A stretch of DNA of 64,000 nucleotides from Candidatus Hebobacterum abditum. Its GTDB lineage: Bacteria; Armatimonadota; Hebobacteria; Hebobacterales; Hebobacteraceae. This document shows, one piece after another, positions 1 through 64,000 of this stretch (position 1 is the stretch's first letter; each line of letters starts with the position of its first letter). The DNA lies in NCBI GenBank assembly GCA_029821875.1, contig JALGXW010000002.1:1-64000 (forward strand). The letters run 5' to 3'. Below the pieces are notes generated by a model, which saw nothing but the letters and a program-made list of their open reading frames with translations, ran no database searches and was not told where the DNA came from. The position numbers were made by a program, and so were the translations under genes.

Positions 1-1052
1 TCCTGGGCGACCGCGAGCTGCTCCGCGGAGGGGGCCAGGACTTCGACATCGACGTACATTCCGGGCTTCAGCGCCAGGCGTGGGTTGGCGAACTCGAAGC
101 GGGCGGTGAGGGTGCGGGTCCGCTCCTCAACGGTGGGATAGATGTAGGTGCAACGTCCCTGGAAGACCCGGCCCGGCAGCGCGGCGACGGTGAGCTTCGC
201 CTCGTGGCCAACCTCCACCAAGGGCGCCTCGAACTCATAGACGTCGGCCTCCACCCAGACGCGGGAGAGATCGGCCACCTCGTAGAGCCTCATCCCCGGC
301 GTGACGCGCACTCCCGCCAGCGCGTGCTCCTTCTCCATGATGTACCCGCCGGCGGGGGCATATAGGGTCAACGCCTTGAGCACCTCGCCGGTCTCCTCAA
401 GACGGCGAATGTCCTTCTCGGGTATGTCCCAGAGCGTGAGGCGATCACGAGTCGTCCTGAGCAGGGACTCCCCGCTGCGGCGCACCTCCTCGAACGGGCT
501 GTCGGCGAGGCGCTTCTGCGCCCGCAGGGCGAGCAGGTACTCCTCCTGAGTGCTCACCAGCTCCGGGCTGTAGATGGTGAGAAGAGGATCTCCCTTGCTC
601 ACGATCCTGCCGGTCTCCCCGGCGTAGACGGTCTCGATCCAGCCATCTACCTTGGTGTGGACGTGGGAGACGCGCGACTCATCGATGGTCACGAGACCCA
701 CAGTTCGCACCCTGCGCTCGAGCGCCCGTCGCTCCACGGCTGTCGTCACCACCCCGATTAGGTGCTGCTTCTCCGGATCGATCTCCACCACTCCGTGGCC
801 CTCGATCCCCCCGGCCCCGCCCGCCGACTCCTCCATCAATACGAGGTCCATGCCGCAGATGGGGCAGGAGCCAGGCTCCGGACGGATGACGGAGGGGTGC
901 ATGGGGCAGGTCCACTGCTGATCGCCGTTGGCCGAGACCGGCCCCCCGCCCCCGACTGCTTTGTATACCCCAAAACCGACGCCGGTCAGGACAACGAGCG
1001 CGATCAGCAGGAGGATCCAGGCGCGGCCGCGGGTAGCAGCGGCTCCCATCAT
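1..1052 (-). CDS. CusB-like efflux RND periplasmic adaptor with heavy-metal-binding domain, partial
   Basis: Periplasmic adaptor of a tripartite cation or drug efflux pump. It would link an inner-membrane RND pump to the TolC-type channel encoded immediately upstream. About 350 codons are visible and the gene runs off the left edge without a stop. One membrane anchor lies at residues 11-31. A heavy-metal-binding domain at 47-70 has the CPMHP and CPICGMDL signature, and lipoyl/barrel-sandwich and beta-barrel regions follow. ATG at 1052 is preceded by GGAAGG, and its first bases overlap the upstream stop (ATGA). The metal domain favours copper or silver export over drug efflux, but the pump gene is outside the window, so substrate is inferred. 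Confidence 0.88.
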   Translation of the reverse strand, partial: MMGAAATRGRAWILLLIALVVLTGVGFGVYKAVGGGGPVSANGDQQWTCPMHPSVIRPEPGSCPICGMDLVLMEESAGGAGGIEGHGVVEIDPEKQHLIGVVTTAVERRALERRVRTVGLVTIDESRVSHVHTKVDGWIETVYAGETGRIVSKGDPLLTIYSPELVSTQEEYLLALRAQKRLADSPFEEVRRSGESLLRTTRDRLTLWDIPEKDIRRLEETGEVLKALTLYAPAGGYIMEKEHALAGVRVTPGMRLYEVADLSRVWVEADVYEFEAPLVEVGHEAKLTVAALPGRVFQGRCTYIYPTVEERTRTLTARFEFANPRLALKPGMYVDVEVLAPSAEQLAVAQ

Positions 1053-2386
1053 GATTGCCTACCTTCCGGCCCCTCCGGCGTGGCCACAAGGGGACCGCTT
1101 ATTAGGTACTCCAATTCTGCGAGGTGTCGTTCGCGCTCGGCGACCAGCCTGACCCAGTCGAGTTGGAGATTGTACAGGTTGAGCTGATTGTCGATCACCG
1201 CCAGGAACTCGAGGCGCCCGGTAGCGTAGGCCGCCCGAGAGGAGGCCAGCGCTCCCTCTGACTGCGGGAGCAGTCCGGTCTCAACGAGCGCGATCTGCTC
1301 ATCGAAACGCCCAACATCGACCTTCAGCTCCTCGATGCGGGCGGAGAGCTCGTTCACCAGGGCCGCCAGGTCCGCCTGGGACGCCTCCTGCCTGGCGGCA
1401 GCGGCCTTCACCTCCTGGTCGACGGTGTCTCGCCGGTAGACCCATGGCAGGGTCATGCCCACGGAGGCAGACCAGAAGTCCTCTCCGCGAACGGGATCCA
1501 TCGGCACGTCGTCGCGAATCCTGTACTTGAAGCCCACGGTCCAGTCGGGTCGAGTCCCTGCTGCTGCGAGACGTTCTCTGACGCCGGCCTGGTCCACTCG
1601 CAGCCGCGCCTCGCGCACGCGGGGATGGCGCTGCACCATGTCTCCGTCAGCGGCTGCCAGATCGACCTTTGTCTGCTCCAGGCGCGGCAGTTTCGGCACC
1701 GCCTGCGCGGCCGGACGGTAGAGGAGCCTGTTCAGCCGCGTCGCGGCGGCCGCCCTGCGCTCCCGCAGGGACACCACCGCGTCCACCATTCGTGAGAGCC
1801 TCACCTGGGCGCGGAACACATCCTGCTGCAGGCCTCTGCCGGTAGCGTAACGAGCCTCCGCTGTCTCCAGCAGGTCCTCGGCGAGGGCCTTGTTCTGCAG
1901 AGCTATCGCGAGGGAGTCGTCGAGCTGCTGGATGTCGTAGTAGGCTTTCTTCACTTGTCGGACGAGGGCCGCGCGCATGTCGTCGAGGCGGGCCCGCAGT
2001 GCCTCCGCCTCGATCGATCGGGCCTCGCCTTTGTGACGCCGCTTGCTGCTGGCCGGTACCATCTGCTCAATCCCCAGCTCCACGCCAGTCATTGGCGTCC
2101 GGTCGAGGTCCAAGCCGCCGACAGGTACGTTCGAGAGCGCCAGCGAGATCCTTGGATCGGGCAGTGCCTTCGCCGGCTTCACAGAGGCCTCGGCCGCTGC
2201 GATCCGATCCCGCGTTGCCGCCAACTCCTCGCTCTTCGCCAGCGCCTCCGACACGGCCGACTCGAGGGAGAGCGATTCGGCCGGCGCCGGCTCCCGCGCC
2301 GCTTGCTCCTCGATGTCGGCCTGGCCCGGCCGGGCCGACAGGCCGACTCCCATCAACAGCGCCACAGCAATCCATCGCTTAATCAT
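1049..2386 (-). CDS. TolC/CusC-family outer-membrane efflux channel
   Basis: Outer-membrane channel subunit of the efflux system, about 445 residues, a usual length for the family. A signal peptide covers roughly residues 1-23. Two long helical, Ala/Arg/Glu-rich halves follow in the OEP pattern, including an ATGRGLQQDV segment in the first half and its counterpart ATGRLEFLAVID in the second. The reading frame continues upstream to 2749, but ATG 2386 is the only start placed directly before a signal sequence; the upstream stretch is low-complexity and not protein-like. The stop overlaps the cusB-like start, so the two are translationally coupled. A leader of about 300 nt with a strong hairpin precedes it. 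Confidence 0.85.
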   Translation of the reverse strand: MIKRWIAVALLMGVGLSARPGQADIEEQAAREPAPAESLSLESAVSEALAKSEELAATRDRIAAAEASVKPAKALPDPRISLALSNVPVGGLDLDRTPMTGVELGIEQMVPASSKRRHKGEARSIEAEALRARLDDMRAALVRQVKKAYYDIQQLDDSLAIALQNKALAEDLLETAEARYATGRGLQQDVFRAQVRLSRMVDAVVSLRERRAAAATRLNRLLYRPAAQAVPKLPRLEQTKVDLAAADGDMVQRHPRVREARLRVDQAGVRERLAAAGTRPDWTVGFKYRIRDDVPMDPVRGEDFWSASVGMTLPWVYRRDTVDQEVKAAAARQEASQADLAALVNELSARIEELKVDVGRFDEQIALVETGLLPQSEGALASSRAAYATGRLEFLAVIDNQLNLYNLQLDWVRLVAERERHLAELEYLISGPLVATPEGPEGRQS

Positions 2387-2558
2387 GCCAACGTAGACCC
2401 CCCGACATCGGCTCGGAGCGCTTCGCGCCCCAGCAGATAAGGGCTTCATCAAGGGCAGACAGACATCCTTGACCGAGATGTGCCTCCTTGCGTGCTCCTG
2501 GCTACAGGCCGCCTGGCGGGCCGGCCTCGGCTGTCCACTGCGGAGGGGGACCATGTAA

Positions 2559-2590
2559 GCTGCGCCAGCGATATCCATCGCTGGCGCAGC
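2559..2590. repeat. Perfect 14-bp inverted repeat in efflux leader
   Basis: Arms at 2559-2572 and 2577-2590 are exact reverse complements around a 4-nt centre. No T-tract follows on either strand, so it is not a standard terminator. It lies in the predicted 5' leader of the tolC-like gene and could be an RNA stem or a protein-binding site. Confidence 0.6.
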
Positions 2591-2683
2591 TCTCGCTCCA
2601 CCCCAAGTCAAAGATCCCAGACCACCACGAGGCAGTTCGCGAAGCACAGCATCGGTGCCGATAATTAGTGCTCTCCTGCACTG

Positions 2684-2712
2684 ATTATACCAGGCCTGAA
2701 GGAGCATGCTAA
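2684..2712 (-). promoter_or_regulatory. Promoter of the tolC-cusB-like operon
   Basis: Reading the minus strand: TTAGCA (2712-2707), a 17-bp spacer, then TATAAT (2689-2684) preceded by TGG, giving an extended -10. The predicted transcript starts near 2676 and has a leader of about 290 nt before the ATG at 2386. Confidence 0.6.
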
Positions 2713-2861
2713 CACCGCTGAGGGGGCCAAGTGTCGCCAAAAGCAGCACGCGGCAGGCCAGCAGCGCACCGCCTGTGCCCCGACGGCGGACCGTTGCCCC
2801 AAAGCGAAGCGCCGCCCTGGACGGACGGCGCGCTCCGCAAGCAAGTATACGTGGTCCTAGT

Positions 2862-3083
2862 TCACGCTTCTATGCGCACGACGTCGTTGCGGCGCAGGGA
2901 CGTGTCGAGCCGCGCCCGCCTCCCGTTGATCATGACGCGCCTGACCTCCTCGTCGAACAGTCCGACCTCGGCTAGGAGGTCGCGGACGCGCCCTCCATTG
3001 GGCAAGACCACGTCACTCCCCTCGCGCCCGATCTTCGAGTTCCGGGCGAGTTTGGCACACGGCAGGACCCTCACGCGTAGCAT
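2862..3083 (-). CDS. MoaD/ThiS-like beta-grasp protein without C-terminal GG
   Basis: A 73-residue protein with the beta-grasp ubiquitin-like pattern. An N-terminal strand (LRVRVLPCAKL) is followed by an acidic helix (VRDLLAEVGL), then VMINGRRA and a terminal NDVVRIEA. MoaD and ThiS sulfur carriers have the same layout but end in Gly-Gly, the thiocarboxylated tail. This protein ends in Ile-Glu-Ala, so it cannot be activated in the usual way unless processed. ATG 3083 has a GGGAG Shine-Dalgarno seven bases upstream. Neighbours are the efflux operon and a small unknown gene. The fold is inferred from pattern, and the function is unknown. Confidence 0.65.
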   Translation of the reverse strand: MLRVRVLPCAKLARNSKIGREGSDVVLPNGGRVRDLLAEVGLFDEEVRRVMINGRRARLDTSLRRNDVVRIEA

Positions 3084-3123
3084 GTGTCGACTCCCAGGTT
3101 AGTGATGGTCGGTCGCCTGATGC

Positions 3124-3327
3124 CTACTCCGGTCGCCTTACCGCGATGCTCTTGCGCCAAGCGAGTTCGGAAATATTCTCCCGTGGAAACCAGCGTGCGC
3201 CATCCTGCTCATCAGGTGAGACCGGTGCCACGGCCAGCCATCCCTCCGCGTAGAGGGTGATTTCCCCTTGCAGTGTCTCGCCGTCCGGCAGCTTGACCTC
3301 TCCGTAGCCCTTCTGGATGATGTTCAC
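3124..3327 (-). CDS. Small hypothetical protein
   Basis: About 67 residues, hydrophilic, with no signal peptide or membrane segment. It contains a strand-rich first half (YGEVKLPDGETLQGEITLY) and ends in charged residues. I do not recognise the family. GTG 3327 is preferred because AAGGAG lies seven bases upstream; an in-frame ATG at 3363 overlaps the -10 element and would leave no leader. It lies 40 bp upstream of the MoaD-like gene on the same strand and may be co-transcribed with it. Confidence 0.5.
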   Translation of the reverse strand: MNIIQKGYGEVKLPDGETLQGEITLYAEGWLAVAPVSPDEQDGARWFPRENISELAWRKSIAVRRPE

Positions 3328-3362
3328 TCCTCGCTCCTTGCACGACTGCTGCGACCGCGGCA

Positions 3363-3371
3363 ATTATACCA
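3363..3371 (-). promoter_or_regulatory. Extended -10 promoter for the small gene at 3124-3327
   Basis: Minus strand TGG followed by TATAAT (3368-3363), about 36 bases upstream of GTG 3327. No good -35 hexamer is visible, as expected for an extended -10 promoter. Confidence 0.45.
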
Positions 3372-3578
3372 TGCCCAAGCCCGAAACTCGCTTTCCGGGA
3401 GGCAGCGGTGAAGGTCATGGGTGGCTCGACCGCAAATCTGTGGACGGGGCGCCAGTCGGCGGGCCCCGCCGACTTGGCGCACCGGTTCGCGCCCCGGTCT
3501 GACGTCGTTGTGGCTGCTGGCCTTCCGTGACCCTCGGAGGGCTTGGCCGCGGACGCAGACGGTCTCTGGAGGTGCTCT

Positions 3579-4634
3579 GTGTCTACAGCGACAGTTGCTG
3601 ATCTCCGCAGCGACACCGTGACCAAGGCCACGCCGGAGATGCGGCGCGCGATGGCCGAGGCCGAGGTCGGCGACGACATCCGCGAGGGCGATCCGACTGC
3701 GCAGCGCCTCGAGGCGAAGGCGGCAGAGATCACGGGCCACGAGGCTGCCGTGTTCTGCTCCTCCGGAACGATGGGGAATCTCGTGGCGTTCATGTGCCAT
3801 CTTCGTGCTGGCGAGGAGGTCATCGCCGAACGCGATTCGCATTTCCTCCGCTACGAGTCGGGGGGTATCACCGCCATCGCCGGGGGGATTCCGCGCACGA
3901 TCGCAGGTGTTGCGGGACGCATGGACCTCGGCCAGGTCGAGATGGAGCTGGAGACTGGCACGAGTCACAAGCCGCGGACTGGTCTGATCGTTGCCGAGAA
4001 TACGCACAACATGGCCGGTGGCACGTGTCTGGAGCCGGCCTATATGCAGCAGCTCTGGGACATTGCGCGCTCCCACGACATCCCGGTCCACCTGGACGGC
4101 GCGCGCGTCTGGAACGCGGCCGTTGCGCTCGGCGTTCCAGTCAGTTCACTCACGAGCGAGTGCCAGTCCGTCATGGTGGATATGAGCAAGGGATTGTGCG
4201 CGCCCTACGGTTCGCTCCTATGCGGAGACAAGGACTTCATCGCTCGGGCGCGGCAGATGCGGCAGCGCGTCGGCGGCGGCGTTCGACAGATCGGGCACAT
4301 GGCCGCCGCCGGTCTCGTCGCGCTCGAGGCCATGGTAGAGCGATTGGCTGAGGATCACGCCAAGGCACGTCGTCTCGCCGAGGGGATTCATCAGGCGCGG
4401 CCGGAGGTGGTCGATCTGGACCTCGTGCAGACCAACATCGTGATCGTGGAGACCACGCCGCTCCGGGCATCGGGCCCGGAGCTCGCGAGCGCCTTGGCGA
4501 ATCGAGGCGTGCTGTGTCACGCCACCGGGCCGCACCGTATCCGGCTGGTGACCCATCGCGACGTCGGGGAGGCCGAGGTCGAGCAGGCGCTGGAGGTGAT
4601 CCTGGGAGCCGTCAGCTCTGTCCCAGGCGCGTGA
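3579..4634 (+). CDS. ltaE: L-threonine aldolase (low-specificity type)
   Basis: PLP-dependent enzyme cleaving L-threonine or L-allo-threonine to glycine and acetaldehyde. The 351-residue length is normal. Motifs include RSDTVTKAT near the N-terminus, a GDDI segment, HLDGAR at about 171-176 (the Asp that contacts the PLP ring nitrogen) and the PLP lysine in DMSKGL at about 204. The GTG start at 3579 is chosen because GGAGGT lies six bases upstream; the in-frame ATG at 3543 has no ribosome-binding site. It stands alone, followed by the R3H ATPase on the same strand after about 100 bp. Its position far from hom-thrC gives no operon link. Confidence 0.9.
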   Translation: MSTATVADLRSDTVTKATPEMRRAMAEAEVGDDIREGDPTAQRLEAKAAEITGHEAAVFCSSGTMGNLVAFMCHLRAGEEVIAERDSHFLRYESGGITAIAGGIPRTIAGVAGRMDLGQVEMELETGTSHKPRTGLIVAENTHNMAGGTCLEPAYMQQLWDIARSHDIPVHLDGARVWNAAVALGVPVSSLTSECQSVMVDMSKGLCAPYGSLLCGDKDFIARARQMRQRVGGGVRQIGHMAAAGLVALEAMVERLAEDHAKARRLAEGIHQARPEVVDLDLVQTNIVIVETTPLRASGPELASALANRGVLCHATGPHRIRLVTHRDVGEAEVEQALEVILGAVSSVPGA

Positions 4635-4742
4635 ACGTCCAGGTCACAGCTGAACGGAAGGCAACGCTCCCATAGGATTCCTAGCCAGTGATTGGGAATA
4701 ATGGCAGTGTAGCGGTTCGTCCCCGCTCCTGACGAGCAGACA

Positions 4743-6269
4743 ATGCGCGAGCTGAAGATCACTGACGATCTCGACCTTCTCTTCACGGCGCTGCCGCCGC
4801 GGGTTGTGTCCGGCCTGCGCGATGTCAACCGGCGCGAGGACCTGCTGGAGGTCGTTCTCGACCTCGGCCGCGAGCCCGAGGCGAGATTCCCCGGGGAGGC
4901 CGTCAGCCTGTCGGAAGACCCCGTGGGACGGGAGGACATCGACTACATCGTCGCTCGCGTCGGTGACTTCACCGACGACAATCGGGCTGGAATAGAGCGC
5001 ACGCTTCACCGGATATCCGCGATCCGAAACCGCCAGGGACGCGTGGTCGGCCTCACATGTCGTATCGGCCGTTGCGTCTACGGCACCGTCGACATAATCC
5101 GCGACGTGGTGGACACGGGCAAGAGCCTCCTGCTGTTGGGCCGGCCGGGTATCGGCAAGACGACGAAGCTGCGTGAGGTCGCGCGCATCCTCGCTGACGA
5201 GCTGAACAAGCGCGTCGTTATCGTCGACACCAGCAACGAGATCGCCGGAGACGGCGACATCCCACATCCCGGCATCGGCCGCGCCCGGCGCATGCAAGTG
5301 CAGAGGCCTCACCTGCAGCACGATGTGATGATCGAGGCAGTCGAGAACCATATGCCCGAGGTGATCGTCATTGACGAGATCGGCACCGAGGCGGAAGCGA
5401 TGGCCGCCCGCACGATCGCCGAGCGCGGCGTGCAGCTCATAGGAACTGCGCACGGCAACACCCTCGACAATCTCATTGTCAATCCGACTCTCGCCGATCT
5501 CATAGGGGGGATCCACGCCGTCACTCTCAGCGACGAAGAAGCGAAGCGTCGCGGCACCCAGAAGACGGTTCTCGAGAGGAAGGCGCCGCCGAGCTTCGAC
5601 GTTGTGATCGAGATCCTCGAGATCAACAAGCTCGCCATACACCATGACGTCGCAGAGGTGGTCGACGCCTATCTCCGAGGGCTGGTGGTTTCGCCCGAGA
5701 TTCGGCAGCTTACGCCAGAGGGCGAAGTCGAGGTGATCTCCGCCCAGGAGTCCTTCGCCGAAGCCGCGCGCGCCCATCTGCTGCCTGATGCAGCGCGTGA
5801 GACGAGTGTTCCCTACGGGCGCGAGCTGCGAGTCTTCCCTTACGGCATCGGCCGCAACAAGGTGGAGCGAGCCCTACACGATCTGGACCTGCGGGCACAG
5901 ATCGTCAAGCACGCCGATCAGGCCGACGTGATCCTGACCCTGAAAGCCCACTATCGCCGTGACACAGGGAGATTTCAGGATGCGGTTGCAGCCGGGATCG
6001 CCGTTCACGTCGTTCGTTCAAACACGTACCATCAAGTCCTGGGCGCTCTGCGAGAGGTCTCCAACCTGAGCCGCATCTCAGCGGAAGACCATGCCCTCCG
6101 GGAGGCGCAGATCGCCGTCCAGCACGTGCTCGAGACCTCAGAACCCGTAGAGCTTACCCCCCAGTCCGCCTATGTGCGCCGCCTACAGCATCAGCTCGCG
6201 AACCAGTTCCAACTCAGCTCCCAAAGCGTCGGCATCGATCCGTCGCGCCGCGTGAGGATCAGCAAGTAG
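4743..6269 (+). CDS. R3H-domain AAA ATPase (Ycf45/SpoIIIAA-like)
   Basis: A 508-residue ATPase related to Ycf45 of cyanobacteria and plastids and the ATPase part of SpoIIIAA. Walker A is GRPGIGKT at 133-140 and Walker B is VIVIDEIG at 207-214, followed by a TAHGNT sensor segment. The last ~30 residues form an R3H single-stranded nucleic-acid-binding motif that starts RRLQHQLANQ. Residues ~350-470 form a less conserved second domain. The biological role of this family is not settled; nucleic-acid binding with ATP hydrolysis is inferred from the domains. The Shine-Dalgarno sequence is weak. The gene converges on the zinc-ribbon membrane protein gene. Confidence 0.85.
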   Translation: MRELKITDDLDLLFTALPPRVVSGLRDVNRREDLLEVVLDLGREPEARFPGEAVSLSEDPVGREDIDYIVARVGDFTDDNRAGIERTLHRISAIRNRQGRVVGLTCRIGRCVYGTVDIIRDVVDTGKSLLLLGRPGIGKTTKLREVARILADELNKRVVIVDTSNEIAGDGDIPHPGIGRARRMQVQRPHLQHDVMIEAVENHMPEVIVIDEIGTEAEAMAARTIAERGVQLIGTAHGNTLDNLIVNPTLADLIGGIHAVTLSDEEAKRRGTQKTVLERKAPPSFDVVIEILEINKLAIHHDVAEVVDAYLRGLVVSPEIRQLTPEGEVEVISAQESFAEAARAHLLPDAARETSVPYGRELRVFPYGIGRNKVERALHDLDLRAQIVKHADQADVILTLKAHYRRDTGRFQDAVAAGIAVHVVRSNTYHQVLGALREVSNLSRISAEDHALREAQIAVQHVLETSEPVELTPQSAYVRRLQHQLANQFQLSSQSVGIDPSRRVRISK

Positions 6270-6424
6270 TCCGGCGTGGTGCCGCTGGCGCTGAGCGATC
6301 CCTCGGCGCCGGGGAACTCGTCGCTGGCTCCCGTGCCACCACGCGCTCCTCCTTGCGCTTGGTATGCGGACCTGTCCAGGAAGCCCGACGAGGAGAGGCG
6401 GGGGCGCCCCGCCCTGCCTTTCTC

Positions 6425-7912
6425 CTACTCAAAGAGCTCGTTTCTGGCAAGGAGCGCGAGGGCGATGAAGAGGTTCAGCCCGATCATTGCCAGCGCGTAG
6501 GCCGTGGCCAGTGTGACATCATCCGCCTCGGGGGCCGCAATCGTGAGCGCCAGGACCGTGTGCACGAGCACCTGTACGCCCGCCAGCGCCAGGCCGAGCC
6601 AGTACCCCCAGCGCTGAAGTGTCAATATCGCCCAGAGCAGGCCGAGAGCTCCTACGATTGCCCATGGGTTCAGTCTCGTGAACGCCAGCAGAGCCTGTGC
6701 AGCGAGAGCGACGAGCAGGGCCGCGAACAGGCCGTCCTCTCTGGCGAGGCCCCTTAGCTGAGACCAACTCAGCACGGCCCTGATCCCGCGCCAGTCTGTA
6801 CTTGCCTGGCCGGGCGCTGGTGGGAGCGGCTCCACCGTGTAGCGTGAGTCAGCACGGTCCTCCGCTGAAGGCGCGGGAGGTGGCGCTGGCGCCACTGGCG
6901 CGGGAGGGCCTCCGAGCGGCTGCAGGGCCTCGTCCTCGGTCTGCTCAGCGGCTTGCCTGGGTGTTTCGCGGGTCGGGGAGGGGACTGCTCGCATGCCCTC
7001 GCGGGCATCGACCGCAGCCCTCGCGACCGTCGACACGCTGCCATCGTCGGCAGGGGGTCTCTCCTGGTCGGCGGTGTACGGCCCAGCATACTGGCTCGGC
7101 CGTGGCGCCATCTTCGGCTTGTGCACGGTCGGAGGCAGCTCAGGCTCCTGCCGCCTCGCCGTCTCAGGACGCGCCAGGGCGCCCCGCCAGTAGTCTCGAC
7201 GCAGGTAGTCGCGCAGGCGCGTGCGCTTGGGCTCAGCGCGGCTGCCGACCCCCTCGAAATAGGCGCTCCTCTCGGAGAGTGCCACCAGCACGAACAGCAT
7301 AGCGACCACCTGGAAGACGAAGCTGAACCATGCTGTGGCCAGCTGCAGCATTGACTGGGCGAATATGGGCACGACCACTACGAGCTGCCAGGCGCCGATC
7401 AGCGACAGGGCGAGGCCCGCGCCCGCCAGCCAGACCAGAAACGTGTGAGCCCATCGCTGGAAGCTAAGTATTCCCACCAGAATGACCAGGTTCAGGCAAG
7501 GGGATACGATCCGGAAATACCCGAAGTAGCCCTCGGAGGTGGATAGAGCCGCGAACGCGACCGAAAGCGCCGTGTTGAGGCCCATCAACGACAGCAGCAG
7601 CGCGAACACCTGGTCCTCCTTGACCAGGTGTCGAAGGTACTCCCTGTAGCCACGCTGGGCCCGCCTCGCGGCTTCGGCCTCGCGCTGGGCCCGCCGCCGC
7701 TCGAACTCCGCCCGCGGATCCCGCAGGCGCGCCTTCGGCTCCTCGGTCCGGGGGCCCTGCGGTGGCGCCGAATCCGCCGAGGCGGCGTCGCCCATCGGGC
7801 GCAGTCCCTCCTGCCCCATCTCTCGCCCGCAGTACGGGCATCGCTCGTTCTCCGCTGGCACTGCGCGTCCACACGAAGGACACGGCACAAACGAGATCTC
7901 GCCGGCGGTCAT
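6425..7912 (-). CDS. Zinc-ribbon multi-pass membrane protein, unknown function
   Basis: A 495-residue protein in three parts. An N-terminal zinc ribbon has Cys 11, 14, 25 and 28 (PCPSCGRA and CPYCGRE). A charged Arg/Ala-rich linker leads to four or five membrane helices. A long Pro-rich, disordered middle section follows, then a second group of four hydrophobic helices ending ARNELFE. The two membrane blocks look alike, as though duplicated. ATG 7912 follows GGAGGGGG, and an ATG five codons upstream is less well placed. A possible TGC-TAAGAT -10 lies at about 7960. I do not recognise the family. An integral membrane location is clear; function is not. Confidence 0.7.
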   Translation of the reverse strand: MTAGEISFVPCPSCGRAVPAENERCPYCGREMGQEGLRPMGDAASADSAPPQGPRTEEPKARLRDPRAEFERRRAQREAEAARRAQRGYREYLRHLVKEDQVFALLLSLMGLNTALSVAFAALSTSEGYFGYFRIVSPCLNLVILVGILSFQRWAHTFLVWLAGAGLALSLIGAWQLVVVVPIFAQSMLQLATAWFSFVFQVVAMLFVLVALSERSAYFEGVGSRAEPKRTRLRDYLRRDYWRGALARPETARRQEPELPPTVHKPKMAPRPSQYAGPYTADQERPPADDGSVSTVARAAVDAREGMRAVPSPTRETPRQAAEQTEDEALQPLGGPPAPVAPAPPPAPSAEDRADSRYTVEPLPPAPGQASTDWRGIRAVLSWSQLRGLAREDGLFAALLVALAAQALLAFTRLNPWAIVGALGLLWAILTLQRWGYWLGLALAGVQVLVHTVLALTIAAPEADDVTLATAYALAMIGLNLFIALALLARNELFE

Positions 7913-8009
7913 GAGACCCCCTCCCATCGACGTCTGGCGTCTGCTCTCGGTGTCCCTATCTTAGCATAGAACGCCTGTCGCGGGCGCAGACTGACCCGCG
8001 AGCGGCTGA

Positions 8010-8168
8010 ATGGACCTCCGATGTGTGGGGAAAAACGCGGTCCTTGGGAATGCCTGGCCGAGCTTCTACTTCCACCCCTTCTACGACATGACCAAGCTGC
8101 AGGAGATCGTGGCGGGGATCCAGGGCATGGGCTACACTTTCGTTCCGCTCAGCGAAGGCCTGCCCTAG
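8010..8168 (+). pseudogene. C-terminal remnant of a DUF2334-like polysaccharide deacetylase
   Basis: A 52-codon open frame encodes PSFYFHPFYD, then a helix (KLQEIVAGIQGMG) and YTFVPLSEGLP before TAG. This resembles the end of DUF2334/polysaccharide-deacetylase-like proteins, where an FHPF segment precedes a helix and GYTFV. No catalytic NodB-type region is present upstream, and the preceding ~100 bp are intergenic sequence of the zinc-ribbon gene. It most likely marks a decayed or deleted gene. A functional 52-residue peptide is possible but there is no Shine-Dalgarno before the ATG. Confidence 0.5.
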
Positions 8169-8264
8169 CCCGATCGCATAGCCCGACGAGGAACGCGGAG
8201 AACGGGAGCCGGTCACGCCTCCCGTCCGTTCCGGGTCGGTCACACGGGGATCTTGACTCCGCGT

Positions 8265-8843
8265 CTATCCCTGTCTGCGCTCGATCGCGCACAGAAGGAT
8301 GCCCGCCGCCAGCCCCAGACGCCTGTCCAGTGACGTCGCGAAGTCCTCGGAGAAATCCGCCTCCAGCTTGAGCACAAACGGGTTGAAGTGCTGCTTGTAC
8401 GTGCACACCCGCCTGCCGTCCATCTCCGCGTGGAACGTCTGGGGGATGAGGTTGGTGAGGAAGCGTCTCACAAGCGCCAGGGCCGCGCTATCCTCCGTGA
8501 TGATGCCAATATCGTCGTCCTGGGCATCCATGAAGACCCATTCATCCCGAAGCAGCGACTTCAGGCCACGCCGCTTCAGAGTCCCGACCTTCTCTCGCTT
8601 CGTCACATCTACGACGTCATAGGCGGCGGCGAAGTCGATGATCTGGCGCGCCTTGATCGTGAGGATCTCCGTCAGCTTGGCTTCATCAGCATACACGCTG
8701 ATGTCCTCTCGCAGGCGGAATGCCTTCAGGTCCGCGAAGAGCACCAGCTCCCCCGACGGGTCGTAGACGCGGAAGGCTCCGCCGAAGAGCTTGAGCACCT
8801 GTCTCCGAATCAGGTACTGAGAATGGCCGAATCGGTCTCTCAT
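8265..8843 (-). CDS. LURP-one-related / scramblase-family protein
   Basis: A 192-residue protein with the LURP-one/Tubby-like layout seen in phospholipid-scramblase-like bacterial proteins. It opens with SQYLIRRQVLKLFGGAFRVYD, followed by alternating strands (ELVLFADLKAF, ILTIKARQIID, YDVVDV) and a late hydrophobic helix (LGLAAGILLCAIE). Roles reported for this superfamily include membrane association, but bacterial members are mostly uncharacterised. ATG 8843 has AAGGAG spaced correctly upstream. No operon partner is evident; larE lies upstream on the same strand with about 170 bp between. Confidence 0.65.
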   Translation of the reverse strand: MRDRFGHSQYLIRRQVLKLFGGAFRVYDPSGELVLFADLKAFRLREDISVYADEAKLTEILTIKARQIIDFAAAYDVVDVTKREKVGTLKRRGLKSLLRDEWVFMDAQDDDIGIITEDSAALALVRRFLTNLIPQTFHAEMDGRRVCTYKQHFNPFVLKLEADFSEDFATSLDRRLGLAAGILLCAIERRQG

Positions 8844-9014
8844 CTGCTCGCTCCTTCGTCTCCGTCCCGGCTACTTGTCAGCCTGGCAAGACAATACCTT
8901 GCTAGGTTGCCATATATCGGTGACGATTCGAAACGCGATAGAGGGCCCGCGCACCCCTGAGGAGACCGTTCTCTCGTCAGGACAGCTTCGGGGACGGCGT
9001 CTGACACCACGAGT

Positions 9015-9866
9015 TCAAAGTGAGGACTCGCCGGCCTCCGTCTGCGTCTCGTCCGGCGAGAGGCCGACGTTCATGCTGCCGGTCCTATAGCCTTCGAGAT
9101 CGAGGGCGACGAAGCTGTATCCCAAATCCTGCAGCTCCCGCACGATGCGAGCGCGGTTCTGGGGCTCGAGGGCGAGGCCGAAGTCGTCCGCGGCGATCTC
9201 GATCCGAGCGATCTCCCCATGGTCTCTCACGCGGATCTGCGCGAAGCCCATACGCCTGAGCACATCTTCCGCCGCGTCGATGCGCCGCAGACGCGCCGGC
9301 GTCAACTCTTCCCCGTAGGGGATCCTGGTGGCGAGGCAGGCATAGGCTGGCTTGTTCCAGGTCGGCAGCCCCAACTCCTCTGAGATCTCGCGGATCTCGG
9401 CCTTGCCCAAACCGGCCCCCCTGAGGGGGCTCCTGATGCCCAGCTCGCGCAGCGCCTGCAGGCCTGGCCTGAAATCGCCGTGGTCGTCGACGTTGGTGCC
9501 ATCGGCGACGATGGACAGGCCCTCCTCCCGAGCGATCTCGAGCAAGCCCGAGAACACGGCGTGCTTGCAGTGGTAGCATCGGTCCGGGGGGTTATGCGCC
9601 ACGCCGGAGAGCGAGAGAGGATCGACTTCGACGACTCGGTGGCGCGCGCCTATCTCGCCGGCCAGGCACTTCGCCTCCTCGATCTCGAACCGAGGGTGGA
9701 TGACGGATGTCGCCGTCACGCCGAGGGCCCGCTCGCCGACCGCCTCCACGGCGGCCCTCAACACCAGCGTGCTGTCGACGCCACCGGAGAAGGCCACAAG
9801 GACCCCCCCGGCATCCGCCAGTAGCTGCTTCAGCTCGGTGTATTTGCCCTGCAGTTCTGGCCGCAC
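9015..9866 (-). CDS. larE: LarE-like ATP-dependent sacrificial sulfur transferase
   Basis: PP-loop ATP pyrophosphatase related to LarE, which adenylates and then sulfurates a pyridinium dicarboxylate during nickel-pincer cofactor synthesis, giving up a cysteine sulfur. The 283 residues carry the PP-loop SGGVDST at 27-33, CYHC at 97-100 and YACLATR with Cys177, closely matching the position of the sacrificial Cys176 of Lactobacillus LarE. The GTG 9866 start has GGAGGT six bases upstream; the in-frame ATG at 9995 would lie upstream of the predicted promoter. LarB, LarC and LarA are not in the window, so the cofactor assignment is by family only. A related sulfur-insertion role is possible. Confidence 0.8.
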   Translation of the reverse strand: MRPELQGKYTELKQLLADAGGVLVAFSGGVDSTLVLRAAVEAVGERALGVTATSVIHPRFEIEEAKCLAGEIGARHRVVEVDPLSLSGVAHNPPDRCYHCKHAVFSGLLEIAREEGLSIVADGTNVDDHGDFRPGLQALRELGIRSPLRGAGLGKAEIREISEELGLPTWNKPAYACLATRIPYGEELTPARLRRIDAAEDVLRRMGFAQIRVRDHGEIARIEIAADDFGLALEPQNRARIVRELQDLGYSFVALDLEGYRTGSMNVGLSPDETQTEAGESSL

Positions 9867-9916
9867 GGATACCTCCAGTTGCCCCTCGGCCCCGCTGCCG
9901 GATGTCCTAGCCGCCC

Positions 9917-9924
9917 ATTGTACC
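9917..9924 (-). promoter_or_regulatory. Extended -10 promoter of the larE-like gene
   Basis: Minus strand TGG-TACAAT (TACAAT at 9922-9917), about 50 bases before GTG 9866. No clear -35 is seen. A 7-bp inverted repeat (arms 9947-9953 and 9961-9967) sits just upstream and could be an operator. Confidence 0.4.
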
Positions 9925-10110
9925 ACCGGGTGCCTGTCCGGAGGAAGCCGAACATCCCGCGTTCGGCGGCCTCGGCTTCGGGAGGCGGAGGCCATCCAGT
10001 CCTGGGATGGAGACGTATGCCGGCAACAGGAGTGAACCGCGGTGCTGGCGAATCGGTATCGTCGGTGACGCGAGAAGCTGATACCTGAGCGCGAGCCGGA
10101 GGCGAGTCTG

Positions 10111-10647
10111 ATGCAGCGAATGTCTGGGCTTACATACGCAGCTCTCCTGCTTGCCCTTGCCGTGCTTGCGGGCGGGTGCGGTCGACCTACACTGCCCGGT
10201 CAGCAGTTCAAGGGGGAGCGCCAGACGTCTCCCGGCGCGGTCGCGACCGATTCGCCGCTGCCGGAGGAGGCGATCTACGAATGGGGCCCGGAGGACGCCA
10301 AGGTTCAGGTGACTGCCTTCTACCCGATCGATGAGCAACATCAGCGCCTTATCGATCTGTTGAAGGAGGCGGCTGAGGAGAAGTACGCGGGGAAGCTCTA
10401 CGTCAAGTATGTTGACCACCGGACGCCGGAAGGGATGGCGCTGATGAGGCGTGCGGAACTGCAGGTCCAGGCGATTCTGATCAACGGCGAGAACAGCCTG
10501 GAGCTGGACAGCCCCGCCGGCATCCGAACGGTCGACTTCGTCAGGGATATGGGTCGGTTCTGGACGACGGACGACCTGAGAGAAGCGATCGACCAGGAGA
10601 TCGCGAAGGCCTATGGTCAGGAGGCGGTCGCAAGCCCTACGCAGTAG
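10111..10647 (+). CDS. Lipoprotein with thioredoxin-like region lacking CxxC
   Basis: A 178-residue exported lipoprotein; the lipobox LAGGC places the lipidated cysteine at residue 23. After a short linker the mature part alternates strands and helices: KVQVTAFYP, a long helix, LYVKYVDHRTPEG, then AILINGENSLELDS and a C-terminal helix. The order resembles a thioredoxin fold without an active-site CxxC. A membrane-anchored protein at 46447-46965 shares the same order and the ING-S-ELD motif, so the two are probably paralogues. The 3' end overlaps the convergent GGDEF gene by 11 bp. Function unknown. Confidence 0.7.
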   Translation: MQRMSGLTYAALLLALAVLAGGCGRPTLPGQQFKGERQTSPGAVATDSPLPEEAIYEWGPEDAKVQVTAFYPIDEQHQRLIDLLKEAAEEKYAGKLYVKYVDHRTPEGMALMRRAELQVQAILINGENSLELDSPAGIRTVDFVRDMGRFWTTDDLREAIDQEIAKAYGQEAVASPTQ

Positions 10648-12211
10648 GGTGAGGGGCCGGGCGATCTGACAGGGCCAGTTGCTGGGGAGCAGCGGCCGTC
10701 CACGCGCGGTTCTTCCCCTGTCGTTTGGCCTCGTAGAGCGCTGCGTCCGCGGTTGCGGTCAGTTGCTTGGCCGAGAGCAGCCTGTCGCCGTTGCACGCGA
10801 CACCTACGGTGATGCCTACGGTGGCCGCAACGAGTTCGGAGTCCGGCAGGTTCGGCCACTCGCCCAGCGCCGAGGGGAGTCCCCGTATCAGGCGTTCGGC
10901 TAGCGCAGTGGCCTGAGGGCCGTCTGTCTCGGGGAGAACGACGGCGAACTCGTCGCCTCCCAACCGTCCCGCCACCTCCGACGTCCGGATGTTCTTCCGG
11001 AAGAGCTCCGCCAGGGCGCGCAGCACCTCATCGCCCACCGCATGCCCGAACTCGTCGTTGATTCTCTTGAGGTTATCGACGTCGATCATGAGCAGCGACA
11101 GCGAGCGATCGTACCGTGCCGCCCGTTCCAGTTCCGCTGACAGCCGCCGCTCGGTCTCTCGCCGGTTGGGCAGCCCCGTCAGGTGGTCGGTGATCGCCAG
11201 TCTCCGCAGCTCGGACCGTAGCTCGGCGTTCTCGATCGCTAGTGCCGCTTCCGCGCCCAGGGACATGAGGAAATCCAGGTGCTTTCGCCCGAACTTGCGC
11301 CCACCGGGCGAGGCGAGGGAGAGCACCCCGACTGGACCTGCCGGGGTGAAGAGAGGGACGTAGACGGTGTTCGCATCCGGATGCGACTCGCCTGGCTCGT
11401 CGCTTCCTCCAATGGTGATAGGGGAGCGCGCAGCGATCGCTCTGCGCGCTGGCGCCACGGCTAGAGAACCGAGTGGCTCGCCGCCGCTCGGCCCTGTGGA
11501 CACAGAGGCCATGGGCTTGAGTTCGCCGCTGTGGAGGAGAAGGAAGACAGAGCCGTTGACGGCTCCTGTCGCGCGAGCCGCGTGATCGAGAATGATCGAA
11601 AGGACTCCTGTCAGATCGGCGCCCGTGTTGGCGGCGTGCGCAACGTCGTAGACAGCAGCCACGCGCCGCAGCGAATGGTGCAGCGTGTCCCGGAGGTCGT
11701 CGCCGAGCTTGGCTTCCCGCTGGAGCAGAGTGAAGAAGACGAGGAGAACAACGGCCGAGATGCAGACGGTGAGGACACGGAAGAGCGCGAAGGAGAGCAC
11801 GGGCGCGGCGGTGGGCGCGCTGAATGCCGCGAGTGCGTAAAGACTCCCCGCAAGGAGACAGGCCGCTGCGCCGGCTCGCACATCGAGGCGCACCGCGGCG
11901 ACCACGATCGGCAGGTAATACAGAAGGTAGTACTCGCTCTGGACCCCGCCCGTAATCCAGATGATGGCTGTGATGAGCAGGACATCGCCGACGGTTACCG
12001 CAATCTGGCAGGGCGGCCCTCCCTCCTCGAGGGTCCCCGACAGAGCTGTGAGCAAGACATAGAGGGAGCCGGCCAGGGCCGTCATCACCCCGGCTGCGAA
12101 GTTCCCCTCGGCCGTCAGACTGAGGCCTGCGGTGAGTGCAGCCAGGAAAAGGACGACTCCCCGCGCGCGGTTAGCCAGGCAAGGGTTTATCGTGCTTGGC
12201 CCAGTTGACAG
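10637..12211 (-). CDS. Membrane-bound GAF-GGDEF diguanylate cyclase
   Basis: Makes cyclic di-GMP. Six or so N-terminal membrane helices form a MASE-like input region, followed by a GAF domain (about residues 200-330 of the chosen frame) and a C-terminal GGDEF domain with an intact RLGGDEF catalytic loop and DHLTGLPNRR entry motif. I see no RxxD inhibitory site immediately upstream of the loop. The start is uncertain. No ATG, GTG or TTG lies between an ATG at 12376, which is preceded by non-protein-like sequence, and residue ~97. CTG at 12211 has GGGAGGAG five bases upstream and directly precedes the first membrane helix, so I propose it. Confidence 0.85.
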   Translation of the reverse strand: MSTGPSTINPCLANRARGVVLFLAALTAGLSLTAEGNFAAGVMTALAGSLYVLLTALSGTLEEGGPPCQIAVTVGDVLLITAIIWITGGVQSEYYLLYYLPIVVAAVRLDVRAGAAACLLAGSLYALAAFSAPTAAPVLSFALFRVLTVCISAVVLLVFFTLLQREAKLGDDLRDTLHHSLRRVAAVYDVAHAANTGADLTGVLSIILDHAARATGAVNGSVFLLLHSGELKPMASVSTGPSGGEPLGSLAVAPARRAIAARSPITIGGSDEPGESHPDANTVYVPLFTPAGPVGVLSLASPGGRKFGRKHLDFLMSLGAEAALAIENAELRSELRRLAITDHLTGLPNRRETERRLSAELERAARYDRSLSLLMIDVDNLKRINDEFGHAVGDEVLRALAELFRKNIRTSEVAGRLGGDEFAVVLPETDGPQATALAERLIRGLPSALGEWPNLPDSELVAATVGITVGVACNGDRLLSAKQLTATADAALYEAKRQGKNRAWTAAAPQQLALSDRPAPHPTA

Positions 12212-12382
12212 CTTGGCTCCTCCCGCGCAGTGATCCCTGGTTGAGTGGGACTGATGTGTTATTCCACAAACCCACGGGTGACCCGGAGCCTGGCTCTTAC
12301 TGTGGGTGGCATAGCCTGTCGCAGGTGGCAAGATGGCGTGGGGGTCGCCTATTTGGGCGGGCCGCGCAGCAGCCATCAGCCC

Positions 12383-15300
12383 CTATTCGGCGATAGTGAC
12401 GGGGACGTCGACCACGAGGCCGGTGGGGCCGGCGCGGTCGAGAGCCTCTACGCTGACAACGTGCGGACCGGGTGCCAGACGACCCGTGTCAAGTGATAGC
12501 CGGAACGGAGGCCCCGATGCTCGGCGCAGTACCTGGCCGTCAAGAGACCACTCGGCGCCGGTGATGTTGCCGGCCCCAGTCGCTCTCAACTCGACTCGGC
12601 CGGAGAGGGTGTGACCGGGCGGGGGAAAGAGGACCGAGATCGCGTCGTACACGTCGACCACGCGGTTGACGGGAGGCGCGAAGCTCGAGGATGCTGACAG
12701 AACGACCGCAGCGTATCTGGGAGATGACCCCGCGGGGGCCTCGGGCTCCCCTCGAGACACCAGCCGCACCTCGTGTCGTCCGGCCTCGAGGGCCACACGG
12801 CCGACTCGCTGCCAGCCGTCCGGCCGCGCTGGGTCAACTGAGCCGACCTTCTTGTCTCGGACGTAGACGTCGATGCCCTGGCCGCGGGGGCCGGCCAGGA
12901 CCCAGACAGTGTAGGTGCCGCCGCGGAGATGAACGCGGGCCGTGTCCTGGAGATGGGGCTGGGGCGCGCGGCGGGCGGCATCCCCCCAGCCCGGATCCGC
13001 CAGCCATTCACCAAGGAAGTCCCGTCTGGCCAGCAGCGACACGAGCTCGCGCGGCCAACTGCCGATGGACAGTTGGGCCGGTGCAGTCACGCTCTTCTCA
13101 CCTTCGGCCGTGCTGGCTTCGATCCAGAACTCGAGCAGGTCGCGATTCTCCAGTGCCGGGATTCGCGCCTCGTATCTCTGCGATCTGCCTGTGGCGGCCA
13201 TCGGGACCGTCACCGTGCCGCCGCCGTTCACACGGTATGTCAGGCTGACCCCAGGGACTCCTCTGGGCGAAAAGGCCACCGCAGACACCCGGATTGGCTG
13301 CCCCGGGCCAGGATGGCCAGGATGGGTCGATGGCTTGGCGATGGACGGAGCCTCCGGGGGCGACACGAGCGAGACGGAGCGAACCACGGCAGCGGAGCCG
13401 GCCGCCTCCGGGCACTCCATCTGGAGAAGTATGTTCGCCTCACCGCTCTCGCGTGTGAGAGGGGCGCTGTGCCACATCCAGTCTAGCTCGCCCTCAAAGC
13501 GCTGGGTCGGGTTCGCGAGGTCGGGTCTCACTACGATCTCCAGGACGCCGACTGCCTCGATCTCGATCACGGCCGGCGCCCCCTCCGGCAGCAGCGACGT
13601 GGGCAGCGAGTAGGTGCAGCTCTCGCCGGGGAGGAGGTGCCTTCCCTGGACGTCAGAGTGTGACTCGCCAGCATCTATGACGTAGGGAAGATCGCTCGGC
13701 GGCTCTATCGGTCCGGCGTACCGAACAGCGAACCGGTCGAACCGGAGAGGAACCGGATCGGCCCCGTCTGCCAGGCCGTCGGCATCGGTGTCCGGAGCAT
13801 GTGGGTCGCTCAGCAGGTAGGCCTCCTCGGCGTCTGAGAGGCCATCCGAGTCGGCGTCGCCCCGGGGAATCGCGAGCGTCCACATCGGGGACCACGTCTC
13901 GCGCCCGGCGCGGTCCTGGGCTCGCACGCGCAGGACGACCTCCCCGCCCTGGGGCAGAGGGGGCACGAGAGCTTCGTACGCGCCGTTTGCAGATCGGCTC
14001 ATGGGCTCGATGAACGACAGCGCGTGTTCGGCCGGCTTGTAGACAACGCTCGCGGCGGAGACGTTCTCGCTGGGCTCTATGCGCGCGCTCACTGGGATGG
14101 GCGCGCTTGGCGACGCGGGATCGCCGTAGTCGACGGAGGCGACGCGGACCTGGGCCTGGCCGGGCTGGACAGGCAGGCTGACCGCGTGCATGATCTCGAC
14201 GAACTCAGCCGGCGGCACCGTCACATACCGACTCGCGACGTGCGCGGCGATGTGGGCGGCATCCTCGGGACCCATGTATTCGGCGTCCAACACCAGTGTC
14301 GCGAACCGTCGATCGAGGGGGATGCGGTTGAGATAGGCTACGGCCGCTTCGATGCTCCGGAATCGCGGCGCGCAGACCGCAACTACCCCCTTGTGAGATG
14401 CTGGTGGGAAGTCCTCGGGAGCGACTACAAAGAGAGCGCGGAGGCCAGTCTCGCGCGCGAACTGGAGGAGGAGGTCGGGGACGTCGGTGACAGGGCTGGC
14501 CACGCTGCAGAGGGCGGCGGGGGCATCCAGACGGGCGCGTGCTCGTGCCGTGGCATCGAGGAATCGATAGGGCGAGGACGCCTGCGAGAGGTCGATCTGG
14601 CCGGCGCCGCTGCGCCCGAGGACGAACTGATCTGTTCCCGACCAGTAGGCATCGCTGTAATAGCGCCGGGCGACGGGAGGAGCGGCCTCGGCAAGGGCGG
14701 CCGGGATGGCCCACCCCAGTGGCAGGCTGCCACTGGCGGGACTCTCCCAAAGCGCAGGCATGTCCCCGACCGCGAGGTCGAGGTCCGAGCAGTCGAGGAT
14801 GAGGGTGAGGTAGCGTGGCGCGCGTGCCTCCAGGTAGCCGATGTACTGGTGGCAGGTGCGCTCGGGCTCAACCTTCGACAGGAACGAGAGGTTCGCCGTC
14901 TCGGCGGCACGCACGAGGAAGTGCGAGCCGCGACTGAGTTGCGCTGTGACGCCCGGAGGCGCCTCGCCGTAGACCGCCGCCCCGGGCGCGAGCTGGAAGA
15001 GCAGTCTCTGGAAGCTATCGTCTTCGGGAGTTGCAGGCGGCGAGAGCACGAACATGCGCTGCTGGATCGCGTAGTCGCGTAGGCCAGTTGACTCGGCCGG
15101 GAGAAGGGCCGCCTTCGACGGATTGCATTCCGGCAGAAGTGACGTAATCGCCCACCCGTAGGCCGCCGAGACAGAGCGCCAGCGTTCACGGAAATCGAAC
15201 ACTGTGGGCAGGCCCACGTCGGTGGGTGTGATGACGACGTCCTGAAGGCCAGCGATGGTTGTTGCGAGGTCCACGGTGTACGGCTTGAGCGGATCGTAGA

Positions 15301-15616
15301 GAACCTGTCCTCGGACATGGGGGCGAAAGGCTTCGAGTAGCTCCTCCGGCGTCAACTGGGTCGTCTGGGCGGAGGTGATGCGCAGCGAGTAGTCAAGCCA
15401 TCCCTCATCAGTCTCCTTGGTGAGCAGGAAGACGAGCGGCCCTTCAGCCTTACGGTTCGCGATCCCCTGGATACTCGCGCAGAGCAGGCGTTCGGCCGGC
15501 TCGGCCTCTCGGACATCGACGACGTAGACGGCCGGGCGGACCACGCCGGCCGAGGTCCGGGGGGCCGGGGCTGCAAGGACGGCCAACATCAATGACATGC
15601 ATCGGTACCGTGCCAT
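12383..15616 (-). CDS. Secreted GxGYxYP-like protein with thrombospondin type 3 repeats
   Basis: A 1077-residue exported protein with a signal peptide at about 1-23. Residues ~25-470 resemble the GxGYxYP family (putative glycan-active proteins of saprophytic bacteria), including the opening YVVDVREAEPAERLLCASIQGIANR. The name-giving motif is degenerate, GRSGAGQID at about 335-343. Residues 586-623 hold calcium-binding DADSDGLSDAEE-type thrombospondin type 3 repeats. Several Ig/CBM-like beta domains follow, and the last resembles a WSLDGQ-type Ig fold. A role in binding or processing extracellular polysaccharide is inferred. It is divergent from the IclR gene at 15863, a candidate regulator. 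Confidence 0.75.
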   Translation of the reverse strand: MARYRCMSLMLAVLAAPAPRTSAGVVRPAVYVVDVREAEPAERLLCASIQGIANRKAEGPLVFLLTKETDEGWLDYSLRITSAQTTQLTPEELLEAFRPHVRGQVLYDPLKPYTVDLATTIAGLQDVVITPTDVGLPTVFDFRERWRSVSAAYGWAITSLLPECNPSKAALLPAESTGLRDYAIQQRMFVLSPPATPEDDSFQRLLFQLAPGAAVYGEAPPGVTAQLSRGSHFLVRAAETANLSFLSKVEPERTCHQYIGYLEARAPRYLTLILDCSDLDLAVGDMPALWESPASGSLPLGWAIPAALAEAAPPVARRYYSDAYWSGTDQFVLGRSGAGQIDLSQASSPYRFLDATARARARLDAPAALCSVASPVTDVPDLLLQFARETGLRALFVVAPEDFPPASHKGVVAVCAPRFRSIEAAVAYLNRIPLDRRFATLVLDAEYMGPEDAAHIAAHVASRYVTVPPAEFVEIMHAVSLPVQPGQAQVRVASVDYGDPASPSAPIPVSARIEPSENVSAASVVYKPAEHALSFIEPMSRSANGAYEALVPPLPQGGEVVLRVRAQDRAGRETWSPMWTLAIPRGDADSDGLSDAEEAYLLSDPHAPDTDADGLADGADPVPLRFDRFAVRYAGPIEPPSDLPYVIDAGESHSDVQGRHLLPGESCTYSLPTSLLPEGAPAVIEIEAVGVLEIVVRPDLANPTQRFEGELDWMWHSAPLTRESGEANILLQMECPEAAGSAAVVRSVSLVSPPEAPSIAKPSTHPGHPGPGQPIRVSAVAFSPRGVPGVSLTYRVNGGGTVTVPMAATGRSQRYEARIPALENRDLLEFWIEASTAEGEKSVTAPAQLSIGSWPRELVSLLARRDFLGEWLADPGWGDAARRAPQPHLQDTARVHLRGGTYTVWVLAGPRGQGIDVYVRDKKVGSVDPARPDGWQRVGRVALEAGRHEVRLVSRGEPEAPAGSSPRYAAVVLSASSSFAPPVNRVVDVYDAISVLFPPPGHTLSGRVELRATGAGNITGAEWSLDGQVLRRASGPPFRLSLDTGRLAPGPHVVSVEALDRAGPTGLVVDVPVTIAE

Positions 15617-15862
15617 GGGTTATCCTCTGCCCGTGTGGATCAGTTCGCATCATAGCCGCGAGGCGTGATGGCGGTCAAGCCGCGCTGCCCGCGCCGGACG
15701 ACGAGTGTGGCCTGCGCGCGCCCTCCGCGGAGGCGGGGTGCCGCCCGCGCCCCGACCTTCTGCAGGCGAAAGGCGGACACGCGGGGAAGGAACCCGTGAC
15801 AAGGGAAGAAGAGGCGGAGTCGGAGAATATCTCATCCTCAAGGGCAGGACGCTTAGGGGACC

Positions 15863-16804
15863 ATGGCTAGATCCTCCGCTGAGACCCAGGAAGGCCTGTC
15901 GAGCAACGGGGGCGCAGAGACAAGGACAGTGCGGTCTGTGGAAAGGGCCGCGAGGATAATGCAGGCTCTGCTGGCGGCGGCCCCGCGCGGGATGCGCGTC
16001 AGCGAGTTGAGCCGCGAGATCGGCCTCCACAAGAGCACGGTGGTACGTCTTCTCCGGACCCTGCAGGGCCTCAACCTCCTGCGAAAAGACGAGCGAACCG
16101 AGTGCTACGTATGGGAGCCGCTGACATGGGTGACCATGCTCAATAGCATCAGGGGCCTCGTTTCGCCCGTGGAGGCCGTTCAGGGTATCCTGGACGAGCT
16201 GGCCGCGGCCGCGGGCGAGACAGCCCTGCTCGGGTATCCCGACCCATCGGGCCGGAACATGGGCATTACCGCGCGGTCGGTGCCGGACAAGGCCATTCGG
16301 GTCGACCCTGGGCCCCATCGCATACCTCCGATGCACTGCACGGCGGCCGGGAAGGCATATCTGACGCGCCTGTCGGATGCTGATCTCAGGCGCTGGGCAA
16401 GCAGCGGCCTTTCGACCCTCACTGAGCACACGATCACCTCCTCCGACCGTCTCCTGGCAGACATAGCTGAAGCTCGGGAGCGCGGCTATGCAGTGACGAG
16501 AGAGGAGTGCATACCGCGAACAGCCGGAGTCGGAGTCCCAGTGAGAGACGATGGGGGGAACATCGCAGCCGCGCTTCAGGTGTGCGTGCCAGCGGAGGCG
16601 GCGACCCAGGACAACGTCATGCGCTGGGCACAGCTCCTGGCGGGCTCGGCGAAGAGGGTCACCCAAGTTGTCTATGCGGTCGGCCCTGGTGATGCGTATT
16701 GGGAAGACGAGAACGCGCGTGCGCGCAAGTGGGGGAGGGAAGAGCCAGACACCAGCGGCCGTCAGTCACGCGGAGCCGAGCGCAAGCCGTATCGACTTGT
16801 CTGA
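15863..16804 (+). CDS. IclR-family transcriptional regulator
   Basis: A 313-residue regulator. The winged helix-turn-helix at about 24-85 includes SVERAARIMQALL and SELSREIGLHKSTVVRLL. The effector-binding IclR domain spans about 100-265 and includes CTAAGKAYL and GVGVPVRDDGG, typical of the ligand pocket. A ~45-residue charged tail is longer than usual. IclR proteins generally control sugar or aromatic catabolic genes in response to small carboxylates or sugars. The divergent neighbour encoding the secreted GxGYxYP-like protein is the obvious target. ATG 15863 follows AGGGGA. Confidence 0.88.
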   Translation: MARSSAETQEGLSSNGGAETRTVRSVERAARIMQALLAAAPRGMRVSELSREIGLHKSTVVRLLRTLQGLNLLRKDERTECYVWEPLTWVTMLNSIRGLVSPVEAVQGILDELAAAAGETALLGYPDPSGRNMGITARSVPDKAIRVDPGPHRIPPMHCTAAGKAYLTRLSDADLRRWASSGLSTLTEHTITSSDRLLADIAEARERGYAVTREECIPRTAGVGVPVRDDGGNIAAALQVCVPAEAATQDNVMRWAQLLAGSAKRVTQVVYAVGPGDAYWEDENARARKWGREEPDTSGRQSRGAERKPYRLV

Positions 16805-17129
16805 GTTCACAGAACTGGGCCCGAGGCTGAACGCGCCCCGAGGGGCAGGCCGCTGGGGCGGCCGACGCGCCTGCGGCCCACGCCGCATCTCTTGCATCGC
16901 ACAGTGAAACACATTGCCCTTGGCAGGCTATGCGCCGCCGTCCAGATATGGTATCATGGTTCGAGATGGTGCGCTCTCCGGTCCATCGCTGCGCGTGATG
17001 AACCGAGCTGCGCGGCAGTCTCTATCAAGGGCCTGGGCCTCGGGAATCGTGGTGAGTGGGTGCCTCCATCCGAGCGTTGGGCACCGAGGCCAGGGCCCTT
17101 CACTGTCCTGAGCACGTGGTCGGCTCGAA
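16805..17129. other. 325-bp gap with promoter-like site and strong hairpin
   Basis: No protein gene is convincing here. The plus strand has an extended -10 (TGG at 16949-16951, TATCAT at 16952-16957) with no clear -35. About 70 bp downstream lies a 17-bp imperfect inverted repeat (17027-17043 and 17084-17100). Possible readings are a short plus-strand RNA of ~16964-17100 or the 3' end structure of queC on the minus strand. Confidence 0.4.
17027..17100. repeat. 17-bp imperfect inverted repeat downstream of queC
   Basis: Arms 17027-17043 and 17084-17100 pair at 15 Watson-Crick positions plus one G-U, with a single G-A mismatch. A nested GGTGCC/GGCACC pair sits inside the 40-nt loop. No T-run follows on either strand, so it is not a textbook terminator. 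Confidence 0.6.
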
Positions 17130-17822
17130 CTACGGGGCGATTCGATTGGTCTGGAACCACTCCCAGGCGTCGGCCTCTCGGAGGGCGCGCTCCAGGCGCG
17201 CGCAGGACTCGCACTCCCAGCACTGCTCGCTGCCGCCCTCGTAGCAGCTCCAGATGGATGGCAGCGGAGCTCCTATCGTCCGTCCCATGCGGACTATCTC
17301 CGCCTTCCTCAGGCCCTGGGTGTATGACACCAGACGGACCGGCCCGCGCGTTGAAAGTGAAAGCGCTACGTTCACGGCTGACACGAAGTCCCGACTGTTG
17401 TCTGGAAACGTCGCGGCCTCCTCCGCGTTGAAGCCTGCGATGATCGGCGAGGCCGCCATGCTCTCGGCGAACGCGGCCGCGACGTTGACGAAGATGCCGT
17501 TGCGGTTCGGGATCCAGACCGCCTCTGCTGTCTGGCCGGTCGTGACCCGAGCCTCATCGAGTTGATGGGGACCGAGGCGGGGAAGCTCCTTCTCCCTCCT
17601 CACAAGCGCGGTGGAAGATATCTCGGCCAGCCAGGGCAAATCCACAAGCCTGTGGGCGAGGCCGAGTTGGCGGCACATGAGCGCTGCCGCCGCGACCTCC
17701 CTTGCAGCCGCCCTCTGGCCGTAGTCGAAGGTGAGCGCGAGCGCTACCCCGGTATCGTCCAAGGCCCGCTTCAGGTTGACGGCCGAATCCAGTCCGCCGC
17801 TGAGCAGGATAACCGCGGCCAT
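17130..17822 (-). CDS. queC: 7-cyano-7-deazaguanine synthase
   Basis: Converts 7-carboxy-7-deazaguanine to preQ0 with ATP and ammonia, in the route to queuosine and related deazapurines. The 230 residues match the family. The PP-loop is LLSGGLDSAVNL near the N-terminus. A structural zinc site near the C-terminus is formed by four cysteines in CYEGG-EQCWECESC. ATG 17822 lies five bases downstream of the queD stop, so the two genes form an operon. QueE, needed between QueD and QueC, is not in the window. Confidence 0.93.
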   Translation of the reverse strand: MAAVILLSGGLDSAVNLKRALDDTGVALALTFDYGQRAAAREVAAAALMCRQLGLAHRLVDLPWLAEISSTALVRREKELPRLGPHQLDEARVTTGQTAEAVWIPNRNGIFVNVAAAFAESMAASPIIAGFNAEEAATFPDNSRDFVSAVNVALSLSTRGPVRLVSYTQGLRKAEIVRMGRTIGAPLPSIWSCYEGGSEQCWECESCARLERALREADAWEWFQTNRIAP

Positions 17823-17827
17823 ATGGA

Positions 17828-18229
17828 TTACCCCCGATAGGTTGCGAACGACCGGTCAGACTCGTACACGGCGACGCTGTCGATTCGCACGCGCCTGCCC
17901 CCCGTCCCGGCCAGCTTCCCCTCTACGCCCCGGTATATGTGCCGAGCGAGGTTCTCCGCGGTGGGATTTGCCTCCGCAAACGCGGGTGCTTCGTTCAGGA
18001 AGGTGTGATCCAGCGGGTCGATGACTAGGCGACACATCTCCTTCAGCGTTCCGAAGTCAATGATCATCCCTTGCTCGTCGAGCTCATCTCCGGCGACCGT
18101 GACGATCACTCGGTAGTTGTGGCCGTGCAGCTCGGCACACCGGCCAGGGTGTCCCTTGATGCAGTGTGCAGCTGAGAACGACACTTCCACGGCAAGCTCG
18201 AACACCGGCGGATCCCTCTTGGGCTGCAT
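17828..18229 (-). CDS. queD: 6-carboxy-5,6,7,8-tetrahydropterin synthase
   Basis: Acts on 7,8-dihydroneopterin triphosphate to give 6-carboxytetrahydropterin, the first dedicated step to 7-deazaguanines. The 133 residues carry the PTPS zinc histidines in SAAHC and HGHNY, with the catalytic Cys in RCAELHGH and the later PLDHTFLNE segment with ENLARHIY. It lies directly upstream of queC. ATG 18229 has only a weak Shine-Dalgarno, and an in-frame GTG about eight codons later is an alternative. No preQ1 riboswitch is recognisable in the 120-bp upstream region. Confidence 0.92.
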   Translation of the reverse strand: MQPKRDPPVFELAVEVSFSAAHCIKGHPGRCAELHGHNYRVIVTVAGDELDEQGMIIDFGTLKEMCRLVIDPLDHTFLNEAPAFAEANPTAENLARHIYRGVEGKLAGTGGRRVRIDSVAVYESDRSFATYRG

Positions 18230-18351
18230 TCTAGCACGCCCAGCTCCGCAAGGGCAAACTATCCGTGGCCTCCATGCGTCGCCCTCCCTCCGTGCGCGGT
18301 TCGGCAGGTGGACGCTTGCCGGGAGGAGAAGTTCGGTGGGGGGGCCGAGCG

Positions 18352-19041
18352 ATGGGTGAGCGCGGACTGATCATCAGGGACCTGCCGGCAAGCGAAAGGC
18401 CGCGCGAGCGGCTGGAGCAGTACGGACCTGAGTCCTTGTCGACTGCGGAGTTGCTGGCGATCGTACTCCGAGTCGGAGCGCGCGGGGAGTCGGCCGTCCG
18501 TCTGGCTGAACGTCTCCTGAGTGAGTTCAGGGGGCTCGGCGGAGTCGCCCGCGCGCGGGTCCGCCAGCTTGCGTCTTTGCCGGGGATCGGGCTGGCGAAG
18601 GCGGCACAGGTGAAGGCGAGCTTCGAGCTGGGGAAGCGGCTCGCGGCATCTGTGGACGGGCCTCGCCCGGCTGTTCGTGGAGCAGCGGACGCGGCTGCTC
18701 TCGTGATGGAGGAGCTCAGACACAGGGAGCAGGAGTGCCTGGCCGCGGTATTCCTCGACACGCGGAACCAGGTCATCTGCACCCGGGTCCTCATGGTAGG
18801 AACCTTGACCGGCAGTCCCGCGCATCCTCGCGAGGTATTCCGGGAGGCCCTCGCCCAAGGGTGCGCCAGCCTGATCATCTGCCACAATCACCCCAGCGGC
18901 GATCCCACCCCCAGCAAGGATGACGTGGCCCTCACTGCCCGGCTCGTACAGGCGGGGGAGCTGATGGGCGTGCCCGTGCTCGATCACATCGTCGTGGGCG
19001 GGGGCCGGTACGTCTCACTTCGCGAAGCCGGTCGGATCTGA
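18352..19041 (+). CDS. radC: RadC-family JAB1/MPN (JAMM) protein
   Basis: A 229-residue RadC protein. A helix-hairpin-helix region (LASLPGIGLAKAAQVKASFE) precedes the MPN domain with an intact JAMM zinc motif in ICHNHPSGDPTPSKDD. RadC was once linked to recombination repair, but its biochemical role remains unclear. ATG 18352 matches the usual RadC opening (IRDLPASERPRERL) and follows a run of G; the in-frame ATG at 18265 adds 29 atypical residues. It is divergent from queD. Confidence 0.92.
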   Translation: MGERGLIIRDLPASERPRERLEQYGPESLSTAELLAIVLRVGARGESAVRLAERLLSEFRGLGGVARARVRQLASLPGIGLAKAAQVKASFELGKRLAASVDGPRPAVRGAADAAALVMEELRHREQECLAAVFLDTRNQVICTRVLMVGTLTGSPAHPREVFREALAQGCASLIICHNHPSGDPTPSKDDVALTARLVQAGELMGVPVLDHIVVGGGRYVSLREAGRI

Positions 19042-19219
19042 CCCGTCCGGAGACCCTTCCCTGCGCTCAGATCGCCAGCGACACGTCCTGACGGCGCCCT
19101 GTGCCGAGAACGCCCAGTCGCGATCTCATGCCCCTCGTCTTTTGTGGAACTAAGGAGACGGACTCAGCGCGACCGTCCCGGCCAGGTCGGGGCGACCGGC
19201 AATCGCGCATCCGTCAGCT

Positions 19220-20251
19220 ATGGAAACGGCAACACCGGAAGAGAAGTCGCTCATCTCCGTCCCCATCGGCGCGGCGGCCGCACCGCTCCAGCGCGCCTGG
19301 GCATGGCTCGCCGGTGGCCGCTGGGCGCTCCATGGACTCTATCTCGGCAGTGCCGTCCTCATCACGAGCGTCTACTGGCAGACGGTCGAGCAGCTCGACA
19401 CCGCCACGCTGGACAAGTTCGTTGCTGGCGTCGCCAACAAGCCGTTCGCATACCGTGTCCTCATGCCCTACATCATCGGCGTCACCGCCGAGCTGAACGG
19501 CTTCGGCAACATGCAGTTCGCCGACATCCCGCTTCGCATCTGCATCCTGTTTGGGACCATGATACTGCTGCGTCGCTGGCTGCAGCACTTCGTCCACCCG
19601 CTGTTGGCGGACCTCATGCCCCTGCTGCTGGGCGTGATCCTCCCGTGGTCGTTCCTCTTCTACTGGCCCTACGACTTCTCCGGCATTCTGCTCTGGACGG
19701 CGTGCCTCGTCTGCCTCGTGGAGCGGCGCTACTACCTCTATCTGCTTTGCTTCATCTTCGGGGTCCTTAACCGCGAGACGGCCTTCTTCCTCGCATTCAT
19801 CTTCGCTGCCACGCAGTGGGAGACCATGGGTAGGGCGCGTACGCTCCGCTGGGTGGGAGCGCAGATGGCCATTTGGCTAGCACTCTTCGCCGCCCTTCGG
19901 ATGTTCATGCACCCAAGAGCTGGCGATGCTGTCGAGTTGCACCTCGTGGCGAATCTGATCTACCTTGTGAGCGGGCACGGCATAGGTCCCTTCGAGCACT
20001 GGTTCCGTCTGCTGGGCGGCCTCGGGTTCCTCTGGCTCCTTGCCCCGTGGTACTGGTCGAAGAAGAGCGTGTTCCTCAGGCGCGCCTGCTGGATCCTGCC
20101 TGGCTTCTTCGTGATAATGCTCGTCGTGGCGCGCTTGGTCGAGACACGCGTCTGGTACGAGTGGATCCCCATAGCCATGGCGCTCTCCGGCCAGAGCCTC
20201 ATGGAGTTTGTGAGGCGGGACCAGAGGTCGGCGGTGGCGGCGGCACGCTAG
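19220..20251 (+). CDS. Polytopic membrane protein, unknown function
   Basis: A 343-residue integral membrane protein with about eight hydrophobic helices, beginning with GLYLGSAVLITSVYW and including LPWSFLFYWPYDFSGILLW and WILPGFFVIMLVVARL. It has the look of a glycosyltransferase-like or EpsG-like membrane protein, with conserved aromatic and charged residues between helices (PFAYRVLMPY, FGVLNRETAFFL), but I cannot place it in a family. No Shine-Dalgarno precedes ATG 19220. The 3' end overlaps the convergent Nudix gene by 4 bp. Confidence 0.7.
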   Translation: METATPEEKSLISVPIGAAAAPLQRAWAWLAGGRWALHGLYLGSAVLITSVYWQTVEQLDTATLDKFVAGVANKPFAYRVLMPYIIGVTAELNGFGNMQFADIPLRICILFGTMILLRRWLQHFVHPLLADLMPLLLGVILPWSFLFYWPYDFSGILLWTACLVCLVERRYYLYLLCFIFGVLNRETAFFLAFIFAATQWETMGRARTLRWVGAQMAIWLALFAALRMFMHPRAGDAVELHLVANLIYLVSGHGIGPFEHWFRLLGGLGFLWLLAPWYWSKKSVFLRRACWILPGFFVIMLVVARLVETRVWYEWIPIAMALSGQSLMEFVRRDQRSAVAAAR

Positions 20252-20700
20252 GGCCGTTCCCCTCTCAACAGGCTCAAAGCGGTCTGCCGAGCGAACGGGT
20301 GCATCGTCAAGCCCGGAATGTCTACCTCCGAGAACCACCCTACATCTGCCGCGTCTGACCTCGCCGTCGGCTCGCCTGAGACATACCGGCACAGGACGTA
20401 GTTCACGAGGTAGTGGAAGCGGACGCTGCCGCCGTCGTCACGCGTGATCCAGTCGTAGACCTGGAAGACGCGCTCGGGCTCGATGGTGAGTCCTGTCTCC
20501 TCGTGCACCTCGCGCCTCACGGCCTCGAAGACCGTTTCCCCAAACTCGATTCGCCCGCCAGGGAAGCTCCAGTAGCCCTCATTGGGCTCCTGCGCACGCT
20601 CTATCAAGAGAATCCGACCGTCCCGCACGATGCAGGCGCAGCACGTGGGCGTGGGCCTGGGCTGACGGTCTATTGTGTCGTCGTGGTCCGTCTCAGCCAT
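20248..20700 (-). CDS. Nudix hydrolase
   Basis: A 150-residue Nudix enzyme hydrolysing a nucleoside diphosphate linked to another group. The Nudix box spans about residues 49-71 with the glycine of PGGRIEFGE, the conserved E of FGETVFEA and the catalytic REVHEETG. The N-terminal strand CCACIVRDGRILLIER and the WSFPGG entry are typical of the ADP-ribose/NADH-type group, but substrate cannot be inferred. It is convergent with the membrane-protein gene and divergent from the isomerase operon at 20919. Confidence 0.88.
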   Translation of the reverse strand: MAETDHDDTIDRQPRPTPTCCACIVRDGRILLIERAQEPNEGYWSFPGGRIEFGETVFEAVRREVHEETGLTIEPERVFQVYDWITRDDGGSVRFHYLVNYVLCRYVSGEPTARSDAADVGWFSEVDIPGLTMHPFARQTALSLLRGERP

Positions 20701-20918
20701 CCCTCTGTCCGGGTGCTCCTGTCATTCGGCCGCGACGAATTCCTCAGCCGCGGACGGCTTCGACGAGAACGCATTCCCAACCTACAGTGTCCTGCCCGCG
20801 TCGTCTGCTGGCACGCATAGAGGCCGTGGCATTGGCCGCGACCGGCAGGTCGGCTGGAGGAAGCGCGCCGGCAAGCCGGAAATGGCACTGACAGTGGCAC
20901 TTGCGGGAGGTGAGACAG

Positions 20919-21842
20919 ATGAAGGTTGGACTCTACACCATAAGCTTTGCCGGCGTCTGGTACGAGGGGGCGGCGCTTCCGCTCCCGGACATATTCCGAC
21001 GAGCGAAGGACATGGGCTTCGATGGCGTGGAGATCGGCGCGCGACGACCGCACGCGAGCCCGATGGACCTCGACCCGAAGGCGCGCGCGGCTATCCGGGA
21101 ACAGCTGGACAAGACTGGTCTCGAGATGCCGGCCATCGCCAGCTACAACAACTTCGCCAGTCCCATCCTGGAGCAGCGTGAGAACGAACTGCTCATGGTG
21201 CGGGAGCAGATACGGCTCGCGCATGACCTCGGCGCGCCGGTGCTCCGGCTCTTCGCGGCCTGGCGGGGAATCACACTTCGGGACGGGCACGGGACATACG
21301 AGATGACGCGCCGGTACTGGGAAAACGGCCATCCCGATGTGACGTCTCTCGAACGGTGGCACTGGGTGGCCGATTGTCTCAAGGAGGTCGCTCAGTTCGC
21401 GGGAGAGATGGGAGTGACGCTGGCGCTGCAGAACCACGAGCCTGTGATCCGCCGGTACACCGATGTGTTGGACCTCGTCCGGGCCGTGGACTCGCCAGCG
21501 CTGAAGGCGTGCCTCGACTGCCCGCTCCTTCCCTCACAGGAGGACGACTACGTGGCACAGGCCGTGCGCGACACGGGCGATCTTCAGGTGCATTCGCACT
21601 TCGGCGGCGAGTTCGAAGAGAGGGACGGCGAGGCCGTTCAGCGTCAGATACTGCACACGACCAGAGACCTGATCAACTATCCAGTCTTCGTGCGGGCGCT
21701 CAGAGAAATCGGATACACGGGCTATCTCTGCTATGAGTTCTGCCATCCCTGCCTCGGAGAGAATAGGGAGCTGCTCGGCCTGGATGAGGTGACACAGCAG
21801 GTCGAGCTTGCCGCGAGGTACATGAGGAAGCTCGTCGACTAG
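20919..21842 (+). CDS. Sugar phosphate isomerase/epimerase (TIM barrel)
   Basis: A 307-residue xylose-isomerase-like TIM barrel. It starts KVGLYTISFAG, with GFDGVEIGARRPH as the early strand-loop, LALQNHEPV in the middle and HSHFGG then CYEFCHP in the later metal-binding strands. Family members isomerise or epimerise sugars or inositols, but substrate is unknown here. ATG 20919 has GGGAGGTGAG upstream; an ATG six codons earlier has no good site. It is the first gene of a three-gene run with the URO-D-family protein (36 bp downstream) and the Fe-S protein, so all three probably act in one pathway. Confidence 0.85.
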   Translation: MKVGLYTISFAGVWYEGAALPLPDIFRRAKDMGFDGVEIGARRPHASPMDLDPKARAAIREQLDKTGLEMPAIASYNNFASPILEQRENELLMVREQIRLAHDLGAPVLRLFAAWRGITLRDGHGTYEMTRRYWENGHPDVTSLERWHWVADCLKEVAQFAGEMGVTLALQNHEPVIRRYTDVLDLVRAVDSPALKACLDCPLLPSQEDDYVAQAVRDTGDLQVHSHFGGEFEERDGEAVQRQILHTTRDLINYPVFVRALREIGYTGYLCYEFCHPCLGENRELLGLDEVTQQVELAARYMRKLVD

Positions 21843-21878
21843 GCTTGCGGTCGAGAATCTACCGGAGGTGGACCCCAG

Positions 21879-22949
21879 TTGAGCTTTCGAGAGCAGGTCG
21901 AGGCGGTTCTGCACGGCGACAAGCCGGACCGCGTGCCCTATGCCCCCTACGACAACCTCGTTCCCCGCGGGGACTTCGAGCGTGAGCTACGAAACCGCGG
22001 CATGGGATTGTGTCTCCGTCGGTCCGGCATATGGTCGGAGACGCGAGATGTCGATGTCGAGCACGAGACCGAAGGCGACATCGCGTACACGACATACCGG
22101 ACCCCCAAGGGGAGCGTGCGGAGCGCCTGGCGCACCCATGTCGGCCGCATCAGCGATGGCGAGGCGATCGAAGCGGAGTGGGTGATCAAGGAGGTGGCCG
22201 ATTTCGAGCCGGTTGTGTTCATGGTGGCGAACACCATCTACCACGCCGACTACGCCGGCTTCCAGGCCCACATTCGCGACGTCGGCACCGACGGTATCGT
22301 CCGCTTCGAGGGCCCAGGGCCACCCTATGACTCGACCGCGGGTTACTTCTCGTTTGAGGAGTGGGCGCAGGCCCAGCATGATTGGCCCGATCACTTTGCG
22401 CGGCTGCTGGAGGCGGTCGAGGGGCGCCTCGATCGAATGATGCCGCTGGTGTTGGCGGCCTCAGCCGAGTTCGTGTCGATGGGATCCCTTAGCGGCATCT
22501 ACGGGCCGCGCCAGTACGAGCAGTACGCGCTCCCCTTCTACGAGCGATGGGTGCCGGAGCTCAAGGCAGCCGGCAAGATGCCGGCCCTTCACGCGCACAA
22601 CTCCAACCTCACGAGCTTCGTGGACCTCGTGAAACGGACGGGCGTGCCGGTGGTCGAGGCCTTCACGCCGCCGCCGGTTGGCGATTTCTCGCTTGCAGAT
22701 GCGCGGGCCGCGTGGGGACCCGATGTCGTCATCTGGGTAAACTTCCCAGAGACGATCTTCTGGCTTGGCCGGCAGCAGACATATGACTACACGGTCGAGT
22801 TGCTGAAGCAGGACAAGGACAGCGGACGCCTCGTGATCGGGATGACGGAGATGGGGTCCTACGGGATCACCGACGACGAGAGCGAACGTGCTTTCAAAGA
22901 CGGCATGCGAGCCATCATGGATGCGATCGACGACCACGGAGTCTACTGA
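21879..22949 (+). CDS. Uroporphyrinogen decarboxylase-family (URO-D) protein
   Basis: A 356-residue URO-D superfamily TIM barrel. It lacks obvious signs of true heme-pathway HemE and more resembles the group that includes corrinoid-dependent methyltransferases. Features are FREQVEAVLHGDKPDRVPY at the start, a central GSLSGIYGPRQY, LHAHNSNLTSFVDLVKRTG and VEAFTPPPVGDF near the C-terminus; the HAHN and EAFTPPP segments resemble the zinc-binding strand regions of such methyltransferases. TTG 21879 follows GGAGGTGG. It sits between the isomerase and the Fe-S protein. No B12-binding protein is nearby, so methyl transfer is only a possibility. Confidence 0.82.
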   Translation: MSFREQVEAVLHGDKPDRVPYAPYDNLVPRGDFERELRNRGMGLCLRRSGIWSETRDVDVEHETEGDIAYTTYRTPKGSVRSAWRTHVGRISDGEAIEAEWVIKEVADFEPVVFMVANTIYHADYAGFQAHIRDVGTDGIVRFEGPGPPYDSTAGYFSFEEWAQAQHDWPDHFARLLEAVEGRLDRMMPLVLAASAEFVSMGSLSGIYGPRQYEQYALPFYERWVPELKAAGKMPALHAHNSNLTSFVDLVKRTGVPVVEAFTPPPVGDFSLADARAAWGPDVVIWVNFPETIFWLGRQQTYDYTVELLKQDKDSGRLVIGMTEMGSYGITDDESERAFKDGMRAIMDAIDDHGVY

Positions 22950-22975
22950 GTGGGTCGTGTTGAGGAGTACTGGCG

Positions 22976-24049
22976 ATGAGCGATGAGAAGATCATGCTGA
23001 CCACAGCGAGCGTCGAACGACAATCAATCGAAAGCTTGAAGGACGTTGGGCCCCTGGAGCTGGAGAAGGCTGGCCTGCGCGACGTTGCGCTCTCGGATCT
23101 TGTGGCCGAGCCGATCGTGGCACTCGGGAGTCTGCGCTACGACGTTGACCCGCTCAGCGACCTGCGCCGCAAGCAGGGCGGGGTGGGCAACTCCCATCTG
23201 ACGTTCGATCAGATTCTGGAGTGGTGGCGCTACCGGACTCGCTATGAGCCGCGTCTGGTGGTGCCACCTCCGAGCCGCGCGAGAACCGTGCTGGTCGGCA
23301 CGGTGATGCTGCCACACAGCCGCAGCATGCTGGAGGGGGCGCTGACGGACTTCCTCACCGGGACCGAGTGGAACTACCGTTCCGGGATCGCAGAGCAGAT
23401 AGCCGACTCACTAGTCGCCGATCTGGCTTTGCGCCTCTTCGAGGCAGGGCACGGTGCAGTGCTGCCGCTGACCGATGGCAATCTCAATGCGCTCATCGAA
23501 GGCGCGCTTGGGCGAGTCGCGCGAAGCGAGAACGGTGCCGGCGGCTTCTGGTCGCGGAAGAGCTGGGCGTTTCTCGCAGGCGCCAGGGCGGCGGATGAGG
23601 GATTCGGCATGCAGTTCGGCCGCCACAGAGCCATCATCGCCCAGCGGGACGGCGAGTTGTGGAGCGGCCCCCTGCGGAACTTCGTCATCTTCGACGACGG
23701 TGCGCAGCCCGCGGCCGAAGACGGGGTGGCGAGCATCGACGGGGAACGAATCGAGTGGCTCCGTGAGCTCGCCGAGGGCAAGACCTCCCATCCTGACCGC
23801 CTGTGCCTGTGGGCGGAGGGGTGCCGGGACTGCATCGACGCTTGCCCATCCGGAGCCATGACGATCAGCCACCGAGCCATGCTGAAGGCAGGTAAGGGGA
23901 AGCCGGCGGCCTTCCCACAGACGACCTGCTGCACGTACCGGGGCGGCGACCAAGGGGTGTTCGGCATCTACAAGCGTTGCGCCTGTGGGCGGTGCTATGC
24001 CGCGTGCGTCATGCGTAGCACGCGTCCCGGGCAGTCTGGCCAGGATTGA
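22976..24049 (+). CDS. Two-[4Fe-4S] protein, epoxyqueuosine reductase/reductive dehalogenase-like
   Basis: A 357-residue protein with a ferredoxin-like C-terminus carrying two cluster motifs: CLWAEGCRDCIDACPSGA at about 282-299, then CC...KRCACGRCYAACVM at about 320-348. The N-terminal ~270 residues are of the type found in epoxyqueuosine reductase (QueG) and reductive-dehalogenase-like proteins, but I cannot see a clear cobalamin-binding signature. It is the last gene of the isomerase/URO-D operon, so it may supply electrons or reactivate a cofactor. Its stop codon (24047-24049) lies within the -35 of the next promoter. A QueG role is possible because queD-queC is 5 kb away. Confidence 0.72.
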   Translation: MSDEKIMLTTASVERQSIESLKDVGPLELEKAGLRDVALSDLVAEPIVALGSLRYDVDPLSDLRRKQGGVGNSHLTFDQILEWWRYRTRYEPRLVVPPPSRARTVLVGTVMLPHSRSMLEGALTDFLTGTEWNYRSGIAEQIADSLVADLALRLFEAGHGAVLPLTDGNLNALIEGALGRVARSENGAGGFWSRKSWAFLAGARAADEGFGMQFGRHRAIIAQRDGELWSGPLRNFVIFDDGAQPAAEDGVASIDGERIEWLRELAEGKTSHPDRLCLWAEGCRDCIDACPSGAMTISHRAMLKAGKGKPAAFPQTTCCTYRGGDQGVFGIYKRCACGRCYAACVMRSTRPGQSGQD

Positions 24050-24074
24050 CAGTCGAGTCGATTCTGGATACTAT
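24046..24074 (+). promoter_or_regulatory. Promoter of the ZTP-riboswitch/AICARFT transcript
   Basis: TTGACA at 24046-24051, a 17-bp spacer, and TACTAT at 24069-24074. Transcription would start near 24081, a few bases before the riboswitch. The -35 overlaps the stop codon of the upstream Fe-S gene. Confidence 0.7.
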
Positions 24075-24087
24075 CGGGACAGAAGAG

Positions 24088-24192
24088 AGGATCTCCTCGT
24101 AACTGGCGCTTAGGTGGAGCACCACCGGGAAGCGAGGAGGTCGTGATTCGGCCGAACGCCTGGGCCACACACAACGTGCGCCCAGGCGTTTC
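24088..24192 (+). promoter_or_regulatory. ZTP (pfl-type) riboswitch
   Basis: The leader contains the conserved ZTP/pfl aptamer elements in order: CTCGTAACTGGCGC, a stem formed by GGTGGA and CACCACC, CGGGAAGCGAGG, and the 3' block CGCCTGGGC at 24157-24165. The 3' block can alternatively pair with GCCCAGGCG at 24180-24188 to form a terminator-like hairpin. Ligand binding, which uses the CGCCTGGGC block, would therefore prevent termination: an ON switch. ZTP/ZMP builds up when 10-formyl-THF is scarce. The downstream gene uses ZMP (AICAR) and 10-formyl-THF, exactly the expected target. Confidence 0.85.
24156..24192 (+). terminator. Expression-platform hairpin of the ZTP riboswitch
   Basis: A 10-bp perfect stem (24156-24165 with 24180-24189) followed by a short T-containing tract (TTCGTCTTGT). 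It shares the conserved 3' aptamer block, so aptamer and hairpin are mutually exclusive. The T-run is weak for an intrinsic terminator. Confidence 0.6.
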
Positions 24193-24240
24193 GTCTTGTC
24201 CGGGGCGACCTGGCGACGCACGAACACGGGAGGTGCGAAG

Positions 24241-25356
24241 ATGTCAGGTGTGTCCCGGAGGATGTACTCCGAGCGACGAGAGGGGGCCTTTCCGGAGCGC
24301 TTCGATCTCCTCGGCACAGAGTACGAGAAGGTCGAGGACCTGCGATACGGCTCGAACCCACACCAGGCGGCCGCTTTCTACGCGCCGCGAGGGCGGTGCC
24401 TCGTCCTCGGCGCGTACCGACTCCTGAAGTCAGGGAAGAGCGGCCTCTCACAGACGAACCTGGAGGACATGGACCGCGCCTTGCGGATCGTGAAGTACTG
24501 CGAAGGCCCCGGTGTTGCCGTGATGAAGCACCTGAACCCGAGTGGGGCGGCGATGGGGGAGGAGGGCGACGCGCTGAGGGATGTCTACCGGCGAGCCCGC
24601 GATTGCGACCCGCAGGCGGCCTTCGGCTCCACGGTTGGCTTCAATCGCCCCGTCGACGTCGAGACGGCCGAGGAGATCATGTCCACCGTTGTCGAGTGTG
24701 TTGTTGCCCCCGGCTGCACCGCGGAGGCGTTGGCCGTTCTCGGCAGTGGCGGCGAGCGAAGACGAAACCGCGACCTGCGCGTCGCGGCAGTAGACAATCT
24801 CGAAGCCCTGCCTCGTTTCCTCCACGGTAACTCGGACGGGGGGCTCGACGTCCGCGTGCTCGACGACGGCTCGTTGGTCCTGGCAATGCCTCCGCTGACC
24901 AGCGTCCGAGGAACCACCGACCTGCACCAGGCCGTGGCCGAGCATCGCGCCCGCGGTCGGATCACCTGCGAGCGCACACCCACGGATCGGGAGGGGCGCG
25001 ACCTCGTCTTCGCCTGGCACCTCGCGATGAATGTCCGGTCGAACGCGATGGTGATCGTGAAGGGCCGGGCCACGCTGGCAGTGGGAACTGGTGAGCAAGA
25101 CCGGATCGGCGCGCTCCAGCAGGCAATTGAGAAGCACCAGTTCAAGTACCGGGGGACAGAAGCGCTCGACCGAGCCGTGCTGGCCAGCGACGGCTACCTG
25201 CCGTTCCGGGACTCCGTGGAGGCCGCGGCGCGCGCCGGCATCACGGCCATTGCCCAGCCCGGCGGCGGGCTGAAGGACTACGATGTGATCGCCGCCTGCA
25301 ATGAGCTCGGCGTCTCGATGCTCTTCACTGGGGAGCGGGCCTTCTCTCATCACTGA
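24241..25356 (+). CDS. Stand-alone AICAR formyltransferase (PurH transformylase domain)
   Basis: Formylates AICAR (ZMP) with 10-formyl-THF, the ninth step of IMP synthesis. The 371 residues cover only the AICAR-transformylase part of PurH; the N-terminal IMP cyclohydrolase domain (~200 residues) is absent. Seen are LRYGSNPHQAA, the catalytic Lys-His in MKHLNPSGA, VGTGEQDRIGA and SDGYLPFRDSVE with a terminal QPGGGLKD. ATG 24241 has GGGAGGTG upstream; an earlier in-frame ATG at 24196 lies within the riboswitch platform. Cyclisation must be done by a separate IMP cyclohydrolase encoded elsewhere. The ZTP riboswitch upstream fits this function directly. Confidence 0.9.
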   Translation: MSGVSRRMYSERREGAFPERFDLLGTEYEKVEDLRYGSNPHQAAAFYAPRGRCLVLGAYRLLKSGKSGLSQTNLEDMDRALRIVKYCEGPGVAVMKHLNPSGAAMGEEGDALRDVYRRARDCDPQAAFGSTVGFNRPVDVETAEEIMSTVVECVVAPGCTAEALAVLGSGGERRRNRDLRVAAVDNLEALPRFLHGNSDGGLDVRVLDDGSLVLAMPPLTSVRGTTDLHQAVAEHRARGRITCERTPTDREGRDLVFAWHLAMNVRSNAMVIVKGRATLAVGTGEQDRIGALQQAIEKHQFKYRGTEALDRAVLASDGYLPFRDSVEAAARAGITAIAQPGGGLKDYDVIAACNELGVSMLFTGERAFSHH

Positions 25357-25458
25357 CCGGGCCCGCGGGATGGGTGAGGCCATCGGTGCGAAGGTGGTCG
25401 CGGACGCGCTCAGAATCTGGTTGCAGCAGCTACGCCTCACTTGACCTTGGAGATGCTC

Positions 25459-26352
25459 ATGGCCGAGAGTCTGGTATTGCTAGGACTGGCGGTGGGTCTT
25501 ACGTTGGGGGCGAGTCCCGGAGCCGAGGCGAGTGACGCAGGATCCTTGCTGGGTCGTCCGGAGGCGTGGGACTACGGGCCCGCAATGAGAAGCGTGGCCG
25601 CCAAGTTCACGGGCACCAAGGGCGTCGTCATCCACATCGGCGATTCGATCACCTATGCGGCGCCCTACACCGCGTGGGCGCGCGAGGGGAAAGGCAAGAC
25701 GCCAGAGGACGAAGCTATTCTCGAGTGGAGCCATTGCGGCGAGCGCAACGAGCTCGACGGCTGGTATCTCGCCAGCCACGAGGTCGGCGACTTCTGGAGC
25801 TACACGGCGGCGAGCGGGATTCGCGCCGACCAGTACCTCGCCGGCGGCTATGCGGGCATGGCCTCGCTCGACGACGTCATCGGCAGGTATAATCCCCAGA
25901 TCGCCATCGTCATGCTGGGGTCGAACGATTCCTGGCAAGGGCGCCCGGCCAACGAGTTCGCCGGCGATATGAACCGTATCATACGTCGCCTGCTCGACAA
26001 CGGCACTGTCCCTGTCCTCAGCACTATCCCGCCGATGATCCCCGCTCGCGAACTCGGCGACCAGTACAATGCCGAACTGTGGAAGCTCGCCGAGCATCAC
26101 AAGCTGCCCGTCATCGACTACCCCGGCGAGATCATCGGCCGGCGGCAGGACGGAAGCTGGAACGGCACGATCCTCAACAAGGATGATCCCCACCCGACTG
26201 CCAGCCGCGCCGGGGTGACGCCGGAATCCGAGCCAACGCCGGAGAATCTGCGGGAGAGCGGCTATCTCCTGCGGGGGTGGCTGTCTGTGAAGAAGCTGAT
26301 TGAGGTGAGGGAGCGAGTATGGGAGCTGGAAACAGGAGAGCACAATGACTAG
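25459..26352 (+). CDS. Secreted SGNH/GDSL-type hydrolase
   Basis: A 297-residue esterase-like protein with a signal peptide at about 1-22 (ESLVLLGLAVGLTLGASPG). SGNH blocks are visible: IHIGDSITY (nucleophile Ser), VMLGSNDSW (block III Asn) and DDPHPTA (catalytic Asp and His). Such enzymes deacetylate or de-esterify glycans; the substrate is unknown. ATG 25459 has GGAG seven bases upstream. The 3' end overlaps the next start by 8 bp (ATGACTAG), so translation is coupled to the propeller protein. Confidence 0.82.
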   Translation: MAESLVLLGLAVGLTLGASPGAEASDAGSLLGRPEAWDYGPAMRSVAAKFTGTKGVVIHIGDSITYAAPYTAWAREGKGKTPEDEAILEWSHCGERNELDGWYLASHEVGDFWSYTAASGIRADQYLAGGYAGMASLDDVIGRYNPQIAIVMLGSNDSWQGRPANEFAGDMNRIIRRLLDNGTVPVLSTIPPMIPARELGDQYNAELWKLAEHHKLPVIDYPGEIIGRRQDGSWNGTILNKDDPHPTASRAGVTPESEPTPENLRESGYLLRGWLSVKKLIEVRERVWELETGEHND

Positions 26353-27202
26353 AAGCCTCTTGCCTCACCTGCTTGTGATCGTCGTGCTCGCTGTCTGCCT
26401 CGGCTCGGCCGACGCCCTTGAGCCAACTGACATTCTCTTCCCCTACACCTGGGAAGGCAACATCGGCCAGGTCGAGCTAGAGGAGCCTTCGGGGATAGTC
26501 TATCACGCAGGGCGTGGGACACTGTTTGCAGTCGGGGATGAAGGCGATCTGTGTGAGATCAGAACGGATGGCACGCCGATCAGGAAAGAGCGCCTCCGAT
26601 CCGAATGGCCACGCTCAGACTTCGAAGGCGTCACCTATGACCCGGTGAGCGGTCTCGTCTACATCGCGGTAGAAGGAGCCGACCAGATCCTCGAGGTCCA
26701 CCCGAACACTTTCCAGATACTGCGCGAGTTCGATATCACGCGCGAGTTCGACGGCACAACCTATCTCGATCCTGAGGCAGATGGCATCGAAGCTATCGCC
26801 TTCGTGCCGGATGCGAATCACCCCGAGGGCGGCACCTTCTATGTCGCGAATCAGAGTTGGACGCTTCCGCCGGCGAAGGACCCGTCGGTACTGCTCGAAG
26901 TGGTTGTCCCTCTCAGGTCCGGCGAGGGGTCGGCCACCATTCGGCGTGTCTTTGCGCCCGGGATCGTGGATATGGCGGCTCTCCACTATGACCGGCGGGC
27001 ACATCGTCTCCTTGTAGTTAGCGACTCCGCCAATGCGCTCTTCGAGATGACACTCGTCGGTGCCCTGACGCGCAGCTGGGCCTTTCCCGGCGACAACCAG
27101 GAAGGCATAGCGATGGACGGGGAGGGGTCCCTCTACATCGCACAGGACAGCGGAGGGGTGATCAAGCTGAAGTGGTTGAGGGACCGTCAGGCATCGCCGT
27201 GA
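26345..27202 (+). CDS. Secreted SdiA-regulated-type beta-propeller
   Basis: A 285-residue exported protein with a signal peptide at about 1-24. The mature part has repeated propeller blades in the style of the SdiA-regulated/YjiK family: EPSGIVYHAGRGTLFAVGDEG, DFEGVTYDPVSGLVYIAVEG and QEGIAMDGEGSLYIAQDSGG. Acidic residues in the repeats suggest metal or phosphate binding, as in phytase-like propellers. Function is not established for the family. It overlaps the SGNH gene at its 5' end and is followed on the same strand by a lipoprotein gene, forming a three-gene exported set. Confidence 0.8.
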   Translation: MTRSLLPHLLVIVVLAVCLGSADALEPTDILFPYTWEGNIGQVELEEPSGIVYHAGRGTLFAVGDEGDLCEIRTDGTPIRKERLRSEWPRSDFEGVTYDPVSGLVYIAVEGADQILEVHPNTFQILREFDITREFDGTTYLDPEADGIEAIAFVPDANHPEGGTFYVANQSWTLPPAKDPSVLLEVVVPLRSGEGSATIRRVFAPGIVDMAALHYDRRAHRLLVVSDSANALFEMTLVGALTRSWAFPGDNQEGIAMDGEGSLYIAQDSGGVIKLKWLRDRQASP

Positions 27203-27246
27203 CATGGCGGCGGGTGCGAAGGCTGAGACGCGGTTCGGCGAGCGGA

Positions 27247-28464
27247 ATGACAGTTGACCCGCCGAGACAGCGCCTCAGGCCGGCGTGTCTCCTCCTGAGC
27301 GTTCTGTGTGCCATGGCACTCACCGCCTGCAACGACTCCGACCCAAGCCCCCAGGCCAGCGACGCGGCCAGAAGGAAGAGAGAGATGATTGAGAGCACAC
27401 CATTCCCCAGGATCGCGATGTTCTGGACGCCGGTCCGGGGCGATCGTTCCCTGTCGGGTGTGACCCGACACGACCTTGTCGTCACGTCTGCTGGGTGGCT
27501 TGGCCTGGAGTTCGATCGCGAGCCCCACGGCCTCGCCGACGGCTTCACAGAGGAATCGATCGCGGCCGCCCGACGCAAGGTCGCCGCGGTGCGAGAGGTG
27601 AACCCCGACATCGTCTTGCTCTGCGAGGTCAACTTCTACGAGTACCACGACGACTGGCTCCCGGAGGACCACGAGTGGTGGCTGCGCGTCGACGGTGAGC
27701 GGGAGCAGTTCTGGCCCGGCACTCACCGCATGGACTGGTACAACACGGAGTACCGGACCCATGTCCTGAGGCAAACGCTCGCGCTCCAGGAAGTGGGCGT
27801 CGACGGCGCCTACTACGACAACCTCCGCGACGAGCCGGAGCCCTGGGTTGCGCTGCTCAAGGAGGTCCGCCGGCAGACGCCCGACAACTTCCTCATCCTC
27901 GCGAACTACGGCTACGCTATCGACGACTACGACTTCGCCGCTCCCTACCTCAATGGCATCATGTATGAATCAGGGTTCAGCCACCGCCGCACCGAGTGGG
28001 ACGAGACGATCGAGAAGATGCGGAAAACGGCAAGTCTGCTTTGCCCCCCGACCATCAGCTGCATCGAGCGGTTCGAGGACATCGAAGGACGTTCGGACGG
28101 CCCCCTTCCCAGGCGCCGCAGGCCCGCGCGGCGCGACCCGGCCACCCGCAGGTGGAGCATCTGCTACTCGCTCATCATCGGCGACTACTACTATCTCTTC
28201 TCCGACAACACGTACCACGGACACGACTGGTACCCGGAGTATGACGTGAAGATAGGCGCGCCTGTGAAGGAGGGCGAGCGCCTGGGCCCTCACGTTTGGC
28301 AGAGGGAATACGAGAAGGCGGTCGTTGTCGTCAACCTCCCCGGAGCCAACGCAGACTACACGCTCAGCCTGGCCAAGACCGCGCGGGATTCGCTCAGCGG
28401 AGAGAGCGGAACGACGTTCTCGGTTTCGCCCGGCGACGGGCGGATTCTGGTGACCGGAGACTGA
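27247..28464 (+). CDS. Glycoside-hydrolase-like TIM-barrel lipoprotein
   Basis: A 405-residue lipoprotein; the lipobox CAMALTAC is near residue 28. The mature part looks like an uncharacterised TIM-barrel glycosidase: HDLVVTSAGWLGL, NPDIVLLCEVNFYEYH, GVDGAYYDNLRDEP (a typical barrel-end acid-containing strand) and NFLILANYGYAI, ending in a beta-sandwich (KAVVVVNLPGAN). The acidic pair in YYDNLRDEPE is a plausible catalytic centre but is not proven. ATG 27247 fits the signal sequence; earlier in-frame starts (27172, and GTG 27199 overlapping the previous stop) would lengthen the n-region. Last gene of the exported set. Confidence 0.62.
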   Translation: MTVDPPRQRLRPACLLLSVLCAMALTACNDSDPSPQASDAARRKREMIESTPFPRIAMFWTPVRGDRSLSGVTRHDLVVTSAGWLGLEFDREPHGLADGFTEESIAAARRKVAAVREVNPDIVLLCEVNFYEYHDDWLPEDHEWWLRVDGEREQFWPGTHRMDWYNTEYRTHVLRQTLALQEVGVDGAYYDNLRDEPEPWVALLKEVRRQTPDNFLILANYGYAIDDYDFAAPYLNGIMYESGFSHRRTEWDETIEKMRKTASLLCPPTISCIERFEDIEGRSDGPLPRRRRPARRDPATRRWSICYSLIIGDYYYLFSDNTYHGHDWYPEYDVKIGAPVKEGERLGPHVWQREYEKAVVVVNLPGANADYTLSLAKTARDSLSGESGTTFSVSPGDGRILVTGD

Positions 28465-28472
28465 TCGCGGCC

Positions 28473-28501
28473 TTGACATGACGCTTCGCCTCTGGCCTAA
28501 T
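28473..28501 (+). promoter_or_regulatory. Promoter of the T-box/aspS transcript
   Basis: TTGACA at 28473-28478, a 17-bp spacer, then CCTAAT at 28496-28501. It lies 8 bp after the stop of the preceding gene and just upstream of the T-box leader. Confidence 0.55.
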
Positions 28502-28507
28502 GTAGCC

Positions 28508-28815
28508 AACGGAACACGGACCAAAGGCAGAGAAGGGGAGGAGTAGGCGCGCCGCTGGGGCACAGAGAGCCGGGCGAAGTGCTGAGAGTCCAGCGCCCAC
28601 GTGCGCTGAAAGACGCCCTGGAGCCGCAGGCTGAAGGCCGCATCGCCGGGATCGGGAAGTAAGCCTTGCCGGAGCCCCACCGTTACAGGGGGCGGCATCG
28701 GGTGAGAGCTCTGTGCCGCGGAGAGCAGGGAGCGCTGTGACGCTCCAATTGGGGTGGCACCGCGAAAGGCATGAAGGCCCTTCGTCCCCATGTGGGACGA
28801 AGGGCTTTTCCTTTT
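28508..28815 (+). promoter_or_regulatory. T-box leader, Asp (GAC) specifier
   Basis: The T-box sequence GGGTGGCACCGCG lies at 28752-28764, preceded by the antiterminator region and followed by an intrinsic terminator. The 5' portion has stem I features: CAGAGAG, CTGAGAG and CTGGAGCCG segments. The specifier loop places GAC at 28612-28614 (GAA-A-GAC), an Asp codon, matching the downstream aspartyl-tRNA synthetase. Uncharged tRNA-Asp would stabilise the antiterminator and raise aspS expression. The exact 5' end is inferred from the promoter. Confidence 0.88.
28777..28812 (+). terminator. T-box intrinsic terminator
   Basis: A 13-bp GC-rich hairpin (arms about 28777-28789 and 28793-28805) followed by TTTTCCTTTT. 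It forms the OFF state of the T-box, upstream of aspS. Confidence 0.85.
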
Positions 28816-28857
28816 GGGTGTAGCGGCATGCCGAAGCATGCGAAAGGAGGTGCGACG

Positions 28858-30144
28858 ATGCCGCGTACTCTAAGCAGAGAGGTCGCAGAATGCATCGGCG
28901 AGTCGGTGACCATCAAGGGCTGGCTCCACAACGTACGGTCGCTCGGCGGAGTTGTGTTCGCCCTAGTGCGGGACCGGACAGGGCTCGCGCAGACGGTCAC
29001 GGAGGATGCCGCTGACGCCGACTTGCTGCGCGGCCTCGGCTCGGAGTCCGTGGTGTCGATCTCCGGCCGGGTCGCTCGTGAGCCCCGGGCGCCTGGCGGC
29101 GTGGAAGTCCGGATCGGGAGGATTGAGGTGATCTCGCGGGTCGAAGACGCGCTTCCCGTGCAGATCAACAAGGCCTCGATCTCGGCCGGTCTGGAAACTC
29201 AGTTGAGTCACCGCGCGGTGAGCCTTCGCTCTCCACGAGCGAGGGCCATCTTCCGCGTCCAGCACGAGGTCGCGATGTCGTTCGCGGAGTTCCTCGCCGG
29301 GCAGGGATTCGTGCGCATCCACACTCCCAAGCTCGTCCCCGCGGCAGCCGAGGGCGGCGCCGATGTCTTCGAAGTCGACTACTTCGGCCGGCCCGTCTAT
29401 CTGGCACAGAGCCCACAGCTCTACAAGCAGATGCTGGTTGGCGTCCACGAGCGAGTGTTCGAGATCGCTCCGGCCTATCGTGCCGAGAAACACGACACGG
29501 CGCGGCACACCAACGAGTTCACGAGCCTGGATCTGGAGATGGGCTTCATCGAGAGCCACGAGGACGTGATGGACGTCGAGAATGCCTGGCTGTGTCATCT
29601 GGCGGAGACGCTGCGGGAGCGGTGCGAGGAGGAGTTCGGGGTGCTCGGCGCTCGCCTGCCCGAAGTGCAAGAGCGAATCCCGCGGGTGCGGCTGTCGGAA
29701 GCACAGAATGCGATAGCGCGGTGTGAGGGACAGCCAGACCTCGACCCGGAAGGGGAGCGGCTCGCGTCAGCCTGGGCGCACGACGAGTTTGGCTGTGAAT
29801 GGCTGTTCGTCACCCACTACGGAGTGGAAAAGCGACCGTTCTACACGATGCCCGACCCAAGCGCCCCGCACCTTACTCGGAGCTTCGATCTACTGTTCCG
29901 GGGCTGGGAGATCACGACCGGCGGACAGCGGCTCCACCGCATCGAGGACTACGAGGCGAAGCTGCGGGCGATCGGAGTGGACCAAGACGGCTACGACTTC
30001 TATCTGTCGACGTTCAGGTACGGAATGCCGCCGCACGGGGGCCTCGGCGCCGGGCTCGAGCGCCTAACGGCGCGGCTGCTCGAGTTGCGCAACGTGCGGG
30101 AGGCAAACCTCTTCCCTCGCGATCGGACGCGCGTTTCGCCGTAA
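28858..30144 (+). CDS. aspS: Aspartyl-tRNA synthetase, archaeal type (possibly non-discriminating)
   Basis: Class IIb synthetase charging tRNA-Asp, and possibly tRNA-Asn. At 428 residues it lacks the bacterial-specific GAD insertion of ~590-residue AspRS, so it is the archaeal/eukaryal type. An N-terminal OB-fold (VTIKGWLHNVRSLGG) precedes class II motifs: motif 2 YRAEKHDTARHTNEFT and motif 3 GGLGAGLERL. ATG 28858 follows AAAGGAGGTG; an earlier in-frame ATG at 28771 lies inside the terminator. The Asp-specific T-box supports Asp as the regulated substrate. Whether it also makes Asp-tRNA-Asn depends on gatCAB or asnS elsewhere. Confidence 0.92.
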   Translation: MPRTLSREVAECIGESVTIKGWLHNVRSLGGVVFALVRDRTGLAQTVTEDAADADLLRGLGSESVVSISGRVAREPRAPGGVEVRIGRIEVISRVEDALPVQINKASISAGLETQLSHRAVSLRSPRARAIFRVQHEVAMSFAEFLAGQGFVRIHTPKLVPAAAEGGADVFEVDYFGRPVYLAQSPQLYKQMLVGVHERVFEIAPAYRAEKHDTARHTNEFTSLDLEMGFIESHEDVMDVENAWLCHLAETLRERCEEEFGVLGARLPEVQERIPRVRLSEAQNAIARCEGQPDLDPEGERLASAWAHDEFGCEWLFVTHYGVEKRPFYTMPDPSAPHLTRSFDLLFRGWEITTGGQRLHRIEDYEAKLRAIGVDQDGYDFYLSTFRYGMPPHGGLGAGLERLTARLLELRNVREANLFPRDRTRVSP

Positions 30145-30217
30145 GATGGGCCGGAGAAAGTGTAGGGCGCGAGGCAAAGCCCCGCGCCCTACCGCCTCTT
30201 AGTACGTAAGAGTCCTG

Positions 30218-31810
30218 TCAGGAGGCGCAACGCGCCGCCCAAGCGGCGGCACCGAGCACGGACGCAGATTCGCCGAGCTCGGATGTCAGCAAGACACAAT
30301 GCGACAGGAGCCCCGCGCGCGGGCTCGACTTCAGCGCTCCCTCTGCCGCGCGCAAGAGAGCGGCCCCAACAGCGGGCGGCCGGCTGTCGATGACAACGGC
30401 CTGGGGGCCGAAAAGAGCAATCATGTTTACGAGGCCCAGCGCGAAGTAACGTGCGGTATCCTGGAGAGCGCGGCGCGCAACAGGATCTCCCGCAGCGGCC
30501 ATTCGTACCACGAGCGAGGGCGTTACATCCCCAAGCTGCCCGTCTGCAGCGGACGAGATCGCGCTGGCAGCCCCGCCGCGGAGTGCATTGACTGCGCGTG
30601 CTACAAGCGCCCCGGCGCTGGCGAGTGCCTGCCAGCATCCGGATTCCCCACAAGTGCACTGCGGCCCATCTCTGTCTATCACAACGTGCGAGGCATTGAT
30701 GGGTAAGCCCTGAGCGGTTGCCAGGGGAGAACCGCGAGCCAACAGCGCAAGCTCGATGTCGTCGCCGACGCGCACGTGCAGCGTGTCCGAGACTCCGCCG
30801 GCCGCGCCGAACGAGAACTCCCCGAACGCGGCCGCATCAGAGGCAGTGATAGCGGCGGTCGGTAGGGCGAGGTCCTGGGCCAGGCGATCGAGCGGTTCAA
30901 GAGCCCCCCATGCGCTGACCCCGGACGGCGGGTGAGCTATCTCGCCTCTTCCATCCGGGCAGCCGTCGAGGGCCAGCCCCAAGCTCGTGACCTCGTGGAG
31001 TTGCATGACGTCGTCGAAGACCTCACGAGCGGCCTCGGCGGCCAGAGCCAAGGCGGCCTGGCGGGTGGTCGGCGCGTCAAGATCTCGCCGCGTGTTCGCC
31101 AGAATCGCGCCGTCTGAATTCACGACAGACGCTTGGACTGACCTCGCAGTGATAGCAACTCCAAGGGCGGGATAGCCGGGGGGCACAACGTTGGTCGCGC
31201 CCTGCGGTGAGCGAATCGCGGCGCGGCTCTCGACAAGCGGCGCCCCGGTCGGCTCTATCTGGCCAGGTGTGCCGCTGGCGGGGGCCTCGGCTGTGTGTGT
31301 CGTCGCTTCCGCCTGCACGGCGTCTGCGACGTCCTCCTCGGCCCAGTCGGCAGCGGAATCGCATGAGGAGCGGCCGCCGGCGCGGCCAAAGAACCGATGA
31401 GTGGCATGAAGGGCGGCGGCGACTGCGGTGCGGGACCGATCGTTTCGCACCAGCGCGGACCCAAGCAGGTCAGTCTGCTTCCCGAAGAAGGTTACTCTCA
31501 CTGTTGCAGCGATATACTCTTGGCCGATTCCTGTTGTATGTGCTGCGACATCAAGCAACTGAACCTGAGGAGTGGCTGGGCCCGAGTTGACTTGCTGCAA
31601 ACACTGCTGCATGGCTGCCACAGACGCCGCCGCCGCTAGCTTCCACGTGTTCCCTCGCTCGGCTCGCCCTGCGGCCGTGCCCTCGAACCGCTGCCGGCCA
31701 CGTGCGAGCCTCACGCTTGCCCGGATCCCGTCTGAATCCAGGCGAAAAGTCACCTCCTCCATGATCAAGCGGGGGCTGGCCGGACCGGCCGCCTCCAAGG
31801 AAACCGGCAT
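30218..31810 (-). CDS. ROK-family protein with ~190-residue N-terminal extension
   Basis: The C-terminal ~330 residues are a ROK sugar kinase/repressor fold, with ALGVAITARSVQASVV near its start and the ROK zinc motif CTCGESGCW. The usual phosphate-binding DxGxT appears as AITARSV, without the Asp, so kinase activity is doubtful. No helix-turn-helix precedes the fold. Instead residues 1-~150 form two alpha/beta units (EEVTFRLDSDGIRASVRL and EYIAATVRVTFFG, each followed by a long Ala-rich helix), joined by a low-complexity linker. ATG 31810 has GGGAG six bases upstream. A MerR-like gene lies 53 bp upstream. A sugar-responsive regulator is more likely than a kinase. Confidence 0.75.
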   Translation of the reverse strand: MPVSLEAAGPASPRLIMEEVTFRLDSDGIRASVRLARGRQRFEGTAAGRAERGNTWKLAAAASVAAMQQCLQQVNSGPATPQVQLLDVAAHTTGIGQEYIAATVRVTFFGKQTDLLGSALVRNDRSRTAVAAALHATHRFFGRAGGRSSCDSAADWAEEDVADAVQAEATTHTAEAPASGTPGQIEPTGAPLVESRAAIRSPQGATNVVPPGYPALGVAITARSVQASVVNSDGAILANTRRDLDAPTTRQAALALAAEAAREVFDDVMQLHEVTSLGLALDGCPDGRGEIAHPPSGVSAWGALEPLDRLAQDLALPTAAITASDAAAFGEFSFGAAGGVSDTLHVRVGDDIELALLARGSPLATAQGLPINASHVVIDRDGPQCTCGESGCWQALASAGALVARAVNALRGGAASAISSAADGQLGDVTPSLVVRMAAAGDPVARRALQDTARYFALGLVNMIALFGPQAVVIDSRPPAVGAALLRAAEGALKSSPRAGLLSHCVLLTSELGESASVLGAAAWAARCAS

Positions 31811-31863
31811 GCGTAGCTCCCGGTCTAGCCCCGGTCCGGCCTGATTCGCCTGCGCCCGCACAG

Positions 31864-32169
31864 CTAGCCCTCCGCGCCGTCTTCGGGCCACATAGTGAGC
31901 TGGCCCCGCGACTGCTCGCGGAGAGCGCGCTGATGAGCCTCCCTTGGGGGAAGGCCCCCCTGGCGATAGGTCCAGATGGCCTTAACGAGCTCGAGCTGCC
32001 CTGTCGTGTAGAGATTCCGCTCAACCTTGCCGTGACGTTGCTTGATAGGGCGAATGTAGCCGCGCTGCTCCAGGTAGTAGACATGCTCCTTGGTCATACC
32101 CGGGCAGCTTGCCAGTAGGTCGGCCATCGGGTGGAGATCGCTCAGGGCCTCGCGCACGGCGGCCCCCAC
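31864..32169 (-). CDS. MerR-like winged-helix DNA-binding protein
   Basis: A 101-residue protein with a MerR-type helix-turn-helix: GMTKEHVYYLEQRGYIRP followed by RNLYTTGQLELVKAIWTYRQGGLPPREAHQRAL. It lacks the long effector domain of full MerR proteins, so the ROK-like protein encoded next may supply ligand sensing. GTG 32169 has no Shine-Dalgarno, and a downstream ATG is possible. Two copies of TGTGCACC upstream (32178-32185 and 32233-32240) are candidate operators. Confidence 0.7.
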   Translation of the reverse strand: MGAAVREALSDLHPMADLLASCPGMTKEHVYYLEQRGYIRPIKQRHGKVERNLYTTGQLELVKAIWTYRQGGLPPREAHQRALREQSRGQLTMWPEDGAEG

Positions 32170-32721
32170 TTATGCATATGTGCACCCTCGCCCCAACATC
32201 ATACAGCCTCCCATAGGCGTCGTCAAGGCTTTTGTGCACCAAAATTCGTCTCAGGTGACGACGCTCATGGCTGCTGACACGGCCGGCAAACGCGGCCCCC
32301 TCCACGATGTTGCCGACTGGCGACTGCTGGTGTAAGCTTCTCAGCGATCGCGCGCCGCGGCGGACCTCATGCAGACGAAGCCTCTGACCTCGGTGCATCC
32401 TGCGGTAGTGGCAGTGGCTCTCATACGGTCGGTGCTGGTGACTCCATGCGAGCTCGTCGGCCTATGGGAAGCCAGCGGTGGCCCGGGCACCAGTGACGGC
32501 AAGGGGCCAAGGGTGACACTCAGATCGTATGTTGTTCCCAACCACGGATGTCTCGAGCTTCTCGCAGATAGGACGTGGCGGGACGAGGTCGGCCAGCCTC
32601 CCAAGGAACTGCCGCCCACCATCGCGTTGACACCGCACCGTGGGAACACGGCGTGAGCTAGGAATGGCGGCCACCTCTGCCGAAGAGTGTATGTCGGGCC
32701 CGTGGAGCGTTAGCAGCAGCT
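32170..32721. other. 552-bp gap, no supported gene
   Basis: Contains the TGTGCACC repeats near the merR-like start. Opposing ORFs at 32369-32656 (+) and 32341-32649 (-) lack Shine-Dalgarno sites. The plus frame has a hydrophobic N-terminus and an LVGLWEAS...LELLADRTW stretch that faintly resembles small lipocalin-like secreted proteins; it may be a degraded gene. No RNA gene is recognised. Confidence 0.4.
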
Positions 32722-33678
32722 ATGGGGAACAAGCGCGCGAGCCGCTCCCGCTGCGGTGTCTACGATTGCAGCGGGTGTGGTCTCTATCTGGCAGACCGGT
32801 GTCCTGGGTGCGCCTCCGGCAATCTCCGTTTGTCCCGCGATGGCGGCGAGGAGTGTCTAGTCTACGGGTGTGTTCGGGAGCAGGACATCGCGGGCTGCTT
32901 CGAGTGCGAGCTGTCCCTGTGCAAGCTGGGGAGTTGGCCCCCGACAGGGTGCCCCCTGCGCGAGCGCTTTGGCGGAGAGGAGCTCGGCGAGGCGTTCCAC
33001 CGGCAGCTGGAAGTGACGAAGGGCGTCGCCACCGGGCGTGGTCTCGGCATAGACCGCTCTGAGCCGAGAACGCTGCGACTGCGCGAGTACCTGCAGGTGG
33101 TGCACGACTTCGCGCGCCGCAACGTTGCGACTATGTCGTCTCACCACCTGGCCCGATGTGTTGGCGTGAGGGCGAGTCTGGCGCGGCGCGATTTGTCGGA
33201 GCTCGGGCACCTTGGCACGCCGGGACGTGGCTACTCCGTGTCGGCCGTAGGCGCGGCGTTGCGGGAGAGCCTGAGTCTTGGCCCGCGCCGCTCTGCCATC
33301 TGGCTGGGTGGAGCTCGGCAGGCCGGCGACAAACATGTGGCCGAAGCGCTGGAGATCGTCAACTGCATTCTGGTAGGGATCTTCGATGATGACAGCGAAG
33401 CTCAGCAGGTGGCCGGTATCGCCGTGCGGCCGTTGGCAGAGGTGGCGGCCGCGGCGAACACCGCAACCGTAGCCATCCTCGCAAACGAAGCAGCGACGGA
33501 ACCGGAAGTGCTGCGAGGACTCGCGGAGGCCGGGATAGAGGCCGTGCTCAATCTGACGCCTGTGCGGCTGGACGCCTCGGCGAAGGTGATCGTGGAGCAA
33601 GCGGACCTTGGCAGCCAGCTGCTGCGCCTGCTGTCGCGGTTGACGGGCCCCGGGGCAGGACGGGCCGGGCGAGAGTGA
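32722..33678 (+). CDS. Rex-like redox regulator fused to N-terminal Cys-rich (DUF3795-like) domain
   Basis: A 318-residue fusion. Residues 1-~80 hold 11 cysteines in a DUF3795-like arrangement (CGVYDCSGCG, CPGC, CLVYGCV, CFECELSLC). From ~115 the protein follows Rex: a winged helix (VSSHHLA-type, ASLARRDLSELGHLGTPGRGYSV), a Rossmann region and the closing segments AGIEAVLNLTPVRLD and DLGSQLLRLL. The dinucleotide glycine motif GxGxxG is altered to GARQAG, with Arg for the second Gly, so NAD(H) binding may be lost or changed. The Cys-rich part could hold zinc or an Fe-S cluster. The receiver gene overlaps or abuts the 3' end. Confidence 0.78.
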   Translation: MGNKRASRSRCGVYDCSGCGLYLADRCPGCASGNLRLSRDGGEECLVYGCVREQDIAGCFECELSLCKLGSWPPTGCPLRERFGGEELGEAFHRQLEVTKGVATGRGLGIDRSEPRTLRLREYLQVVHDFARRNVATMSSHHLARCVGVRASLARRDLSELGHLGTPGRGYSVSAVGAALRESLSLGPRRSAIWLGGARQAGDKHVAEALEIVNCILVGIFDDDSEAQQVAGIAVRPLAEVAAAANTATVAILANEAATEPEVLRGLAEAGIEAVLNLTPVRLDASAKVIVEQADLGSQLLRLLSRLTGPGAGRAGRE

Positions 33679-33686
33679 GGGCGGAA

Positions 33687-34127
33687 ATGGCGACCACAGA
33701 GCCCACCAATAGTGAGAGGTCAGACGAGAAGCCGCTGCGCGTCCTGGTTGTGGAGGACGAGTTCGTCGTCGCCACGACGCTGCGACTTCATCTGGAGGCG
33801 CTCGGCTGTGAGGTCGTGGGCGTAGCCCGTCGGGCCGACCCCGGCGTAGAGATGGCGCACGAGTTGCGCCCGGACTTGGTGGTGATGGATATCGGCCTGC
33901 CGGGCCGGGACGGCATCGAGGCGACGAGGGACATCGTGGGGCAGGTCGACACGACCGTCATCATCGTGACGGCCTATGAAGACGAACGAGTTCAGCGAGC
34001 GTTGGCTGCGGGCGCGCGGATGGTGTTGACCAAGCCTGTGCTGGAGGAGCAGCTTGCTCAGGTGATCGCCCAGCTGAGGGCCGAGAAGGCCGCCGGCGGC
34101 CCTCCCCCCGGTCCCGAGGGGCGGTAG
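33687..34127 (+). CDS. Single-domain response regulator (receiver)
   Basis: A 146-residue CheY-like receiver with no output domain. The acidic pair is in VVEDE (Glu-Asp at 23-24), the phosphorylation site is Asp68 in VVMDIGLPG, and the conserved Lys116 lies in LTKPV. The order is complete, so phosphorylation is likely; a histidine kinase is not in the window. ATG 33687 follows AGGGCGG; GTG 33675 overlapping the previous stop is an alternative and would imply coupling. Four bases separate its stop from the nucleotidyltransferase start, so Rex-like, receiver and nucleotidyltransferase genes probably form one operon. Confidence 0.88.
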   Translation: MATTEPTNSERSDEKPLRVLVVEDEFVVATTLRLHLEALGCEVVGVARRADPGVEMAHELRPDLVVMDIGLPGRDGIEATRDIVGQVDTTVIIVTAYEDERVQRALAAGARMVLTKPVLEEQLAQVIAQLRAEKAAGGPPPGPEGR

Positions 34128-34131
34128 GCCA

Positions 34132-35130
34132 ATGGCCGGCATGAGGGCCATGGTGCTGGCCGCGGGCATAGGCGAGCGAATGCGGCCGCTCACCGATCAT
34201 GTGCCCAAGCCACTGCTGCCGATTGCCAACCGGCCCGCTATGGGGTATGTTCTCGAACACCTGGGTCGGCACGGCTTCACCGAAGTCATCGCCAATCTCC
34301 ACTATCGTCCTGAGGAGATCGTCGATCACTTTGGCTCTGGCGGCGAGTACGGGGTCAGCCTGACGTACAGCTACGAGGAAGAGCTGTTGGGGCCTGCTGG
34401 CGGGGTCCGCCACTGCAAAGACTTCCTTGGCGGCGAGACCTTCCTTGTCACGGGTGCGGACGACCTCACCTCGATGGATCTGACGGCACTGCTGGCCGCG
34501 CATCGAGACGTCGGGGCCATGGCCAGCATAGCACTGGTGGAGGTCGAGGAGACATCGGAATACGGAATCGTGGTGACCGACAACGCGGGCCGGATCGACC
34601 GTTTCGTCGAGAAGCCCAAGGGTGAGGCCCCGAGCCGGACCGCGAACACGCAGATATACCTCTTCGAGCCGGACGTCTTCGAGTTCATACCCCCCGACCG
34701 CTTCTATGACTTCGGGTTCCATGCTTTCCCCGCCATGGTCGAGGCAGGCGTGCCCTTCTACGGCTTCTCTCTCGACGGGTACTGGCGCGACATAGGGACC
34801 ATCCAGGACTACCTCGCGGCGCAGAGAGATGTGCTCGAAGGCAGGCTGCCGGCGTCGATCGGCGGCCGGCAGTTGACTCCAGGGGTCTGGATGGGAGACG
34901 GCTGCGACATAGACGATTCCGCCGAACTCCTGGCGTCGGTGCTCCTGGGCGACGGCTGTCGGGTCGGGGCGAAGGCCAGGCTGGGCGGCGGGACGTGCGT
35001 CGGAGCCGACGCGGATGTCGGCGAAGAGGCCGAGGTGTGGGAGAGCGTAGTCTGGCCGGGAGTGCCGGTGCCCCCCCGCGCGAAGCTGCAAGGCGCTGTG
35101 GCGACCGCCGGCGGAATCTTCCGCGGGTGA
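34132..35130 (+). CDS. Nucleotide-sugar pyrophosphorylase (NDP-hexose type)
   Basis: A 332-residue nucleotidyltransferase that activates a sugar 1-phosphate with NTP. The N-terminus has the signature VLAAGIGERMRPLTDHVPKP, with the metal Asp in TGADDL and EKPKGE later. The C-terminus is a short left-handed beta-helix (hexapeptide repeats such as ADADVGEEAEVWESVVWPG). The layout resembles GDP-mannose or glucose-1-phosphate pyrophosphorylases, but substrate cannot be set. It follows the receiver gene by four bases. Confidence 0.88.
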   Translation: MAGMRAMVLAAGIGERMRPLTDHVPKPLLPIANRPAMGYVLEHLGRHGFTEVIANLHYRPEEIVDHFGSGGEYGVSLTYSYEEELLGPAGGVRHCKDFLGGETFLVTGADDLTSMDLTALLAAHRDVGAMASIALVEVEETSEYGIVVTDNAGRIDRFVEKPKGEAPSRTANTQIYLFEPDVFEFIPPDRFYDFGFHAFPAMVEAGVPFYGFSLDGYWRDIGTIQDYLAAQRDVLEGRLPASIGGRQLTPGVWMGDGCDIDDSAELLASVLLGDGCRVGAKARLGGGTCVGADADVGEEAEVWESVVWPGVPVPPRAKLQGAVATAGGIFRG

Positions 35131-35174
35131 GTTGATTCGAAGACAATTCTCCCACAAAAAGGGCTTGCACAAGA

Positions 35175-35203
35175 TTGCTTGATGCCTTAGGAGTGGGTAT
35201 AAT
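35175..35203 (+). promoter_or_regulatory. Promoter of the KGG-repeat gene
   Basis: TTGCTT at 35175-35180, a 17-bp spacer and a perfect TATAAT at 35198-35203. The transcript would have a ~115-nt leader before ATG 35327. Confidence 0.6.
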
Positions 35204-35326
35204 GGTCCGGTGGCGAATCCGGGAGCTCGGAATCGCCTGCCCCGCCGCACGAGGGGGTCAGGCCCGGGCCGGCGATCAAAGAAGTTCCTGATTCACGAAC
35301 AGACGCTAGCGGGAGGTGAGTAGCGA

Positions 35327-35554
35327 ATGCCAGATAAGGGAGCAATGACCGTCCGCGAGGCCGGCCGGAAGGGCGGGCGCGCAACAAAGGCCCGGCACGG
35401 CCCGGAGTTCTACGAAGCCATCGGCCGCAAGGGTGGCGAGACCACCAAGAAGAGGCACGGCCCCAAGTTCTACGAGCGTATCGGCCGCAAGGGGGGCCAG
35501 CGAGTGCGACAGCTCGTGCAGCAGGCGAAGCGGGCGCAGCGCGGAGGCAGCTAG
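35327..35554 (+). CDS. KGG-repeat (general stress protein-like) small basic protein
   Basis: A 75-residue, Lys/Arg/Gly-rich protein built from three short repeats, each containing GRKGG and (for two) an RHGPxFYE unit (15-20-residue period). This is the KGG/stress-induced motif of YciG and GsiB-like hydrophilin-type proteins, linked in other bacteria to stationary-phase or desiccation stress. ATG 35327 follows GGGAGGTGAG. It has its own promoter and a strong terminator, so it is an independent transcription unit. Its function here is inferred from the family. Confidence 0.85.
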   Translation: MPDKGAMTVREAGRKGGRATKARHGPEFYEAIGRKGGETTKKRHGPKFYERIGRKGGQRVRQLVQQAKRAQRGGS

Positions 35555-35583
35555 CCGCGGGGACAGGGTTAGCCGTAAGATTT

Positions 35584-35617
35584 GAGCAGCAAGCGTTCTT
35601 CCGCTTGCTGCTCTTTC
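35584..35617. terminator. Strong terminator after the KGG-repeat gene
   Basis: A perfect 12-bp stem (35584-35595 with 35602-35613), a 6-nt loop and a short T-rich tail on the plus strand. It lies between convergent genes and may also end the secretin operon transcript. Confidence 0.8.
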
Positions 35618-37334
35618 AATGGGTCGCCTCAACCGGGGTCAGGAAGCGCTCGCGGATCCGCTGCTCCTCCTCGGCGTCTGGAAGGCGGCCCTCGGGCGTG
35701 AGGATGTGAGGCGTGACGAAGATGACCAGCTCGGAGTTGACGACCGACCGACTGCGACTCCGGAACAAGCCACCGATCAACGGTATGTCGCCCAGGACCG
35801 GGATCTTCGTCCTTCTATCTTCAGTCTGCTGCTGACTCAACCCGCCGATCATCAGAGTCTCGCCGTCTTTGAGTCGCACCGTCGTGCCCGCCTGGCGCGT
35901 CCTCAAGACCGGCAGCCCCGTCTCGGGATCGACCTCCGAGATGTTGCTTACCTCCGTGCTGTCCGGGTCGATGTTGAGCGTGATCTCGCCGCCGCCGCCG
36001 GTCAGCGGAGTCACCCGCAACTTCACGCCCACATCCACTCCCTGTATCTTCTCGACGGGCTGACCGTAGGTGATGTACTCAACTATAATAAAGCGCCGTA
36101 CACCGATGAATACGTCCGCGGGGTGGCCGTTCATGACGGCCATTCGGGGCGCGGCGCGTATCTGAGCGCGCTGCTCTGTCTCCAGTGCGCGGATGCGGGC
36201 CTCGAAGTCATCGGGCAGTTCGCCTATGTTCGAGTAGGAGACCTGGCCCGCGCGGGAATCGCTTGTCGCGGAGAACTCGGGTTCACCTTCCTCGTTGGTC
36301 TCGCCGGTCAGGTCTCCCCGAAACAGCTGGGTCACCACGTCGAGGTCCTCTGTGTCTGCGAACTCAACGGCCATGACCTCGATGAGGATCTGAGGAGGGG
36401 CCACGTCGACCGCGCGCAGGTCTGCCTCGATCTTGTCCAGCATCTGCTGTGGTGCCGTCACGACGACCGCATTCTGCTCCTCGTTCACGTGCAGGTAGCT
36501 GTACAGGAAAGTCGGCAGGAGGCCCGAGGCATCCTTGGCGCGGGTGTATCGCATCGGGAAGGACGTCGTCCCGCTGAGCCGGTAGGCGGCGAGATCCTGC
36601 GGGACGCCGCGGCTAAACATGTAGACCCCCTCCACTTCGCTGAGCGCCAGCCCGTAAGCGCTGGCGATGGCCCTCAGCATGCCGTCGACCGTCATGTCTT
36701 CCAGGTGGAGGTTGGCCTCCGCCTTCACCGCGTCATCGACGGCGAGATTGGTGCCGCTCTCGGCCGCAATCTCCCCCAGCACTTCCTGGAGGTCTGCCTT
36801 CACGGCCAGGACAGAGACGAGACCGTCAGCGTAGGACACCGAAAGCTCTGTCTCCTTCTTCTCGGCCTCCTCCTCCTCGCCGGCTTCCTCCTCCTCGACA
36901 CCCTCCAGCGTGCGGCTGCTCCTCACCGTGATGATGTAGCTCTGGCGGTCCGTGCTGGAGTTCGCGCGGACGCTCGATGGCTCCACCATGACGATAACCA
37001 TCTCGACGCCTACTCCCTCCTCTGCATCCTGGGGAGTCGTGAGCTCGATGTGGCTCACCGGGAACTTGCTGACATCGATGAAGTTCTGTCCGGTCGCGTT
37101 GCGCGCGTTGTAGAAGTCCAGTTTGTAGCGGTGTCCATCCTCCTCGTGTTCTCTATAGCCAAGGTTCAAGATGCCGTCTGCCTTGACCGTGATCTGCACC
37201 CCGTTGCGGAGCTGCTTGACGTCTATCTCAGTGATGTTGCAGTACACGCGCGCTTGCGCCGGCATCGCTGCCAGCAGCATAGCCATGACTGCGGCGGCGA
37301 TACAGCGAAGCAGACGGCAGGCTGTGCTAGCCAT
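35616..37334 (-). CDS. AMIN-domain secretin (third gene of secretin operon)
   Basis: A 572-residue outer-membrane secretin. After a signal peptide (~1-28), an AMIN-like domain (about 30-130, VYCNITEIDVKQL opening) probably binds peptidoglycan. An acidic Glu-rich linker, STN/N-domain (LVSVLAVKADLQEV) and a secretin C-domain follow, ending with KIPVLGDIPLIGGLFRS and ELVIFVTPHIL. ATG 37334 follows GGAGG and overlaps the previous stop by 8 bp. Secretins form the outer-membrane ring of type II, III and IV pilus systems. No inner-membrane or ATPase partner is in the window. Confidence 0.9.
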   Translation of the reverse strand: MASTACRLLRCIAAAVMAMLLAAMPAQARVYCNITEIDVKQLRNGVQITVKADGILNLGYREHEEDGHRYKLDFYNARNATGQNFIDVSKFPVSHIELTTPQDAEEGVGVEMVIVMVEPSSVRANSSTDRQSYIITVRSSRTLEGVEEEEAGEEEEAEKKETELSVSYADGLVSVLAVKADLQEVLGEIAAESGTNLAVDDAVKAEANLHLEDMTVDGMLRAIASAYGLALSEVEGVYMFSRGVPQDLAAYRLSGTTSFPMRYTRAKDASGLLPTFLYSYLHVNEEQNAVVVTAPQQMLDKIEADLRAVDVAPPQILIEVMAVEFADTEDLDVVTQLFRGDLTGETNEEGEPEFSATSDSRAGQVSYSNIGELPDDFEARIRALETEQRAQIRAAPRMAVMNGHPADVFIGVRRFIIVEYITYGQPVEKIQGVDVGVKLRVTPLTGGGGEITLNIDPDSTEVSNISEVDPETGLPVLRTRQAGTTVRLKDGETLMIGGLSQQQTEDRRTKIPVLGDIPLIGGLFRSRSRSVVNSELVIFVTPHILTPEGRLPDAEEEQRIRERFLTPVEATH

Positions 37335-39027
37335 GGACACTACCTCCTGAATCGTCGGCGTCGGGGCGGATTATGTGGGACGTCACGAAGAACGCAAGCC
37401 GGGTGTGCGAGCGAGTACGATCGACCGACCGGAACAGTCCCCCGATGATCGGCAGGTCTCCGAGAATCGGTATCGAGCGCTCCTGCTCGTCCTCCGACTC
37501 GCTCACGATTCCACCGAGCACGATGGTCTGGCCATCCCTAATGCGCACGGTCGCGCCCGCTCTGCGCAGACCCACTATGGGAAGGTCGGTTCTGGGATCT
37601 CTCCCGCGCAGCGTCCGTGCGACCACGCCCAGGCCGAGAATGACCTCGTCCCCCCTCCCCACCAGGGGCTGCACCGAGATGAAGCTGGTCGTCCAGGCCG
37701 ATCCGAGATAGGCCTCCACGAACGACTCCTCCACGTACTCGAAGATGACGAAGTACTCCTCGCCGGCGCCGATGAACGCGTTGTGACCGTTGAGGACGCG
37801 AGCGGAGGCGCGGCTTATGAGCTTGGTGGATGTGTCGGTCTCCACGTTGTTCAGCACGGCCGCCCAGCCCTGCGGCAGCCCCTCCAACCAGAGGAAACCC
37901 AAGTCACCCGTCAGGGAATCGAGCGCGGCACCGAAGTCGCCGAGGTAGCGCTCGAGCTGCAGGGCACGCGCCAGGTCGTGACCAGAGGTGTACTCCACCG
38001 TGACAACTTCCACCAACACCTCTGGTGAGGGCACGTCGAGCTTCGCCAGGTCTTCGGCCACCCGATCGGCGAGAGGACCAGGGCCCGTGACGACGATGGA
38101 ATTCGAGCCCTCGTCCGGACGTAGGTACTGCATCAAGAAGTTCGGCAGGAGATCTAGCGCATCCACCGCTCGCAGATACTTCAGCTGCACGCGTCGCGAC
38201 TCGCCCGCGCCATAGGCGCCGGCAGAGCCGGTTGGGGCCGCTATGACCCATCTCCCGCCCGGCAGGCTCTGAGTGCAGAGCCCACAGCCGGTCGCGATGG
38301 CATCCAGTGCCGTCGCCGGCGAGACGTCCCGCAGGCAGAGACTGACCCGAATGTCATCCTCGGCGGGCGAGGTGACACTGAGCCCCGCCTCGCGGCCGAT
38401 AGCGTTCGCCAGATCGTGCAGCCTGACATTGACTGCTCGAATCGTCAGCAAGCCGTCGCGCTCCTTGACCTCCAGCTCCGTCGGCAGGTCTGCGGGCGTC
38501 TCCGGGGATGGCGCAGGCGGGAAGCGATCGGACTCCCACAGAATGACAATGCTGCTGCGATCCTCGCTGGACATCAGCCACCAGTCGCCGCGCCAGCGCT
38601 CGAACCGCCCTTCACCTGTTATCAACCCGAGGTAATTGACGACATCGACCCCCAGGCCCACACCCTCCTCGGCCCATTCGGGGATCCTGATCTCAACGTG
38701 GCTCACCGGGTACTTGTTGATCGGGATGAAAGCCGAGCCGAGCTTGGAGCGCGCGTTGTGGAGCCGAAGCGAAAGTCGGCGGAACTTCTCGGTGATACGC
38801 AAGCCGCCTCCCTCGTATTCGCGGAGTGCTCCTTCCTCAATCAGCCGCTCGAAGTCCCATCCCCAATGCAGCTCCCCGTCGGCCTCTATGGTCACCCGCA
38901 CGCCGTTGCTGAGCTGCTCTGACGTTACCGCAGTGACGTTGCAGTAGACGGTCCCGCGCTGCGCCCACGCAGGCCCAGCTCCGGCCGCCATCGATGCCAG
39001 AATCAGCAGGGGAAGGGCGTGGCGCAT
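37327..39027 (-). CDS. AMIN-domain secretin (second gene of secretin operon)
   Basis: A 566-residue secretin with a signal peptide at about 1-23 and an AMIN domain (VYCNVTAVTSEQLSNGVRV) closely parallel to its downstream neighbour. STN (LLTIRAVNVRLHDL) and a secretin domain ending SIPILGDLPIIGGLFRS complete the order. The N-terminal domain is the more divergent part relative to the other copy. Its start lies three bases after the stop of the first secretin, and it overlaps the next gene by 8 bp, so all three should be translated together. Confidence 0.9.
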   Translation of the reverse strand: MRHALPLLILASMAAGAGPAWAQRGTVYCNVTAVTSEQLSNGVRVTIEADGELHWGWDFERLIEEGALREYEGGGLRITEKFRRLSLRLHNARSKLGSAFIPINKYPVSHVEIRIPEWAEEGVGLGVDVVNYLGLITGEGRFERWRGDWWLMSSEDRSSIVILWESDRFPPAPSPETPADLPTELEVKERDGLLTIRAVNVRLHDLANAIGREAGLSVTSPAEDDIRVSLCLRDVSPATALDAIATGCGLCTQSLPGGRWVIAAPTGSAGAYGAGESRRVQLKYLRAVDALDLLPNFLMQYLRPDEGSNSIVVTGPGPLADRVAEDLAKLDVPSPEVLVEVVTVEYTSGHDLARALQLERYLGDFGAALDSLTGDLGFLWLEGLPQGWAAVLNNVETDTSTKLISRASARVLNGHNAFIGAGEEYFVIFEYVEESFVEAYLGSAWTTSFISVQPLVGRGDEVILGLGVVARTLRGRDPRTDLPIVGLRRAGATVRIRDGQTIVLGGIVSESEDEQERSIPILGDLPIIGGLFRSVDRTRSHTRLAFFVTSHIIRPDADDSGGSVHG

Positions 39028-39030
39028 GCC

Positions 39031-40428
39031 TCAGCTGTCCTCCAGGAAGCGCTCGCCCAGCTCTTGATCCTCGTCGCCGAGGGGCTGCCCTTCATTTAAG
39101 ATCACACGCGGAGTGATGAATATCACGAGGTCCGTATGGATGGTCAACTCGGAGCTGGAGCGGAACAGGTTTCCGATTATCGGGATGTCTCCGAGGACCG
39201 GAACCTTGGTGCGGATCTTCCGCTGCTCTTCCTCGCGAAGGCCTCCGATCACAATCGTCTGACCGTTTCGCACCCGGACCATGGTGTCTGCCGTTCGAGT
39301 GATCTTGTCCGGAAGGCCGGTCACCGGGTCCAGGGCCGTCAGGGTGGACACCTCCGGGGTGATACTGCAGATGATCTCCTTGCCGTCCCCCGTCCACGGG
39401 CGCACGACAAGCCGGACGCCAGCGTCGATGAAGTTCTGCGTCATATACTCCTGCACTTCGACCGGCTGGCGGAGGTATCGTTGAGTCCCTACGAAGAAGC
39501 TGGCGTAGCGGCCGCTGACGGTTGCGATCCTCGGCGCCGCGCGCACGTTCGCTTGGCGGGAGGCGACGAGAGCCTCCAGCCTTACACGGAACTCCGTTGG
39601 CAAGTCCGCTACTCCCCGAAGGATGAGCTCTCCCATCGTGCGCGCAGGGAGCGCCGAATCGGCAGGCGCCAGATCCAGCGTGCCCCACTCTGCCCCTCGA
39701 CCGGCATTGTGCCACCGGATGGCGAGATTGCGCTCTGCGGAATACCAGTCGGTGAACTCGACGACGAGGATTTCGAGCATGATCTGCGCGGCCGGCGTGT
39801 CGAACTGCCGGATATCCTCCTCGAACTTCTCGAGCACATCAGTGGGAGCAGAGAGGACGACCGCGTTCTGCCCGTAGTTCACCTTCACGTGGTCCTGGAG
39901 GAAGACAGGCAGCAGCCCCTTGGCGTTGTTCGCCTGGACATACTGCGTCGGTATCGATTTGATGTCGCTCAGCAAATAGGAGGAGGGCTTGCGCGGGATG
40001 CCTTCGGAGATCATGTGGATGCCGTCGACGCACTTGCACGAGAAGCCATAGGCCGAGACTACGTAGCTGATTACCTCCTCGGGCGACATGTCGGCCAAGT
40101 GGACCGTGACCTTCCGGTCCTTAATCGCGTCATCGACGATGAGCTGTAGGTCGGTCTTCTCTGCCAGCCGTGTGAAGAAACGATGAGCGTGCACGTTGAC
40201 CGCGTGCACCGTTACTCCGCTGGGGTAGACGGTGATGTCGGGCTCCGGCGCCTCGGCCTTGCCCTCCTCTTCGTCGCCCTCGGATTCCTGCTCTGTGCCC
40301 TCTCCCTCCGCGGCCTCATCGCCGCTCGCTGGATTCGCCAGCGCTGGCGACGCCGTCGCGCAGAGCGCAACCGAGATCAGCAGAAGTACGAGGAGCAGGA
40401 TTGTCTGCCACAGCGAAGTCTTGACCAT
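39031..40428 (-). CDS. Secretin without AMIN domain (first gene of secretin operon)
   Basis: A 465-residue secretin. Following a hydrophobic signal segment (~4-30) there is an acidic low-complexity linker, then an STN domain (VTVHAVNVHAHRFFTRLAE), N1 domain (PTQYVQANNAKGLLP) and the secretin C-domain with KVPVLGDIPIIGNLFRS and DLVIFITPRV. There is no AMIN domain, unlike the next two copies. ATG 40428 follows GGAGGCGAGC; an in-frame ATG at 40479 is less well placed. This is the first gene of the three-gene set. No pilotin or pilus genes flank it. Confidence 0.9.
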   Translation of the reverse strand: MVKTSLWQTILLLVLLLISVALCATASPALANPASGDEAAEGEGTEQESEGDEEEGKAEAPEPDITVYPSGVTVHAVNVHAHRFFTRLAEKTDLQLIVDDAIKDRKVTVHLADMSPEEVISYVVSAYGFSCKCVDGIHMISEGIPRKPSSYLLSDIKSIPTQYVQANNAKGLLPVFLQDHVKVNYGQNAVVLSAPTDVLEKFEEDIRQFDTPAAQIMLEILVVEFTDWYSAERNLAIRWHNAGRGAEWGTLDLAPADSALPARTMGELILRGVADLPTEFRVRLEALVASRQANVRAAPRIATVSGRYASFFVGTQRYLRQPVEVQEYMTQNFIDAGVRLVVRPWTGDGKEIICSITPEVSTLTALDPVTGLPDKITRTADTMVRVRNGQTIVIGGLREEEQRKIRTKVPVLGDIPIIGNLFRSSSELTIHTDLVIFITPRVILNEGQPLGDEDQELGERFLEDS

Positions 40429-40581
40429 GCTCGCCTCCGATCCGTACACAGACTGGGGAAACCTGTGGGTATAGGGCACGGCACCCCTATGCCTTAGACG
40501 CGTCTCGTACCGAAAACGTCGCGGGAAAGGTGAGTGCAGGCTGGCCCGCGCGCCGATGCCGCCTGCAGGCGACGCGGCATT

Positions 40582-41181
40582 CTACATCTCCGTTCGCCCT
40601 TCCAGTGCCCGCGTGATGGTGACGTCATCGGCGTAGTCGAGGTCGCCGCCCACGGGCAGGCCGAGGGCGATCCGGGTCACCCGGACCCCGAGCGGTCGCA
40701 GCTGTGCCGCGAGATACATCGCCGTCGCGTCGCCCTCGACCGTCGGATTGGTCGCCAGAATGACCTCGCGGATCTTCCCCTCCTGCACGCGGGCGAGGAG
40801 CTCTGATACCCTGAGCGACTCGGGGCCGATCCCATCCATGGGCGAGATGAGGCCGCCAAGCACGTGGTAGCGTCCCCGGAGGCCCCCGGCGCGCTCCATC
40901 GCGAGCAGATCCCGGGCCTCTCCGACAACACAGAGCGTTGCGTCGTCTCGGTCCGCGTCGTTGCACACCGCGCACAGATCGGCGTCGGTGTAGTTGAAGC
41001 AGACCGGACATTCGCGGATGCCCTGCTTCACATCCTGAATCGACTCCGCGAGTGCCCCCGCGTCGTCAGCCCCGGCATGCAGCAGATGGAGGGCCAGCCT
41101 CTGCGCCGTCTTTGGGCCGACGCCGGGCAGCTTCTCGAGTTCTTCTATAAGGCGTGCGAGTGAACGGGGATAGGCGCGCAT
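40582..41181 (-). CDS. recR: Recombination mediator protein RecR
   Basis: A 199-residue RecR, which acts with RecFO to load RecA at gaps. A helix-hairpin-helix (LEKLPGVGPKTAQRLALHLL), a four-Cys zinc finger (CPVCFNYT...LCAVC) and a TOPRIM domain (LCVVGEARDLLAME) with ATNPTVEGDATA are all present. It is the last gene of the dnaX-ybaB-recR operon, starting 40 bp after ybaB. Confidence 0.95.
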   Translation of the reverse strand: MRAYPRSLARLIEELEKLPGVGPKTAQRLALHLLHAGADDAGALAESIQDVKQGIRECPVCFNYTDADLCAVCNDADRDDATLCVVGEARDLLAMERAGGLRGRYHVLGGLISPMDGIGPESLRVSELLARVQEGKIREVILATNPTVEGDATAMYLAAQLRPLGVRVTRIALGLPVGGDLDYADDVTITRALEGRTEM

Positions 41182-41221
41182 TGCTGATAGAATCGATCGT
41201 CGCTGGAATCGATCTCCCCGC

Positions 41222-41548
41222 CTAAAGGCCGGGGATCCCCAGTCCGCCGGTGATCTCCCTCATCTTCTCTTCCTGAACCTTGCGCCCCTTCTCCAGCGCC
41301 TCCCGCACGGCGGCAACAACCAGGTCTTGAAGCATATCGATCTCGGCCGGATCCACGGCCTCCGGGGAGATCCTCAGCTCGAGGAGTTCACCTTGAGCAT
41401 TGGCGACGGCGGTGACGGCTCCGCCCCCGGAGCTGGCCTCGACGCGCATCTGGGCGAGCTCATCCTGCACAGTCTTCATCTCTCGCTGCAGCTTCTCCAT
41501 CTGGCGAAGCATCTGTCGTCCGAATGCCCCGCCGCCGGGGATGTTCAT
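41222..41548 (-). CDS. ybaB: YbaB/EbfC-family nucleoid-associated protein
   Basis: A 108-residue nucleoid-associated DNA-binding protein. It opens MNIPGGGAFGRQMLRQMEKL, with the helix-strand core QREMKTVQDELAQM and VVAAVREALEKGRKVQEEKM and a C-terminal GGLGIPGL, as usual. ATG 41548 follows GAGGTAGG; the longer in-frame ORF upstream overlaps dnaX. It lies between dnaX and recR, the classical arrangement. Confidence 0.94.
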   Translation of the reverse strand: MNIPGGGAFGRQMLRQMEKLQREMKTVQDELAQMRVEASSGGGAVTAVANAQGELLELRISPEAVDPAEIDMLQDLVVAAVREALEKGRKVQEEKMREITGGLGIPGL

Positions 41549-41591
41549 TGTTGGCCTACCTCCTCTTGCCGGGCGATGACGGCAGCCGCGG

Positions 41592-43193
41592 CTAGTCCTC
41601 GACCTCGCTGCCGGGGAACATCGACAGCAGGTCGTCGAGCTGGTCCTCGGGCGCGCCTGCAGCGTCCTCCTGCGCACCGACGGAATCGGCTCCCTGAGGC
41701 CCCATGCGACACCTGACCGTCACCTCGAGGCCGAAGACGCGCCCGATCGCTTCGGCCACCAGCTGGCGCCTACGATCGGTCATCTGGTCGTGGTGGAACT
41801 GATGGCGAAACTCGAGCACGAGGCCGCCGTTCTGCAGCTCGGCGGGCACGGCATCCCGCAGAAACGCGGCCTCGGCGCTCTTGCGCGATTTGCGCAGGTC
41901 GGCGATGAGATCATCCCAGCGACGCCTGATATCGGCGAGTCCCGAGGATCCGGACGGCTCCGCTACCGCCTCGGGCTCTGCAGCCACTGGGCCACCCTCA
42001 GTATCGTCGGAGGGAGTGTCGGGAACGGCAGCCCTCTCCCTCCTCCCCGACTGGCGCGCGGCTCGACGCGCCGGCCGCTCGGCGGGCGCCCCGGCAGGAG
42101 CCGGTGCCGAAGCGCGGCAGATCCTGACCGCAGCAAGCTCTACGAGCAGCCGCGGCTGGCTCGTGAAGCGGAGCTCTCGGTCGGTCTCGGCGAGGAGATC
42201 CAGAGTGCGGAGGGTCTCGGACTGTGAGAGCACCTTCGCCTGCTGCATCGCGCGTTCGGTGGACTCCTGCGGGAGGGCGACGGCCTCCTGTCCGCGCCGG
42301 CCGAGGCTGAGAAGGAGCAGGTTGCGGTAGTGAGCGGTCAGCCCTGCTATGAGCTGGCGCAGGTCCTTCCCCTCGGCGACCACGCGCTCCACGAACAGGA
42401 GCGCATCTGAGACATCGTCTCGGATGAGGACGTCGGCGAAGTCGGCGAGCAGATCGAAGTCAATCCCGCCCAGGATCTCGGTGACTGTCTCCGGCGTGAT
42501 CTTCTCCTCGGCGTATGCGATTGCCTGGTCGAGCAGCGTCAGGGCGTCACGGAAGGAGCCGTCGGCCGCGTTGGCGAGCATCGCGACGGCCTTCTCGTCG
42601 ATGTCGAGATCCTCCTTGCTCGCTATGCTGACGATCGCCGACTGGAGGTCCCCCAGCCCGATGCGGTGGAAGTCGAAACGCTGGCAGCGAGAGAGAATGG
42701 TCGGGAGCACCCGGTGGGGCTCAGTGGTCGCCAGCACGAACACCACGTGTGCCGGCGGCTCCTCCAGCGTCTTGAGGAAGGCGTTGAAGGCCTCACCGGT
42801 TAGCATGTGGACCTCGTCGATGATGTACACCTTCATTCGAGCCCCGGCCGGCGCAAGGCCCACGCGCTCCCGAAGCTCACGTATCTCATCGATCCCGCGG
42901 TTGGAGGCGGCGTCTATCTCGATCACGTCCAGGGCGTTGCCCGCGGCGATGCGCTGACACTCCTCGCAGTCCCCGCATGGCTCGGCTGTCGGGCCCTGCT
43001 CGCAGTTCAGCGCCATGGCCAGCACACGCGCGGTGCTCGTCTTCCCCGTTCCGCGCGGGCCGCAGAACAGGTAGGCGTGGGCGATCCTGTTCGCCTTGAC
43101 AGCGTTGGCCAGCGTCTGAGTGACGTGTCGCTGTCCGACGATCTCCGCGAAGTTCCGCGGCCGATATTTGCGGTAGAGGGAGAGGTACGGCAT
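41592..43193 (-). CDS. dnaX: DNA polymerase III subunit tau/gamma
   Basis: Clamp-loader ATPase, 533 residues. Walker A is GPRGTGKTS at 45-53; a zinc module has Cys 64, 73, 76 and 79; Walker B is VYIIDEVHML; and the SRC sensor is in LSRCQRFDF. The ATPase and collar domains are complete. The C-terminal third is a Pro/Ala/Arg-rich linker followed by a short domain (LVLEFRHQFHHDQMTD) that may contact the polymerase. No obvious frameshift signal was noticed. The operon continues with ybaB 43 bp downstream. Confidence 0.95.
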   Translation of the reverse strand: MPYLSLYRKYRPRNFAEIVGQRHVTQTLANAVKANRIAHAYLFCGPRGTGKTSTARVLAMALNCEQGPTAEPCGDCEECQRIAAGNALDVIEIDAASNRGIDEIRELRERVGLAPAGARMKVYIIDEVHMLTGEAFNAFLKTLEEPPAHVVFVLATTEPHRVLPTILSRCQRFDFHRIGLGDLQSAIVSIASKEDLDIDEKAVAMLANAADGSFRDALTLLDQAIAYAEEKITPETVTEILGGIDFDLLADFADVLIRDDVSDALLFVERVVAEGKDLRQLIAGLTAHYRNLLLLSLGRRGQEAVALPQESTERAMQQAKVLSQSETLRTLDLLAETDRELRFTSQPRLLVELAAVRICRASAPAPAGAPAERPARRAARQSGRRERAAVPDTPSDDTEGGPVAAEPEAVAEPSGSSGLADIRRRWDDLIADLRKSRKSAEAAFLRDAVPAELQNGGLVLEFRHQFHHDQMTDRRRQLVAEAIGRVFGLEVTVRCRMGPQGADSVGAQEDAAGAPEDQLDDLLSMFPGSEVED

Positions 43194-43328
43194 GCTGCTG
43201 CCCCCGATACATGGCTGGTTCGGCGGCGCTGGAGGGAGTCCTCTCGCTCAGTGGGCGCAGCCGGCCTGCTCCCCGCGGGAGCAAGTGACCCCGATCATCA
43301 CGAATGCCGGGCGGCGGCCGGGACGCGT

Positions 43329-43358
43329 CGCGGCCGGGCCCTCGAGGGCCCGGCCGCG
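43329..43358. repeat. 30-bp perfect palindrome between SRP RNA and dnaX
   Basis: A fully self-complementary 30-mer of CG-rich sequence centred on TCGA at about 43342-43345. On the minus strand it starts 10 bases after the SRP RNA 3' end, where it could form a terminator-like hairpin, although no T-run follows. Confidence 0.65.
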
Positions 43359-43368
43359 CACCTCATGT

Positions 43369-43636
43369 GATCGTGCACCCACCGTCGAACGAGTCGCCCC
43401 GGCGGCATGGGCGCAGCCAGCTCAGGTCAGACGATCTGCGGCACTCGGTCCAACTTGCTTACCGCTGCTTCCTTCCGGACCTGACGGGGTTCGCAAGAGG
43501 CCCGCTGCGCAGGGCCCGGCCTTCAACGCCGCTTGCGCCCCCCAGACCCGAAGCGGCTCGGCCTCGGGCGGGAGTTCGACCCCGCTATAGCGGATTGCGG
43601 GTACAGGGCACCGCTAGCTCCCCGTCTAGCACGATC
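43369..43636 (-). ncRNA. ffs: Signal recognition particle RNA, large bacterial type
   Basis: The minus strand carries the universally conserved helix 8 core CAGGTCCGGAAGGAAGCAGC at about 43464-43483. The 5' portion contains CCTGTACCCGCAATCCGCT and GTCGAA segments resembling the Alu domain of Bacillus scRNA. The ends close with a perfect 8-bp helix: GATCGTGC at 43636-43629 with GCACGATC at 43376-43369. Internal 5'-3' pairing (GAGCCGCTTCGG with CCGGGGCGACTC) builds the long helix 5. The length of ~268 nt matches the large SRP RNA. It lies 40 bp downstream of a lipoprotein gene on the same strand and upstream of dnaX. Confidence 0.92.
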
Positions 43637-43676
43637 ACAACTCGCCTCTCATGGCCCAACCTCACCCCGCGCACAT

Positions 43677-44234
43677 CTACTCGTCTGCCAGGTTCTTCTG
43701 CAGGATGATCCGTGTCTGCTCGTCGGCCGCGTCGCGCGTCACAACCACGGCCTTGCGGAGACCGTCCTCCTCCCACTGCAACTGCAGCATCTTTATCTCT
43801 GCTGTCGATATCTGGGCGCTGACTTCTGCCTCGGGTAGTTCCTTCTGGTAGAACGCCTCGACCTCCGCAAACGAGTCGGGAGTGGTTAGATGCACCTGGG
43901 TCAGGTCCCCTTCGGGGGCTTCTGAGTCCGTCCAGCGCATGCTTGCCGCGACCTCAGCGCCCGGGTAGACAAGGATGCCGATCTCCCGCGGGTCGATCTC
44001 CTGCCCCGCCCCGAACCGGGCGGTGCCCTCCTCGCTCGTGACCGTCACGGATGACTCGTCGCCTTTCGCCCGCAAGCGGCCCTGTTCGGTTTCGGCCGTG
44101 ATCTCCACTTCGCCCCCCTTCGTCTCCACGGTCACCTCTCCCTCGGAGGTCGAGTAGCTTGTCTTCCGACCGCAGCCGCAGGAGACGAAGGCGAAAGCCA
44201 GTCCCGTCAATGCGAGAAGACGTAGCGCTGACAT
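43677..44234 (-). CDS. Hypothetical lipoprotein
   Basis: A 185-residue lipoprotein with a lipobox at LAFAFVSC (about residue 20). The next section is beta-repeat-like and acidic (GEVTVETKGGEVEITAETEQG), then a C-terminal alpha/beta domain: ILVYPGAEVAASM, FAEVEAFYQKELPEAEV and a closing strand-helix. The YPGAE plus FYQKxLP pattern is common in uncharacterised lipoproteins of environmental bacteria. ATG 44234 follows GGAGGGA. The SRP RNA follows on the same strand. Confidence 0.75.
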   Translation of the reverse strand: MSALRLLALTGLAFAFVSCGCGRKTSYSTSEGEVTVETKGGEVEITAETEQGRLRAKGDESSVTVTSEEGTARFGAGQEIDPREIGILVYPGAEVAASMRWTDSEAPEGDLTQVHLTTPDSFAEVEAFYQKELPEAEVSAQISTAEIKMLQLQWEEDGLRKAVVVTRDAADEQTRIILQKNLADE

Positions 44235-44478
44235 GGCGGTCCCTCCAGCCCCATCGTGGCGCCCGCGCCGTCCCAACACGGCCGCGGGGGCCCTCAACAT
44301 CATCTTCGGAACCCGGGCCCCTTTACCTGCACAGGTACGGACCGCGCCGATGCTCCGCCATATCACTCCCCTGGCTCGAGGATGCACTGGACCATTATGG
44401 CGCTGCCTTCGAGCGTCCCCTCTGACCTCGGCAGGACCTGAACGCGCGGGGCGGAACCACGTGGGCTACGGAAGGGAG

Positions 44479-45345
44479 ATGAGAGTGAGATACTGTGCGA
44501 CCTCAGTCATGATGCCCGAACTGACTCTGGAGGAGCAGGCGGCGCTTCTCCAGCGCCTTGGCTTCGACGGAATCGAGTGGCGCGTGAGACGCGTGTCGGA
44601 GGAACAGCGTAGCAGGGGGTACAGCGAATGGGGGGCGCATAAGAATGACCTCACCCCCGAGAACTTCCTCGACAACGCGCAGCGGATAAAAGATATTGCG
44701 GCCGGCCATGGACTCGCGATCGCGGGGATCGCGAGCAACCCAGCTGCCACGGACCTGGAGCAGGTGAGGCTCCTCGCTGAGGGAGCCCAGGCATGCGGCG
44801 CGCCGTTCATCCGCGTCGGCTGCCCGCAGGGCTATGATGGCTCCCAGAACTACAACGAGCTGTACGAAGAGGCAGTGGCGGCTTACGGCACGGCTGTCGA
44901 CGCTGTCTCCCGCTTCGGCGTCAAGGCGGCACTCGAGATCCATGGACACACGATCCACCCCAGCGCCTCGCTTGCCCACCGGATCGTGTCCAATTGGGAC
45001 TCGTCGCAGGTCTGCGTGATATTCGACGCGAACAACATGGTGCGCGATGGGTTCGAGACAACCGAGATCGCTCTCGAACTTCTCGGGTCTTACCTGGGGC
45101 ACGTGCATGTTGGCGGCCACCGGCCGCTGGACAAGGGCAGAGACGATGTCGGCAGCGCCCAGTGGGACTGGCAGGGCTGCGCCCTCGGGGACGGCCTCTA
45201 CGATCACCAGCGATTGTTGAGGAAGCTGATGGCGATCAACTACCAGGGCTTCATCAGCGTCGAGGATTTCCGGCCCATCCCACGCGAAGAGAAGCTAAAG
45301 GAGGGGATCGAGTATCTGAAGGCGGTCGAGGCACATCTGGCCTAG
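44479..45345 (+). CDS. Sugar phosphate isomerase/epimerase (TIM barrel)
   Basis: A ~288-residue xylose-isomerase-like TIM barrel. Strand segments are LGFDGIEWRVRR, LAIAGIASNP, FIRVGCP, KAALEIHGHTIH and VCVIFDANN, followed by LGHVHVGGHR and FISVEDF with the metal-liganding Glu, Asp, His and Glu. This is the second of three such paralogues in the window; substrate unknown. ATG 44479 is the conventional start, but GTG 44485 is better spaced from GGGAG. It is followed after 26 bp by the M55 peptidase gene on the same strand. Confidence 0.84.
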   Translation: MRVRYCATSVMMPELTLEEQAALLQRLGFDGIEWRVRRVSEEQRSRGYSEWGAHKNDLTPENFLDNAQRIKDIAAGHGLAIAGIASNPAATDLEQVRLLAEGAQACGAPFIRVGCPQGYDGSQNYNELYEEAVAAYGTAVDAVSRFGVKAALEIHGHTIHPSASLAHRIVSNWDSSQVCVIFDANNMVRDGFETTEIALELLGSYLGHVHVGGHRPLDKGRDDVGSAQWDWQGCALGDGLYDHQRLLRKLMAINYQGFISVEDFRPIPREEKLKEGIEYLKAVEAHLA

Positions 45346-45371
45346 AGGGTGGCTAGCCGAGGAGTCGCTGG

Positions 45372-46199
45372 ATGAAGCTGTACCTGATGACCGATCTGGA
45401 GGGAGTGGCCGGCGTCCTCAACTTCGAACATTGGACGGGGCCCGGCAAGCGGTGTTACGACGTTGCGAAGGAGTTCCTCACCGAGGAGGTCAACGCCGCC
45501 GTCGATGGGCTCTTCGAGGGGGGCGCGACGGAGATCCTCGTCTGCGACGGGCACGGCCCGGGTGCCATGGACGTTCGCCTGCTAGACCCGCGAGTCGAGC
45601 TGCTGCGCGGATGGGGAGAGGGGCCGTGGCCGCTCTGTCTCGACGAGTCGTTTGACGCGCTGGCGTTCGTCGGGCAGCACGCAAAGGCGGGAACCGAATA
45701 CGGCCACCTGGCGCACACCCAGTGGCTCGGGTGTCTCGACCTCACCGTCAACGGCGTCTCCATCGGCGAGTTCGGACAGCTCGCGATGTGCGCCAGCGAA
45801 CTGGGAGTGCGGACGATCTTCGGGTCAGGCGACGCAGCCCTCGCGACGGAGGCGGAGGCGCTCGTGCCGGGCATCGAAACAGTGGCCGTGAAGAGGGGGG
45901 TCAAGCCGGGCACGGGCGATGACCTGACGGAGGAGGAGTACGAGCGGTTCACCTCCTCGGCGATCCACGTTCATCCCGCCAAGGCGCGCCGGATGATCCG
46001 GGAGGGCGCACGTCGAGCGATTGCTCGGGCACGGAAAGAGGAGTTCGGGCTGGTCTCACTCCAAGCGCCCTTCGAGCGCGTGATGCAGGCGCGGCCGAGT
46101 AAGGATCGACCCCACAGGACGATCTCGCGGGCCACACACGCCAGCAGCGTCATCGCCGTCATGAACGCGCCGGAGGAGCCGGTGCCGCTTGAGGAGTGA
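45372..46199 (+). CDS. M55-family D-aminopeptidase (DppA-like)
   Basis: A 275-residue zinc peptidase of the DppA family, which removes N-terminal D-amino acids, for example from D-Ala-containing peptides released from cell wall. The metal-binding Asp and Glu are in MTDLEG (Asp8, Glu10), followed by CDGHGPG and FVGQHAKAG with their histidines, and NGVSIGEFG with the catalytic Glu. It may be co-transcribed with the upstream isomerase. The 3' end lies 23 bp from the tRNA-His gene, which is on the other strand. Confidence 0.88.
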   Translation: MKLYLMTDLEGVAGVLNFEHWTGPGKRCYDVAKEFLTEEVNAAVDGLFEGGATEILVCDGHGPGAMDVRLLDPRVELLRGWGEGPWPLCLDESFDALAFVGQHAKAGTEYGHLAHTQWLGCLDLTVNGVSIGEFGQLAMCASELGVRTIFGSGDAALATEAEALVPGIETVAVKRGVKPGTGDDLTEEEYERFTSSAIHVHPAKARRMIREGARRAIARARKEEFGLVSLQAPFERVMQARPSKDRPHRTISRATHASSVIAVMNAPEEPVPLEE

Positions 46200-46222
46200 C
46201 CCTGGGGCCATGAGAGCAGCTA

Positions 46223-46298
46223 TGGGGTGACCGAGGGGATTTGAACCCCCAACCACCGGATCCACAGTCCGGTGCTCTACCCTTGAGCTACGGTCACC
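46223..46298 (-). tRNA. tRNA-His (GTG)
   Basis: A complete 76-nt cloverleaf including G-1 and an encoded CCA. The acceptor stem is GTGACCG with CGGTCAC, plus a G-1:C73 pair characteristic of tRNA-His. The anticodon stem GGAC-type loop carries GTG. The promoter is shared with tRNA-Arg upstream. Confidence 0.96.
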
Positions 46299-46318
46299 GC
46301 GCTGGGAAGTTGAGGTTG

Positions 46319-46395
46319 TGGCACGCCCGGCAGGATTCGAACCTGCGACCCGCTGCTTAGAAGGCAGCCGCTCTATCCAACTGAGCTACGGGCGC
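46319..46395 (-). tRNA. tRNA-Arg (TCT)
   Basis: A 77-nt cloverleaf with encoded CCA. The acceptor stem is GCGCCCG with CGGGCGT (one G-U), the D-arm is AGCTCAGTTGGATAGAGC, and the anticodon loop CTTCTAA reads AGA. It lies 20 nt upstream of tRNA-His, with which it is likely co-transcribed. Confidence 0.96.
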
Positions 46396-46405
46396 GCTCG
46401 CCCGT

Positions 46406-46434
46406 ATCATACCATGTTGGTGGCGGTTGGTTAA
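46406..46434 (-). promoter_or_regulatory. Promoter of the tRNA-Arg/tRNA-His unit
   Basis: Minus strand TTAACC (46434-46429), a 17-bp spacer, then TATGAT (46411-46406) preceded by TGG. It lies 10 bp upstream of the tRNA-Arg 5' end. Confidence 0.6.
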
Positions 46435-46446
46435 GCGGGGGAGTCG

Positions 46447-46965
46447 CTAACCGGCCTGGGCCAGCTCGGCCTCGATGATCGGCGCCACATCCGACGGCCT
46501 GTAGCTGCCGTTCTCCTGCTTCTGCAAGACAACCTGTCGCCCGTCCAGCTCGAACGATGACCTGCCGTTGATGGAGACCACGGTCCAGTTGACTTTGACC
46601 TCGGCCTGGTACTTGGCGGCCTCCGCGCCCATCAACTCGACTATCCTCAGATGGATGTCATCCGGATGTGCTTCGTAGGCCTTCTTGAGTTCGGCTTCAG
46701 TCTGCGCGTGGCACCCCTTCATGACCGGAAGCACGGCGATGATGTCGAGCTTGGCTCCCGGCTCGCCATACTCCTGGGTCGCTGCGGTTCCGCCACCCCC
46801 GGGCACTGGCGCGCATCCCGCGTCTCCGCCGGCTGCCGCCGCGACCTGATGATCATGCGGACCTCCCGCGGGCGCCTCGGACTTGCCCGTGGCAACGTAG
46901 GCAACGACCATCACTGCAAGAACGACCACCAGTGCGAGGGCGACCTTCTTCTCTACAGACGACAT
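46447..46965 (-). CDS. Membrane-anchored thioredoxin-like protein lacking CxxC
   Basis: A 172-residue protein with one N-terminal membrane helix (residues ~7-24, VALALVVVLAVMVVAYVA) and a periplasmic domain. The order of strands and helices (LDIIAVLPVMKGCH, helix, DIHLRIVELMG, WTVVSINGRSSFELDG, C-terminal helix) parallels the lipoprotein at 10111-10647, sharing the ING-S-ELD motif. Only one cysteine remains near the thioredoxin active-site position. ATG 46965 follows GAGGAGG. The function of the pair is unknown. It lies downstream of tRNA-Gly and upstream of tRNA-Arg on the same strand. Confidence 0.65.
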   Translation of the reverse strand: MSSVEKKVALALVVVLAVMVVAYVATGKSEAPAGGPHDHQVAAAAGGDAGCAPVPGGGGTAATQEYGEPGAKLDIIAVLPVMKGCHAQTEAELKKAYEAHPDDIHLRIVELMGAEAAKYQAEVKVNWTVVSINGRSSFELDGRQVVLQKQENGSYRPSDVAPIIEAELAQAG

Positions 46966-47058
46966 GAACACATGCCTCCTCGGGCGATCCATCGCCCCTA
47001 AGATGCGGCGCGTCGGCTACAAGCGTGCCGACGACCGGTCCCGTTGCTCTTCCGGCTG

Positions 47059-47134
47059 TGGAGCGGGGAACGGGGTTCGAACCCGCGACATTCAGCTTGG
47101 AAGGCTGACGCTCTACCAACTGAGCTATCCCCGC
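47059..47134 (-). tRNA. tRNA-Gly (TCC)
   Basis: A 76-nt cloverleaf with encoded CCA and acceptor stem GCGGGGA with TCCCCGC. The anticodon loop CTTCCAA carries TCC, reading GGA. It has its own promoter. Confidence 0.96.
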
Positions 47135-47145
47135 GATCCCACGCG

Positions 47146-47175
47146 ATTATACCTGCTCGCGAAGAGCAGGGTCAA
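47146..47175 (-). promoter_or_regulatory. Promoter of tRNA-Gly with inverted repeat in the spacer
   Basis: Minus strand TTGACC (47175-47170), an 18-bp spacer and TATAAT (47151-47146), 11 bp before the tRNA. The spacer is almost filled by a 7-bp inverted repeat (47152-47158 and 47164-47170). Confidence 0.75.
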
Positions 47176-47199
47176 GATGAGGCGACAACTGCCGCCTCG

Positions 47200-47793
47200 T
47201 TACGCTTCGGCCTCAAGCGCTGCGAGGCGCTCCAGACAGTCGTCAACGCCCCGGAATTGGATCGCGTGCCATCCGACGGCGCGCGCGCCCTCCGCGTAGT
47301 CCGACACGTCGTCTATGAAGACATGCTGGCCCGGCGGGGCCCCGCTCAGCGACTCGACGTGCCGGTAGATGGCGGGGTCCGGCTTGCGGACGCCCACCTC
47401 GTTTGACAGGACACAGGCGTCGAAGAGCGGGAAGATGTCGGGGTACTGCTCCCGTATCCACGTCACATGCGGCTCGTTCGTATTTGAGAGCAGATAGCGC
47501 GGCCGCGGGCTTTTCCGGACGACGTCGAGCATGGGGGGATTGGGCGTGAAGATGTCGTTCCAGGAATGCGTGAACTCATCGAAGTCCATTTGGAGCCCAA
47601 TGTCGTTCAGGAGTCTCCTGTAGACGGCGGCGAAGTCCCCGCCACGGTCTACCCTGGCACGGTCATATTGCTCCACGAACACGGCTCTGCAGTCGCCCGG
47701 GGCGCAGCAGCGAGCACGGAGCCTCTCGAAGAAGAGGTCCTCGTCCACGAAGAGCAGCACGTTGCCCAGATCGAAGACGCGAATCAGAGGCAT
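47200..47793 (-). CDS. HAD-superfamily hydrolase (YihX-like)
   Basis: A 197-residue phosphatase-type HAD protein. Motif I is FDLGNVL (nucleophile Asp8, with Asn in place of the usual second Asp, as in YihX-type alpha-D-glucose-1-phosphate phosphatases). Motif II is LLSNTNE, motif III the Lys of GVRKPDPAIY, and motif IV VFIDDVSDY. ATG 47793 is the correct start; the longer in-frame ORF upstream antisense-overlaps the next gene. It is divergent from the DUF2142-like gene at 47918. Confidence 0.85.
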   Translation of the reverse strand: MPLIRVFDLGNVLLFVDEDLFFERLRARCCAPGDCRAVFVEQYDRARVDRGGDFAAVYRRLLNDIGLQMDFDEFTHSWNDIFTPNPPMLDVVRKSPRPRYLLSNTNEPHVTWIREQYPDIFPLFDACVLSNEVGVRKPDPAIYRHVESLSGAPPGQHVFIDDVSDYAEGARAVGWHAIQFRGVDDCLERLAALEAEA

Positions 47794-47917
47794 CGGTATG
47801 GCTCGACACCGTTTGTGCGGCGAGGTCGGCAACAGGATTCGAGGTCGGGCCTCTGAGCCCTGCGAGGGCCCCGGCGGCACGCAGGAATCGGCCGACGGAG
47901 GCCAAATTGGGGGCTGC

Positions 47918-49288
47918 ATGGGGACTCCATCGGCAGAGAGCGCGGCCGGATCGCGGGCGCTGCCTGCCAAGCTCGGGCTTGCGGCGATTCTGGCGGCGTA
48001 CTGCGCACTCGCCACAGTGCAGTCTTTCGCCACGCGGCTGCAGTGGGGGCCCGACGAGCCGGGCCACATCATCTATGTTCAGTCGCTGGCCCTCGATGGG
48101 CGCTTACCCGCCATCAGTCGCGACGAGACAGACGACACATACCTCCCCGACGCGGCACGCACTCACGAGGCCCATCACCCACCGGCCTACTACGCGCTGG
48201 CAGCGACCGTGTGGCGCCTCTTCGCAGGGCTGCCTGACCGATCGGTGAGCTATGTGGGCGGCTCGCCGGGCGAGCTCGTGAGCTTCACGGTCCCGGGCGC
48301 CGTGCGGCCGGTGCGGCTATTCTCGGTGCTGCTGGGGGCGATGACGCTCCTGTTGACATGGGCCTGTGCACGCACCGTCTTCCCGGACCGCCCGGCCATC
48401 TGGCTGGGGGCCGTCGGCCTGCTGGCCTTCACTCCGATGTTCACGTATGTGACCGGTGTCATCAACAACGATCCGCTGCTCCACTGCTTCTTCGCGGCCA
48501 CGGCCTGGCAGTGGGCGAGGGCCCTCCGGCTCGGTGCGAGCCGGCAGGATGTCGTCATCCTCGGCGTTCTGCTGGCCGCGGCGGTCAATGTGAAGGAGAC
48601 CGCACTGGCTCTGGTGCCGCTCTCGGCCCTAGTGCTGGCGTTGGAGCCAGGGGCCGCGTCGCGGCGACAGCGGATCGCTCGCATCGGGGGAATGATGGGG
48701 CTGGCGCTTGCCCTGCCGGCCTGGTGGTATCTGCGGAAATGGCTGATCTACGGACATCCGTTCTCCTATGCCTACTATACGCCCTTGACCGAGCTCCCCG
48801 AAGCCCAGCGCACGGCCGTGCTGACCGCGCTTCCAGGGGCGATCTTCCTGTTCAGCTTCGTCCCTGCGGATGTGGTGCAGGCCCATGTGAGCCTCGGCCT
48901 AGTGGCTCTTGCCTTCGGCTGCCTGATGGTGCTCTCGGCCGGTGGACTCGCCCTCGTGCTTGTGCGGAGGAAAAGTCAAGCCCTTCCCCGCTTCGAGGTA
49001 CAGTCGCTGGCGCTGTGGCTGTTGACGGCTGCCGTAGTGTTGGCCGGCCTCGTGAGGAATGCTCTGGTGCTCGACTGGCGGATGGGCTTGACCGGAGGCC
49101 GGTATATGGTGACGGTGTTCCCCATGCTGATGCCGGCTGCTGCGGGAGGGTTGAGCGCGCTCGTCGGGGATGGTCGGTGGGCCAGGCTGGCGCTTGCCGT
49201 GGCCGTGCTTGCCCTGCTCGCCATGAACGTCTACGTCATCCGCGCGACCGCGCTGGAGTACGGCACCCTTCGCTTCCTTGCGCGCTAG
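47918..49288 (+). CDS. DUF2142/PMT-like polytopic membrane protein
   Basis: A 456-residue membrane protein with about ten helices and an early periplasmic motif WGPDEPGHIIYVQSLALDG, typical of DUF2142 and related mannosyltransferase-like (GT39/GT83 style) proteins; DE of PDEP is the expected catalytic-type acid pair. Later segments are EAHHPPAYYALAATVW and a series of Leu/Ala-rich helices. A role in lipid-linked sugar transfer to surface glycans is plausible but unproven. ATG 47918 has GGGGGC upstream. Confidence 0.72.
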   Translation: MGTPSAESAAGSRALPAKLGLAAILAAYCALATVQSFATRLQWGPDEPGHIIYVQSLALDGRLPAISRDETDDTYLPDAARTHEAHHPPAYYALAATVWRLFAGLPDRSVSYVGGSPGELVSFTVPGAVRPVRLFSVLLGAMTLLLTWACARTVFPDRPAIWLGAVGLLAFTPMFTYVTGVINNDPLLHCFFAATAWQWARALRLGASRQDVVILGVLLAAAVNVKETALALVPLSALVLALEPGAASRRQRIARIGGMMGLALALPAWWYLRKWLIYGHPFSYAYYTPLTELPEAQRTAVLTALPGAIFLFSFVPADVVQAHVSLGLVALAFGCLMVLSAGGLALVLVRRKSQALPRFEVQSLALWLLTAAVVLAGLVRNALVLDWRMGLTGGRYMVTVFPMLMPAAAGGLSALVGDGRWARLALAVAVLALLAMNVYVIRATALEYGTLRFLAR

Positions 49289-49386
49289 CGAGTGCCGCTG
49301 CAGTCCCCGCGTTGTTGCACCTTCGGCGAAACCTTTTGCCCACTTCTCGCGTCTAATAGTTGTGGAAGAGGCCGTGGGGGTGCGCC

Positions 49387-49590
49387 ATGAATGGCGTGAA
49401 AGAGCGAGCAGGGGACATTGAGGTAGGCGATGCTGTGGCAGCCGACGTGCTGGCGCGGGAGATGGAGGAGGCCGCGCTGCGGTATGCCCAGATGACTGAA
49501 CAGCTCGACCGCGTCCTGCAGGTGGACAGGAGAAGGCGGCGGGGCGCGTGGCGACGCGCCGACCGCCGGGGGGACGGAGAGCAAAGTTAG
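49387..49590 (+). CDS. Small Arg-rich hypothetical protein
   Basis: About 67 residues, with a helical acidic N-terminal half (AADVLAREMEEAALRYAQMTEQLDRVLQ, read as a probable coiled coil) and an Arg-rich, basic C-terminal tail. A GGGGGTG site lies upstream of ATG 49387, and TCTAAT around 49353 may be a -10. A hairpin follows the stop. I do not recognise it; it could be a small nucleic-acid-binding or scaffold protein. Confidence 0.5.
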   Translation: MNGVKERAGDIEVGDAVAADVLAREMEEAALRYAQMTEQLDRVLQVDRRRRRGAWRRADRRGDGEQS

Positions 49591-49626
49591 TCAAAGTGGA
49601 GGGAACGACCGGACGACTCTGCACTT

Positions 49627-49660
49627 GGCGGGGAGGGTCTGTGACCCTCCCCGCCGGATT
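49627..49660. terminator. Hairpin terminator after the small protein gene
   Basis: A perfect 13-bp GC-rich stem (49627-49639 with 49643-49655) and 3-nt loop, followed on the plus strand by GGATTCTGT. It lies between convergent genes and may also serve purC on the minus strand. Confidence 0.65.
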
Positions 49661-49685
49661 CTGTCGGTAGGCTGTCGCGCCCTGT

Positions 49686-50576
49686 CTAGTCCAAGCTATA
49701 GCCCGTTAGCAGCCGGAGCGCCTCCCGATAGCGCGCGCTGGTACTCTCAACAACATCCTGAGGTAGCGGAGGAGGCGGAGGCTCCCTGTCCCAGCCGACG
49801 GAGTCGAGGTAGTCGCGGACGGGCTGCTTGTCGAAGCTCTTCTGGGAGCGGCCGGGCTCGTAATCGTCCAGGGGCCAGAAGCGGGATGAGTCCGGGGTGA
49901 GGACTTCGTCAATGAGGATGAGCTTGCCGCCGGCGAAGCCGAACTCGAACTTGGTGTCGGCGAGAATGATGCCGTGCTCGCGAGCGTGGTCGGCGGCCTT
50001 CGAGTAGACGGAGAGGCTGAGGCCTTCGATCTCGCGGTAGACATCGACGCCGACGATGTCTGTGGCCTGCTGGGGGGAGATGTTCTCGTCGTGGCCCGAT
50101 TCGGCCTTGGTGGCCGGGGTGAAGACGGGCTCGGGGAGCCTGTCGGCCTCGCGGAGTCCCTCGGGGAGCTCGATGTCGCAGACGGTGCCGGAGTGCCGGT
50201 ATTCCCTCCATCCCGATCCTGCGAGGTAGCCGCGAACGACGCACTCGATGGGCACGACCTCGGCGCGACGGACGAGCATGCTGCGGCCGGCAAGGGTCTC
50301 CAGGTACTGGCCGATGCAGGAGGGGTACTCGGTCGGGTCGGCGGTGTTGAGGTGGTTCTCGACGAGATCCTCAGTGAGGTCGAACCAGAACAGCGACATC
50401 TGGGTGAGCACGCGGCCCTTGTCGGGGATGCCGTTCGGCATGACGACATCGAAGGCCGAGATGCGGTCGGTCGCCACGATCAGGAGCTGGCTCCCGAGGT
50501 CGTAGATGTCGCGAACCTTGCCCCGCGCCAGCAGCGGGACGTCCGCCAGATTGGTCTCGATCAGTGGCTCAGTCAT
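49686..50576 (-). CDS. purC: Phosphoribosylaminoimidazole-succinocarboxamide synthase
   Basis: SAICAR synthase, the step that precedes AICAR formation, so it feeds the same branch as the riboswitch-controlled formyltransferase at 24241. The 296 residues show [30 protein letters not shown], the phosphate-binding [16 protein letters not shown] and [11 protein letters not shown] 50576 is preceded by a GTG with similar spacing. It is the last gene of the minus-strand run, 74 bp after the trypsin-TPR gene. Confidence 0.95.
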
Positions 50577-50650
50577 CACCCTATCCCGGTACGCTCAAGC
50601 GGCGGCAGGTTCCTTCTTCCCGCGAGCCCCAGCGACGTCTGCGCCCGGGC

Positions 50651-53600
50651 TCAGTCGTAGATCATGTTGAACAGCTTATCCGCCAAGCTCTGATCCAGAT
50701 CCTTCAGGGCCCTATACTGCTCAATCGCGCCCTCCGAGTCACCGTCCCCGAGAAGGAGCTTGCCGAGCTCGAAGTGGGCCTCTGAGAAGCCTGGTTCCAG
50801 AGAGATCGCCTCCCTGAGCTTCCGCTTCTTGTCGTCACGGCGTCCGAGCTCACCGTAGGTTAGTGCGAGGGTGTAATGGGGGTAGGACGCACTTGGGTCC
50901 AGGGAGATCGCGCGCTCGTACTCCTGGGCCGCCTCTCGATAGCGTGCCAGTGCGAAGAGGGCGTCGCCGAGACCGGAGCGGGTCCCCATATGCTCTGGAT
51001 CCAGGCGGACGGCCTCCTGCCAGGCGGCAAGCGACTCGCGGTGACGAGCGAGAGCCCCGAAGGTTAGGCCCAACCAAGAATGAGCGCCCGGGTGGTCTGG
51101 CTGCAGGCGCACGCACTCCTGAAGGTGTGGCAGCGCCTCCTCATAGCGTAGCAGTCCGCACAGGCACACGCCCAGGCGGAACCGGGATTCCGCGGAGTCG
51201 GGAGCGAGGCGGACTGACTCGGAGAACGGTCCCACTGCCTCGGAGAGACGGCCGAGCCTCGCACAGGCCAGCCCCAGCGCGAACTGCGTCTCCAGGGACT
51301 CCGGCGCCCTCGCCACAGCCTCGCGGAAGGCGGCGACGGCCTCCTCGTGCCGGCCCACCTCGAAGTAGGCCGCGCCGAGTGCTCGGTGAAGGGCCTCAGC
51401 GTCCGGCTGAATGCGAGTGGCCTCCTCCAACTGCGGGATGGCCTCCTCGTAGCGACTGAGGAGGACGTACACGGCACTGAGGCCGGCGTAGGCTTCCACG
51501 CACTCGGGGTCTGTCTCTATCGCCTTGTCGTACTCGGCGATTGCGTCCTCGTGCCGCTCCATGCCCATGTAGATCTGGCCGAGGCGGCTGTAGGCCTGTG
51601 CACAATCTGGGTCGATGAGTCGGGCCTGCTTCAGGGCGCTCACGGCCTCCTCTTGTCTGCCCAGTCCCAGATGCGCGTCCGCCAGACCGACATACACATC
51701 AGCCTGGTCAGGTTTCAGGTCGAGCGAGCGATGGAAGGCTGCGATGCCCCCTCGTGGGCGGCCCATCGCTCCGTAGACAGTGCCCAACTTCTTGTAGGCG
51801 ACATCGGCGTCCTCTGGCCTGATCTCAATGGCGCGCTCGAAGGCCGCCGCGGCCTCCCCAAAACGCCGGAGCGCGTACAGCGAGTTGCCGAGCCAGTGAT
51901 AGGCCACTGCGTCAGCGGGGTTCAACGCGAGAAGGCTCTGGAAGGCCTCGACGGCGTCCCCATGGCGCGCCAGTCTGGCGTAGGCCACCCCCATCAGGAA
52001 GTAACTGCCGACGAGCGCGCGGGGCCTGTAGGCAGCGACTTGGTGCTCTCGGTCTCCGAGATCCCCGTAGGCAACGCCGTACCGCGCAAACACCTGGTGG
52101 TCGTTTGCCGGCTCGGAGGTGACGGCTTCCTGGCACGAGAGAGCTGCCTCCTCGTACCGCTCAAGCTTCCTCAGGGCCGATCCCAGGCAGTAGTGGGCGA
52201 GCGAGAGCTCTGGCTCCATGTCGAGGACCTGCCGGAGGACTGCGACCTGCTTCGCAGGCTGATCCAGCCCGAGCGCAACTCCAAGCTGAGCGATCGCGTT
52301 ATCGGGCTCGACCCGCGTCACCTGCCGACACACCGCCGCCGCCTCCTCCACTCGTTCGAGCAGGTAGAGAGCGTAGGCGAGGCCGATGTGGGCGGTCACG
52401 TCTCCGGGCTCCAGTTCAGCGGCCGTCCGGAACGCCTCCTCGGCTTGTTCGAGCTGCTCGAGCTCTACCAGGCACCTTCCCAAGGCTTGCTGAGATTCCG
52501 GGTCCTCTGGAGCCAGGCGCACCGCCTGCTCGAACTCGGCCGCGGCCTCCTCGTGGCGATCCAGATCTGCCAGCATGGCGCCCAACTCCGCGTGGGCGTC
52601 AGCGCTCGTGGGATCGAGGTCGGCCGCTTCCCGGAGCACAGCGATGGCCTCGTCGTAGTTGCCCAAGTCCGCCATGGCCGTTCCGAGGCCCTGGAGGGCC
52701 GGTCCGCACTCCGGGTCGCGGCCCGTCGCCTCCTGGAAGGACGCCACTGCCTCCTCTGCTCGGCCCAAACCCAGAAGCGCATTGCCGCGCCCCTCGTAGG
52801 GGCCCCCTTCCGCCAGGCCGAGTCGAATCGCGCGGTCGAACGCGGATAGGGCTTGATCGTGCTGCTCGAGTTCGAGCAAGCACTGACCGAGGTGACAGAG
52901 GGCCCAGGCATCATCCGGGTCGACGCGTACGCGTTCCCGGAAGGCCGACTCGGCCTCTGAGTGGCGGCCCAGCCAGACGAGCGCTAGGCCAAGAGAGACA
53001 TGGGCACGCGCGAACTGGGGGTCGTGGTGAATCGCCTGCTTGTAGTAGGAGGCCGCCTCCTCGTGTCTGTTGAGCGCACTCAAGCTGCGTCCCAGCAGAT
53101 AGAGGTTCCCGGCATCTGCCTCTATCTCGACGGACTTGCGCAAGGGCGGGAGAGCATCCTCGTACTGGCCGAGGACTATCAAGCAGTGGCCCAAATCGAT
53201 GTTGGCGCTCCAGTGATCCGGGTAGATCCGTATCGCTTCCCGGAAGCACTCAGCTGCCTCCTCCCAACGTTCGAGATCGAGCAAGCAGGCGCCGGCGGCG
53301 TAGTGCGCGACAGAGCTCTCGGGCATACTGGTCGCCCATTCCCGGTAGACCTCCAGGGCATCTTCGGGACGGCCGAGCGCAGCCAGCGAACGACCGAGCC
53401 CGTAGTATGTGTCGGAGTAGCGGAACTCCATGTCGAAGGCGGCCCGGAACGCTCCCTCAGCTTCTTGATACCGTTGCAGGGCCAGGAGGCACTTGCCGAG
53501 CTCGACGCGGTAGCGCGGGCTGTCGGGCGCGAGCCGAACAGCTTCGCGCCATTCAGCGGCGGCTTCCTCACGTTGGTTATCCGCGGTTAGTAACGCCGCC

Positions 53601-54883
53601 AGCGTCGCATGCAGTTCAGCCTCTTCCGGCGCAATGCTGATCGCTCGGCTCAACACCTCCCTGGACTCCTGGTTCCGGCCCAGTCTTCTCAGGGAATATC
53701 CCAATCCCATCAGAGATCGCCAGTCATCAGGAGCCACTCGCAGCGCCTCACGATAGGCCGTTGCCGCCTCCTCGTCTCGCCCCAGGATAGTCAAGCATAC
53801 GCCCATCTTGGCTCGGATTTCGGGGTCCTCGGGGCAGAGCGAGACAGCAGTCGCGTAGGCCGCCAGTGCGTCCTCCCACTGCTCGAGATCGCGGAAGCAG
53901 TCTCCCAGGCCCGAGTAAGCGGCACACATGTCGGGATCGAGGCGGATGGCCTCCTTGTACGACGGGATCGCGTCTTCCCACAGCATCAGGTCGCTAAGGC
54001 ACTCCGCCCGCATGAAGTGCGCGTCCGCGTAGTCGGGGCGGCACCGGATCGCCTCTTCGAAGAACTCAATGGCCTCCTGAAGGGGTGTCAGCCGTTCGGG
54101 CGCATCCTCAGCGCGAGACATGGCCGTCACTCCGGCGGTATATGCCTCCCGTGCTCGCCTCTCCGCATCCTCCCGGACCACCTGCTCCAAGGGAACGACT
54201 CTGGCTGCCCCTGCGAGTTGCCGTGTTACCTCGTTGATGGGGACCGCGAAGTTCAGGTTCTGCCCCTCCCTGTGGACTAGGCAGGCGATCCCGATGACCT
54301 CGCCTGCTAAGCTGAACACGGGCCCCCCGCTGCTGCCATGTGAAATGGGCGCGGTTATCTGTAGCCACCGGCCGAAGTCCTCCCAGTCCCTTACGGCGCT
54401 CACGATTCCTTCCGAGGCCGTATGTTCCAGGCCCTCCGCGCTTGTCAGCGTGAGGATGCGGTCGCCCTGCCGGACCTTGTCCGAATCGCCCATGCGCGCG
54501 ACCGCGAGGTCTTGTCCCGCCACTTTGACGACGGCGAAGTCCTGCTCGGCATCCCAGCAGAGGAATCCCAGGACGTCTGTCGCTTCCCCCGAGGCGAACA
54601 CGACTCCAGCTTCGACCGCGTTCTCCACGACATGGAAGGCCGTTACTACCGCGCCATCGCTCCTCACGATGACCCCGCTCCCCTGGGAGATCCCGCCCTC
54701 TGCGTCAGCGGCGAGCACTGTCACGACCGCCCGGCGCACTTCGGCCAGGAGATCTGCGATCTTGCTGTGCGCGCTTCCGTCAGGCGGCCCGCCAGCGCTC
54801 AGAGCTGTTGCGGGAAGAGCGCCTCCGCACAGCGCCATAAGGAGGATCACGTGGATGATTCGGTACGGCCTCTGCTTGGCCAC
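50651..54883 (-). CDS. Exported trypsin-like protease fused to ~33 TPR repeats
   Basis: A 1410-residue protein. An N-terminal signal segment (IIHVILLMALCGGALPATA) is followed by an HtrA-type trypsin domain (~45-230) with catalytic His in VTAFHVV, Asp in DAEQDFAVVKV and Ser in SHGSSGGPVFS. From about residue 255 to the end it consists of roughly 33 TPR units of 34 residues (W-LG-Y-A-F-A-P pattern), making a very long solenoid. A periplasmic or cell-surface scaffold with proteolytic activity is likely; no PDZ domain is seen. GTG 54883 follows GGGAGGTGG; the open frame extends further upstream but is not protein-like. Confidence 0.85.
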   Translation of the reverse strand: MAKQRPYRIIHVILLMALCGGALPATALSAGGPPDGSAHSKIADLLAEVRRAVVTVLAADAEGGISQGSGVIVRSDGAVVTAFHVVENAVEAGVVFASGEATDVLGFLCWDAEQDFAVVKVAGQDLAVARMGDSDKVRQGDRILTLTSAEGLEHTASEGIVSAVRDWEDFGRWLQITAPISHGSSGGPVFSLAGEVIGIACLVHREGQNLNFAVPINEVTRQLAGAARVVPLEQVVREDAERRAREAYTAGVTAMSRAEDAPERLTPLQEAIEFFEEAIRCRPDYADAHFMRAECLSDLMLWEDAIPSYKEAIRLDPDMCAAYSGLGDCFRDLEQWEDALAAYATAVSLCPEDPEIRAKMGVCLTILGRDEEAATAYREALRVAPDDWRSLMGLGYSLRRLGRNQESREVLSRAISIAPEEAELHATLAALLTADNQREEAAAEWREAVRLAPDSPRYRVELGKCLLALQRYQEAEGAFRAAFDMEFRYSDTYYGLGRSLAALGRPEDALEVYREWATSMPESSVAHYAAGACLLDLERWEEAAECFREAIRIYPDHWSANIDLGHCLIVLGQYEDALPPLRKSVEIEADAGNLYLLGRSLSALNRHEEAASYYKQAIHHDPQFARAHVSLGLALVWLGRHSEAESAFRERVRVDPDDAWALCHLGQCLLELEQHDQALSAFDRAIRLGLAEGGPYEGRGNALLGLGRAEEAVASFQEATGRDPECGPALQGLGTAMADLGNYDEAIAVLREAADLDPTSADAHAELGAMLADLDRHEEAAAEFEQAVRLAPEDPESQQALGRCLVELEQLEQAEEAFRTAAELEPGDVTAHIGLAYALYLLERVEEAAAVCRQVTRVEPDNAIAQLGVALGLDQPAKQVAVLRQVLDMEPELSLAHYCLGSALRKLERYEEAALSCQEAVTSEPANDHQVFARYGVAYGDLGDREHQVAAYRPRALVGSYFLMGVAYARLARHGDAVEAFQSLLALNPADAVAYHWLGNSLYALRRFGEAAAAFERAIEIRPEDADVAYKKLGTVYGAMGRPRGGIAAFHRSLDLKPDQADVYVGLADAHLGLGRQEEAVSALKQARLIDPDCAQAYSRLGQIYMGMERHEDAIAEYDKAIETDPECVEAYAGLSAVYVLLSRYEEAIPQLEEATRIQPDAEALHRALGAAYFEVGRHEEAVAAFREAVARAPESLETQFALGLACARLGRLSEAVGPFSESVRLAPDSAESRFRLGVCLCGLLRYEEALPHLQECVRLQPDHPGAHSWLGLTFGALARHRESLAAWQEAVRLDPEHMGTRSGLGDALFALARYREAAQEYERAISLDPSASYPHYTLALTYGELGRRDDKKRKLREAISLEPGFSEAHFELGKLLLGDGDSEGAIEQYRALKDLDQSLADKLFNMIYD

Positions 54884-54930
54884 GGTTCGGCCACCTCCCC
54901 TCAGCGTGCCGCCCCCGAGCGGGCAATGTG

Positions 54931-56046
54931 CTATGCCCGCGAGCTCACCGGCTCTTTCAGTCTCAGGAGATCGACCACGGCTTCTGCGCTCGCCTCCACG
55001 CTCACAGGCTCCTGGGCCGCCTGGATGGCGCAGTCGGGGTCCTTGAGGCCGTGTCCTGTCAGGATGCAGGCGACACACGCGTCCTCGGGGACGCCGGCCT
55101 GAAGCTCGCGAACGAAGTAGCCCTCCCTCACGAGCTTGGCCACACCTGCAACGCAAGCGGCCGAGGCGGGCTCGACGAAGAGGCCCTCGATGCTCGCGAG
55201 CATCTTGTAGGCCTCTAGGATCTCTTCGTCGGTCACCGTCTCGATGAGGCCCCCCGACTCATCCCGCGCGGCAACGGCGCCCTTCCAGCTCGCGGGATTG
55301 CCGATCTTTATGGCTGTGGCTATCGTCTGTGGGTCCGCGACTGGCTCGCCCCGTACTATCGGGGCCGCTCGCTCCGCCTGGAAGCCGAGCACCTTCGGCA
55401 GCCGGCGGCTTCGCCCGGCCTCATGGTACTCCCGGTATCCTTTCCAGTAGGCCGTGATGTTGCCGGCGTTTCCCACCGGGATTGCGTGGTAGGCAGGAGC
55501 GTTGCCGACGCGGTCGCAGATCTCGAAGGCGCCGCTCTTCTGGCCTTCGATGCGGTGGGGGTTGATGGAGTTGACAAGTTGCACTGGGTACTTGCTCGTG
55601 ATCTCGACGACGATGCGGAAGGCGTCGTCGAAGTTGCCTTCGATCGCGATGACCTTCGCGCCGTGCATCACCGACTGCGCGAGCTTGCCCATCGCTATGT
55701 ACCTGATAGGCAGCACGACGATGCAATCTATGCCCGCTCGCGCCGCGTAGGCTGCTGCCGAGGCCGCCGTGTTGCCGGTGGAGGCACACATGACCGCCTG
55801 CTGCCTCTCTTCGAGCGCCTTCGAGACGGCCACCGTCATCCCGCGGTCTTTGAAGGACCCCGTCGGGTTCGCCCCCTCGCACTTCAGATAGAGAGGAATG
55901 GGCAGCCCGATGCGCTCCTGCAGGGCCGGCGCGGCCAGCAGCGGAGTGTTGCCCTCGCGCAGCGTAATGATGGGAGTGCGCTCGCCCACGGGCATGAACC
56001 CGCGATAGGCTTCTATTATGCCGGGCCAGCTCGCCTCGGCGCTCAT
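54931..56046 (-). CDS. thrC: Threonine synthase
   Basis: PLP enzyme converting O-phosphohomoserine to threonine. The 371 residues include the N-terminal PLP Lys in [10 protein letters not shown] (Lys66), STGNTAAS and the phosphate-binding [11 protein letters not shown]. The length is that of the short bacterial type. ATG 56046 follows an AGGA site, and the gene starts 11 bp after the hom stop: the two form a hom-thrC operon. thrB is not in the window. Confidence 0.95.
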
Positions 56047-56056
56047 GGTGGTCCTG

Positions 56057-57358
56057 TCACTCCTCCGCCTCGGCACGGATGCAGCCGCTGATCTCATGCA
56101 CGTCGGGCAGCTCTGAAATGCGCTTCAGAGATCGCTGCATCTGACGCTCCTTGGTCGTGTGTGTCAGCCACACTATCTCTGCGCTCTCGCCGGACGCATC
56201 CATCTGAAGGACTGAGGCAAGACTGACCCCTTCCTCTCCGAACACCGTGGCGATCGCCGCCAGAACGCCTGGCCTGTCAGCGACCCGCAGGCGGAGGTAA
56301 TAGCGCGTCTCCAACTCCTCGATCGGCAAGATGTGCTTCCCTTCGAAACACGTACATGCCACACGACCGGTCGCGCCCGAGCGGATGTTGCGGGCTACGT
56401 CGATGATGTCCCCGACCACGGCGGAACCCGTGGGCATCGTTCCTGCGCCCTGCCCGTAGAACATCACCTCGCCGACCGAGCTGCCGCGAACGAAGATGGC
56501 GTTGAAGGGCCCGCTGACAGCGGCCAACGGATGGTCGGCGGGAAGCAAGGTGGGGTGGACCCGCAGCTCCAGCGCCTCGTCGATCTCCGTGCCAATGGCC
56601 AGCAGCTTGATGGCGTAGCCGAGCTGGCCGGCGTACTCCATGTCCCGCGCGCCCAAGCCGGTGATGCCTTCCCGATAGATGCTGTCTACCTGCACGCGGG
56701 TCTCGAAGGCGATGGAGGCGAGGATGGCGAGCTTGAACGCCGGGTCGAGGCCCTCAACATCGTTGGTCGGGTCTGGCTCTGCGTACCCGAGCCGCGTCGC
56801 CTCGGCCAGTGCCTCCTGGAACTCGACGTGCTGCTGCGACATCCGGGTCAAGATGAAGTTGGTCGTGCCGTTGACGATCCCCATGATGCGACTGATGCGA
56901 TTGCCGGCCAGGCAGCTCTTGAGCGGCCGGACGATGGGGATTCCGCCGCCGACGCTTCCCTCGAACATGAGGTCCAGGCTGCGCTCCGCAGCTGCGTCGA
57001 ACAGCTCCTTGCCGTGGCGGGCGATCAGCTCTTTGTTCGACGTGACCACACTCTTGCCAGAACGCAACGCCTTGAGCACGAAGTCGAGAGCGGGTTCGGT
57101 GCCTCCAATACACTCGACTACAATGGCAATCTCAGGGTCCGTCAGCACTTCATCCGCATCCGTCGCCTTCATCTCAGACGGTATGTCGATGGGCACGGGA
57201 CGGGGCGAACTCCAATCCACATCCACAAGCCGCTTGACCCGCACCGGACGGCCGACCTGGCGGTCTATGCTGTCTTGGTTGTCCAGCAGAGTCTTGTAGG
57301 TTCCGGTCCCGATCTTCCCGTAGCCGATTATTCCGACGAGTATCGGTCGCTCCGCCAT
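56057..57358 (-). CDS. hom: Homoserine dehydrogenase with ACT domain
   Basis: Reduces aspartate semialdehyde to homoserine. The 433 residues comprise an NAD(P)-binding domain ([12 protein letters not shown] at 8-19), a substrate domain containing NGTTNFIL and the catalytic Lys/Asp region ([16 protein letters not shown]), and a C-terminal ACT domain ([18 protein letters not shown]) typical of threonine-feedback control. ATG 57358 overlaps the accB stop by one base (TGATG). It is translated between accB and thrC. Confidence 0.95.
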
Positions 57359-57822
57359 CACCGTTCCTCTGCTGTTTCGGCACTGACGAACTCGAGCACG
57401 ACGAGGGGCTCGCCGGCCTGAACCAGCGCCCCGTTCTCGGCCGGAATGGCCACCACTCGGCCGCGCCACTCGGCCCCTATCTCATTGAATACCTTCATCG
57501 CCTCGACTATGCAAACGGTCTGGCCTTCGGAAACCACGTCGCCGATCTCCACGAAGGGCGCCGCGTCAGGGGTCGGCGCCCGGTAGAAGACGCCGATCAG
57601 GGGAGAGCGCACAGCCACCGTGCGAGCTCCTCGGCCCTGGCCCACGGGCGCTGGCGGGGTGGCCCCCCTGGTTGGGGGATCGGCAACGCGGCGACCACCG
57701 CTGGCTGCTGCCCGCCGGAGCCGCAGCTTGAACTGGCCCTCCTCGACGACCAGTTCGCGCAGCCCCTCCCTGCGAAAGAGGCGCACGAACGCCTGCACAT
57801 TTTCGAAAGCCTCTTGGTCCAT
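57358..57822 (-). CDS. accB: Biotin carboxyl carrier protein of acetyl-CoA carboxylase
   Basis: A 154-residue BCCP. The biotinylated lysine is Lys110 in VEAMKVFNEI, within a complete biotinyl domain (VRSPLIGVFYRAP to VVLEFVS). The N-terminal ~50 residues form the usual AccB helical region and a Pro/Ala linker. accC normally follows accB, but here hom follows with a one-base overlap. Biotin carboxylase must be elsewhere. The upstream small coiled-coil gene has a strong promoter likely serving this run. Confidence 0.92.
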   Translation of the reverse strand: MDQEAFENVQAFVRLFRREGLRELVVEEGQFKLRLRRAAASGGRRVADPPTRGATPPAPVGQGRGARTVAVRSPLIGVFYRAPTPDAAPFVEIGDVVSEGQTVCIVEAMKVFNEIGAEWRGRVVAIPAENGALVQAGEPLVVLEFVSAETAEER

Positions 57823-57902
57823 GGGTGCGATTGTGAAAAGAGCCCCACCGTCGAGTGGAGCTCTTCCGCTGGCCTCCGTCCTGGCCTGGCTGAGAGAGAA
57901 GA

Positions 57903-58100
57903 CTACTGGCTCTGAGTCTGACGCATCTTCTTGAGCCGCTTTCGGCGTGCCTTCTTCTCCCGTGCCCGCTTCTCCTCCTCCGTCTCGCGTCGGCGCTCTT
58001 CGTCCTCCTGCCGAATGCTCAGCTCGATCTCACGCTCGAATTCCAGGAACTTCTCTACATTCGGCGAGAGCTCACGCAGCTTCTTCACGTCCACTGGCAT
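57903..58100 (-). CDS. Small charged coiled-coil protein
   Basis: A 65-residue protein made almost entirely of charged helix. An N-terminal VDVKKLRELSPNVEKFLEFE is followed by an RRRETEEEKRAREKKARRKR section with a heptad-like pattern. There is no signal peptide or membrane segment. ATG 58100 follows AGGAGTG with suitable spacing. It is the first gene of the run upstream of accB-hom-thrC, transcribed from a strong promoter; it may be a ribosome- or nucleic-acid-associated factor, but the function is unknown. Confidence 0.65.
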   Translation of the reverse strand: MPVDVKKLRELSPNVEKFLEFEREIELSIRQEDEERRRETEEEKRAREKKARRKRLKKMRQTQSQ

Positions 58101-58133
58101 AGGGGATCACTCCTGCTTGGAAAGACGATCAGC

Positions 58134-58163
58134 ATTCTAGCAAGGCCGTGGTCGCGGTGTCAA
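58134..58163 (-). promoter_or_regulatory. Promoter of the coiled-coil/accB/hom/thrC run
   Basis: Minus strand TTGACA (58163-58158), an 18-bp spacer, and TAGAAT (58139-58134), with ATG 58100 about 25 bp downstream of the predicted start. It is one of the best matches to a housekeeping promoter in the window. Confidence 0.72.
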
Positions 58164-58316
58164 GGCGGCTCGCATCCGGTCCATGGGCCAGCCAGACGGG
58201 CGACGAACTTCTGTGCGCTCTCGAGCGTCTAAATGAATGGCCATAGTGAGGACAGGTGTCGATGTCCGCCTGTCGCGGCAGGATACCCTTCCGTGCCTGC
58301 GAATCGTCACACCGTG

Positions 58317-59021
58317 ATGGTAGCGCCCACCGCAAACCGCAGACTCCTGGGCGTTGGACGCAGAGGGCAGCGAGGGCTTACGCTCGCAGCGACGCTGGTA
58401 ACGGCGCTGCTGGTCGGCCTGCTGGCTGCGCTGTTCGTGGTCGCCGTGTGGACTGCTCGAGGCGCGGCCCAGCGGGCAACGTGCACCAGCCACCTGCGCC
58501 AGCTCGCAAGCGCCCTCGTGATGTACAAGGACGAGTGCGGCGACTACCCACTCAGCTCCTACGAGGTCCGGGCCGAGGACGGCGAGCTAGGTGAGAGGGT
58601 CACATGGCAGCAGGCTCTGCGGCCCTACGCGGAGGACTCGGACGTCTTCCTGTGCCCTCGCGATCCCGTCGCTGCGTCCGTGGCCGAGAGCAGGCCTGCC
58701 GAGTCGGCTGTGGCCGCCTACGTCGGCAGCTATGTCTACCTCGCCGCCGAACCGAGGTCGGCGCCGCCACTCGCCGGTCGTAGAGCGCCCTCGGCGCCCG
58801 CCGCAGCGCCGAGGGGGCCGGGCACGGAGGCGAGGCCGGGCCTACTACTCGTCTGCAGACACCATGATGACGAGGAAGACGACGAGCGCCGTTGGGTCAT
58901 GGCCCTCTATGAAGACGGATCGGTGAAGCGGGAGCCGGCGCGGAGCCTCGTGCCACGCCGAACGGGGGGCGGGGCCGCCGGGCCCGAACGAGTGCCGCGT
59001 CCCGGCAGAAACGATTGGTAG
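58317..59021 (+). CDS. Type II pseudopilin-like protein
   Basis: A 234-residue protein with a prepilin-like N-terminus: GQRG then LTLAATLVTALLVGLLAALF, where the Gly before Leu would be the prepilin-peptidase site. The usual Glu5 of pseudopilins is Ala, so it may be a minor pseudopilin or mimic. The helix is followed by QRATCTSHLRQLASALVMYKDECGDYP, the pattern of bacterial H-x9-DG/PulG-type proteins, and then a variable, Pro/Ala-rich tail. ATG 58317 is an estimate (GTG 58314 is equally possible). The orphan three-secretin operon is a possible functional partner, about 18 kb away. Confidence 0.65.
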   Translation: MVAPTANRRLLGVGRRGQRGLTLAATLVTALLVGLLAALFVVAVWTARGAAQRATCTSHLRQLASALVMYKDECGDYPLSSYEVRAEDGELGERVTWQQALRPYAEDSDVFLCPRDPVAASVAESRPAESAVAAYVGSYVYLAAEPRSAPPLAGRRAPSAPAAAPRGPGTEARPGLLLVCRHHDDEEDDERRWVMALYEDGSVKREPARSLVPRRTGGGAAGPERVPRPGRNDW

Positions 59022-59056
59022 GCCAGGCCTCCACGGACGGAGGAAGGTAGGCGGCT

Positions 59057-60241
59057 TCAGTTCGGCCGTTGGATCTCCGACAGGTACTGCTGAGCGTAGC
59101 AGCAGGCCTGTGTCACGTGGTAGGCTGCCTTCCACTCGGACCCCTTATCTGTCCGCCGCGGAGTGCCATCCTCTGCCACCGATGGAAACCATTCGCCATG
59201 CTGCGCGTCATGGAGGTAGGCCATACAGAAGCTCACGACCTGTCGGAAGGCGTCCCAGTACCTTCGATCCTCAAAGACGACATAGCCAAGCAGGAACGCG
59301 GCCATCGCCTCGCATTGGACCCACCAGATCTTCTCGCGTACGCTGGCGGTCTGCCCCAGTGGGCCGTGCGAGAACACGCCGCCGTGAACGCGATCTGCGC
59401 CGAACTGCAGGCAGTAGTCCAGGAACTGCCGGGCCGTGTCCCGATAGGCAGGCACACCTTCTCTGCCGTGAACGCGGAGCAAGAGCCACGCCGCCTCGAG
59501 GTTATGTCCGTAGTCGACGAGATCCCGGCTGCGCTCGGCGTCATGCCTCCAGTCCGGCAAGAAGTACTCCAGGCCGGATCGGTGATCTGCCTCGGCCATG
59601 CGCGTAACGAAGAGATCGCAGATGTCCAGCACGGGCGGCAGATAGCGAGCTTCGCCGGTCGCCTCGTGCAGCGAAAGCAGAGCCTCGAGGACGTGAAGAT
59701 GAGTGCCCATCCTATGGTTCTCGTCTGACGGTCGCCAGCCGCGGTCACACCCTTCTATGACTCCGCCATTCTCTTCGTCCCACAGGTGCCGAGAGGCAAG
59801 GCTCCACGTATGGACTGCCGCCGCAAGGGCGCGCCTGTCTCGGGAGACGCGGGCATACTCGGCCAGCGCGAACGCCGCGAAGGCATGACCGTATGTCCGC
59901 TTGCCGACCTGCCGAGGCTCCCCCTCGCGAGACGTGGACCAGAACCAGCCGTCGTGGGTGGCGTCCCGGAAGTGCCGCAGAAGGAAGTCGACGCCCTGTC
60001 CGGCCAGATTCAGCCACTCAACGGGCCCGCCCAGGTCGAAGCCGGCGGCGAAGCTGTATATCATCCGCGTCTGCATGACGAGGAACTTCTCTGAGGAGTC
60101 TGTGACAGCGCCGTCTCTCGCCAGGTGTGTGATGAACCCGCCGTGGTCGCGGTCGATGCTGTGCCGTTCCCAGAACGGCAGGACCTCCGTCAGCAGGTGG
60201 CGGCGGAGATCTGGGATTTGCCCGTCAGCGCACGCAGACAT
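59057..60241 (-). CDS. N-acylglucosamine 2-epimerase (AGE) family protein
   Basis: A 394-residue (alpha/alpha)6-barrel protein of the AGE/cellobiose 2-epimerase superfamily. It opens with LLTEVLPFWERHSIDRDHGGFIT, followed by RMIYSFAAGF, DGWFWSTSREG, GHAFAAFALAEYARV and DYGHNLEAAWLLL, with the conserved active-site histidines. Probable reaction: epimerisation of an acylated or neutral aldose, but substrate is unknown. ATG 60241 has GAGGCGG upstream. It is divergent from the isomerase at 60476. Confidence 0.85.
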   Translation of the reverse strand: MSACADGQIPDLRRHLLTEVLPFWERHSIDRDHGGFITHLARDGAVTDSSEKFLVMQTRMIYSFAAGFDLGGPVEWLNLAGQGVDFLLRHFRDATHDGWFWSTSREGEPRQVGKRTYGHAFAAFALAEYARVSRDRRALAAAVHTWSLASRHLWDEENGGVIEGCDRGWRPSDENHRMGTHLHVLEALLSLHEATGEARYLPPVLDICDLFVTRMAEADHRSGLEYFLPDWRHDAERSRDLVDYGHNLEAAWLLLRVHGREGVPAYRDTARQFLDYCLQFGADRVHGGVFSHGPLGQTASVREKIWWVQCEAMAAFLLGYVVFEDRRYWDAFRQVVSFCMAYLHDAQHGEWFPSVAEDGTPRRTDKGSEWKAAYHVTQACCYAQQYLSEIQRPN

Positions 60242-60475
60242 GCGGACACCGCCTCGCCTCTTCCCCTACGGCCGGAGGGGTTCGCCGGTGCCGAGGCCGG
60301 TCCTGCGCGGACTTCAGCCAAGGTGCCTTCAAGGGACTGCTGAGCGCAGCGCGCTCGATGGCATCATGGTCCTGGCTCACTGCTCCACGGCAGGTCCAGC
60401 CACGGCCGGACGGAACCAGTTGATGATCCACGTTCGGCCGACGGGGCGATGTCGATCTCACACGGAGCGGTGGAT

Positions 60476-61270
60476 ATGAGGATCGAGCTCGGCTGTTTTA
60501 CCCGGCCCTGGGGCCAGCACACCCTGGAGGAGGCCCTGGCCGGCATCGCAGCGGCCGGCTACAGCAGCGTGGGATTGACATCGATGGCAGACACTCCCTT
60601 GTTCTCAGACGAGTGGAGCGATGGGAGCAATGCGGGCCTCGCCCAGTTCGTAGGTGAGAGCGGCTTGCGCGCGCAGGTCACCTTCGGCAATCCGGACCTG
60701 TCGCTTGCCGGCGGCGAGGCCGCCTCGAGGTTCGGCCGACAGCTCGGCTGGTGCAAGCAGATCGGGATCGACTACCTAGTGCTTCTTGGCACCGAAGATC
60801 CTGACAAGTACGACGCGTGGTTCGATGCCACTGAACGCTGTCTCGACATTGCTGCCGAACGCGAGATCACGCTCCTGCTCAAGCCCCATGGCGGCCTCAG
60901 CTCTCTGGCCGAAGACCTGCTGCGCGCCGCTTCGAGGCTGCCGCACCCCGCGTTCGGGATCTGCTACGATCCCGGCAACATATACTACTACACCGGACAG
61001 AAGCCTGAAGATGACCTCCCCAAGGTGGCGGAGCAGGTGCGAGCCATGTGCATAAAGGACGAGACTGGCGGCAGGCACGGCGAGGTGATGATCACGCCCG
61101 GGACGGGGCTCGTCGACTTCGAACGCATCTTCTCGATCCTAGATGGCGCCGGCTTCTCAGGGCCGTGCTGGGTCGAATGCGTCGGCGGCAGCACCCTGGC
61201 CGAGATCAACGCCGAGGCGAAGAATGCCTACGAGTTCGTGAGCGCTCTCATCGCCCGCACCAGGGGATGA
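60476..61270 (+). CDS. Sugar phosphate isomerase/epimerase (TIM barrel)
   Basis: A 264-residue barrel, shorter than the other two paralogues. Segments: RIELGCFTRPW, GYSSVGLTSMAD, DYLVLLGTED, TLLLKPHGG and FGICYDPGNIYYYTG, with CIKDETGGRHGEV and CWVECVGG as late strands. The metal-binding Glu of the second strand is not obvious, so the metal site differs from the other two. ATG 60476 follows CGGAGCGG; an in-frame ATG at 60449 is less well placed. It is divergent from the AGE-family gene. Confidence 0.8.
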   Translation: MRIELGCFTRPWGQHTLEEALAGIAAAGYSSVGLTSMADTPLFSDEWSDGSNAGLAQFVGESGLRAQVTFGNPDLSLAGGEAASRFGRQLGWCKQIGIDYLVLLGTEDPDKYDAWFDATERCLDIAAEREITLLLKPHGGLSSLAEDLLRAASRLPHPAFGICYDPGNIYYYTGQKPEDDLPKVAEQVRAMCIKDETGGRHGEVMITPGTGLVDFERIFSILDGAGFSGPCWVECVGGSTLAEINAEAKNAYEFVSALIARTRG

Positions 61271-61434
61271 TGCGTTTGGCGCCACGCTCGCCCGCTTGGC
61301 GGTCGGGTTTCGCCCATCTCCGAGCCCCAGTTGGCTATTCGTAGGGTGCGAAGGCCGCCTCCCGAATCTTGGCAGCGATCGCGCGAACCTTTCTCTGGCT
61401 TGCGCGCACTGGACTGTTAGGAGGACCGCCTGGC

Positions 61435-63126
61435 ATGGCCCTGCGAGAGGGCACGGATGCACACCTCGTCGCGCGGGCGCGGGAGGGAGACGCGGCCGCT
61501 CTCGACCAGCTGATCGCCCGCCACCGCGGCCGTCTCTTCGGTATTGCGCGGCACATGACCGGAAGCGCAGACGCGGCCCAGGACATCGTCCAGGAGGCTC
61601 TCGTCAGCGCCCTCACCTCTCTGAGCTGCCTGCGGGACGGCAACAGCTTCGGCAAGTGGCTCAACACCATTGTCCGGCGACAGGTGGTGCGCTGGCGGCG
61701 AGAGCGAGACCGGCGGCCCGAGCCAGTGGGCGATCTAGTCCTGCGTGGCGCACCGGCAGCGGTGTGGGACCGCCCGGAGGTCGCTTCGCCGGAGCTGCTC
61801 GAAAGCATACGAGAGGCGCTGGAGGTCCTCAAACGCCGCGATCGCCAGGTCATGGTTCTGCACTACCTCGAAGGCCGGACGTGTGACGAGATTGCATCGA
61901 TCATGGGCCTATCGCAGGGCGGGGTCAAGCGAATCCTCCACGACTCGCGCAACAAAGTCAGAGAGGAGTATGAAGCCATGTCTGAGACCGGTGGGGAGCC
62001 AAGGATACGTCGGCTGCGGCACTGGATAGCTGGCAGCGTCGTGCCCCAGCGCGCAAACGTCTTCTATCGTCTGAAGCATCGACTCGCGCAAGCAGTGTGC
62101 CTTTCGGTCAATAAGCGGCCGAAGACAGTGAAGCAGATCTCGGAGCAAGTTGGGGCACACGCCGACTACGTCGCGGACACCGTTCAGGACTTGGCCGAGA
62201 TCGACGTGCTGGAGTCGCCGGGCAAACGCAGGTACCTAGCGAACTTCATCGCCCTTGATGGAGAGGACTGGCGACGCTTGACGAAGTTCGTGCCGGAGCC
62301 TGCGGGTGAGGCCGCCAAACGACTGGCGGCGGCAGAGGATCGGCTGCGGGGCGCTTTTGAGAAGACTCAGCTTGCCGCCGCCGGCTGGGAATGGAACGAA
62401 GTCGCATGGGTCATATACGCGGTCCTCGCGGCCAACATGGGCGTCTCTCACACCCAGCCCGATTCCTATCGCTCGTCCGCGCCCAAGCGCCCTGACGGCG
62501 GACGGTATTGGCTCGGGGGCTGTGAAGAAGCTGAAGACCTGCCGACTCTCTGGGGCACAGGGCTCAACAGCAGCTTCGGGAAGCTCGAGGGCCTCGAGGT
62601 CGGCCACTGGTGGAGTTGGGGACTCGAGAGGGAACACCCGACGGCGTTTTCGGCCGGGGACGACGCCTACACGGCACTGGCGGCCTTCCGCCAAGGGCCG
62701 CTGACCGAGGCAGAGGTACTTGGACGGCTCGGCGGCGACGCCGAGCACTGGCAGGGGATACTCGCGCACCTCATCAAGGATGGCGTGCTCAGGCGCGTGA
62801 ACGGCGAGATCAGAGCCGGAATACCAATCTTCACACAGCAAGAAAGCGATGTCCTGACAGATGAGGTGAAGTCGGTCGTAGCGCCCATTACGGGTGAAGT
62901 TGCTGAGCCCGCGCTCGCACTCGTGCCCGAAGCGCTCGACAAGATGGGCTACGGGCATCGGCAGGAGCAGTATCCACAGTGGCTGCGGTGGCTCGCCGGC
63001 GACATCATGGGAGAAGCTCTTCGCTTCCTGATGGAGCAGGGAGTTCTTCCGCGCCCGCCGCGGCGCGCGCCGGCGACCTTTGCGATGCTCGCGTGGGAGT
63101 CCGGGATTCCTCTGATGTTGCCCTGA
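61435..63126 (+). CDS. ECF sigma factor with ~380-residue C-terminal extension
   Basis: A 563-residue protein. Residues ~1-185 are an ECF sigma-70 factor: sigma-2 (ALDQLIARHRGRLFGIARHM, DAAQDIVQEALVSAL) and sigma-4 (LKRRDRQVMVLHYLEGRTCDEIASIMGLSQGGVKRILH). The remaining ~380 residues are not sigma-like. A winged-helix-like segment (TVKQISEQVGAHADYVADTVQDLAEIDVLE) is followed by an unrecognised helical region with AWVIYAVLAANMG and WYWLGG-type aromatic patches (GRYWLGGCEEAEDL) and a second winged-helix-like part (AEVLGRLGGDAEHWQGILAHLIKDGVLRRV). No anti-sigma gene lies beside it. GGAGG is 10 bases before ATG 61435. Confidence 0.78.
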   Translation: MALREGTDAHLVARAREGDAAALDQLIARHRGRLFGIARHMTGSADAAQDIVQEALVSALTSLSCLRDGNSFGKWLNTIVRRQVVRWRRERDRRPEPVGDLVLRGAPAAVWDRPEVASPELLESIREALEVLKRRDRQVMVLHYLEGRTCDEIASIMGLSQGGVKRILHDSRNKVREEYEAMSETGGEPRIRRLRHWIAGSVVPQRANVFYRLKHRLAQAVCLSVNKRPKTVKQISEQVGAHADYVADTVQDLAEIDVLESPGKRRYLANFIALDGEDWRRLTKFVPEPAGEAAKRLAAAEDRLRGAFEKTQLAAAGWEWNEVAWVIYAVLAANMGVSHTQPDSYRSSAPKRPDGGRYWLGGCEEAEDLPTLWGTGLNSSFGKLEGLEVGHWWSWGLEREHPTAFSAGDDAYTALAAFRQGPLTEAEVLGRLGGDAEHWQGILAHLIKDGVLRRVNGEIRAGIPIFTQQESDVLTDEVKSVVAPITGEVAEPALALVPEALDKMGYGHRQEQYPQWLRWLAGDIMGEALRFLMEQGVLPRPPRRAPATFAMLAWESGIPLMLP

Positions 63127-63150
63127 CAGTCTGACCGTCGGAGGGCAGGC

Positions 63151-63942
63151 TCAACGCGCCGGGATCACCAGCTTATCGCCGATGGCCATGACGTTATACC
63201 GTCGGGTGCCATCTTCGATGTGAGATACTAGTTCGGCTGGATCACCCATGCACCAGTAGAGGTCCGAATCGAAGGTGCCGTAGTGGCACGGGACGATGTG
63301 GCGCGCACGCGTGGCGTTGGCCAGCCGTGCGGCATCCCCCGTGTCGAGCGTATGGGGAGCGATCGGCAGCATCAGAACATCCACGTCTCTGACGCCAAGG
63401 TGTTCGTCCAGCAACTCCGTGTCGCCGGGGTGCCAGATGGTGACGCCTGAGACGCTCACAAGGAAGCCGCAGCAGTCCCCCCGCTGCGTGTGAATGGCGT
63501 CTTCCTCGTGCTTCGCCACTGTCGGGGTGACAGTCGTGCCGCCCACGCGCATCGGCTGATCGTACCGAGCCCTGCGAAGGCGGGCCTCGGGAATCCCGAA
63601 CTGGCGCAGCTTGAAGGCGGTCCTCTCGGTTCCGACGAAGAGCGCGTGCGTGCGCTCGGCCAGCTCCGGGATTGTGCGATGTCCGGCGTGGTCGCCGTGG
63701 TCGTGGGTAACCAGCACCAGGTCCGCACGGTCTATGTTGCGGGCCCGAATGGGGAGCGGCACGAGCAGCGGCAGCCCGATCTCCGAAGTTACTGGATCGG
63801 CATCATCCTGGAGTTCGATCACAGGGTCGATCAGGATCACTGAGCCAGCTGCGTTGATGGCAAAGCCCGAGTTGCCGAGCCACCAAACGCTGACCGCGAC
63901 CGCTTCGAGGTCCATCAGCTCGTTCGGGTCGATCATCCCCAC
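63151..63942 (-). CDS. MBL-fold metallohydrolase (UlaG/YtkL-like)
   Basis: A 263-residue metallo-beta-lactamase-fold hydrolase. The metal motif THDHGDH is at 79-85, with a later His/Asp in WHPGDTEL and PCHYGTFD. The single-domain layout resembles the UlaG/YtkL group, whose substrates range from lactones to unknown phosphodiesters. GTG 63942 follows GGGAG by seven bases; an ATG two codons later lies too close to GGTGGGG. It is convergent with the ECF gene, 24 bp apart. Confidence 0.86.
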   Translation of the reverse strand: MGMIDPNELMDLEAVAVSVWWLGNSGFAINAAGSVILIDPVIELQDDADPVTSEIGLPLLVPLPIRARNIDRADLVLVTHDHGDHAGHRTIPELAERTHALFVGTERTAFKLRQFGIPEARLRRARYDQPMRVGGTTVTPTVAKHEEDAIHTQRGDCCGFLVSVSGVTIWHPGDTELLDEHLGVRDVDVLMLPIAPHTLDTGDAARLANATRARHIVPCHYGTFDSDLYWCMGDPAELVSHIEDGTRRYNVMAIGDKLVIPAR

Positions 63943-64000
63943 CGTAGCACTCCCTCACTGGGAATCCTTCGGCGGTCTGGGGGGTACATCCTTCCAACGC

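Follow-up and report, generated by a model that had tools for sequence, protein, structure and literature searches.

RESULTS

A Rex-type protein with an added Cys-rich domain

In a 64,000-nucleotide stretch of DNA from Candidatus Hebobacterum abditum, here called the window, we find a gene that probably encodes a redox switch with a new sensor. The reading we prefer is that of a Rex-derived repressor whose NADH/NAD+ switch has been replaced by a putative Cys-cluster sensor (Fe-S or Zn), and we put its probability slightly above even, at about 0.52. We favor a redox switch because the fusion recurs across Armatimonadota, often beside haem and cytochrome genes. Judged by sequence, the product is a Rex-type DNA-binding protein with a Cys-rich domain added at its N-terminus. 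The features of the gene and of its immediate neighbors are listed in Table 1.

TABLE 1 Domains of the fusion and the two genes that follow it, in window coordinates
Feature	Coordinates	Strand	Basis
DUF3795-Rex fusion gene	32722..33678	+	One ORF, 318 aa; Pfam and NCBIfam matches; 15 further intact orthologues/paralogues
Cys-rich DUF3795-like domain, residues 9-80, 11 Cys	32746..32961	+	Cys conservation (n=16); DUF3795 matches
Rex winged helix-turn-helix, residues 117-187	33070..33282	+	PF06971, E 1.3e-7; invariant R155, D157, L158, S159, G170
Recognition helix, about residues 151-160	33172-33201	+	Inside the Rex winged helix-turn-helix
Rex Rossmann domain, residues 188-290	33283..33591	+	Residues 114-309 match Rex; the predicted model matches Rex in Foldseek
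Site of lost GxGxxG, W194-L-G-G-A-R-Q-A201	33301..33324	+	Alignment with ordinary Rex
C-terminal helix, residues 296-307	33607..33642	+	Predicted helix; occupies the place of the Rex domain-swapped dimer helix
Lone receiver, 150 aa	33675..34127	+	PF00072, E 2e-23; GTG start overlaps the stop codon of the fusion
Sugar nucleotidyltransferase	34132..35130	+	PF00483, E 5e-54; same place in G000, G001, G002, G003

The original prediction described a Rex-like regulator that keeps the Rex helix-turn-helix, and both parts held up. The Pfam model of the Rex DNA-binding domain, PF06971, matches residues 118-159 of the window protein above its cut-off (E 1.3e-7) and is present in all 16 fusion members. 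Nine NCBIfam Rex models cover residues 114-309 with a best E of 4e-27; all nine stay below their naming cut-offs, the best scoring 95.1 bits against 126. The confident sequence matches in the PDB are to Rex only, and a profile match to Rex reaches E 4e-49. An AlphaFold2 model built on the 16-row alignment reached a pLDDT of 77.7 and a pTM of 0.60, and its block means lie between 86 and 94 over residues 181-280 and between 64 and 85 over residues 11-80. When this model was submitted to Foldseek, every one of the 39 PDB matches at E ≤ 0.001 was a Rex. The helix at the C-terminus lies where Rex has the domain-swapped helix with a role in the dimer (PMC8063818). Comparison of the window gene with that of its nearest relative (G001) gave a dN/dS of 0.18 for the Cys domain, 0.30 for the winged helix, and 0.23 for the Rossmann domain; with values this low in all three, no part of the fusion resembles a decaying remnant.

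Loss of the NAD(H) residues and retention of the DNA-contact residues

Aligned to Thermus Rex and to ordinary Rex of Armatimonadota, the fusion reads A-I-W-L-G-G-A-R-Q-A-G under V-V-I-V-G-A-G-N-L-G-S. In this register G196 of the window protein is the first Gly of GxGxxG, with Ala198 and Ala201 at the positions of the second and third. It had been claimed that GxGxxG is altered to GARQAG, with Arg at the second Gly. Those letters are indeed there, at residues 197-202, and the motif has truly been lost, to a greater extent than claimed, but the register was one residue off: Ala198 stands in for the second Gly, and Arg199 falls at a variable position.

We judged the NAD(H) pocket by residues alone, comparing 16 fusions with 18 unfused Rex after setting aside a degenerate unfused row (L013). 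The first Gly of the motif is kept in 16/16 fusions. The second and third, Gly89 and Gly92, are each found in none of the fusions and in all 18 ordinary Rex. Ala94 and Tyr98, which touch the nicotinamide end in Rex (PMC8063818), are present in 1/16 and 0/16 fusions, compared to 18/18 and 17/18 ordinary Rex, while a Trp at position 85 occurs in every fusion and in no ordinary Rex. Tyr98 also belongs, with Arg16 and Asp188, to the switch of Thermus aquaticus Rex (PMC6125430). Arg16 is kept in 3 and Asp188 in 11 of the 16 fusions, but we give these two little weight, since they vary in ordinary Rex as well; Thermotoga maritima Rex, for example, has Met at the position of R16 (PMC6125430). A motif search found GxGxxG in 34 of 36 unfused Rex genes and in none of the 16 fusions, so the case that the original prediction had named as telling against it, in which homologues keep GxGxxG and the Cys-rich part is a protein of its own, did not appear. 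Neither of the two unfused genes lacking the motif, L079 (G056) and L087 (G041; identical to L013), has a DUF3795 domain.

The residues that meet DNA tell the opposite story. R46, D48, L49, S50, and G61 (Rex numbering) are invariant in the 16 fusions, and position 47 is K or R in 15. In the Streptococcus agalactiae Rex-DNA complex (PMC8376106), bases are contacted by two adjacent Arg, at 46 and 47, to which R46 and position 47 of the fusions presumably correspond by alignment. The fusion shares with Rex of Streptomyces, Bacillus, and Thermus (PF06971 and PF02629) a winged helix whose invariant recognition residues are the same, along with a Rossmann domain and a C-terminal helix; unlike them, it is without GxGxxG and the Ala94/Tyr98 contacts, carries the added Cys-rich domain, and sits on its own branch. 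At the level of aligned residues, the fusions have lost the NAD(H) residues and retained the DNA-contact residues.

What the Rossmann domain now does is the point at issue with the chief rival, in which the altered pocket would bind something else (a different nucleotide, CoA compound, or metabolite), with the Cys domain serving as an accessory site for metal. The domain is modeled at high confidence and is under purifying selection. Besides the first Gly and the new invariant Trp, the Asp that ends its second strand is kept in 13/16 fusions, and the pocket is also altered in the two unfused relatives. CoA_binding matches 14 of the 16 members at E ≤ 0.01 (the window protein, at E 0.017, is below cut-off). 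However, CoA_binding is what Pfam calls this shared fold, and the model matches Rex generally, selection could preserve the fold just for dimerisation, and the former motif loop varies freely except for Trp85 and the first Gly. On balance, we consider a new ligand in the old pocket rather unlikely.

The Cys-rich domain

An 11-Cys, DUF3795-like domain with CxxC pairs had been proposed in front of the Rex part. The 11 Cys, CxxC pairs among them, lie in residues 11-77, but the DUF3795 match is below threshold: on the window protein alone, PF12675 covers residues 10-68 with an E of 0.006 and 17.5 bits against a curated cut-off of 22.6. Since 9 of the 16 fusion members match at E ≤ 0.01 (best 4e-4), we file the domain as DUF3795-like. 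The Cys pattern is common to the DUF3795 family and the fusion N-domain; the family is without known function, and in the fusion it is joined to a DNA-binding protein. The window's genome also encodes one stand-alone DUF3795 protein above the cut-off (L073:1456-1872).

Eight Cys (C11, C19, C30, C45, C50, C59, C62, and C67) are invariant across the 16 fusions, and C16, C27, and C77 are nearly so. No solved structure in the PDB resembles the Cys domain by sequence, and modeled alone, it reached a pLDDT of only 50.6, too poor for the Cys to be paired. From their conservation, these Cys could hold a cluster and are equally compatible with Zn, and metal binding by the domain is probable. We mildly prefer Fe-S to Zn as the putative ligand because of the anaerobic hosts and the electron-transport neighbors. 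In Fe-S transcription factors such as IscR, NsrR, RirA, FNR, and SoxR, a Cys-ligated cluster controls a DNA-binding domain. The principle we propose is alike, but this is an analogy only; we found no homology to the fusion, whose DNA-binding domain is of the Rex type and whose cluster is proposed.

Distribution and descent

The original prediction suggested looking for the fusion in related genomes. Searching 61 genomes of Armatimonadota produced full-length homologues in five families, and a search of 291 genomes of the phylum, in which the N-domain alone matched 16 genomes, added two more. Spread over these seven families are 16 intact fusion genes in 14 genomes, with two each in G012 and G015; G234, G239, and G240 are also among the carriers. 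Because conservation of both the Cys and the altered motif extends over 16 intact genes and dN/dS against the nearest relative is low in every domain, the fusion is not a product of chance. A contig artefact is likewise ruled out by the 16 genes in 14 genomes, and five of the contigs are also in the species collection. The copy in G005 is frame-broken (L044; G005:C257:15714-16327), a pseudogene or an assembly error, and G248 has just a short broken match. When the Hebobacteria profile was run against 84,980 species, a search that reaches close relatives only, all genes returned were of the Hebobacteria type; a plasmid search gave one partial Rex match. Candidatus Hebobacteria, the class of the nearest relatives, was described from anoxic marine sediment (PMC10290634).

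We built a maximum likelihood tree, with the motif columns removed, of 27 ordinary Rex, 16 fusions, and the two unfused degenerate genes. A branch with support of 98/100 separates the ordinary Rex from the fusions plus L079 and L087, with the caveat that two long branches meet within the fusion side. As read from this tree, the fusions share common descent apart from ordinary Rex. The two unfused genes (L079:1297-1953 in G056:C161 and L087:4476-5201 in G041:C37) are possibly intermediates, or fusions minus the Cys domain. Since they too are without the motif, its loss does not require the Cys domain, and they may suggest that it was lost before the fusion arose.

Most genomes with the fusion also carry an ordinary Rex; the window's own has two Rex-type genes, of which one is the fusion and the other an ordinary Rex (L002). 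G015, which is 98% complete, has two fusions (C68 and C26) but lacks any further PF06971 gene, so in this genome the fusions take the place of ordinary Rex.

Operator-like sites and the adjacent receiver

We scored upstream regions against TTGTGAANNNNTTCACAA (maximum 14) and counted sites at ≥11/14. The regions upstream of the fusions total 151, whereas dinucleotide shuffles give 131 (sd 3.1) and not one among 200 reached the observed score; the excess is confined to loci outside Hebobacteria. Five sites lie at fusion loci: G012 (TGGTGAAATTTTTCACGA), G023 (TTGTGTCCCTTTTCACAA), and G056 each have one ahead of the fusion gene, and G056 has two more ahead of its multihaem cytochrome gene. At the same threshold, no Rex-type site precedes the Hebobacteria fusion genes and none occurs within the 64-kb window, nor did we find a conserved operator in the Hebobacteria fusion promoters. 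Streptomyces Rex footprints stray about as far from the consensus (PMC5355995). Because ordinary Rex could also be what binds here, the sites indicate a Rex-type protein but not which one. Elsewhere, L087 has a 13/14 operator match 147 bases upstream, and the window's genome holds one perfect and one one-mismatch Rex operator core 195 bases apart (L105 and L107; G000:C91:80321-80336 and 80516-80531), upstream of another response-regulator receiver gene (L105:1897-2337).

Two neighbors had been pointed out, a lone receiver and a sugar nucleotidyltransferase. The receiver directly follows the fusion in seven Hebobacteria genomes and is a conserved, constant partner; the nucleotidyltransferase adjoins but is common to only four. 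Several other features mark the region. A small MerR-like gene (31864-32169, minus strand) and the ROK-family gene that follows it are both divergent from the fusion; directly preceding the start of the MerR-like gene is a 13-base AT-rich block, TTATGC[A/T]TATGTG (32170-32182; TTAAGCATATGTG in G006), conserved in five Hebobacteria. On the other side are a small KGG-repeat (stress-type) protein (35327-35554, plus strand), near the fusion in six Hebobacteria genomes, and three consecutive, mutually similar genes resembling secretin of the GspD type (35616-40479, minus strand), found beside the fusion-receiver region in several Hebobacteria.

Could the fusion be a partner or antagonist of ordinary Rex? 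It would then share the operator, compete or form mixed dimers, and its Cys domain would be a structural Zn domain or a surface for binding proteins such as the receiver. Both proteins are present in most genomes, the operator-like sites are of the Rex type, and a candidate signaling partner is encoded alongside in the seven Hebobacteria and in G240, where a response regulator and a histidine kinase precede the fusion. Yet G015 manages with two fusions and no ordinary Rex, and the Hebobacteria fusion promoters are without a Rex-type site. We regard this explanation as improbable.

Haem and cytochrome neighbors

Outside Hebobacteria, the fusion is often found next to genes of haem synthesis or multihaem cytochromes. 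It is followed by hemA, a multihaem cytochrome, and ResB in G012 and, by homology, in G010; by hemB in G023; and by cytochrome c554 and a multihaem cytochrome in G015, whose second fusion copy is downstream of a multihaem gene. In G056, a multihaem gene is nearby on the opposite strand. In G234, the fusion comes after a HydG-like radical SAM gene, a lyase, HydF (Pfam), and a HydE-like radical SAM gene, where we take HydG and HydE to be such from domain, gene order, and our own reading. The order in G012 and G010 resembles that in Streptomyces, in which rex is cotranscribed with hemACD (PMC5355995).

Such neighbors occur at 6 of 10 fusion loci outside Hebobacteria, compared to 1 of 18 unfused loci (p 0.003); counting the Hebobacteria loci as well gives 6/16 against 1/18 (p 0.03). 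The p values flatter the haem link, since the genomes are related rather than independent and neither set was a random sample. Among the unfused controls, the first ten loci had no hemA, hemB, or multihaem gene, and eight more gave the single case (L120, G234). Multihaem genes are present in 9/9 fusion-side genomes outside Hebobacteria versus 5/10 other genomes.

Within Hebobacteria, a haem link is unsupported: hemA was not detected in 5/8 genomes, some of which are incomplete. We also considered a palindrome at the promoter of the window genome's own hemA-multihaem cytochrome operon (L096:6800-6870; G000:C85, palindrome 9836-9866). This block, in which TTGACAATTTGTGCGATTTGGTACAAACT comes ahead of an inverted repeat of 13 bases, CTACTGCGTAGT..ACTACGCAGTAG, is nearly unchanged in G001 while its flanks are not. 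It is present at a single place in the genome, and we could not connect it with the fusion.

With hemA, hemB, and multihaem cytochromes adjacent and Cys-Pro pairs in many members, the Cys domain might be thought to bind haem itself and control its supply. But the Cys-Pro pairs are not invariant across the 16 fusions, and Hebobacteria such as G002, G003, and G007 keep the fusion with no hemA detected, which makes a haem sensor very unlikely.

DISCUSSION

According to our preferred reading, a dimer of the fusion would bind DNA through its conserved winged helix, in relatives at the Rex-operator-like sites. The signal would enter through the N-terminal 11-Cys cluster, most likely as a bound Fe-S cluster and less likely as Zn. 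A change in the cluster would alter the dimer, formed by the Rossmann fold and the C-terminal helix, and DNA binding would be released or tightened. Targets outside Hebobacteria would probably be genes of haem synthesis and multihaem cytochromes c, and [FeFe]-hydrogenase maturation in one genome; in Hebobacteria, the fusion is co-encoded with the lone receiver. We infer the dimerisation, the DNA and metal binding, the direction of control, and the signal. More tentative, and to us somewhat doubtful, is the fuller version: a Rex-derived class in Armatimonadota whose NADH switch has given way to an Fe-S or other Cys-ligated DUF3795-type sensor and which controls haem, multihaem cytochrome, and hydrogenase genes.

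Several points count against the replacement of the switch by a Cys-cluster sensor. The Cys domain could be structural, the operator-like sites could belong to ordinary Rex, Hebobacteria, the window's class, have neither such a site nor a haem link, and two unfused relatives are also without the motif. Were the protein an ordinary, NADH-sensing Rex tolerant of its unusual motif, the Rex homology throughout, the D188 of 11 fusions, and the variable R16 would fit, but the loss of two motif Gly and of Tyr98 in all 16, the deep branch, and the ordinary Rex alongside in most genomes make this highly improbable.

We found no literature joining DUF3795 and Rex or describing such a fusion, in a search whose coverage leaves out most subscription journals. 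Rex is a standard textbook example of an NADH sensor, and proteins with Rex domains are routinely annotated that way; a Rex paralogue without the NAD(H) site across seven families is a warning against this practice. The fusion would be a natural experiment in how a repressor can change its signal and yet retain its DNA-binding domain, and G015, with no other Rex DNA-binding domain, is a good test case for the replacement of ordinary Rex. DUF3795, a family with scant literature, gains a testable role as a sensor domain. If the reading of an Fe-S or other Cys-ligated sensor is true, this would be, to our knowledge, the first function for DUF3795 and the first Rex to sense something other than NAD(H).
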